From: a virus
Direction: 5' to 3' (one strand)
IMG/VR virus record: IMGVR_UViG_3300047409_000225
Span: 1 to 27,159 of that record
DNA: 27,159 bases
Shown: positions 1-27,159 of the stretch, in pieces
How positions within the stretch are numbered: position 1 is the first letter of the stretch
Layout of the letters: each line of letters starts with the position of its first letter
Position numbers and translations under genes: made by a program
Notes under the pieces: generated by a model
What the model saw: the letters and a program-made list of their open reading frames with translations, nothing else
Database searches by the model: none
What the model was told of the DNA's origin: nothing

Positions 1-758
1 TGACCGACGAAGAGCGAGTGCTGAGCCTGCGAGAGACCGTCAGTCTCGAGTAGACGACCGTGCTCGTTCAACGTTTCGAACAGCAGCTGGTTCAGCGCAG
101 TCTCCTGGTCCTTGTTGACCAGGAACACGTCCCTCGACAGGATCGTCGCGGCGTAGGCCTCATCGGCCTTCTCCTCCGCGCTCTGCGCAGGCGCTGTGTT
201 GCCGACCAGCAGGAAGGCAGCGGTGCCGAGGCCGGCGAACATCAGGAGCGGCCATCCGATGAGGCCACCGAAGATGCCGAGCCCTGCGACGGCTCCGATC
301 CGACCAGCGATGTTGGCCCCGAGCCAGGCGTTCTTGCCCCAGCTCCAGGCCTTCTTGCTGTTGACCGTGAGCCAGCCCCAGGTCTTCTTGGCGTGGACCT
401 TGGTCCAGGCCCACGTCCGCTTGGCCTTGTCCTTCATCCAGGACCAGGCCCGCTTGGCCTTGTCGGTGGACCAGTCCCAGACCCGCTTGACCGTGCGCTT
501 CGTGGACCCCCAGATCTTCCGGGTGGTCTCTGCGATCCACTTCGCGCCGAGCTTGATCTTGCCGGTGAACCAGTTCCAGGCCTGCTTGATCTTGTTGCCG
601 ACCCACGAGAGGGCGCGGCGGAACCAGCCCTTCTGCTGCTCGTGGTGCTCACCCGAGACTTCCTTCATGCGCTGGGCGACGGCGGTGTCGAACTCGAGCT
701 GCCGCTCCACCTCCTGCGCATCGGGCACTGGTGCCCGCTCTTCTGTCATTGCTGACAT
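1..758 (-). CDS. Trp-rich hendecad-repeat membrane protein (partial, 3' end outside window)
   Basis: The function is not recognised. The frame stays open for 252 residues from ATG 758-756 to the left edge, so the C-terminus is missing. A GAGGA site lies about 9 bases upstream of the start. Residues 1-44 are acidic and polar. Residues 45-145 are extremely rich in Trp and Lys/Arg. Residues 91-145 form five strict 11-residue repeats of the form K-[KR]-x-W-x-W followed by five variable residues, with Trp pairs at 94/96, 105/107, 116/118, 127/129 and 138/140. Degenerate copies precede them. Residues 149-187 are Gly-rich and hydrophobic (GxxxG-like), giving one or two membrane segments, and a polar C-terminal region follows. 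An 11-residue period fits a long amphipathic helix, so I infer a membrane-associated or nucleic-acid-associated protein. It is the first gene after a promoter and leader near 860. Confidence 0.85.
   Translation of the reverse strand, partial: MSAMTEERAPVPDAQEVERQLEFDTAVAQRMKEVSGEHHEQQKGWFRRALSWVGNKIKQAWNWFTGKIKLGAKWIAETTRKIWGSTKRTVKRVWDWSTDKAKRAWSWMKDKAKRTWAWTKVHAKKTWGWLTVNSKKAWSWGKNAWLGANIAGRIGAVAGLGIFGGLIGWPLLMFAGLGTAAFLLVGNTAPAQSAEEKADEAYAATILSRDVFLVNKDQETALNQLLFETLNEHGRLLETDGLSQAQHSLFVG
324..488 (-). repeat. Five tandem 33-bp coding repeats (11-residue W-x-W hendecads)
   Basis: Five consecutive in-frame 33-bp units encode residues 91-145 of the left-edge protein. Each unit begins with Lys-Lys/Arg and carries Trp at positions 4 and 6. 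Neighbouring units are similar at DNA level, for example in the repeated tracts encoding K-x-x-W-x-W, which suggests growth by tandem duplication. Confidence 0.8.
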
Positions 759-798
759 GGCTACATTCCTCGATTCTGTTCCGTTCGGACATGCAAAA

Positions 799-827
799 AG
801 CCCCACAGCTATCGGAGCTGTGAGGCT
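799..827 (-). terminator. Terminator-like hairpin in the leader of the left-edge gene
   Basis: AGCC-c-CACAGCT pairs with AGCTGTG-a-GGCT around a 5-nt loop, giving 11 pairs with one C-A mismatch. On the minus strand the hairpin is followed by TTTTT (799-795), then by the box GCATGTCCGAAC (794-783). It lies downstream of the promoter at 863-891 and upstream of the ATG at 758, so it may attenuate that transcript as well as stop read-through from the gene ending at 902. A second hairpin, GTACCCA/TGGGTAC (830-836 with 850-856), sits near the predicted RNA 5' end. Confidence 0.65.
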
Positions 828-862
828 CAGTACCCAGGCGCGTCGCACTTGGGTACCTACCC

Positions 863-891
863 ATTATATCACATACGCGACACAACGGGAA
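863..891 (-). promoter_or_regulatory. Promoter with extended -10
   Basis: On the minus strand, TGA-TATAAT (a perfect -10 with the TGn extension) occupies 871-863. A weak -35, TTCCCG, lies at 891-886 with a 17-bp spacer. Transcription would start near 856 and read the leader of the left-edge gene. Confidence 0.65.
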
Positions 892-901
892 GAGGTATCA
901 G

Positions 902-1594
902 CTAGTTGCTGATGTCGGGCAGGACCCATTCCTCATCGGTCATGGTGGCCTCCTTGTGGCAGTCCATGCAGCGCAGGATCGCCTGGTGCTCGGAGGACAT
1001 CACTGGGTCGTTGACCGGCAGGTGCCGCATCTCGCCCTGGTACTTCATGGTGCCGGCGCGGCAGGTCCAGGTGAGATGCCTGGTGACCACCATCTCCACA
1101 TTCCGCTTGCCGCAGAACGGGCAGGTGATCGCCACCGGCACCTTGTCGGGTGCCTGGTCGGACAGCCGGTCGGTGTACTCCCGGTAGATCTTGAGGATCC
1201 ACTCGGGAATGTCGTCCGGGAAGCCCTTCTTGCGCCAGGTGTGCAGCTCGTCGTACCGGTACTTCTTGATCGGCAACAGCTTCAGACGATGCACCCAGCC
1301 GATGGACTTCTCGGTGTCCTGACGAGAGAAGATCTCACACAGAACGTGGTCCTCCATCAGGGTCCGCTCCATCCAGTCTGGATAGGTCTCCTCGTACTCG
1401 ATCGGCTCCAGACCCTTGACCACCACGAAGTCGGTCTCCAGCGCGGTGTTCGCCGAGGCCAGGATGGCCGTGTCACCCGGACTCCATGCCTGCTGCTCGG
1501 GGAGGGGCTTCATGCCGTCCTGGATGTTCTCGGCCTCACCGACGAAGGAGTTGGTCTCCAGGATCATCGCCATGAACGGGTTCGCCTCACTCAT
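902..1594 (-). CDS. Conserved-type phage protein with C-terminal zinc-binding region
   Basis: This 230-residue protein is not recognised. The ATG at 1594 is chosen because it overlaps the stop of the preceding small gene by 8 bp (GATGAGTGA). The 32-residue upstream extension of the frame is Arg/Trp-rich and looks non-coding. The C-terminal third holds Cys158-x2-Cys161, Cys178 and Cys209-x2-Cys212 plus nearby His, suggesting one or two structural zinc sites. The middle is charged and aromatic with no membrane segment. It is the last gene of a long leftward run, and the next promoter and leader follow its stop. Confidence 0.8.
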   Translation of the reverse strand: MSEANPFMAMILETNSFVGEAENIQDGMKPLPEQQAWSPGDTAILASANTALETDFVVVKGLEPIEYEETYPDWMERTLMEDHVLCEIFSRQDTEKSIGWVHRLKLLPIKKYRYDELHTWRKKGFPDDIPEWILKIYREYTDRLSDQAPDKVPVAITCPFCGKRNVEMVVTRHLTWTCRAGTMKYQGEMRHLPVNDPVMSSEHQAILRCMDCHKEATMTDEEWVLPDISN

Positions 1595-1706
1595 CGAACT
1601 CACCCACTTCTTCCATGGCACGCCGGATGTGGTACGCCTCCAGCGCCATGTTGGTGAGCACTGTGAGACCGACCACGAACAGACCCTCACCGATGATGTG
1701 GATCAT
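1587..1706 (-). CDS. Small single-pass membrane protein
   Basis: A 39-residue gene filling the gap between its neighbours. Its ATG (1706) overlaps the upstream stop as ATGA, and its own stop overlaps the next ATG by 8 bp. A hydrophobic stretch lies at about residues 3-20 (IIGEGLFVVGLTVLTNMAL), followed by a charged tail (RRAMEEVGEFDE). Translational coupling on both sides is the main support. Function unknown. Confidence 0.65.
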   Translation of the reverse strand: MIHIIGEGLFVVGLTVLTNMALEAYHIRRAMEEVGEFDE

Positions 1707-2059
1707 GAGTGCACCTGGCTAGCCAGCCGCTCGGCCTGGTGCTTCGCGCAGAGGGTCTTCAGCCAGCCGTGCTTGCTGCTGTACAGCTCACCCGGCTCCC
1801 CGCACTCCTCGCAGATGTGCTCGGACATCTCCTCGGCGGTGGAGATCAGCGCGTGGAAGTGCACGCGGACCGGATCGACCTGGGTATCGGCGTAGTACCG
1901 GAGACTCCCGAACTTCTCCTTGACCTGCTGGAGCTCGAAGTTCTCGTCCAGCAGGTTGAGCTGGTCCTCCAGGTTGCGGATCAGCGTGTGCCAGCCCTTC
2001 CCGACGTTGTTGATCGAGGTCATCATCGGAACCTTCTGGTCCCCGACCGAGGTGGTCAT
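1703..2059 (-). CDS. Small phage protein with KFGxLRYY motif and CxxC zinc site
   Basis: A 118-residue protein coupled to both neighbours by 4-bp overlaps. It shows GWHTLI at about residue 22, a KFGSLRYY motif at 49-56, and a C-terminal Cys83-x2-Cys86 ... Cys104-x2-His107 site with a GW-x-KTLC pattern. That combination resembles a family I associate with many phages of high-GC hosts, but no function is known to me. Zinc binding is inferred from the Cys/His spacing. Confidence 0.78.
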   Translation of the reverse strand: MTTSVGDQKVPMMTSINNVGKGWHTLIRNLEDQLNLLDENFELQQVKEKFGSLRYYADTQVDPVRVHFHALISTAEEMSEHICEECGEPGELYSSKHGWLKTLCAKHQAERLASQVHS

Positions 2060-2268
2060 GACTCCTCCTCAGGGAAGCCGAAGAACTGCCGGATCTCGTC
2101 GGGCAGGCCTTCCTCGTCGGCGAACAGGATCTCGGCGAGCTTCTGTGCCTCGCTCTGTTCCAGCTTGCCGATCACGCCGCTGTCGGTGAGACCGTGCATG
2201 GCTAGCTCGGTCTCGAAGATGGCCTGCTCGGCAGTGATGAACTCGCCCTCGTCGTCTGGTGTGGTCAT
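2056..2268 (-). CDS. Small acidic protein, unknown function
   Basis: A 70-residue, strongly acidic protein (C-terminus FGFPEEES) without Cys clusters or membrane segments. ATGA overlaps at both ends put it in the leftward operon. The acidic composition would suit a DNA mimic or an inhibitor, but nothing in the sequence shows this. Confidence 0.75.
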   Translation of the reverse strand: MTTPDDEGEFITAEQAIFETELAMHGLTDSGVIGKLEQSEAQKLAEILFADEEGLPDEIRQFFGFPEEES

Positions 2269-2960
2269 GCGAGACGCTCCAGACGCTCGATGGCCTCGGT
2301 GAGCGTCGGGGAGTTGTCCACGCCCTTGTGCTCGGCGAAGGCCTCGAACTCGCCCTCGGTCATCTCGATGACCTTGCGCACGTCCAGCTGCATGGCGAGG
2401 ATCATGTCGTCGTAGCGGTCGGACTGCTCGGGGTAGAGCCCGATCACGCCCTTGTCGTCGCAGGGGAGGACGGGGCTGGTGTGCGGGATCTTGCCCTCGA
2501 CGTACGCCGACAGACGTGCAGTGGCCACACCGAAGTACAGGTCCTTGAACCTGGTGTACAGGTCCTGGTACTTGACCTTGGCCTCCGTGAGACCTTCGAG
2601 GATCTCCTCGCGGTTGACGTGGTGTTCCATGGTGTTCTCCGTTTCATTGGTTGGTGTGCAGTTGCTCTCGAAGTACGCGGCGTTGCTAGTCACCACGAAC
2701 CGCTGGGGCGGGCCACCCCAGCCACCGCGTGGGGCGGTGATCTTCCAGGGGAGCTGGATCCGTTCCTCCTTGGTCCAGCCCCGCTGACCCACCCTGGTGG
2801 TGAAGTACTTCTCGTCGCGCAGGTACTCCACCCAGCAGCCCTGGAAGAAGTCCCGAGCACCGAGCTCGTCGAACTCGGCGGTCTGGATCCGGATCCAGTT
2901 GTCACCAGGTGTGACCTTGGCCAGGTGATCGAGGATGTACTTCCTGCGTTCCGGGGTCAT
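2265..2960 (-). CDS. Two-part phage protein, unknown function (possible internal start)
   Basis: A 231-residue protein from ATG 2960, with a GGAGAT ribosome site and coupling to the upstream stop. Residues 1-110 are basic and aromatic (for example DNWIRIQ, GRDFF-like and RGGWGGPP stretches). A short polar linker near residue 105 is followed by an in-frame ATG at 2630 preceded by GGAG at 7-nt spacing. Residues 111-231 are acidic and helical. Either two former genes are fused, or a second 121-residue product is also made. No known domain is recognised. Confidence 0.72.
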   Translation of the reverse strand: MTPERRKYILDHLAKVTPGDNWIRIQTAEFDELGARDFFQGCWVEYLRDEKYFTTRVGQRGWTKEERIQLPWKITAPRGGWGGPPQRFVVTSNAAYFESNCTPTNETENTMEHHVNREEILEGLTEAKVKYQDLYTRFKDLYFGVATARLSAYVEGKIPHTSPVLPCDDKGVIGLYPEQSDRYDDMILAMQLDVRKVIEMTEGEFEAFAEHKGVDNSPTLTEAIERLERLA

Positions 2961-3286
2961 ACGATCTCCTTTCCTCGGTGCCAGCCGTAGTAGTTGCCCT
3001 CTTCCTGAATCGCTCCGGAGGCGTTCAGGACCTTGGTCTGGCAGTCGGTACACCGCAGTGGCTGCGGCTTGACGGTTGTCCGCTCGATCCTCGACTGGTG
3101 GTCCTCGATCTCGGACCAGAACGCATAGCCACAGACCGCTGTAACCAGGCCAGGAAGGCCCAGCGCGAGCGCGGTGGCCTGGAGTGCCTCTCCAGCGATC
3201 CCAGGCAGCCAGAACGAGATCATGAGCAGGACCCAGCCGAGCACGGCGAGGACGACCCCACCGAGGACGATCGGCTTGACCTTCAT
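2957..3286 (-). CDS. Two-TM protein with C-terminal CxxC
   Basis: A 109-residue protein. The start ATG 3286 has a strong GGAAGGAGG site, and the longer frame upstream is a shadow of neighbouring genes. Hydrophobic segments at about residues 6-28 and 38-58 predict two membrane passes. A basic region and Cys79-x2-Cys82 with a tyrosine/histidine-rich end (YYGWHRG) follow. The short loop between the segments suggests that both ends face the cytoplasm. Function unknown. Confidence 0.75.
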   Translation of the reverse strand: MKVKPIVLGGVVLAVLGWVLLMISFWLPGIAGEALQATALALGLPGLVTAVCGYAFWSEIEDHQSRIERTTVKPQPLRCTDCQTKVLNASGAIQEEGNYYGWHRGKEIV

Positions 3287-3543
3287 TCCGTTCCTCCTTC
3301 CCCGACCTTCAGTCGGATGTAGTTGGTGCAGACCAGCTGGAACCACTCCATCCAGCGCTCGGCACTGGCATTGGCGATCCCAGCCCTGGGGGCGACCTGG
3401 AAGGTCTGGGTGACCTGATCGGCACCCAGGTCGCGATGAACCACCTCGATCTCGGACGACTTGCCGTCCCACTCGAAGTAGAGCCCGGAGTCCGGGTCGA
3501 GGAACCCGAAGTACGGCGCGCTGACAACCTGGACCTCAGCCAT
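3283..3543 (-). CDS. Small conserved-type phage protein, unknown function
   Basis: An 86-residue soluble protein with the N-terminal pattern PYFGFLDPDSGLYFEWDG and a C-terminal helix rich in aromatics (RWMEWFQLV). It overlaps the upstream stop by 8 bp and the downstream ATG by 4 bp. No domain is recognised. Confidence 0.75.
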   Translation of the reverse strand: MAEVQVVSAPYFGFLDPDSGLYFEWDGKSSEIEVVHRDLGADQVTQTFQVAPRAGIANASAERWMEWFQLVCTNYIRLKVGEGGTE

Positions 3544-3793
3544 CGCTCTTGGCCGCTTCCACCTCGGCCCGGTCCGACTCGTGCCAGGCCAGCCAGTCGC
3601 TGAACCCGATGGTGCAGTTGTGGCTGGCCACCTCCTCGCGCCAGAGCGCCATCGCTCCGAGCGAGTTGGGGTCGATCTGGGGACGCTCCCGAGCCCGCGT
3701 CTCCTGCGCCTCCAGGCAGTTGGCGATGCGGTTGGTGTTCTGGGCGATCTGCCGGATGTCGTTGTACATCTGGACCTCGTAGCCGGTGGTCAC
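3536..3793 (-). CDS. Small protein, unknown function
   Basis: An 85-residue protein started at GTG 3793, whose GTGA overlaps the stop of the upstream 53-residue gene. A longer frame reaches upstream but would overlap that gene entirely. Residues 5-30 form a short helix (NDIRQIAQNTNRIANCLEAQE), and Trp residues cluster near the acidic C-terminus (FSDWLAWHESDRAEVEAA). Function unknown. Confidence 0.7.
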   Translation of the reverse strand: MTTGYEVQMYNDIRQIAQNTNRIANCLEAQETRARERPQIDPNSLGAMALWREEVASHNCTIGFSDWLAWHESDRAEVEAAKSDG

Positions 3794-3951
3794 GCCGGCA
3801 CCTTCACTCGGGTGAAGTCTCGACAGGCCCAGCACCAGCCCTGGTCGATGCACATCTGCTCGGTGTAGACCGCCTGGCAGACCGGGCAGATGAAGCCCGG
3901 GATCATGCCCTCGTTGATGCGGACGAACTGTTTGACCTCTTCTGGTGTCAT
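3790..3951 (-). CDS. 53-residue zinc-ribbon protein
   Basis: A small gene with ATG 3951 and an AAAGGAACGGAG ribosome site. It encodes Cys22-x2-Cys25 and Cys40-x2-Cys43, plus Cys34, around aromatic residues, a typical mini zinc-ribbon arrangement. Its stop overlaps the next GTG. The sequence up to the nuclease gene stop (3973) is only a ribosome site. Confidence 0.72.
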   Translation of the reverse strand: MTPEEVKQFVRINEGMIPGFICPVCQAVYTEQMCIDQGWCWACRDFTRVKVPA

Positions 3952-3972
3952 CTCCGTTCCTTTCTCTAGGTA

Positions 3973-4653
3973 CTACGGGGTCTCCTTGGCGTATGCCTTG
4001 AAGGGGAAGGTGGACTTGTACTTGAGCTTGTTCCAGAGCTCGATGTCCGCGGCCTCGAAGGACCGGATCATCAACTGCTCCAGCATCTGGGCATGCTCCT
4101 TGGTGTCGACCAGGGCTACTCGCACCAGAAGATTGCGCTCTTCCATCCAGTACTTCCGCCAGGCCTGCTGCTCAGCAGCTGGCATGGTTTTGTAGGCCTC
4201 ACGGTTCTCGTCGGTGAGATCCCGCAATGCCTCGGCGACTACCACGTCTACTGGGTTGACATGGCTATGGGTTCGGCCATTGGCGTAATCACCCAGTCGC
4301 CGGCCCAGGTTTTCAGACATGCCGATGTATGCGGGCTTCAAGGTCCCGTCCACCGGGTTGTAGATGACGTACACCCCGGTCCAGTCACCGATGCGACCTA
4401 CCTGCCACCAGGGACTGTTCGGCCCATGCCCCACTTGACGCAGCCTGTACTCCAGCCACTCTGCGGCGGGCTCCGTGATCTCCAGCGATCTATCCCAAGC
4501 ACTGAGCTTCTTCGGTACGTAGGTAGAGACCTTGGCCCGGACCGCTGGTACGTGCACCGAAGCCGGGGGTAGGAAGTACCCCGCTGGGGGGCTGCTCGAG
4601 CCGACTTGGGTGCTCTGACCTACCTCTGTTGCTGTTCGCTGTTCGACGCTCAT
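3973..4653 (-). CDS. GIY-YIG endonuclease
   Basis: A 226-residue protein with a GIY-YIG nuclease core: GVY at 93-95, YIG at 109-111, Arg118/Arg119 in the following helix, Glu192 in LEQLMIRSF as the likely metal-binding glutamate, and Asn208. These are the catalytic signatures of the family, which cuts DNA with a divalent metal. Residues 1-85 are an additional N-terminal region rich in Pro and Ser that might bind DNA. No intron or intein-like neighbour is visible, so it may be a free-standing homing-type nuclease or an attacker of host or rival DNA. The start has an AAGGAGG site 3 nt upstream and follows a strong hairpin (4676-4701). Confidence 0.88.
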   Translation of the reverse strand: MSVEQRTATEVGQSTQVGSSSPPAGYFLPPASVHVPAVRAKVSTYVPKKLSAWDRSLEITEPAAEWLEYRLRQVGHGPNSPWWQVGRIGDWTGVYVIYNPVDGTLKPAYIGMSENLGRRLGDYANGRTHSHVNPVDVVVAEALRDLTDENREAYKTMPAAEQQAWRKYWMEERNLLVRVALVDTKEHAQMLEQLMIRSFEAADIELWNKLKYKSTFPFKAYAKETP

Positions 4654-4675
4654 TTTCCTCCTTAGACATGCGAAT

Positions 4676-4701
4676 GGCCCCCCACCATGTGGTGGGGGGC
4701 C
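4676..4701 (-). terminator. Strong 12-bp hairpin upstream of the GIY-YIG gene
   Basis: GGCCCCCCACCA pairs perfectly with TGGTGGGGGGCC across a 2-nt gap (in practice 11 pairs with a 4-nt loop). On the minus strand ATTCGCATGTC follows, a variant of the box seen after the other leader hairpins. The U tract is short, so the hairpin may act as a weak terminator, an RNA processing site or a stability element between the 404-residue gene and the nuclease gene. Confidence 0.6.
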
Positions 4702-4713
4702 GCGGGGGTACTG

Positions 4714-5928
4714 CTACTCCTCCAGAGCCGTGAAGGCCTCGCGGAGGAGCGCGACCTTGGCCTTGAGGTTGGTGACCTCAGTGCCGAGCTCGACGATCTT
4801 GGTGCCGGACTTGGCGAGCTCCAGGCGCAGGGCCTTGACCTGCTCCTGTGCCTTCCTCAGCTCGAACTGGGCCTTCTCGAGCTGCTCGGTGTCGACCTTC
4901 GCCGGCTCGATGCCGACAGCCTCCTGGAGCTGGGTGATCACTGAGGTCACGCTCTCCGTGAGCGTGTTCATGCGCTTGGTCTCGAAGGCCTTCTGCCTAG
5001 CTGCCGGACCCCACATGTTGTCCGTGGGGCGGTGCCGGGTGCGGGTGTGACCGCCGGTGCCAGCCGGCTTCCCTACCCAGCCGTCGACGATGCACCTCAC
5101 GTCGACGCCGTTGGTCACGAAGATCTCGGACTTGGTGCCCTCGCTGTCCTTGTGACCCTTGCCGCGGCCCGTGTAGTACGGCACCCACTCGTCGGAGGCC
5201 ATGAGAGCGTCCAGCTTCGGCGTCTCACGCTCGTCCTCGTCGGCGGGCTCCGGCTCGGGGTGAGCCTTCTTAGCCGCCGGCGGCTGGTGCTCCTCGGAGT
5301 TCACAGTCTCCGCGAGCTCCTTGATCACCTCGGTGTTGACCTCCTCGACCACGGTCTGGGACTTCACGATCGGGGTGCCCTCGGGGATGCAGTGCTTCAC
5401 GAACCAGCCCTGGACCCGCTTGCGCTCGCCCTCGTTGGTGCCCGAGCGGACCGACAGCGGGTTAGTGCCGTCAGGCGGGTACAGCAGGATCTTGCTGCCC
5501 CTGATCTGGTACTTCACGCCGTACTGGTTGACGGCGGTGAGCACCACGTCAGCCACGTCGGCGTGATAGCCGCGCAGCTGCTTGCGCTCGATCCTGGGCT
5601 GATCCGGGGTACTGCTGGGGGTACTCATCGTGACTGGTTCCTTGTCGGGGTGAGGGAGAGGTGGCTTGAAGTTCTTGCCGGGATAGTCGTGGTCGAACGG
5701 TAGGCCGCACCAGCAGTAGTCGATGCTGCCGATGGTGTGCTCCGGCTTGACGGTCTGCGAACCGCCGTGCTTACCGGTGGGGAGCGCGCGGAAGGCAGCC
5801 GACTCCAAGCCGCTGCCAGCCTCGGCCCGTCCTGCGTCCCGTCCGGCGTAGTAAGCCCGGCGGGTGGAGGCGGACATGTCGACGACGTTGAACTCTTCCT
5901 CGTCGTCCTCATCCGGCTTGGTGCTCAT
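4714..5928 (-). CDS. Multidomain coiled-coil phage protein
   Basis: A 404-residue protein. Residues 1-95 are acidic, then basic with CWCG (72-75). Residues 110-180 have the layout GYHADV ... YQIRGSKILLYPP ... VQGWFVKHC, which resembles in outline a small alpha/beta HicA or dsRBD-like fold, though this is only an impression. Residues 200-235 are a Pro/Glu/Ala linker. Residues 245-310 are a basic region (WVPYYTGRGKGHKDSEG, HTRTRHRPTDN). Residues 318-404 are a heptad-rich coiled coil. An in-frame ATG at 5628 (residue 101) with an AAGGA site could give a shorter 304-residue form. The start is coupled to the upstream gene by ATGA. Function unknown; nucleic-acid binding is inferred. Confidence 0.78.
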   Translation of the reverse strand: MSTKPDEDDEEEFNVVDMSASTRRAYYAGRDAGRAEAGSGLESAAFRALPTGKHGGSQTVKPEHTIGSIDYCWCGLPFDHDYPGKNFKPPLPHPDKEPVTMSTPSSTPDQPRIERKQLRGYHADVADVVLTAVNQYGVKYQIRGSKILLYPPDGTNPLSVRSGTNEGERKRVQGWFVKHCIPEGTPIVKSQTVVEEVNTEVIKELAETVNSEEHQPPAAKKAHPEPEPADEDERETPKLDALMASDEWVPYYTGRGKGHKDSEGTKSEIFVTNGVDVRCIVDGWVGKPAGTGGHTRTRHRPTDNMWGPAARQKAFETKRMNTLTESVTSVITQLQEAVGIEPAKVDTEQLEKAQFELRKAQEQVKALRLELAKSGTKIVELGTEVTNLKAKVALLREAFTALEE

Positions 5929-6179
5929 CGGTCGTACTCCGTGATCACGGTCGTCTCATCGACGATCACGAGGTGCTCCCCGGGCCGGCAGGCAGCCTGA
6001 GCGGCTTCCCAGAGCATCGGGACGACCTTGATGTGCGTGTGGAGCTCGGGTGCAGGTGCGGACTCCCTGCGGTTGTACTTCCGCCTCGGGGGCTCCAGGA
6101 CCAGCCTGGAGACCTTGGTGACCGTCGCTGGAGCGACGCTGGCTACCTTCTGGACCGCTCGGTCCTCGGGGGTTTGCAT
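5925..6179 (-). CDS. Small protein, unknown function
   Basis: An 84-residue protein from ATG 6179 with an AAAGGA site. The longer frame upstream runs through the neighbouring gene and is rejected. It has a basic centre (LEPPRRKYNRRES) and a C-terminal stretch (GEHLVIVDETTVITEYDR) that looks like beta strands. It is coupled by ATGA to the coiled-coil gene. No domain is recognised. Confidence 0.72.
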   Translation of the reverse strand: MQTPEDRAVQKVASVAPATVTKVSRLVLEPPRRKYNRRESAPAPELHTHIKVVPMLWEAAQAACRPGEHLVIVDETTVITEYDR

Positions 6180-6201
6180 GAATCTGTTCCTTTCGTGGTG
6201 G

Positions 6202-6318
6202 TTACTGCTTGTCGAGCTTCTGCTGCTCTCTGCCGATCGCATGTCCGAAGTGATACATGCAGGTACCGACAAAGACCGTGCTGAACAACAGGACGAGGAG
6301 CCAGCTGAGGTCACTCAA
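6202..6318 (-). CDS. 38-residue single-pass membrane protein (TTG start)
   Basis: From TTG 6318-6316, overlapping the upstream stop (TTGAGTGA), with a purine-rich GGAAGGGGAAG site. It has one hydrophobic segment at residues 5-23 (SWLLVLLFSTVFVGTCMYH) and a charged C-terminal tail (GREQQKLDKQ). The tail points to an N-out topology or a small holin- or inhibitor-like protein, but there is no direct evidence. TTG is the only in-frame start near the ribosome site. Confidence 0.6.
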   Translation of the reverse strand: MSDLSWLLVLLFSTVFVGTCMYHFGHAIGREQQKLDKQ

Positions 6319-6571
6319 CGTTCTTCCCCTTCCGGTGCAGGTTGCGGGCGTCACCGAACTGGGTGTCGAGCAGGTGGTGACCATCCCGCTCGCACTCGTC
6401 GCAGAACGCCTGGTCGGGACTGGTGACTTCCCTGGAGCACTTGTCGGTGACCGTCGTGTTCTCGTCCTGCTCGGATCGCAACAGGCACACGCACTGGTGC
6501 GGGACCAGCTCCTGCCGAACCGGGGCGGCATCGAGGATGAACTCGTGGCCGTCGATGATCTCGATCTCCAC
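6311..6571 (-). CDS. Small Cys-rich protein
   Basis: An 86-residue protein with GTG 6571 overlapping the upstream stop by 1 bp (TAGTG). Cys residues occur in QCVC, DKC and FCDECERDGHH, a pattern compatible with zinc binding through the C-terminal Cys-x2-Cys plus His pair. It overlaps the following TTG gene by 8 bp. Function unknown. Confidence 0.73.
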   Translation of the reverse strand: MEIEIIDGHEFILDAAPVRQELVPHQCVCLLRSEQDENTTVTDKCSREVTSPDQAFCDECERDGHHLLDTQFGDARNLHRKGKNVE

Positions 6572-6852
6572 TACTGGACCGCCCTCAGCTTGGCCACGAC
6601 ATCCTGGAAGAGGTCGAGGGTGCCCTGGACGGCCTTCGAGACATCCTTCTGACCCTGCTCACGGCCCAGCTCCCAGGCGTCGTACGCCTGCCTCTGCTGG
6701 ACGCGACGGACCGAGTGGATCTCCTGAGCGACCCGGGTGCGGTTCTTGATCCGACACCAACTGCCGGCGGGTGCCCTGCAGTAGTCGCACTTGACTGCAT
6801 CCCACACGAAGACGTGGGTGCCGAACGGATTCTGCGTGTTGTTCTTTGGCAT
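6571..6852 (-). CDS. Phage zinc-finger protein (C-x2-C-x7-C-x12-H type)
   Basis: A 93-residue protein with Cys22-x2-Cys25, Gly30, Cys33 and His46 followed by Arg. This matches the common actinobacteriophage zinc-binding pattern (CxYCxAxxGxxC ... HxxR) often annotated as a DNA-binding phage zinc finger. Residues 50-93 form a helical, Gln-rich tail. It is the first gene after the hairpin-bearing gap 6853-6998, with an AAAGGAT site 5 nt from the ATG. Confidence 0.78.
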   Translation of the reverse strand: MPKNNTQNPFGTHVFVWDAVKCDYCRAPAGSWCRIKNRTRVAQEIHSVRRVQQRQAYDAWELGREQGQKDVSKAVQGTLDLFQDVVAKLRAVQ

Positions 6853-6879
6853 CTCTATCCTTTCCTATCACATACAGAA

Positions 6880-6914
6880 GGTGGGCACCTGGTCCCCCGA
6901 CGCAGGTGCCCACC
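6880..6914 (-). terminator. 12-bp hairpin in the leader of the zinc-finger gene
   Basis: GGTGGGCACCTG pairs perfectly with CAGGTGCCCACC around an 11-nt loop. The minus-strand 3' side continues TTCTGTATG with no long U run. It lies only 28 nt upstream of the start codon at 6852, so it could shape translation or protect the RNA 5' end after processing. Confidence 0.55.
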
Positions 6915-6958
6915 TGGATGAACACGGCTATGCTGGCCGCGTTCCTTTCATGGTTGGA

Positions 6959-6993
6959 CAGGGCCCCCAGGTTTCCGTTCCCTGGGGGCCCTG
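6959..6993 (-). terminator. 13-bp hairpin after the gene ending at 6999
   Basis: CAGGGCCCCCAGG pairs perfectly with CCTGGGGGCCCTG around a 9-nt loop, starting 5 nt beyond the stop codon of the 77-residue gene. This is one of the strongest stems in the window. The minus strand continues TCCAACCATG, so a canonical U tract is missing. I call it a probable terminator of the GC-only kind common in actinobacteria. Between this hairpin and 6914 I see no credible gene. Confidence 0.6.
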
Positions 6994-6998
6994 CTCGC

Positions 6999-7232
6999 TC
7001 AGGGCCAGTAGACGACTGGGATCCCGAGATGGTTGAGCGTGCTGGTGATCCACCGGGCCGACTCCTCGTCGTCCGGCTTCACGACCAACTGACCTCTGTG
7101 CAGCACCAGAGCCCCTCCAGGGCTCACCACGCGGTGCAAGACCTGCACCGGCAGTTCTGCTAGCACCTCGAGTGTGAGGCCCTCCATGACCCCTTCTCGT
7201 CCCCCTGGCAGGCGCTGTACGAGCTTGGTCAT
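6999..7232 (-). CDS. Small protein, unknown function
   Basis: A 77-residue protein with ATG 7232 overlapping the upstream stop (ATGA). It has an alternating hydrophobic pattern (LTLEVLAELPVQVLHRVVSPGGALVLHRGQLVV) suggesting beta structure, then a helix with DDEESARWITSTLNHLGIPVVYWP. It is soluble and Cys-free, and the function is unknown. It ends directly before a strong hairpin. Confidence 0.73.
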   Translation of the reverse strand: MTKLVQRLPGGREGVMEGLTLEVLAELPVQVLHRVVSPGGALVLHRGQLVVKPDDEESARWITSTLNHLGIPVVYWP

Positions 7233-7486
7233 ACAGTGACCGCCTCGCGGTCTGCACAGCCGAAGGGGCCGGCGGAGGTGTACTGGAGATCGTTGTCGTG
7301 CTCGTCGATCGCCAGGAACTCGATCTTGCGGACGTGTCGAGCGTGGGGGTGAGTCGAGGTCGGCTCGATCGCCTCGGCCACACGGTTGGCGTACGCCTTC
7401 GTGGCCTCTTCTACAAGGTCGTGCGTGGTGTCCATCTGCACGTCATCACAGAACGTCGTGACGACCTTGTACTTGATGATTGCCAT
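7229..7486 (-). CDS. Small conserved-type phage protein
   Basis: An 85-residue protein with a GGAAGAAGGGAAC site before ATG 7486. It begins IIKYKVVTTFCDD and contains a helix (ATKAYANRVAEAIE), a His-rich stretch (STHPHARHVRKIEFLAIDEHD) and a short C-terminal tail. No domain is recognised. It is the first gene after a 97-bp gap holding a hairpin at 7540-7569. Confidence 0.73.
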   Translation of the reverse strand: MAIIKYKVVTTFCDDVQMDTTHDLVEEATKAYANRVAEAIEPTSTHPHARHVRKIEFLAIDEHDNDLQYTSAGPFGCADREAVTV

Positions 7487-7539
7487 GTTCCCTTCTTCCT
7501 ACTTCTTCTTCATGGGTGGCTCTTGGGGTCACCCTCCGC

Positions 7540-7569
7540 CACGCACCCCGCCGTCCAACGGGATGCGTG
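7540..7569 (-). terminator. Intergenic hairpin
   Basis: CACGCACCCCG pairs with CGGGATGCGTG around an 8-nt loop: 11 positions with one C-A mismatch. It lies 15 nt beyond the stop at 7584 on the minus strand. No U tract follows, so termination is plausible but uncertain. The rest of the gap 7487-7583 holds only the ribosome site of the next gene. Confidence 0.5.
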
Positions 7570-7583
7570 ACGGGCTATGGCCC

Positions 7584-7904
7584 CTAGTCGAACTTCTCGC
7601 CCGAGAAACGCTCGCCGCACTCGCAGATGAGCGTGGTGGACCAGATCTCGGTCCAGTCCAGAGTTCGGGTCATCCGCGACTCGAAGATCATCTTGACCGG
7701 GTGCGCGTCCGGGGACACGCCCTTGGGCAGCTCGTCTCCGTACATGATCGCCGCGGTCTGGGACTTCACGCCATTGCGGACGTACCTGTCCATCTTGCCC
7801 GGGACCTTGCGGAGCTTCTTGACCGTGGTCTTGGGGCCGTTGATGACGTGCGTGCTGCCATCGCAGAAGACGGTCTTCATCTGCGTGCTGATCGCGTTGA
7901 TCAT
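7584..7904 (-). CDS. Small protein with C-terminal CxC, unknown function
   Basis: A 106-residue protein with AAGGAGGGG before ATG 7904, coupled to the upstream stop. The N-terminal part is basic (KTTVKKLRKVPGKMDRYVRNG). The C-terminus carries ICECGERFSGEKFD, half of a possible zinc site, and Cys14 (VFCDG) could contribute. Function unknown. Confidence 0.73.
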   Translation of the reverse strand: MINAISTQMKTVFCDGSTHVINGPKTTVKKLRKVPGKMDRYVRNGVKSQTAAIMYGDELPKGVSPDAHPVKMIFESRMTRTLDWTEIWSTTLICECGERFSGEKFD

Positions 7905-8386
7905 GCCAACCCCTCCTTGTTGGCGGCGCGGAGGAGAGCGAGGACCTGCTCGGCGGTGAACTCGAGGTAGGACTGCTCCTTGACCTCATGGAGCTCCTCC
8001 TGCACCTCGGAGAGCTCGCGCTCGGCGTCGTCGCGCTCGCCCTGGTAGAGCGCGGCGTAGGAGTCGGCCTGGTCGCAGTCGCGCTCGAGCTTCTCGACCC
8101 TTTTCTCGGCCCTCTGGACCTTGATCCAGTTGGCCTGGCGCTGGCGCTCGGCGTTCTTCAGGTTCTTGTCGAGCTCCTTGACCATCCGCTCCAGGTTGCG
8201 GATGGCCTTGGTGACCTGCTCCTCCAGGACCAGCTTGCTGTCCTGGTGGTGGTAGTTCTGGAAGATCTGGTGAACGTCGAGCTGCCAGAGCTGGTCGGTC
8301 ACCTTCACCTCGGTGGTGGGACCGTTCTTGTAGCGGTCCGCCTGCGCAACGGCTGGCGGGATGAAGCGGTTTTCCTGCGTGGTCAT
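7901..8386 (-). CDS. Coiled-coil protein
   Basis: A 161-residue protein with a charged heptad-rich coiled coil from about residue 55 to 138 (KAIRNLERMVKELDKNLKNA and onward) and a short helical end (AEQVLALLRAANKEGLA). The N-terminal 50 residues are polar. It follows a hairpin at 8424-8447. It may be a scaffold or an oligomerising regulator; no family is recognised. Confidence 0.76.
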   Translation of the reverse strand: MTTQENRFIPPAVAQADRYKNGPTTEVKVTDQLWQLDVHQIFQNYHHQDSKLVLEEQVTKAIRNLERMVKELDKNLKNAERQRQANWIKVQRAEKRVEKLERDCDQADSYAALYQGERDDAERELSEVQEELHEVKEQSYLEFTAEQVLALLRAANKEGLA

Positions 8387-8423
8387 AGCTACTCATTCCA
8401 TGGTTGTGTTGTGTCGTGCGAAA

Positions 8424-8447
8424 GCCCCCAGCCATGTGACTGGGGGC
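8424..8447 (-). terminator. Intergenic hairpin between the 64- and 161-residue genes
   Basis: GCCCCCAG pairs with CTGGGGGC around an 8-nt loop. On the minus strand TTTCGCACGACAC follows, a degenerate copy of the T-tract plus GCATGTCCG box found after the other leader hairpins. It begins 11 nt beyond the stop at 8458. Confidence 0.6.
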
Positions 8448-8457
8448 CTGGGTGGAG

Positions 8458-8652
8458 CTAGTGAGACATGGCCTCCTGGATCTGCTCCTGGGTGTACGCG
8501 ACCTCCAGCGCCTCCCCGTAGGTGATGAGACGGTGGTAGTTGTACTCCCGGTACCACGCCGTCTTGACCTCACCGCTGGGCAGAGTCACCCGTGTCAGGC
8601 GCTCCTTCCCGAAGGAGGTCCAGATGGTCCTCAGAACCTTGATCTCGTTCAT
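8458..8652 (-). CDS. Small protein, unknown function
   Basis: A 64-residue protein with an AGGAAG site before ATG 8652. Residues 1-35 look like beta strands (KVLRTIWTSFGKERLTRVTLPSGEVKTAWY). A helical end (GEALEVAYTQEQIQEAMSH) follows. It is the first gene after the promoter and leader at 8686-8800, so whatever that leader senses acts first on this gene. Confidence 0.74.
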   Translation of the reverse strand: MNEIKVLRTIWTSFGKERLTRVTLPSGEVKTAWYREYNYHRLITYGEALEVAYTQEQIQEAMSH

Positions 8653-8685
8653 GGCTTCCTATCCATGTCGTACGGACATGCGAAA

Positions 8686-8732
8686 AGGCCCCCTGCCGAA
8701 GGTTCCCGGGGGAACCCATCAGCAGAGGGCCT
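8686..8732 (-). terminator. Two-tier terminator-like hairpin in a leader
   Basis: The outer stem AGGCCC-c-CTGC pairs with GCAG-a-GGGCCT (10 pairs, one mismatch). An inner stem GGTTCC/GGAACC (8701-8706, 8711-8716) is capped by four bases. The minus strand continues TTTTCGCATGTCCGTAC, a U tract plus the shared box (8681-8670). It sits between the promoter at 8772-8800 and the ATG at 8652, so it would cut the transcript before its first gene unless relieved. Confidence 0.68.
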
Positions 8733-8771
8733 ATCGCCTGTATCAGCGCATGCGGAAGCGCCGATACCTCT

Positions 8772-8800
8772 ATTATGACACATTTATGGCATTTATGCCA
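8772..8800 (-). promoter_or_regulatory. Promoter with extended -10 and an operator-like palindrome
   Basis: On the minus strand, TGT-CATAAT (8780-8772) is an extended -10. The 17-bp-spaced -35 position (8800-8795) reads TGGCAT and is weak. It is exactly one arm of the perfect palindrome TGGCAT-TT-ATGCCA (8787-8800). This suggests a regulator, repressor or activator bound over the -35. The surrounding 8733-8836 region is AT-rich for this genome and I see no gene in it. Confidence 0.6.
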
Positions 8801-8836
8801 CTCAATACACCATATTAGAGGGTTTTTCGGGTGTTT

Positions 8837-9268
8837 CTAGAGCGCCTCCCCAGCGATCCGCTCAGCGATCCGACGCACGTCGGCAGCGGTGTTGTCACCC
8901 ATGAAGAGCTCATGGCCATCGTCACCGTCGATGCCCAGCAGGTCCATGGCGTACGCGGAGACGTGCGTACCACCGATCTGGTCCTCGTACTTGTACCGCT
9001 CGTCGTGCATCTGCCCGATGTACCCGGCCACGCAGTAGGCGGTACCGCAGTGGTTCGAGATAGCCGCCAGCTGCGGGTAGTACTGACTGAAGTCATCCCC
9101 GTTGTGGGTCACCTCGATCAGGATGCGAGCCCTCAGGTCGGACGAGGTGATGTAGCGGGACTGGTCCCACTCCCGGTCGATCGCCGGGAGCGAGGCCTGG
9201 AACTCCACCCACTCCACTGCCTTCCGCAGCAGCGGGATGTTGGGGGTGGGACTGTCGTAGTCGTTCAT
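8837..9268 (-). CDS. Actinophage-type protein with CGTAxCVAG motif
   Basis: A 143-residue protein from ATG 9268, with a GGAAGGAACGG site. It has helical N-terminal residues 11-30, Cys74-x4-Cys79 within CGTAYCVAG, and a C-terminal pattern LLGIDGDDGHELFMGDNTAADVRR. That LF-x-GDNT-x-x-D pattern resembles a family I associate with small-gene regions of actinobacteriophages; the function is unknown to me. It is the last gene of the run that starts at 12252. The upstream start at 9361 is rejected because it lacks a ribosome site and overlaps the neighbour. Confidence 0.76.
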   Translation of the reverse strand: MNDYDSPTPNIPLLRKAVEWVEFQASLPAIDREWDQSRYITSSDLRARILIEVTHNGDDFSQYYPQLAAISNHCGTAYCVAGYIGQMHDERYKYEDQIGGTHVSAYAMDLLGIDGDDGHELFMGDNTAADVRRIAERIAGEAL

Positions 9269-9516
9269 ACCGTTCCTTCCATGGTTGGTTGTTGATCCAC
9301 AGCCAGGTTCACCAGCTGCACCCCGAGGAGCAGCCGGATCGCCTGGTGCGCACGGGACCACTCGTAGTGCAGAGCGGTCATCTCTTCTGCCTCGAACCGA
9401 CTGTTGGTCTCGTCGGGCTGAGGCGGCTCATCGACATCGTGCAGACGCAACTGCTTCAGCATCATCAGCGCCATCTGGTCGAGCTCGATGAGGTGGGTCT
9501 TCTGCACGTCGTTCAC
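9265..9516 (-). CDS. Small helical protein, unknown function
   Basis: An 83-residue protein from GTG 9516, overlapping the upstream stop (GTGA) and the downstream ATG (ATGA). It is mostly helical by composition (LIELDQMALMMLKQLRLHD; EEMTALHYEWSRAHQAIRLLLG). There are no Cys clusters or membrane segment. Function unknown. Confidence 0.7.
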   Translation of the reverse strand: MNDVQKTHLIELDQMALMMLKQLRLHDVDEPPQPDETNSRFEAEEMTALHYEWSRAHQAIRLLLGVQLVNLAVDQQPTMEGTV

Positions 9517-9674
9517 TCGTTCTCCTCGGTGTCGGTCGAACCGGGCGGAATGACGCGGGCGTGCGTGCCGGGGTCGTCGCAGTTGCATGGCTTGACGTGC
9601 CACGAGTACCTGAGTTGTTGGTCAACGACCACCCAATGCCGGGGTGCGTCATTCTCGGCGGTGTGCTCGTTCAC
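9513..9674 (-). CDS. Small protein sharing both ends with the gene at 10881-11126
   Basis: A 53-residue protein from GTG 9674, coupled on both sides. It starts NEHTAENDA and ends RVIPPGSTDTEENE. The same N-terminal EHTAENDA and C-terminal RVIPPG occur in the 81-residue protein at 10881-11126, while the middles differ (here WHVKPCNCDDPGTHA). The matching DNA blocks show recent duplication or recombination. Function unknown. Confidence 0.68.
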   Translation of the reverse strand: MNEHTAENDAPRHWVVVDQQLRYSWHVKPCNCDDPGTHARVIPPGSTDTEENE

Positions 9675-9805
9675 TTCTCCTCCTTCTTCCACCACCAGCG
9701 ACCACAGTTCTTGCACCAGTGGTAGCCGGCGTCGTGGTTGCCAGTACAGGTGTGGATGTGGTGGGGGACTGCGGTGGACTTCATCCGGACCTTGCACGCG
9801 GCCAT
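9671..9805 (-). CDS. 44-residue Cys/His mini-protein
   Basis: Starts at ATG 9805, sharing one base with the upstream stop (TGATG). The sequence carries His15, His16, His18, Cys20, His24, His29 and Cys31-x2-Cys34, then RWWWKKEEK. A single zinc site (C-x10-C-x2-C plus His) is likely. The WWW-Lys tail is unusual and could contact nucleic acid or membrane. Function unknown. Confidence 0.65.
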   Translation of the reverse strand: MAACKVRMKSTAVPHHIHTCTGNHDAGYHWCKNCGRWWWKKEEK

Positions 9806-9963
9806 CAGTCCACCCCCGCATACCAGCTGCGGACGTAGCGCCAGGACACCCAGGCACCACCGAGCCCGAGAATGGGTGCCCAGTAGGTGGCGACGAACCC
9901 AATCGCCAACATGGCGAAGAACAGCAGCGCCATCACGGCGAAACAGCCGGCACAGCCGTTCAT
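9805..9963 (-). CDS. Small two-TM membrane protein
   Basis: A 52-residue protein from ATG 9963 with GGAGG five bases upstream, coupled by ATGA. Residues 4-25 (CAGCFAVMALLFFAMLAIGFVA) and 27-39 (WAPILGLGGAWVS) are hydrophobic, with a short charged end (RYVRSWYAGVD). It could be a holin- or superinfection-type membrane protein; nothing specific supports either. Confidence 0.7.
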   Translation of the reverse strand: MNGCAGCFAVMALLFFAMLAIGFVATYWAPILGLGGAWVSWRYVRSWYAGVD

Positions 9964-10181
9964 GACGCCTCCGCTGCGCCGGTGCCCATCGCGCTCAGAC
10001 AGGTCAGACAGTCGACGCCGTAGCTGACAGGGACCTTCACCAGGTTCTTCCGGCTCCCACACAGCATGATCGGGAAGTCGGCGACCACCGGCTTCTCGTC
10101 CTTGGTGCCGACGTACCAGCGCTGCCGGCGGGCGTGGACCTTCTTGGACGGTGACATCCAGAGCTCGATCCCCTCACTCAT
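9960..10181 (-). CDS. Small protein, possible zinc site
   Basis: A 73-residue protein from ATG 10181, with an 8-bp overlap with the upstream stop (GATGAGTGA, the same junction style as at 1587-1594). It is basic (SPSKKVHARRQRWYVG) with Cys41 and a C-terminal DCLTC. The layout MLCGSRK ... DCLTCLSAMG resembles small phage proteins with one zinc site. Function unknown. Confidence 0.7.
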   Translation of the reverse strand: MSEGIELWMSPSKKVHARRQRWYVGTKDEKPVVADFPIMLCGSRKNLVKVPVSYGVDCLTCLSAMGTGAAEAS

Positions 10182-10545
10182 CGGGATCGAACCCGGCCCT
10201 CTCGATCTTCTCGGCCTTGGCGAAGACATCCAGCACGTCCTGCTTGCCCTTGCAGTCGTTCTTGGAGTCGTTCCAGGACCAGATGAGGGACTGGATCGGG
10301 TACTGGCTGTTGGCATACCGCTCGGCCAGGCTGGGCTCCAGCACGCCAGCGATCCGGTTGACGGCCTTTATCACCAGCGGGTGCTTTTCGAGAACGACGT
10401 TCGTCTCCAGTCCGTTGCCGAGCAGGAGACCACCCAGGGCACAGGCCTGACGACCGTTCGGGCCCACCAGATTCCCACGCCACCAGCCGTTCTTCTCGAT
10501 GTACTCGCGCCCGTTGGCGATGGCGTCGGCTACCTCGTCACTCAT
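10174..10545 (-). CDS. DUF6197-like protein (paralogue 1)
   Basis: A 123-residue protein. The N-terminal helix EVADAIANGREYIEKNGWWRG is followed by ACALGGLLLGNG and, near the C-terminus, WNDSKN ... QDVLDVFAKAEKIER. The order helix-GW / C-x-x-G-L / WND / D-V-L-D-x-x-x-K-A-E matches the DUF6197-type pattern known from actinobacteria and their phages, for which I know no function. It lies directly downstream of a close paralogue, overlapping it by 8 bp. Confidence 0.76.
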   Translation of the reverse strand: MSDEVADAIANGREYIEKNGWWRGNLVGPNGRQACALGGLLLGNGLETNVVLEKHPLVIKAVNRIAGVLEPSLAERYANSQYPIQSLIWSWNDSKNDCKGKQDVLDVFAKAEKIERAGFDPDE

Positions 10546-10888
10546 CTGGGTTCACTCCTCCGTTGCGCTCGATCTTCTCGGCCTTGGCCAGCAGGTCCAG
10601 GACCTGCTGCTCGGTGGTGGACTCCGCGTCGTTCCAGTCCGGGATGGACTGGTTGATGCCCTCTGCCCTCATCGTCCGGTAGATGGCGACGACCGCCGTC
10701 GCTCCCACCTCGCTCTTGAAGATCCCGGTTTGAAGACCCGGCTGCCTCTGCAACAGCCCCAGGGTGCAGGTCAGCGCACCCATCACGCAGGCCTTGCTGT
10801 CCGGACCGAACAGGGTGCCCTTCCACAGGCCGTACTTCTCGATGTACTCCCTGGTCGCGGCCAGAGCGTCTGCTACCTCGTCACTCAT
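10538..10888 (-). CDS. DUF6197-like protein (paralogue 2)
   Basis: A 116-residue protein with AAAGGAG upstream of ATG 10888. It starts MSDEVADALAATREYIEKYG, almost the same as paralogue 1, then has ACVMGALTCTLG and PDWNDAESTTEQQVLDLLAKAEKIERNGG. The middle is diverged from its neighbour. Two adjacent copies sharing the first 20 residues and the last 25 point to tandem duplication. Confidence 0.78.
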   Translation of the reverse strand: MSDEVADALAATREYIEKYGLWKGTLFGPDSKACVMGALTCTLGLLQRQPGLQTGIFKSEVGATAVVAIYRTMRAEGINQSIPDWNDAESTTEQQVLDLLAKAEKIERNGGVNPDE

Positions 10889-11126
10889 GGCTCTTCTCCT
10901 TTCCGGGCGGAATGACGCGGGTTAGCGCGTCGTGAATCGTCCACATGTCCTCGGTGGCACGAGTGCGTCCGGCGTCGTCGCCCGCCGTGTGGATCACCTG
11001 ATCGAACAGTCGGCCCAGCGCGGCAAGAGCCGCGTCATTCTTGGCGGTGGGGTCATGCGGGCACGGCTGCGGGCAGTCCAGCGAGCACAAGTGCAGTGCG
11101 TCGTTCTCGGCGGTGTGCTCACTCAT
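10881..11126 (-). CDS. Small Cys-rich protein sharing ends with the gene at 9513-9674
   Basis: An 81-residue protein from ATG 11126. It starts SEHTAENDA, has a Cys/His/Pro stretch (LCSLDCPQPCPHDPTA), a helix (ALAALGRLFDQVIHTAGDD) and ends TRVIPPGKEKSHE. The shared ends and differing middle relative to 9513-9674 make this pair a mosaic. It is sandwiched between two DUF6197-like genes. Function unknown. Confidence 0.72.
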   Translation of the reverse strand: MSEHTAENDALHLCSLDCPQPCPHDPTAKNDAALAALGRLFDQVIHTAGDDAGRTRATEDMWTIHDALTRVIPPGKEKSHE

Positions 11127-11559
11127 CGACGTTCCCCGACCTGGCGTCCTTCTCGGCCTTCATGAAGGCGTCCAGGACCTCCTGCTCGGTGCGGTCCTCG
11201 TTGTCGTTCCAGTGGGTGACCGCGTTGATGGTGCAGGAGCAGATCCCATCCTTGGTGCACAAGCCGGGGGTGTGACCGACATCTAGGTCGGCAGCCTTGG
11301 CCAGGGCGTAGGCCAGAGCCAGGGTGCGGCGGTCGGAGGAGCAGTCCTGCTCGTCGATGCCCAGCTCGTAGAGGCCAGCACCCATCGCGCAGTAGCCCAG
11401 CACGTCATAGTCGATGATCTCGGCCTCGTCGCTATCGTCGTCGTAGGCGTACTTGTTCTCGACCAGGCGGAACTCGCCCTTGACCCAGCCCTCCTCCTTC
11501 AGCCGGTCCCGGGACTTGGCCAGCAGGTCGGCCAGCTCATCGTTCGACACGTCATACAT
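11119..11559 (-). CDS. DUF6197-like protein (paralogue 3)
   Basis: A 146-residue protein from ATG 11559 with an AAAGGA site; an ATG 12 codons upstream lacks one. It has an N-terminal helix NDELADLLAKSRDRLKEEGWVKG, an acidic insert (DDDSDEAE), GYCAMGAGLYELG, extra Cys residues (LCTKDGICSC), and THWNDNEDRTEQEVLDAFMKAEK at the end. This is the most family-like of the three copies because of the intact WND-x-x-x-RT-x-x-EVLD block. Confidence 0.8.
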   Translation of the reverse strand: MYDVSNDELADLLAKSRDRLKEEGWVKGEFRLVENKYAYDDDSDEAEIIDYDVLGYCAMGAGLYELGIDEQDCSSDRRTLALAYALAKAADLDVGHTPGLCTKDGICSCTINAVTHWNDNEDRTEQEVLDAFMKAEKDARSGNVDE

Positions 11560-11884
11560 CTTGGGTTCCTTTCGGGTTGTTCTTGCACACATCACAGATG
11601 CCGAACGCGATCAGGACCTGACGGTCCTCGACGGTGCGTACGGCGTGGCCGGTGTAGAAGTCCACCGGTCCGTCCTCGGGGCAGTACCGACCGCAGTGGT
11701 CGCAGGAGCGCTCCCAGCGGTCTTGCTCCTCAGCGGTGGCACCGGGATCGGGCTCGTTGAGGAAGGTCATCACGAACGGCGCGTCCGCGGAGGCAGCGGC
11801 ATCGAGCATCTCCGTCTTGATGTCGGCGATGCGCTGGTCGATCTGAGCGATGAGCCAGGGCGGCTCCTCGACCGGCTCGATCAT
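11552..11884 (-). CDS. Zinc-binding actinophage protein
   Basis: A 110-residue protein, ATG 11884 coupled to the upstream stop. The N-terminal helical region is followed by Cys61-x2-Cys64-x3-Cys68 (SCDHCGRYCPEDGPVDF) and Cys97-x2-Cys100 (IAFGICDVC). The pattern suggests one treble-clef or ribbon-like zinc site. The arrangement looks like a recurrent actinobacteriophage family without known role. Confidence 0.76.
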   Translation of the reverse strand: MIEPVEEPPWLIAQIDQRIADIKTEMLDAAASADAPFVMTFLNEPDPGATAEEQDRWERSCDHCGRYCPEDGPVDFYTGHAVRTVEDRQVLIAFGICDVCKNNPKGTQDV

Positions 11885-12252
11885 GTGTCCTCCGAGAAGT
11901 GCTCGAGCTTCTCCAGCAGACCGCCGGCCTGGATCTCTGTGACCACGATCGGCTTCATGACCTGCTTGTCGGGCACGATCACGACCTCGGATGGATCGGG
12001 CGGCGGGAGAGGGCCCATCGGCACCTCGTGCTCCTCCACCATGTAGCTCAGCTCCTCGTAGTGGTACTCCAGAGCCTCGGAGATGGAGTCGATATCTCCG
12101 TAGCCCTGGATGTTCTCGTCGTGACCACAGTCGTCCTCGTTGCAGCCGTCGAGCCAGTTCGAGGCCAGATGTCGATAGGCGTCTAACTGCGTGGAGTGGA
12201 GCGTGGCGTAGACCTCACAGTCGTAGTGAGTCCACATCACATAGGTCCTCAT
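11881..12252 (-). CDS. Acidic protein, first gene of the leftward run
   Basis: A 123-residue protein with a strong AAAGGAG site 5 nt before ATG 12252. It starts MRTYVMWTHYDCEVYATLHS, has CNEDDCGHDEN (a possible metal-binding Cys/Asp/His cluster at about residues 37-46), an acidic helix with many Glu and Tyr, and a beta-like C-terminus. Function unknown. It is reached only after the long leader and terminator-like hairpin at 12290-12329. Confidence 0.75.
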   Translation of the reverse strand: MRTYVMWTHYDCEVYATLHSTQLDAYRHLASNWLDGCNEDDCGHDENIQGYGDIDSISEALEYHYEELSYMVEEHEVPMGPLPPPDPSEVVIVPDKQVMKPIVVTEIQAGGLLEKLEHFSEDT

Positions 12253-12289
12253 GTGTCTCCTTTCATGGGTGTCCGGACATGAAAAAAGA

Positions 12290-12329
12290 CCCGGTGTCGA
12301 GGATGGTATGAACCACCTCCGACACCGGG
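12290..12329 (-). terminator. Strong terminator-like hairpin in the leader of the leftward run
   Basis: CCCGGTGTCG pairs with CGACACCGGG, and the stem continues inward as AGG-a-TGGT with ACCA-CCT (one bulged base on each side). On the minus strand GTCTTTTTTCATGTCCGGAC follows, with six T residues and the shared box (12282-12271). This has the stem and U tract of an intrinsic terminator, yet it lies about 80 nt downstream of the promoter at 12412-12440 and before the first gene. The leader 12330-12405 also holds CCCCC-GCAT-GGGGG and GAGG/CCTC hairpins and no gene. Confidence 0.72.
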
Positions 12330-12411
12330 CCGACCCCTCATCCCCCGCATGGGGGCGGGGACTGTGGGGGGTAGTGCCTCACGAGGACAGGCCTCATGAA
12401 GAACTACGTTC

Positions 12412-12440
12412 AGTATAGCATATACACTACAAATGCACAA
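12412..12440 (-). promoter_or_regulatory. Promoter of the leftward small-gene run
   Basis: On the minus strand, TTGTGC (12440-12435), a 17-bp spacer and TATACT (12417-12412), preceded by TGC as an extended -10. Transcription would start near 12405. The -35 begins only 2 bp downstream of the tail operon's terminator stem, so the two units are packed back to back. Confidence 0.7.
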
Positions 12441-12442
12441 GA

Positions 12443-12464
12443 GCCCCGTTCCGAAGAACGGGGC
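12443..12464 (-). terminator. UUCG-capped terminator of the tail operon and small RNA
   Basis: On the minus strand GCCCCGTTC and GAACGGGGC form a perfect 9-bp stem closed by TTCG on a C-G pair, the very stable C(UUCG)G tetraloop. CTCTTGTGC follows, so the U tract is weak. It ends transcripts arriving from the tail genes and from the promoter at 12630-12658. Confidence 0.7.
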
Positions 12465-12625
12465 TTGCTCTGGAGGTCCGGGTGCCCCCCTTTCGTGACT
12501 ACTTGTCACGGGGGTCTTACCCCGGATGACTCCGGCTCGGTGGGCTTCTGGCCGTATACGGCGTTCCCTTCCGCCCTGCGTCCGAGCTTCTGAGTGGTTC
12601 GCACTGAAGCTACTTTCACTCATAT
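12443..12625 (-). ncRNA. Candidate structured non-coding RNA (about 180 nt)
   Basis: A near-consensus promoter (12630-12658) would start a transcript near 12623 that ends at the UUCG hairpin. Inside lies a nested stem: CCGGG (12525-12521) with CCCGG (12482-12478), CCCCC (12514-12510) with GGGGG (12490-12486), and GTGAC (12509-12505) with GTCAC (12499-12495), with an AAGTA loop and a GAAA bulge. No convincing gene fits. A frame opening with ATG at 12623 exists, but it runs through the terminator and the next promoter. The target is unknown. It could be a trans-acting regulator or simply a leader remnant. Confidence 0.5.
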
Positions 12626-12629
12626 ACCT

Positions 12630-12658
12630 ATATTACCCCATACACGACATTATGTCAA
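12630..12658 (-). promoter_or_regulatory. Near-consensus promoter overlapping the tail-fibre stop codon
   Basis: On the minus strand, TTGACA (12658-12653, a perfect -35), a 17-bp spacer and TAATAT (12635-12630, four of six -10 bases). The -35 includes the TGA stop of the tail-fibre gene. It is the best -35 I found in the window. Confidence 0.72.
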
Positions 12659-14916
12659 CCCACTGTGCGCACGGGATACCACAGACCGTCGTAGTCCAGA
12701 CACTGCAGGGAGCCGGTTCCGGCCACATTGGACATGCCCGGGGCGAACCGCTGACCACCGCTGCTGAGAGTGGAGGTGGTGACCATGGGGAGCACCGCCC
12801 AGCGCCCCCGCACGGCCACCAGGACCAAGGTAGAGCTGGAGACCAGGTTGAGTATCCCCTGGGGAGCTCGGAGGCCGGCCAGGGAGAGGCTCGAGACCGA
12901 GCTCATCACCAATATCGGGGAGACGCTGCGGACCGGGGACAGCACCAGCGATGAGGTGCTGGTCATCGCCAGGGTGCCGGCGATGACTCCGAACCCAGTA
13001 GCGGCCACCGTCAGGCTGGAGGTGGCCACCATCGCCAGGGTCGGCTGAGCTGTCCTCAGACCCGCCGTGGAGAAGGCAGAAACGCTGCTCAGAGCGAGAG
13101 CAGCGTCCTTCTGGACCACTGCCCCAGCGACCAGCTGGGAGCTCGCTGTGAGGGCCAGGGTGGGCTGCTGGGCCCTGATTCCACCGAAGGTCAGGGAGGA
13201 AGTGCTGGTGAAGCCGACAGAGGCGCTCTGCACCCCGATCCCGGTGGCCAGAGCGGTGAACGAAGAGGTGGCCACCATCGCCAGCGTGGGCTGTGCCGTC
13301 CGACCCCCAGCAAGGCTCAGTGAGCTCAGCGCGGTCAGTGGTAGCAGCGCAGGCTGCTCCCTGACTGCACTGAGGGCCAAGCTGGAGACAGCGCTCATCG
13401 CCAGAGCAGAAGGCTGTGCCCTGACCCCACCGAAGGTCAGGCTCGAGGCACTGGACATCACCAGATCGGCGTCCTGGGTGACCGGGACACTCGTGGAAGC
13501 CCACTTGGTGGCCAGGTAGTCCTGTACCTGCGCGCGCTCCGGGTCGGTGAGGGTCCGGTCGTAGATGACGACCTCGCCGATCCATCCGTTCATCCCGTAG
13601 GGGGCGAGGGAGTTGGCACCGAGCTGGAAGTAGGCCGAGCTGGATCCCGGGGTCCACGCCGAGGTGACCTGGGTGCCGTCCACCTCCAACCAATGAGCGT
13701 GAGCGGACGTGTTGCACCACAGCGTCACCATCTGGCCGACCCCGCTCCACGGCACCCCGCTGTCCAGGTCGGGTGTGGTGTAGGTGTGGATGGTGCCGCC
13801 GGTGCTGTAGGTCTGGAGGTAGGGGTCGGTGTTCTGCAGTTGGGTGGTGGCGAAGGCACCGATGCTGCCGATGGTCCTGACCACCTGGAAGATGGTGCGA
13901 TCTCCGACCGTCCGACCTGGGCTGACCTTCATCTCGGTGACACCGCTCTGACCGAACCGGACCGCCGGGTGCCCGTTGATCCCAGCAGCGTCGTAGTACG
14001 CCGTGGCGGCGGAGGGAGTGGCGTCGAAACCGTTGCCTGAGGAGTCCGGCCAGGATGCTAGCGGTGCACCGTCAGCCAGGGCGAGGCTGGTTGCGTCCAT
14101 CCAGAACAGCATCCCGGTGAGATGGGTCGGGGTGAACGGTCCACCAGCGACCACTGTCCCCTCCAGGGACAGGACCGAGGTGCTGGACATCGCCAGGGTG
14201 CCGGCCTGCACCGGAGTCCGCCACGCAGTCGCAGTGAAGGTAGAGGCCGAGCTCATCGCCAGGGTGCCCTGGACCGCAGGAGTCAGGTCTGCAACCGCGG
14301 TGAAGGACGACGCGCTGGACATCGCCAGCGTGCCCTGCTGGGTGGGTGCAGAGGCGCACTTGACCTCGACCTGACACTGGGTCCAGGTGGTGCCGCGCGA
14401 GATGGACACCGTGGCCGACGCACCATCGGCGGTGCTGTTCTTGGTGCAGGTCATGAAGCTGGGCTGGGTACCAGAGGCCTGCCGAGAGGTGTGGTTGGCC
14501 GGAGCAGTGATCACCGAGTCCGCGCGGGTGTGGTTCAGACCTCTGATCAGCTGTGAGCTGCCGTCTGTGTCCACCAGGGTGACCGCCGGGAACACCGGGT
14601 TGGTGGAGTTGCCGTTGGTGATCGAGGTGACCCCGATCGGGCTGGTGGTGTCCTGACCACGGATCGTCAGCGCATGGGTCACCGCGGCGCTGGTGAACGT
14701 GGGCATCGTCCAGACGCCGTCGTAGACCCGGTACTGCAGCCGTGAGGCCGGGGTCGCCGCGTTGTTGTTGATGTTGGTCCAGCCCGCAGGCAACGCGGGC
14801 GTGGTGGCGCTCGAGGAGTACGCCAGAGCCACCACGATGTCGCCACTGGTGGTGCCTGCGGGCAGGGCAGCCGTCGTGGTGCCTGCGGACGAGGCGATGT
14901 AGGTGGTGACGGCCAT
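12655..14916 (-). CDS. Tail fibre / minor tail protein with LamG-like domain and repeats
   Basis: A 753-residue virion protein, probably a receptor-binding fibre at the tail tip. Residues 1-187 are a beta-rich N-terminal domain (GTTTAALPAGTTSGDIVVALAYS). Residues 194-255 hold three repeats with the core LAMSSxSxL. Residues 260-478 look like a LamG/concanavalin-type jelly roll (LFWMDATSL, WPDSSGNGFDAT, GWIGEVVIYDRTLTDPERAQVQDYLATKW), a fold that often binds sugars. Residues 481-735 hold about twelve further 20-22 residue repeats. The end is LQCLDYDGLWYPV. The ATG has GGGGGCGG upstream and lies 12 bp after the previous stop. Host-binding specificity is inferred, not shown. Confidence 0.85.
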   Translation of the reverse strand: MAVTTYIASSAGTTTAALPAGTTSGDIVVALAYSSSATTPALPAGWTNINNNAATPASRLQYRVYDGVWTMPTFTSAAVTHALTIRGQDTTSPIGVTSITNGNSTNPVFPAVTLVDTDGSSQLIRGLNHTRADSVITAPANHTSRQASGTQPSFMTCTKNSTADGASATVSISRGTTWTQCQVEVKCASAPTQQGTLAMSSASSFTAVADLTPAVQGTLAMSSASTFTATAWRTPVQAGTLAMSSTSVLSLEGTVVAGGPFTPTHLTGMLFWMDATSLALADGAPLASWPDSSGNGFDATPSAATAYYDAAGINGHPAVRFGQSGVTEMKVSPGRTVGDRTIFQVVRTIGSIGAFATTQLQNTDPYLQTYSTGGTIHTYTTPDLDSGVPWSGVGQMVTLWCNTSAHAHWLEVDGTQVTSAWTPGSSSAYFQLGANSLAPYGMNGWIGEVVIYDRTLTDPERAQVQDYLATKWASTSVPVTQDADLVMSSASSLTFGGVRAQPSALAMSAVSSLALSAVREQPALLPLTALSSLSLAGGRTAQPTLAMVATSSFTALATGIGVQSASVGFTSTSSLTFGGIRAQQPTLALTASSQLVAGAVVQKDAALALSSVSAFSTAGLRTAQPTLAMVATSSLTVAATGFGVIAGTLAMTSTSSLVLSPVRSVSPILVMSSVSSLSLAGLRAPQGILNLVSSSTLVLVAVRGRWAVLPMVTTSTLSSGGQRFAPGMSNVAGTGSLQCLDYDGLWYPVRTVG
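12712..13476 (-). repeat. About twelve 60-66 bp coding repeats in the tail fibre
   Basis: Twelve units of 20-22 residues with the core [LVP]xMxSxSSLxxxGxRxxQ follow the LamG-like domain, and three related units precede it at 14152-14337. Two 22-residue units are nearly identical (both begin AQPTLAMVATSS), and 20 bp are identical at 13019-13038 and 13265-13284. This is consistent with block duplication. The units likely stack as a beta solenoid shaft. Confidence 0.75.
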
Positions 14917-14928
14917 GACCGCCCCCTA

Positions 14929-15321
14929 CTAGCTCAGGGCAGAGGAGATCGCCGCTGAGGCGAATGAGAGCGTGTCACCAGCTGCCATGGTCTTGGATGC
15001 GCTCAGAGCTCCCCACTCGATCCGCTTCGGGGTCGAGTCCCAGATCTCGGCTCCCACCACGGTCTCCGCACGCGGGTAGTTGGTGATGGACACGATCGCG
15101 TTAGTGGCCTGAGTGCCGGAGGCAGCAGCGGCCCAGGTCACCGAGGGAGCGCCAGCACCAGCTGTGTAGCCGCCTCCGGTGGCCACCTCGGTGCCGTTGG
15201 TGGTCGACGTGCCGTTGGCGGTCATCAGCCGGACCCTGGTGGGTGCGGTGACCGTGGGCGGTGCACCACCAGCGTGGACGTACGCCAGCAGCTCGTTGCA
15301 GCGGGCCTGATCTAGTGCCAT
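14929..15321 (-). CDS. Probable tail-appendage protein
   Basis: A 130-residue Ala/Thr/Gly-rich protein with TANGTSTTNGTEVATGGGYTAG, a central beta-rich stretch and a C-terminus AAGDTLSFASAAISSALS. The GTEV-x-x-GGY pattern occurs in small phage structural proteins encoded beside tail fibres. Its position directly upstream of the fibre gene supports a virion role, perhaps linking fibre to baseplate. Precise role unknown. Confidence 0.72.
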   Translation of the reverse strand: MALDQARCNELLAYVHAGGAPPTVTAPTRVRLMTANGTSTTNGTEVATGGGYTAGAGAPSVTWAAAASGTQATNAIVSITNYPRAETVVGAEIWDSTPKRIEWGALSASKTMAAGDTLSFASAAISSALS

Positions 15322-15323
15322 CT

Positions 15324-15554
15324 CTACTCCTCCGGGGCTGGCTGGGATGTCAGGAAGTCGATGAGCTCTACACCGACGACATCGCCGGCCTCGGCCATCA
15401 GGTCATCGCAGGTGCCATCGGGGCAGCCGGCGGTCACACAGCACTGCAGGTGCCGGGTCTGGGTGGAGCCGTCATCCATCCCCACCACATGCCGGGGATC
15501 GGTGTCGGTGAGACCACAGACATCACAGATCCGCTCGGGGCGTTCCTCAGCCAT
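15324..15554 (-). CDS. Cys-rich zinc-binding protein
   Basis: A 76-residue protein with AAAGGAAC before ATG 15554, which shares one base with the upstream stop. Cys10-x2-Cys13, His35, Cys38/Cys39, Cys44 and Cys49 suggest one or two zinc sites. The C-terminal 25 residues are acidic. A zinc mini-protein inside a tail operon is unexpected: it could be a small chaperone or an inserted accessory gene. Function unknown. Confidence 0.74.
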   Translation of the reverse strand: MAEERPERICDVCGLTDTDPRHVVGMDDGSTQTRHLQCCVTAGCPDGTCDDLMAEAGDVVGVELIDFLTSQPAPEE

Positions 15555-15856
15555 CAGGTTCCTTTCAACATCAGCAGGTCGTCGGGGTCGGCGTTGACTG
15601 GCTGGACCGTACCGACCCAGTACACGACCGGTACAGCAGGACGAGCCACGTTGGGGTCAGAGCCGTGTACTACCTTCTGCATCCCGATGGGCCCTGCCGG
15701 CCCAGTAGGCCCAGAGGGACCAGGCACGCCGATGGTGGCCGTGAGCATGGGGACGTTCACCGACACCGCGGGGATGGGGTTGGCCACCAGGACGGTGGCG
15801 GTCTCGATGTCCACGGTCAGAGAGACCGGCTTGAACTCGGCTACTACCTCGATCAC
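15554..15856 (-). CDS. Small tail protein with a short collagen-like stretch
   Basis: A 100-residue protein from GTG 15856, overlapping the upstream stop. Residues 1-45 are beta-rich (VSLTVDIETATVLVANPIPAVSVNV). Four to five Gly-x-Pro triplets follow (GPSGPTGPAGPIG), then about 40 residues with DPNVARPAVPVVYWVG. Short collagen-like spacers are common in phage tail appendages as trimerisation or shaft elements. The upstream frame to 15997 is a shadow of the neighbouring gene. Confidence 0.72.
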   Translation of the reverse strand: MIEVVAEFKPVSLTVDIETATVLVANPIPAVSVNVPMLTATIGVPGPSGPTGPAGPIGMQKVVHGSDPNVARPAVPVVYWVGTVQPVNADPDDLLMLKGT

Positions 15857-16215
15857 TGAGTCACGTCCATCTCCGAGGAGAAGTCCCCAGCCACCACCGT
15901 GATCGGGTCGTTGGTCCCGGACTTCATCTGCATGTCCCAGACGCCCTTCTGGGTCAGGTTGGTGCCCATCCAGGTCCGTACTGCATCCCCAGGCCACCTC
16001 AGCAGCACCACACCGTTCGGACCATCGGTGACGGTCACGATGGCATCCAGGGAGATGGTGTCGGTCTTGGTCTTCTTGGCCGAGGCCTTCAGAGTCATCC
16101 CGGTCAGGTCCAGTCCTCTGCCGGCGGAGACCAGGGTGATCTGGAACTCGTTCTTGTCACCGGCACGGACACCAGTGATGTCGACCGGAGCCGGTCCTAG
16201 CGGGACAGCCACCAT
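15853..16215 (-). CDS. Baseplate/tail appendage protein, BppU N-terminal-like
   Basis: A 120-residue protein. The layout AGDKNEFQITLVSAGRGLDLTG, ASAKKTKTDT, LRWPGDAV and GVWDMQMKSGTNDPITV followed by DFSSEMDVTQ matches the small Ig-like domain at the N-terminus of BppU-type upper baseplate proteins, which anchor receptor-binding proteins to the tail. It is the first gene of the leftward tail operon. The start at 16215 has GAGG close upstream. No clear -10 is seen in front of it. Confidence 0.7.
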   Translation of the reverse strand: MVAVPLGPAPVDITGVRAGDKNEFQITLVSAGRGLDLTGMTLKASAKKTKTDTISLDAIVTVTDGPNGVVLLRWPGDAVRTWMGTNLTQKGVWDMQMKSGTNDPITVVAGDFSSEMDVTQ

Positions 16216-16224
16216 GGCCTCAGC

Positions 16225-16248
16225 GTAACGAGGAGCGCTCGTCGTTAC
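16225..16248. promoter_or_regulatory. 24-bp near-perfect palindrome between divergent operons
   Basis: GTAACGA-g-GAGCGCTC-g-TCGTTAC: every position pairs except the two symmetric single bases. It lies between the divergent starts at 16215 and 16273. A protein-binding operator is the simplest reading. It could also be a recombination site. No -10 or -35 elements are evident within the 57-bp gap. Confidence 0.6.
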
Positions 16249-16272
16249 CGTGAGGTGAGGGGAGGCACTCGG

Positions 16273-16542
16273 ATGCCCAGACTGAGAGACCGGCCTACTG
16301 GTGAGCTGATGGTGATCATGATCGCCAGCACGGTCTGCTTCGGTGTGATCGCCTCCGGAGCCATCGTGGCGATGGTGGTGCTGTTCAGGCCCCAGGTTGA
16401 TGTCTCTGTCTGGATCTCTCGAGTGACCGGCATACTCAACACCATGGTCGGCCTATTGGCCGGGTATCTGGCGGGGAGGACAGACACCAAGGTCGTGAGT
16501 GAGCAGCAGTCGGTGACCGACATCCCCGACAAGGACGGCTGA
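16273..16542 (+). CDS. Two-TM small membrane protein, holin candidate
   Basis: An 89-residue protein from ATG 16273 with GGGGAGG 7-8 nt upstream; a GTG six codons earlier is less well placed. Hydrophobic segments lie at about residues 12-35 ([28 protein letters not shown]) and 47-66 ([20 protein letters not shown]), with a charged tail after. The small size, two segments and a charged C-terminus fit a class II holin, but no lysin gene is beside it, so the call is inference. Its stop overlaps the next ATG by 1 bp. Confidence 0.65.
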
Positions 16543-17123
16543 TGCCCTACTGGCTGAGGTACACACTCTCCGGACTCCTCATCGCCGGAGCCATGCTCTC
16601 TGCTCTGTTCGTGGTACCTGCTCTGGCCAAGGCCAATGACATCGACCCCAACACTGGTTCTGCCGTGGTGACGACCCCTACCTCCACACTCCTACCCACC
16701 CCTGCACCTCAAAGCACACTCCAGCCCACTCCGGGGCCTACCGGCCCCGTGGGCCCTCGTGGGCCTGCCGGCCCACCAGGAGCCAATGGCGTAAATGGCG
16801 CTGATGGAGCCACCATCACTGGTCCACCAGGGTCTATAGGACCAGTAGGAGCCACTGGGCCCAGAGGAGCCGTAGGAGCCAGAGGGCTACAGGGTGAGCC
16901 AGGAAAGAGAGGCCCAGTAGGACGACCTGGGCAGAAGGGAAACCGTGGAGAACCCGGAGCCAGGGGTCCTACTGGACCTCGAGGTCCTATCGGACCACCC
17001 GGACCCAGTACTCCACCAGGGGCATGTCCTGTTGGGTTCACCTTCCAGGTGGTGGCTGTCCACCAGAGGGCACCTGTGGATCGTGATCTGAGTGTGGCTG
17101 TGTGTGTACAGAATGGCCAGTAG
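16542..17123 (+). CDS. Exported collagen-like protein
   Basis: A 193-residue protein. The hydrophobic segment at residues 8-28 ending in VVPALAKA looks like a signal peptide or membrane anchor. Residues 34-66 are Thr/Pro-rich. About 30 Gly-x-y triplets follow (roughly residues 65-160) with one interruption after nine. A C-terminal domain of about 35 residues has two Cys (GACPVGFTF ... AVCVQNGQ) that could form a disulfide. Codon choice (GTA, AGG, AGA, CCA) differs from the neighbours, partly because of the triplets. It is coupled to the two-TM gene. It may be a cell-surface or virion-associated trimer. Confidence 0.75.
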
Positions 17124-17125
17124 GC

Positions 17126-17362
17126 CTACCCGTAGGAGCCTGGGCTCTTCCCTCTTCTCCACTCATTGGGCTTGTGAGATTTCTTGGGATGTTGGGAAGC
17201 TTCCCAATCCTTCTCCAAGATGATGTTGCAGCACTCTGCATGTGCCCAACTGGATCCCCACCTGCAGATCAACTCGTCGATCTGGATGGGATCACCACAC
17301 TCCTGGCACTTCCCTGGAAACTTCGCCTTGAAGCTCTTCATCTTGCCTGGACCACCACTCAT
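17126..17362 (-). CDS. Small zinc-finger protein, opposite to its neighbours
   Basis: A 78-residue protein with AGGAGGT about 8 nt before ATG 17362. It shows Lys-rich residues 8-18, Cys19-x2-Cys22, His41-x2-Cys44 and a basic C-terminal tail (HPKKSHKPNEWRRGKSPGSYG). The FPGKCQECGDPI ... WAHAEC layout is a common phage zinc-binding motif. It stands alone on the minus strand between plus-strand genes and ends 2 bp from the convergent collagen-like gene, suggesting late insertion or its own control. Confidence 0.76.
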   Translation of the reverse strand: MSGGPGKMKSFKAKFPGKCQECGDPIQIDELICRWGSSWAHAECCNIILEKDWEASQHPKKSHKPNEWRRGKSPGSYG

Positions 17363-17642
17363 AGATGCCTACCTCCTAGACGCGCGCGCGCGAGAGCCCT
17401 GATGTGGGTTCGGTCCCATGGAATCCGTCCGGCTACCGAAACTTCCGGATTCTGTCAGAGGACGTGAGCCTCTTCGCCAGAACGGGCGTAGTGGGGTACA
17501 CCCTGACGCGGTGAGGAGCTATGCTCTACTCCGCGTACACAACAGTCGCAACGTACTCCCCACGAGTGCGTTGTGGAAGCCCCCGGACACACTCTCGTAG
17601 CGGGATGACACCGGGGGCTTCCTCACGTCTCGGGGAGGACTC
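17363..17642. other. 280-bp stretch without a convincing gene
   Basis: It holds the ribosome site of the minus-strand zinc-finger gene, a (CG)6 run (17381-17392) able to form Z-DNA, an inverted repeat GAATCCG/CGGATTC (17421-17427 and 17446-17452), several short inverted repeats near 17505-17535 and a long hairpin at 17575-17622. A 60-codon plus-strand frame exists but lacks a ribosome site. No tRNA cloverleaf could be built. It might hold an origin, a promoter region or an RNA. Confidence 0.5.
17575..17622 (+). repeat. 12-bp inverted repeat with 24-nt loop
   Basis: GGAAGCCCCCGG pairs perfectly with CCGGGGGCTTCC across a 24-nt loop. It lies 20 nt upstream of the ATG at 17643. The loop is long for an intrinsic terminator and no U tract follows on either strand. 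It resembles the leader hairpins of the leftward units in position, just ahead of a first gene. Confidence 0.55.
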
Positions 17643-17804
17643 ATGCGAGGCCGGCCATGGTGGTCCTGGCAGTGGTATGAAGTGATCTTGGGGCTCTTCT
17701 GCCTGGCGCTCCTGCTGGGGTTTCTGTACGCCGTGGTCCGTCTGAGTGCACTGATGATCGTGGCTGTCATGCACCACATCCAGCACTCCCTGAACCATCC
17801 ATAG
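17643..17804 (+). CDS. 53-residue membrane protein
   Basis: Starts at ATG 17643 with GGGGAGGA three bases upstream. It begins MRGRPWWSWQWYE, then a long hydrophobic segment at residues 14-43 (VILGLFCLALLLGFLYAVVR continuing LSALMIVAVM) and a His-rich end (HHIQHSLNHP). One long or two short membrane passes are likely. The aromatic N-terminus would sit at the membrane surface. Its stop touches the next ATG (TAGATG). Function unknown. Confidence 0.7.
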   Translation: MRGRPWWSWQWYEVILGLFCLALLLGFLYAVVRLSALMIVAVMHHIQHSLNHP

Positions 17805-18173
17805 ATGGTGGTTCCCTGGTCACTCGAACAGGAGTACGTTCGGCAGATGCCGATGGTCTGGATGCGGGAACGTTCGAGGAATCGGAACCGCTTCCACGCC
17901 AGCCCGGACTGCCGGCAGCTCCGCAAGAAGCCCGCCTACGGCGAGGCCCACCCGCTGATCGCGGTGGACCTGGACGAGGTGTTCGTCCGGCCCTGCAGGA
18001 CCTGCTATCCGGACGCACCCCACATCGAGATCAGGCGCGCGTACTGCTACATCTGTGACTCCCGTCGTCCCTGCGAGCACAACGGAGGCGTCCAGGTCGT
18101 ACGTCACCACGGCTCGCGCTGCTGGGTCTGGCCTGACACGAATCAGATGCCGTACTTCCGCACCACGCTCTGA
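17805..18173 (+). CDS. Cys/His-rich protein, two zinc sites likely
   Basis: A 122-residue protein starting directly after the previous stop; ATG 17847 is an alternative start. Site one: FHASPDC (His31, Cys36) with Cys64-x2-Cys67. Site two: Cys81-x2-Cys84, Cys90 and His92. The first pattern (H-x4-C ... C-x2-C-Y-P) recurs in small actinobacterial and phage proteins of unknown role. The region between is acidic and aromatic. It is the last gene before the replication promoter. Confidence 0.72.
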   Translation: MVVPWSLEQEYVRQMPMVWMRERSRNRNRFHASPDCRQLRKKPAYGEAHPLIAVDLDEVFVRPCRTCYPDAPHIEIRRAYCYICDSRRPCEHNGGVQVVRHHGSRCWVWPDTNQMPYFRTTL

Positions 18174-18176
18174 CTG

Positions 18177-18205
18177 TTGCACTCACTCCATGTACTACAT
18201 ATGGT
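18177..18205 (+). promoter_or_regulatory. Promoter of the replication operon
   Basis: TTGCAC (18177-18182), a 17-bp spacer and TATGGT (18200-18205). Each hexamer matches consensus at three or four positions. The predicted start near 18212 leaves about 22 nt before the helicase GTG (18234), which has an AGGAG site. The -10 sits inside the palindrome at 18191-18213, so the promoter is probably repressible. Confidence 0.58.
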
Positions 18206-18213
18206 GTAGTGCA
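18191..18213. promoter_or_regulatory. 23-bp operator-like palindrome at the replication promoter
   Basis: TGTACTACA and TGTAGTGCA flank TATGG: 9-bp arms with one mismatch and a perfect core ACTACA/TGTAGT. It covers the -10, the usual place for a repressor. The 10-mer TACACCATAT (18208-18199 on the minus strand) recurs at 8806-8815 just upstream of the 8772-8800 promoter. Confidence 0.6.
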
Positions 18214-18233
18214 TACATGACAGGAGACCCCGC

Positions 18234-19526
18234 GTGCCCGTAGCCGCAGAAGCCCTACTCATCTCAGCCCTGGTCAACACCGAGAGCGTGGGGGAGGAGG
18301 TGAAGTACGGGATCGCGATAGCTGACTTCCTCGGGTTCAAGGACGAGTACACCTGGCTGCTCACCTACGTGGAGACCTACGACTGCCAGCCGAGCATCGA
18401 CATCTTCCGGCACAAGTTCCCCGAGATGTTCATCTCCGAGCACACCAACGTCCGCTCGGCCTGCGAGATGGTGCACCAGGCCGCGAACCGTCGTCGGATC
18501 ACCATGGCGATGACCGAGGCCGCGGACCAGTTGCACATCAACGACGCTGCCGCGGCCTACGAGATCCTGACCGAGGCGAAGCCGAAGCACGCGCTGTCCC
18601 CGCCACGCCCGCTGCTCACCGACCACGAGCACCTCAACGCCTGGGGTGAGCACCGCTACTTCGTGGAGCTGCCCTACCCCACCCTGCAGCGGTTCACGGG
18701 CGGGATCAGGTCGGGCAACCTCTGGTACGTGGCCGGTCGGCCAGGCCAGGGCAAGAGCGCCCACCTGGTGGTGATCTCCAAGAAGGGTCTGCTGTCTGGG
18801 AACCGGGTCCTGTTCCACTCCCTCGAGATGAGCGAGGAAGAGGTCAGGGCCCGGTTCCACGCATGTATGGCCACCGAGATGGGCTACCCCGCGATCACGC
18901 TGTCCGGGCTGCGTGACCGCACGGTGGACCGGGAGCAGTACAAGACGTTCATCGGTGAGCTCGCGGATCGGATGAAGGACACCGGTGGCCACCTGGACGT
19001 GCACACGCCGGCGGACGGCCCGGTGTCTCCCTCGACGGTGGCCGCACGCTGCGGTGAGTACGACCTGACGGTGGTCGACTACGTGGGCCTGATGCACCAG
19101 GACGGCGGTGGTCGGGCGATCGACGACTGGCGGGTGATGGCGAGCATCTCCAACGCCCTGAAGGACATCGCTCTCTCCCAGGGCACGGCGATGCTGTGCG
19201 CCGCTCAGATCAACCGCGAGGGGGAGACCGGCAACGCACCACCGAAGGTGAAGAACCTCTCCCAGTCAGACGCGCTCGGTCAGGACGCCGACGTGGTGCT
19301 GACGATGCGCTCGAAGCCACACGACGTGGCCACGGACTTCTCCCTGGAGAAGAACCGGCACGGGTCCTCGGGGATCCGCTTCTACACGACCTTCGGGCCC
19401 AACACCGGCTCCTTCACCGAGATCTCCGCGGATCACGCCGAGGACCTGGTGATCAACGCCGAGGTGCTGTCGGAGAACCCCAACCCACCTGCACTGCGGG
19501 TGATCAAGAGCAAGGACACGCTGTGA
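18234..19526 (+). CDS. dnaB: Replicative DNA helicase, DnaB family
   Basis: A 430-residue hexameric 5'-3' helicase that would unwind the fork and partner with the nearby primase. The N-terminal 120 residues are the DnaB-type helical domain, in reduced form. The RecA-like core shows GGIRSGNLWYVAGRPGQGKS (Walker A, 168-175), SLEMS (196-200), LTVVDYVGLM (Walker B, 278-287), AAQINRE (323-329), SDALGQDADVVL (345-356) and KNRHG (373-377, the arginine-finger region). All hallmark motifs are present. The GTG start has AGGAG 8 nt upstream. It is the first gene of the replication operon, under the palindrome-overlapped promoter. Confidence 0.93.
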   Translation: MPVAAEALLISALVNTESVGEEVKYGIAIADFLGFKDEYTWLLTYVETYDCQPSIDIFRHKFPEMFISEHTNVRSACEMVHQAANRRRITMAMTEAADQLHINDAAAAYEILTEAKPKHALSPPRPLLTDHEHLNAWGEHRYFVELPYPTLQRFTGGIRSGNLWYVAGRPGQGKSAHLVVISKKGLLSGNRVLFHSLEMSEEEVRARFHACMATEMGYPAITLSGLRDRTVDREQYKTFIGELADRMKDTGGHLDVHTPADGPVSPSTVAARCGEYDLTVVDYVGLMHQDGGGRAIDDWRVMASISNALKDIALSQGTAMLCAAQINREGETGNAPPKVKNLSQSDALGQDADVVLTMRSKPHDVATDFSLEKNRHGSSGIRFYTTFGPNTGSFTEISADHAEDLVINAEVLSENPNPPALRVIKSKDTL

Positions 19527-19651
19527 GCACTGCTGTGGCCACCAGGCCGATCTACCACACCATCACCTGGGGGACGCACACCTGGGTCTGCATCCACCCG
19601 CACTGCAACGGCTACCACCATGTCTATGTACCGCGCACACACGCTCGCTGA
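19523..19651 (+). CDS. 42-residue Cys/His mini-protein
   Basis: Starts at GTG 19523, overlapping the helicase stop (GTGA), and runs into the primase gene by 32 bp. The centre reads TWVCIHPHCNGYHHVYV, giving two Cys and four His in a tight cluster, enough for one zinc ion. Coupling to helicase and primase suggests a replication accessory, but a chance frame cannot be excluded. Function unknown. Confidence 0.55.
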   Translation: MSTAVATRPIYHTITWGTHTWVCIHPHCNGYHHVYVPRTHAR

Positions 19652-20450
19652 GGCGCTGCGGTACGGTCGCGGAGTCGAGCGGGCGTTCCTGTGTCCCGAG
19701 CATGGGGATTCCCGCCCGTCCGCCTCGGTGAACATCATCAAGAAGGCCTGGTACTGCTACACCTGCCACGCCCACGGCACCCTCAGTGGTGAGGCCCTGT
19801 TGGCCGAGCCTGACTACCAGACCATGAAGCTGTGGCTGGACAACAAGCTGGACGAGGGCCACATCTACCCGGAGTCCTGGCTGTCGCTGTACGACGCCGG
19901 CCCGGTGCACCCGTACTGGATGGAGCGGGTAGGTGAGGCAGCAGCTCGACGGTTCCGTCTTGGGTCGGATCCGGAGTCCGGTGCCTACACCTACCCCTTG
20001 CGCGACCCACGAGGCCGGGTCTTGGGCGTCGTCCTTCGCAACTCGGGGGATGAAGGACCGAAGTACAAGTACCCGCAGGGTGTCGACGTGGGTCGACTCC
20101 TCTTCAACTACACCGCAGATCACCGCGAAGCGGTAGTCCTGGTGGAGGGGGCCCTGGACGCGATCGCGCTCTGGAACACCGGCGTGGACGCCTTCGCCGT
20201 CTACGGCAGCCGACTGTCGGTGGATCAGGTCAGACTGATCGACAGGGTGGACCCCGAACGGATCTACACCGCCTACGACATGGACGACGCGGGCTGGGAG
20301 GCGTACCGGATGACCGAGCGCGCGTTCAAGCATCGCCTGGTCACCCGGCTCACCTGGCCGAAGGCGTGGGGCAAGGACATCGACGAGATCGGCGCGACAC
20401 GCCGCATGAAAGTAGTGGATGGTCTGGTATCTGCGACCGCCGGTGTATAG
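19620..20450 (+). CDS. dnaG: DNA primase, DnaG type
   Basis: A 276-residue primase, much shorter than bacterial DnaG (about 600). A CHC2-type zinc finger holds Cys25, His28, Cys46 and Cys49 (CPEHGDSRPSASV ... WYCYTCHAHG). A TOPRIM core follows: LVEGALDA with Glu176, and YDMDDAG with Asp220/Asp222 for metal binding. The C-terminal helicase-binding domain of bacterial DnaG is absent, as in many phage primases. The start at 19620 lacks a good ribosome site and probably relies on coupling; ATG 19626 is the alternative. It would lay RNA primers for the DnaE polymerase encoded downstream. Confidence 0.9.
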   Translation: MSMYRAHTLAEALRYGRGVERAFLCPEHGDSRPSASVNIIKKAWYCYTCHAHGTLSGEALLAEPDYQTMKLWLDNKLDEGHIYPESWLSLYDAGPVHPYWMERVGEAAARRFRLGSDPESGAYTYPLRDPRGRVLGVVLRNSGDEGPKYKYPQGVDVGRLLFNYTADHREAVVLVEGALDAIALWNTGVDAFAVYGSRLSVDQVRLIDRVDPERIYTAYDMDDAGWEAYRMTERAFKHRLVTRLTWPKAWGKDIDEIGATRRMKVVDGLVSATAGV

Positions 20451-20460
20451 AGTGCATGAC

Positions 20461-20850
20461 ATGGAAACACCACAAGGCGTGCTCGCAGAGTTCCTGCTCT
20501 GCCGGCAGGCCCGCGACAAGGCTCAGGCCGACCTTGATGAGGCGCAGGCCCAACTCATGAAGCAGATGGAGGCAGATCAGCGCAAGAGCTACCGCTGGAA
20601 GTCCGATGGCGTGGCCCACACCGTCTCCTACGTGCAGGCGCACACCACCGTGATCGACGAGAAGGGCCTACGTCGTGCCCTGCGCGCGAAGGTCTTCGAC
20701 AAGTACACCAAGCGCGTGCTGGACCGTCCTGCGATGGAGAAGGCGATGGACGCCGGCCTGATCGACCCGGTGGTGGTCAGCGCGTACGTGACCCGGAAGC
20801 CGAACAAGCCCCACCTGTCCGTGACCGAGAAAGAAGTCTCCGATGGGTGA
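20461..20850 (+). CDS. Small replication-operon protein with coiled coil
   Basis: A 129-residue protein from ATG 20461, 11 bp after the primase stop. Residues 5-45 form a charged coiled coil (RQARDKAQADLDEAQAQLMKQM). The rest is basic (KGLRRALRAKVFDKYTKRVL). The layout resembles small phage recombination or replication accessory proteins, but no family is recognised. The in-frame ATG at 20419 lies inside the primase gene and is rejected. Confidence 0.74.
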   Translation: METPQGVLAEFLLCRQARDKAQADLDEAQAQLMKQMEADQRKSYRWKSDGVAHTVSYVQAHTTVIDEKGLRRALRAKVFDKYTKRVLDRPAMEKAMDAGLIDPVVVSAYVTRKPNKPHLSVTEKEVSDG

Positions 20851-20980
20851 CGCGATGGGTGCGTACATCACGGACGCGATGAACATGGCCCTGGACCGCT
20901 TCGACCAGCTGATCTGGGCGGTCAATCGGGTCGCGGACGCCCTGGAAGAGGCCAACCACATGAAGGAGGAGACCGAGTGA
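20843..20980 (+). CDS. 45-residue helical protein
   Basis: Starts at ATG 20843 with an 8-bp overlap with the preceding stop and ends at the GTG of the next gene. A single amphipathic helix covers most of it (AYITDAMNMALDRFDQLIWA, VNRVADALEEANHMKEE). The pattern of spaced Leu/Ile/Val suggests dimerisation. Function unknown. Confidence 0.65.
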   Translation: MGDAMGAYITDAMNMALDRFDQLIWAVNRVADALEEANHMKEETE

Positions 20981-21255
20981 GCACCCAGCCCACCGTGTGC
21001 CGGATGGTGCACTACGTGTCGTACGGCTCTGCAGACGGTCGGTACAAGTCGAAGTGCCGTGCCGCGGTGGTCACCGAGGTGCACCTGGAGCCGGTGGGCA
21101 AGCACGCCGCGATCTTCGTGCCCACCATCGGTCTGGCCGTGCTCAACCCGAGCGGTCTGTTCTTCGACCAGTACGTACGGGAGTCCGACGAGCACACCGG
21201 GGGTACCTGGCATTGGCCATGCACCACCTCCAACGAGCAGGAAGAGGAAGTATGA
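20977..21255 (+). CDS. Small actinophage-type protein with GTWHWP motif
   Basis: A 92-residue protein with AAGGAGG before GTG 20977, coupled by GTGA. It is beta-rich with Cys8, Cys27 and Cys81, and ends TGGTWHWPCTTSNEQEEEV. The GTWHWP ending resembles a small phage protein family of unknown function that is often encoded near replication genes. No catalytic motif is visible. Confidence 0.75.
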   Translation: MSTQPTVCRMVHYVSYGSADGRYKSKCRAAVVTEVHLEPVGKHAAIFVPTIGLAVLNPSGLFFDQYVRESDEHTGGTWHWPCTTSNEQEEEV

Positions 21256-21566
21256 AGCAGCCACAGATCGTGGACGCCGCCGAGGTCAAGCAGCGCCCAC
21301 GCAAGGCCCCCGCGACTCGGATGATCGAGGCGCTGCCGCCTGGCCTGCTCACGGCACGCGATGTGGCGGCGAAGTTCGACGTGAACATCGAGACCATCCG
21401 CCGGCTGGCGCGCGCGAAGGATGCGGACGGCAACGACCGCTTCGTCGCGCCCTCGAAGGCGGCGAAGAGCGGCGAGCTGATCATCTGGGTGTACACCCCC
21501 GCAGATGTGGAGGAGCTCGCGGAGTACTTCGGGAAGAGGATCCCGAAGCAGAAGGGAACGAAGTGA
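21252..21566 (+). CDS. Helix-turn-helix protein, MerR/excisionase-like
   Basis: A 104-residue protein coupled by ATGA. Residues 33-60 (LTARDVAAKFDVNIETIRRLARAKD) form a MerR- or Xis-type winged helix-turn-helix. A wing-like stretch (GNDRFVAPSKAAKSGELIIWVY) and a final helix (TPADVEELAEYF) follow. The N- and C-termini are basic. It could bind operators such as the palindrome at 18191-18213, or help replication initiation. No integrase is near, so an excisionase role is less likely. Confidence 0.78.
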   Translation: MKQPQIVDAAEVKQRPRKAPATRMIEALPPGLLTARDVAAKFDVNIETIRRLARAKDADGNDRFVAPSKAAKSGELIIWVYTPADVEELAEYFGKRIPKQKGTK

Positions 21567-21805
21567 ACGAACCGGTTGGGATGGAGGTCTACGAGTTGTA
21601 CGCCGGCGACCAGATCACGGTGGGTGTGACCCACGAGATCAAGGTCGGCTACGACAAGTCGTGGGTCAAGTACGAGGCGATCACGAAGGTGCGTCCAGGC
21701 GAAGTAGCAGCAGACGCGAGGACCAGGGCCGTAGGCCATGTCAACGAGAGCGTCATGAGAGCAGTAGCCCAGGCAGTAGAGACGGTACGGAGGTTCAACG
21801 CATGA
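21563..21805 (+). CDS. Small protein upstream of SSB, unknown function
   Basis: An 80-residue protein from GTG 21563 (GAAGGGAACGAA site, coupled). Beta-rich residues 8-45 (MEVYELYAGDQITVGVTHEI, KVGYDKSWVKYEAITKV) precede a helical end (SVMRAVAQAVETVRRF). Proteins with the KSW-x-KYE pattern next to phage SSB genes are familiar to me, but without known function. Confidence 0.72.
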   Translation: MNEPVGMEVYELYAGDQITVGVTHEIKVGYDKSWVKYEAITKVRPGEVAADARTRAVGHVNESVMRAVAQAVETVRRFNA

Positions 21806-22602
21806 GGTTCGGGAAGAGCGCAGCAGAGGCGGCAGAAGAGCCGGGACGCGGTAGTGGTGGTGACTACATCCGCTACCTCAAGGATGGGGACCAGACGTTC
21901 CGCATCCTGCAGGAGCCCGATGAGTGGGTCTACTACTGGGAGCACTACACCCCCGGTGGGGTGAGCTTCCCGTGTCCTCGGGATGCGAGCGACCCGATCG
22001 AGGACTGTGGTGGCTGCTCGTCCACCAACGACCGGGTGAAGAAGCCCTCGCGGAAGATCGCGTTCAACATCCTGCACTCCTTCAACGGCACCGAGTACGT
22101 GGACGCCATGAAGATCGGCCCGATGGTGAGCGAGAAGCTCGAGAACCGGTACAAGCGCTTCGGCACGGTCACTGACCGTGACTACACGATCACCCGGTTC
22201 AAGACCGCTCAGGACCGCTACGACTTCGACGTGGAGGGCAGCACGCCCATCCCGGTGGACCTGCACAAGTCGGAGTGGAAGGACATCGAGTCCATGCTGG
22301 CCAAGGCATGGGATGACGCCTGGGGTGAGAACGACCAGGCCAAGGCCAACCGTCAGGCGATCGAGAGCGCACCGGCGGAGCCCACTGCCACCGTGCGTCC
22401 CACGATCGCTCCTACCCCTGTCGTACAGCCGGAGGAGCCCCCTTTTGAGAAGCCGGAGGATGTCTTCCAGGAGGCAGACCTTCGGAAGATGTCACATGGT
22501 GCCCTCCTGGCGTTGATCAAGAGCAGCATGAAGCTGGTCCCACCCTCGACCCTGACCACCACCGACGCGGTGGTCGACTGGTTGATGGAGCTCCAGCGTT
22601 GA
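21802..22602 (+). CDS. Single-stranded DNA-binding protein, T4 gp32-like
   Basis: A 266-residue protein that would coat ssDNA at the fork. Residues 20-190 resemble the zinc-bearing OB fold of T4 gp32: GDQTFRILQEPDEWVYYWEH with His48, then FPCPRD (Cys58) and DCGGC (Cys69, Cys72). The spacing C-x10-C-x2-C with an upstream His is close to gp32 (His64, Cys77, Cys87, Cys90). Residues 195-225 are a Pro/Glu linker and 226-266 a small C-terminal helical domain, where gp32 has its partner-binding acidic tail. GGAGG lies 8 nt before the ATG. The stop overlaps the polymerase TTG start. Confidence 0.8.
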   Translation: MRFGKSAAEAAEEPGRGSGGDYIRYLKDGDQTFRILQEPDEWVYYWEHYTPGGVSFPCPRDASDPIEDCGGCSSTNDRVKKPSRKIAFNILHSFNGTEYVDAMKIGPMVSEKLENRYKRFGTVTDRDYTITRFKTAQDRYDFDVEGSTPIPVDLHKSEWKDIESMLAKAWDDAWGENDQAKANRQAIESAPAEPTATVRPTIAPTPVVQPEEPPFEKPEDVFQEADLRKMSHGALLALIKSSMKLVPPSTLTTTDAVVDWLMELQR

Positions 22603-25331
22603 GGATCATCCCGACTCGCAGGTGGCGGATCATCCCGACTCCGCCACCTGCCTGGTGGTCTCTGCATACCCACTCCCGGTACTCGGTCAACGACGCGATG
22701 GCCTCGGTGCCGGCGATCGTGGCGAAGGTGGCTGCGATGGGCCAGAGGGCTGTGGGTATGCAGGATCACGGGAACATGGCCGCGAGCGTGGAGTTGTACC
22801 AGGAGTGCAGGAAGCACGGCGTGACCCCCTTCCCCGGGTCAGAGATGTACTTCGTGCCCGACACCGCTGCGTACCGGAAGGCCCGTGCGGCCAAGGACAT
22901 CAAGTCCCAGATGTTCCACATGGGTGTCTCCGCGTACACCACGCAGGGGTACCGCAACCTGGTCAATCTCTCCACGATGAGCCACCGCAACCACCACTGG
23001 AAGCCCCTGGTGGACTACCAGATGCTGGCCCAGCTGGCCGAGGACGGTCGTACGAAGGGGCTGGCGATCAACACCGGCTGCTACTACGGATATCTGGCCC
23101 AGACCCTGCTCCACGATGGAGAGGACGCGGCTCGACAGTTCCTGTACACCTTGAGTGAGTGGTTCCCCGGTTCTGTGTACGTGGAGATCCAGAACCACAA
23201 CATCACCCACGACGAGGGGTCGACGGACGATGAGCTGGCAGATGGCCTGGTACACCTGGCTGATGGAACGGGTCACCCGGTCGTCATCACGCAGGACAGT
23301 CACTACCTGGACCCAGAAGACCGCCCCGACCACGACGGACTCAAGCGACTTGTCGCCTTCGGACCTGACCCAGACGATGCCGTTTTCCCCGGGGACGGTT
23401 TCCACGTCTGTGATGCATCATGGATTGAGGGTCGTCATCGTGAACGTCGCCTTGCGCGAGGAGTGGAAGGACTGGCAGATCTCCTCGGTCGCCACACACT
23501 CGAGATCCCTGTCCTTGACTCTTACTCCTACTCCGTCCCGGAGGTAGTCGAGAACCCGCAGCGCGCGATGGAGGCACGCTGCACGGCGGCGTTGGAGGGT
23601 CACTTCGCGCCGAAGGCACCACCCCCGAGGTACGCCGATCAGATGGCTGAGGAGTTCTCGGTGATCCGCGCCTCGGGGATGGCTGGCTACATGATGCTGG
23701 TGTCCCAGGTGACCGACTGGCTGCGGGCAGAGGACATCATGTTCCAGACCCGTGGCAGCGCCGCCGGCTCCCTGGTGTGCTGGATGCTGGGCATCTCCAA
23801 CGTGGACCCGATCAAGTGGAACCTGCGCTTCGAGAGGTTCCTGAGCAAGGACCGGACGAAGCCTCCGGATGTGGACCTGGATGTGGCCCACGATCGTCGT
23901 GATGAGCTCCTCGCGATGCTTGATACACGGTTCACAGCTCACCAGATTGGGTCGTGGGCCACGTACTCGTTGAACGACACCGTGGACGAGACCGGTGAGA
24001 CTCAACGAGGATCCCTACGGGTCCGGTACTTCACTGCATCACAGAAGAAGGATGATGGGGCCACCTCGTGGGGTGAAGTTCCCCAGTCCGACCACGACAT
24101 GCTCACCTCGTTGAGCGAGCGTCACCTGCACAGCGGGATGGGTACCAATGCTGCCGGCATCGTGCTCACCTCCACCCAGGCCGAGTTCGATGCGCTGGTG
24201 CCGATGGCCTACATCGCCTCGCGCAAGGGCTTCGTCACCCAGTACTCCAAGGACCAGATCGAGGCTCTGGGCCTGGTCAAGCTCGATGCGCTGGGCTCCA
24301 AGACGCTCACCGTGCTCGACCGCACCATGCGGCTACTCGGTCTGCCCATCGCGCGCATCGCCGATATTGAGTACAAGGACGGGAAGGCCTACAACCTGAT
24401 CCGCTCGGGCAACACCGATGGTCTGTTCCAGCTCGAGGGCTACGCCACCCAGCGTGGGCTGCGTGACCTGAAGCCGACCACGATCAAGGACGTGATCGCG
24501 GCCATGGCGCTGTTCAGGCCGGCCACCATGAACACCGGTGCCACCAACGCCTTCATCGCGCGCAAGCACAACCGTGCCGGGCTGCCGCTGCGTCATGAGC
24601 TGCTGATGCGGGTCACCAAGGACACCAACGGGATCATGCTGTACCAGGAGCAGGTGATCGACCTGCTGCGGGCGCTGGGCATGAACGCGGACAACCTCAC
24701 GGCGTTCCTGAAGGCGGTGAAGGCCTCCAACAAGGACATCGGGTCCGCGGGTCATGTGATCGAGTCCTACCAGCAGTGGATCACCGTGGCGTGCGAGCAG
24801 ATCGGGATGACACAGGATGACCAGGACTACCTTCACGACGCGATTGCTGGGTTTGCTGAGTACGGCTTCAACCGTGCTCACGCGACTGTGTACGGCATCA
24901 CGGCGTACCGCGCGGCGTATCTGGCTGCTCGTCACCCGGTTGAGTACCACACGGCGCTCCTGGGCGTGGCAGCAGGCGGAGAGGGGAAGAAGGAGGCCCG
25001 CTACATCAAGGCCACCAGGGTGCGTGACGTACGTGTCCTGGCCCCCGACATCAACATCAGCGGTGCTACCTACACCATCGACACCCGGCGTGATGCGATC
25101 CGCAAGGGACTCCAGTCCATTGACGGTGTGGGCGGAATCAGTGCCCAGAAGCTCGCTGCCCTCCAGCCCTTCGAGGACCTGGACGATCTTGTGCAGCGAG
25201 CCGCCACCGTGTCGGTTTCTGGACACAAGGAGTACGACGGAAGTCCTGAGTCTCTCACTGGCATCCTCGGACGACTCTGGGTATCAGGAGCCCTGACCAC
25301 GCTGATCAACGTGAGGAAACTCCATGCATAG
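22599..25331 (+). CDS. dnaE: DNA polymerase III alpha subunit (DnaE-like replicase)
   Basis: A 910-residue C-family polymerase, shorter than bacterial DnaE (about 1160). The PHP domain begins SLHTHSRYSVND (22-32) with MQDHGNM. The palm carries PPDVDLDV (Asp424, Asp426) and KLDALGSKTLTVLD (Asp563), the expected catalytic aspartates. GLFQLEG, LYQEQVIDLLR and YGFNRAHATVYGITAYRAAYLAARHPVEY are typical DnaE motifs. A helix-hairpin-helix (SIDGVGGISAQKLAAL) lies near the end; the OB and tau-binding regions are missing. The start must be TTG 22599 (overlapping the SSB stop), because the next ATG would remove the PHP HTH motif. The N-terminus holds a duplicated RIIPT. Confidence 0.92.
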   Translation: MRIIPTRRWRIIPTPPPAWWSLHTHSRYSVNDAMASVPAIVAKVAAMGQRAVGMQDHGNMAASVELYQECRKHGVTPFPGSEMYFVPDTAAYRKARAAKDIKSQMFHMGVSAYTTQGYRNLVNLSTMSHRNHHWKPLVDYQMLAQLAEDGRTKGLAINTGCYYGYLAQTLLHDGEDAARQFLYTLSEWFPGSVYVEIQNHNITHDEGSTDDELADGLVHLADGTGHPVVITQDSHYLDPEDRPDHDGLKRLVAFGPDPDDAVFPGDGFHVCDASWIEGRHRERRLARGVEGLADLLGRHTLEIPVLDSYSYSVPEVVENPQRAMEARCTAALEGHFAPKAPPPRYADQMAEEFSVIRASGMAGYMMLVSQVTDWLRAEDIMFQTRGSAAGSLVCWMLGISNVDPIKWNLRFERFLSKDRTKPPDVDLDVAHDRRDELLAMLDTRFTAHQIGSWATYSLNDTVDETGETQRGSLRVRYFTASQKKDDGATSWGEVPQSDHDMLTSLSERHLHSGMGTNAAGIVLTSTQAEFDALVPMAYIASRKGFVTQYSKDQIEALGLVKLDALGSKTLTVLDRTMRLLGLPIARIADIEYKDGKAYNLIRSGNTDGLFQLEGYATQRGLRDLKPTTIKDVIAAMALFRPATMNTGATNAFIARKHNRAGLPLRHELLMRVTKDTNGIMLYQEQVIDLLRALGMNADNLTAFLKAVKASNKDIGSAGHVIESYQQWITVACEQIGMTQDDQDYLHDAIAGFAEYGFNRAHATVYGITAYRAAYLAARHPVEYHTALLGVAAGGEGKKEARYIKATRVRDVRVLAPDINISGATYTIDTRRDAIRKGLQSIDGVGGISAQKLAALQPFEDLDDLVQRAATVSVSGHKEYDGSPESLTGILGRLWVSGALTTLINVRKLHA

Positions 25332-25647
25332 GTGTGAGGCCCTGGTGAGCCAGCAGAAGACAGGGCGGAAGTACTACGAGGTGATGTTCGTGCCGTGTGG
25401 TGCTGAGAACGCAGAGCTCCACCACAAGCTCACCCGAGGGCGTGGCGGGCATGTGCTGGACAAGGCCGGCGAGACCTACCACCACATCAGGCTGTGCCGT
25501 GACCACCACGCGATGGCTCACGACCAGGAGAACGCCTTCGCGAGTGGGCTGCTGATCAGTGGCTACGTGATCACCGGACCCAACGGCAGGCCGTTGTACA
25601 CCGGGCCCGATGAGTACCTCACCGAGAAGTACGGAGCAGACGCATGA
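25324..25647 (+). CDS. HNH-type endonuclease-like protein
   Basis: A 107-residue protein coupled to dnaE by an 8-bp overlap. The core reads PCGAENAELHHKLTRGRGG ... ETYHHIRLCRDHHAMAH, the beta-beta-alpha metal layout of HNH nucleases: His33/His34, the middle position His53/His54, and His62/His66. Cys4, Cys25 and Cys58 may bind zinc. The usual middle Asn appears as His, so activity may be altered. In phages such genes cut DNA during recombination or packaging, or are free-standing homing nucleases. Confidence 0.78.
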   Translation: MHRCEALVSQQKTGRKYYEVMFVPCGAENAELHHKLTRGRGGHVLDKAGETYHHIRLCRDHHAMAHDQENAFASGLLISGYVITGPNGRPLYTGPDEYLTEKYGADA

Positions 25648-25808
25648 ACTGGCAGGAGCACCTATCTCAGGCCGAGATGCTGCTGAAGGAGGCCGAGCAA
25701 GAGGCTGCGATGGCCCAGAGTGACGACGAGCTCACGCTGGTGGCGATCCACGTCAGCATGGCTCGGGCGCACACCGATCTGGCAGCGGTGAAGCGGGTGC
25801 TGAAGTGA
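25644..25808 (+). CDS. 54-residue helical protein
   Basis: Coupled on both sides (ATGA at 25644; its stop overlaps GTG 25805). It is almost wholly helical and acidic (WQEHLSQAEMLLKEAEQEAA; LVAIHVSMARAHTDLAAVKRVL) and reads as a two-helix hairpin. Tetratricopeptide-like or adaptor function is possible. No family is recognised. Confidence 0.66.
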   Translation: MNWQEHLSQAEMLLKEAEQEAAMAQSDDELTLVAIHVSMARAHTDLAAVKRVLK

Positions 25809-26557
25809 GGTTCTCCGAGACCATCAAGCACACCGAGTCCAACCTGGTGGTGTCCAAGCGCCACGAGGCGTGGCTGACGCACGGTGAGCCGATGTACAAC
25901 CAGCGCGCCATCGACTTCGCGCAGTCACAGCTCGGGAAGGTGGACCGGAAGCGCCAGGGCACCATCTCAGCGTCCTCGTTGGGGGAGTGTGAGAGGTACC
26001 AGCAGTTCGTGTACATCGGGATGCCCAGGCTGCCGATGGACGCCAAGAACATGGCCAAGGTGCAGAACGGCTCCTTCATGCACCTGCGCTGGCAGATGGA
26101 GGGTCTGACCGAGGGCTGGCTGCGACACGCCGAGGTAGCGGTGAAGTCAGATGCATACCATCTGATGGGTACGATGGATGGTGTGTTGTACGACTCCTCC
26201 ATCCTCGAGCTGAAGAGCATCAACAGCAACGGATTCAGTCGTGTGACGACCTTCGGACCACTGATCCCTCACCTCTATCAGATGGCCACCTACATGTTGT
26301 GCTCGGGGTTGGAGAAGGGCGTCTTCATCTACGAGAACAAGGACACCCAGGAGTACACCGAGATCGTGGTGGGCCCTGATGACCTGCCGATGACGGAGAT
26401 GGTGAGCAAGGCCGAGACCATGTGGCAGAGCACGCGGGCAGAGGTGCTGAGTGAGCCCCTGAGCGACTGCATGGACCAGAAGGGCTGGAAGTACCACAGC
26501 TGCCCGTATCGGGACAGGTGCCTGTACGTACACGGCTGGGATGAGGCGAAGCGGTGA
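25805..26557 (+). CDS. Cas4/RecB-like PD-(D/E)xK exonuclease
   Basis: A 250-residue nuclease. The catalytic set is His93 in GSFMHLRWQ, Asp125 in LMGTMDGVLYD, Glu135-x-Lys137 in ILELKSIN, and Gln159 in HLYQMATYML: the RecB/Cas4 motifs in order. Cys62 (GECERY), Cys222, Cys233 and Cys239 (HSCPYRDRCLY) form the four-Cys iron-sulfur arrangement of Cas4 and AddB. It would degrade DNA ends processively in phage recombination or host-DNA breakdown. No CRISPR repeats or other cas genes occur, so CRISPR adaptation is unlikely. GTG start, coupled. Confidence 0.88.
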   Translation: MRFSETIKHTESNLVVSKRHEAWLTHGEPMYNQRAIDFAQSQLGKVDRKRQGTISASSLGECERYQQFVYIGMPRLPMDAKNMAKVQNGSFMHLRWQMEGLTEGWLRHAEVAVKSDAYHLMGTMDGVLYDSSILELKSINSNGFSRVTTFGPLIPHLYQMATYMLCSGLEKGVFIYENKDTQEYTEIVVGPDDLPMTEMVSKAETMWQSTRAEVLSEPLSDCMDQKGWKYHSCPYRDRCLYVHGWDEAKR

Positions 26558-26646
26558 GCGAGGAGATCTGCACCGAGTGTGGCAACGACCTGGTGTGTGA
26601 GGGCTACACCATGTGCTCGGAGTGTCTGGAGGAGTGGGGAGAGTGA
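26554..26646 (+). CDS. 30-residue double-CxxC zinc mini-protein
   Basis: Starts at GTG 26554 (GTGA overlap with the nuclease stop); its own stop overlaps GTG 26643. The protein contains Cys6-x2-Cys9 and Cys21-x2-Cys24, an entire zinc ribbon with almost nothing else, and an acidic end (LEEWGE). Four-Cys composition and two coupled junctions argue for a real gene despite its length. Function unknown. Confidence 0.65.
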   Translation: MSEEICTECGNDLVCEGYTMCSECLEEWGE

Positions 26647-27080
26647 GGATCATCCCGGACGAGACCACCGTGGTGCAGCAGGTGATAGCGCCCACCATGA
26701 AGTTCTCGCACCGGCTCACCGATGTCACCACGCTCGAGGGTCTGCCGAGCGTAGATGAGCTGCACGACGAGCTGCTGGGGTACGCCAACGTCATACTGGG
26801 CAGGGCTGACCCTCCACTGGAGATTGACGGTTTCTATCTCGATCTGATGGAGGTTGCCGCGGCCTACTACGCGCGGGCCAAGGAGATTGACATGCTCATC
26901 CATCACGAGGAGCAGAACAGGCGCGTGATCAGGGGCAGCCCGTACTACAAGTTCAGGACGGGTCAGCTGAGGAGCTTCATCGACATGGCCAAGATGATGG
27001 CGGAACTGGGCTCTCGGAGACTCACCCAGGAGCGTCTGCTGACTGAACAGCGGTTCGACTCAGGGAACGGAGAGGGCTGA
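26643..27080 (+). CDS. Helical protein, unknown function
   Basis: A 145-residue protein from GTG 26643, starting MRIIPDETT. The centre and end are helical (DLMEVAAAYYARAKEIDMLIHHEEQ; SFIDMAKMMAELGSRRL) with a basic tail. It resembles small phage proteins found between recombination and polymerase genes, but I cannot name a family. The first 14 bp (TGAGGATCATCCCG) equal those at the start of the polymerase gene. The upstream ATG at 26613 is inside the previous gene and rejected. Confidence 0.74.
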   Translation: MRIIPDETTVVQQVIAPTMKFSHRLTDVTTLEGLPSVDELHDELLGYANVILGRADPPLEIDGFYLDLMEVAAAYYARAKEIDMLIHHEEQNRRVIRGSPYYKFRTGQLRSFIDMAKMMAELGSRRLTQERLLTEQRFDSGNGEG

Positions 27081-27159
27081 TGGACGCGGAGTATCTGCCC
27101 GATAGCACGCTCTTGGGAGTGGCTCGGGAGTGGGCGCGAGCGGGTTCGGAGAAGGGTGT
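27080..27159 (+). CDS. Partial gene at right edge, unknown
   Basis: ATG 27080 shares one base with the previous stop (TGATG). It is open to the window end with 26 full codons visible (MDAEYLPDSTLLGVAREWARAG and onward). Too short to assign. Confidence 0.6.
   Translation, partial: MDAEYLPDSTLLGVAREWARAGSEKG

Follow-up and report, generated by a model that had tools for sequence, protein, structure and literature searches.

A conserved two-hairpin RNA behind the promoter of a small-gene operon in GC-rich phages, and its possible action on RNA polymerase

The stretch of viral DNA analysed here (the window, a 27,159-base IMG/VR virus record) carries on its minus strand, in the gap between a structural gene that ends at 12655 and a small-gene operon that starts at 12252, a conserved locus for an RNA (RNA1) whose core of two hairpins, HP1 and HP2 (12535-12435, minus strand), is almost certainly a conserved RNA structure. 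With a probability of about 0.4, we read RNA1 by analogy as the 5′ leader of this early-type operon, which would act on RNA polymerase in the manner of the HK022 put RNA. The sequence-only reading had proposed a free-standing small RNA. Its picture of a structured, phage-specific, non-coding RNA with a promoter of its own is borne out by helices that covary across nine distinct phage sequences, by the conservation of the promoter and by reading frames that are not conserved, but the part that made it a free-standing RNA with a UUCG terminator is unsupported in the form proposed.

On the plus strand, the right half of the window encodes replication proteins: a DnaB-like helicase, a primase, a DnaE-type polymerase and a Cas4-like exonuclease. 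The left half, on the minus strand, holds the structural gene followed by the operon. The product of the structural gene (ORF 12655-14916, minus strand) is probably a tail protein; a search with it found no isolate or viral-contig relative and one weak match in G005. The early type of the operon is a guess at timing from its gene content. Its first gene (11881-12252, minus strand) encodes 123 aa and has a relative in the contig L023 that is 57% identical; close to the operon start there are three DUF6197/phrog_762 paralogues (11119-11595, 10538-10888 and 10174-10545, minus strand), and a GIY-YIG endonuclease domain lies inside the operon (3973-4653, minus strand).

A DNA search of isolate phages was empty, and relatives were reached through the DnaE protein, which led to metagenomic contigs, the closest at 77-83% identity; one further contig was reached through the first operon gene. 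Regions homologous to the gap were examined in five contigs, and six cores were aligned with MAFFT. Each folded separately, all six give the same two hairpins, and 12 of 21 pairs in this alignment show changes on both sides that preserve pairing, compared with 4.6 in shuffles, a signal that is abolished by sliding the partners. The covariance model built on these six cores (R1) was scanned over a first set of 50 related contigs and phage records and a second set of 40, yielding two members beyond the training set (E = 1e-13 and 5e-12), the latter present in two contigs whose sequences do not differ in the part that was read. A ninth member (L160) was found by a pattern scan based mainly on HP2 and has an R1 E-value of 1e-16. 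In one of the added members (L124), GGAG/CUCC in helix P1 of HP1 is replaced by GUAG/CUAC. Among the nine sequences, 14 of 25 pairs covary on both sides against 6.4 in shuffles, in an alignment that was fitted to R1 and hence is biased towards the model, whereas the six-sequence alignment was not so fitted. Compensatory changes, which the sequence-only reading had proposed to look for in its three stems, are present in every helix, and a single strong copy of the core occurs in each genome that was searched over its full length.

No relative was found in Rfam, in 50,697 phage records or in 84,980 genomes. No Rfam 15 family matched the window at or above its gathering score, and the sole match among the relatives was a tRNA in L023. 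When the window region and the regions from L024 and L026 were searched by BLASTN against the 50,697 phage records, nothing was returned, and L023 matched through its tRNA only. Judged by DnaE, Gordonia and Brevibacterium phages are the closest isolates, with about 34% identity, and R1 found no member in Gordonia phage GMA6, Brevibacterium phage Cantare or Gordonia phage ChisanaKitsune. A scan of GTDB genomes with the P2 pattern (the second promoter, below) found none, and DnaE relatives in GTDB are only 26-27% identical. Pattern matches in the viral contigs L030, L031, L033, L034-L041, L155-L159, L161 and L162 were rejected on reading as chance, those in L155-L159, L161 and L162 also on R1 scores of 17-20 bits, and R1 matches of 17-23 bits in G049, G042, G002, G006, G031, G010 and G011 were taken as chance as well. 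The contig G020 (L127), left out of the counts, scores 23.6 bits beside a terminator with CATGTCC, has a DnaE 53% identical, and may be a distant member of the RNA1 family.

The stretch 12623-12436 folds with an energy of -82.6 kcal/mol (z = -3.8; none of 200 shuffles was as good), and the core alone reaches z = -4.6. HP1 (12533-12472, minus strand) is the three-tier nested stem that had been noticed at first inspection, with fixed bulges and covariation in all three helices. Helix P1 (GGAG/CUCC) is followed by a conserved UCA bulge with an invariant CA, then by helix P2 (CCGG/CCGG), by an internal loop (UAAG/GCA) that reads UAAG on one side in seven of nine members (UUAAG or AUAAG in context) and GCA or GCG on the other, and by helix P3, the loop of which varies in length. 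A linker of about 3 nt with an invariant GA leads to HP2 (12468-12437, minus strand), which has the form rCA-GGCC..../....GGCC-(CU bulge)-UGU; changes on both sides affect 7 of its 13 pairs, its lower part is almost invariant, its upper part covaries freely, and its top and loop are variable, the UUCG loop being found in only two of the nine members (window and L023). Core length is 82-101 nt among members, and the whole RNA1 leader measures 98-206 nt. The 5′ part (12623-12536, minus strand) differs among relatives in sequence and in length (15-107 nt) and carries a 5′-terminal hairpin, UGAGUG/CACUCA; transcription starts, that of RNA1 at 12623 included, are predicted. In most leaders a hairpin begins within 4 nt of the predicted start, and 5′-end pairing slightly above that of shuffles (9.0 versus 8.0 paired of 15) hints weakly at a special pairing of leader 5′ ends. 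The conserved unpaired bases (UCA, UAAG, GCA and GA) stand in bulges, internal loops and linker, and neither hairpin loop keeps a constant length or sequence, as would be expected of a fold that docks on a partner and not of one that offers an antisense seed.

Promoter P1 (12658-12630, minus strand), TTGACA-N17-TAATAT, is present as first described, overlapping the stop of the structural gene; it has 10 of 12 consensus bases and is the sole promoter-like site of such kind within 2.5 kb, with 0.4 expected. A -35/-10 pair with the same spacer motif, carried by TGTCGTGTAT in the window, precedes the core in all nine members, the motif varying slightly among them. Directly behind this promoter the core heads the same operon type in nine of nine, and after it there comes in each distinct member a short terminated leader and then the small-gene operon. 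The second promoter, P2 (12440-12412, minus strand), reads TTGTGC-N17-TATACT with the spacer motif TGTAGTGTAT; TTGTGC is found in all nine members and a clear -10 box in eight. Its -35 box (12440-12435) is part of the 3′ arm of HP2 (UUGUGC), an overlap that partly explains the primary conservation of this hairpin.

The 3′ end is where the sequence-only reading has to be revised. The TTCG-capped hairpin that it took for a terminator exists (12464-12443), but it lacks a U-run and its loop is not conserved; nor does the element end at 12443, as its 3′ arm continues into the P2 -35 box and a second leader with a true terminator follows (12405-12282). HP2 is a GC-rich hairpin, followed in the window by CTTGTGCATTTG without a U-run, and in all nine members CUUGUGC comes directly after its stem, with a U-run in none. 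A terminator scanner reported nothing at HP2, which is weak evidence since it also overlooked the strong terminator at 12290. HP2 probably does not act as a clean terminator; the U-rich stretches after the extended hairpin (UUUG, UUUUG) could give weak termination. With the U-run missing in nine of nine, the overlap with P2 and the invariable position at the head of the same operon type, a free-standing RNA with a UUCG terminator is unsupported in the form proposed.

RNA2, the second short leader (12405-12288, minus strand), comprises a 5′ hairpin, a middle hairpin and the terminator hairpin T2 (12329-12290), whose U-tract occupies 12287-12282. T2 is a strong terminator with a real U-run, immediately after which come CATGTCC and the first gene's ribosome site; eight members have 4-7 U among the 8 nt ahead of CATG, the tract of L123 (G007) having been read by eye because the script had met an earlier CATGCCC. 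The CATGTCC motif directly after the U-tract is enclosed in a hairpin, UUUCAUG-UCCGGACACC-CAUGAAA (12284-12261, minus strand), beside the ribosome site. Among 50 records, the pattern CTTTN{0,5}CATGTCC has 15 matches in eight contigs (the RNA1 group and G020 only), on one strand in each, and its reversed control has 2. A tRNA lies inside RNA2 of L023, between P2 and T2 (5815-5880; RF00005, 48 bits; uncalled by ARAGORN), and is absent from the window.

Further modules of internal promoter, short leader, terminator and CATGTCC are found within the operon at 8800-8640 and at 891-760 (minus strand). The order promoter, short leader starting with a hairpin, terminator, CATGTCC and gene also recurs in related contigs (L139, L138, L143 and others). 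The internal promoter near 8775 has a palindrome, TGGCATAAATGCCA (8800-8771, minus strand), just 5′ of its -10 box, a different operator-like site from those considered below. In the better-covered sequences (window, G013, G005, G001 and G014) three to eight strong intrinsic terminators point in the direction of the operon, and fewer were counted in the short parts of G017 and G018 that were read, the count depending on how much of the operon each contig covers; counting was by eye, as a stricter scan still lists hairpins inside genes and a loose one is too permissive in GC-rich coding DNA.

These downstream intrinsic terminators lie after internal promoters and ahead of the next genes. Together with the tie of the element to the head of one operon, and with conserved unpaired bases in bulges and linkers and not in loops, the internal terminators argue for a role in cis, and the placement of RNA1 suggests control over how far transcription runs. 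We propose that RNA1 would be transcribed from promoter P1, that HP1 and HP2 would fold as the leader emerges and bind RNA polymerase, either by themselves or together with a phage protein, and that the polymerase so modified would pass the terminators at 12.29, 8.69 and 0.80 kb, while polymerases starting at P2 or at internal promoters without the element would mostly stop, leaving short leader RNAs. The mode of action would then resemble that of HK022 put or of the conAn RNA of pLS20. A more specific form is put forward tentatively and is rather unlikely: the RNA would bring about put-like antitermination without any protein, would have no sequence relation to lambdoid put, and would head the early operon of GC-rich and probably actinobacterial phages, with short attenuated leaders at each internal promoter.

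Nearly as probable as the put-like reading is that RNA1 is a stable and abundant small RNA of about 100-210 nt, ending at or just after HP2 and acting in trans on host or phage, as cluster A mycobacteriophage leader RNAs may act. Promoter P1 is strong and conserved, most leaders have a hairpin near the 5′ end, and there is a parallel in the leader RNAs of L5, D29 and StarStuff (PMC5712189) and in the RNAs of WC1 (PMC10986025). Such an RNA is harder to reconcile with the missing U-run after HP2 in nine members, with two hairpin loops that offer no conserved unpaired seed, with the constant tie to the same operon type and with P2 starting within HP2. The trans-acting RNA and the put-like leader are not exclusive. 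Because the fold is defined and upheld by covariation, the promoter context is fixed and terminators lie downstream, cis antitermination and action in trans are separable with simple reporters.

The motif in the promoter spacers invites a third explanation, which we consider improbable: attenuated promoters of the lambda PR′/Q type, at which a phage protein on TGTnGTGyAT would let polymerase pass the leader terminators and the RNA fold would be secondary. This motif is common to promoters P1 and P2 with small variations, and recurs at 873-882, at a promoter near 891. Words like TGTAGTGCAT form an inverted array directly ahead of the DnaB-like gene (window 18190-18222; L140 about 468-508; L137 about 4689-4740), and the array resembles the P1/P2 spacer motif; it is likely the operator of a phage DNA-binding protein. 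The copies before the DnaB gene lie outside a recognisable promoter, however, which better fits an ordinary repressor or activator; moreover, a protein on the spacer would leave the covarying helices of HP1 unexplained, and the P2 spacer motif is missing in two members that retain HP1 and HP2.

That the leader senses a ligand or temperature like a riboswitch, with HP2 as its expression platform, is very unlikely, since the arrangement of a hairpin directly after a folded domain is accompanied by no alternative pairing of HP1 and HP2 in individual folds or in the consensus, no U-run after HP2 and no Rfam match. Least probable, and as a conserved protein largely refuted on sequence grounds, is a leaderless 124-aa product (frame 12623-12249, which exists in the window and which the sequence-only reading already ranked as the weaker reading) or a short leaderless peptide from the RNA1 5′ end: eight of nine members have AUGAG at the predicted start or one base away from it, but in several it is paired within the 5′ hairpin, the frame has no family match, it runs into the core in phase 0, 1 or 2 and has differing stops among the members translated, and core lengths differ by non-multiples of three. 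On these grounds the pattern that had been named as counter-evidence to the RNA, broken stems beside a conserved frame, is reversed, for the stems covary and the frame is unconserved.

Compared with known systems, RNA1 shares with the lambda PR′ leader (6S RNA), which works with Q, a promoter followed by a short leader RNA and a motif in the promoter spacer. In that comparison no Q-like or spacer-motif-binding protein was identified, and here, as distinct from lambda, the RNA structure itself is under selection. HK022 put carries RNA polymerase past terminators through the beta-prime zinc-binding domain. Put is about 70 nt long, has two stem-loops, lies just behind an early promoter and is active over at least 10 kb (PMC9378689). 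The likeness to putL and putR consists in two adjacent bulged stem-loops directly behind an early promoter and 5′ of terminators of the same operon (PMC9378689); in our phages HP1 and HP2 span 82-101 nt behind P1 in nine of nine members, a promoter that we infer to be early. There is one strong copy per genome here versus one per early operon in HK022, the RNA1 bearers are GC-rich phages unrelated to HK022, and their antitermination is proposed by analogy. R1 run on the whole HK022 record gave no match at E <= 10, and no kinship to put was found.

Internal terminators are regarded as a good sign of processive antitermination (PMC8955417), and conAn of pLS20-type plasmids resembles RNA1 in that an RNA element opens a long operon in which many intrinsic terminators are embedded, but it needs a protein partner, ConAn1, and belongs to Gram-positive conjugative plasmids; the two were compared by description only (PMC8955417). 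In L5, D29 and StarStuff, a very abundant and stable non-coding RNA without a canonical terminator arises from the early promoter, in a host-toxic region (PMC5712189), and WC1 makes similar RNAs (PMC10986025); the leader RNA of L5 and D29 has no known function (PMC5712189). The cluster A Pleft leader is like RNA1 in being non-coding, behind a strong promoter, at the head of a small-gene operon and without a canonical 3′ terminator (PMC5712189); its region is about 500 bp versus 98-206 nt here, and R1 run on D29 44000-49127 gave no match at E <= 10. The RNA family described here belongs to no Rfam family and has no match in HK022 or in the right end of D29. In some actinobacterial phages, early operons open with leader RNAs that rank among the most abundant transcripts made, and for whose role and 3′ ends there is no explanation (PMC5712189, PMC10986025). 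If RNA1 does act on RNA polymerase, RNA-driven antitermination would extend beyond the few systems that the papers cited here name.
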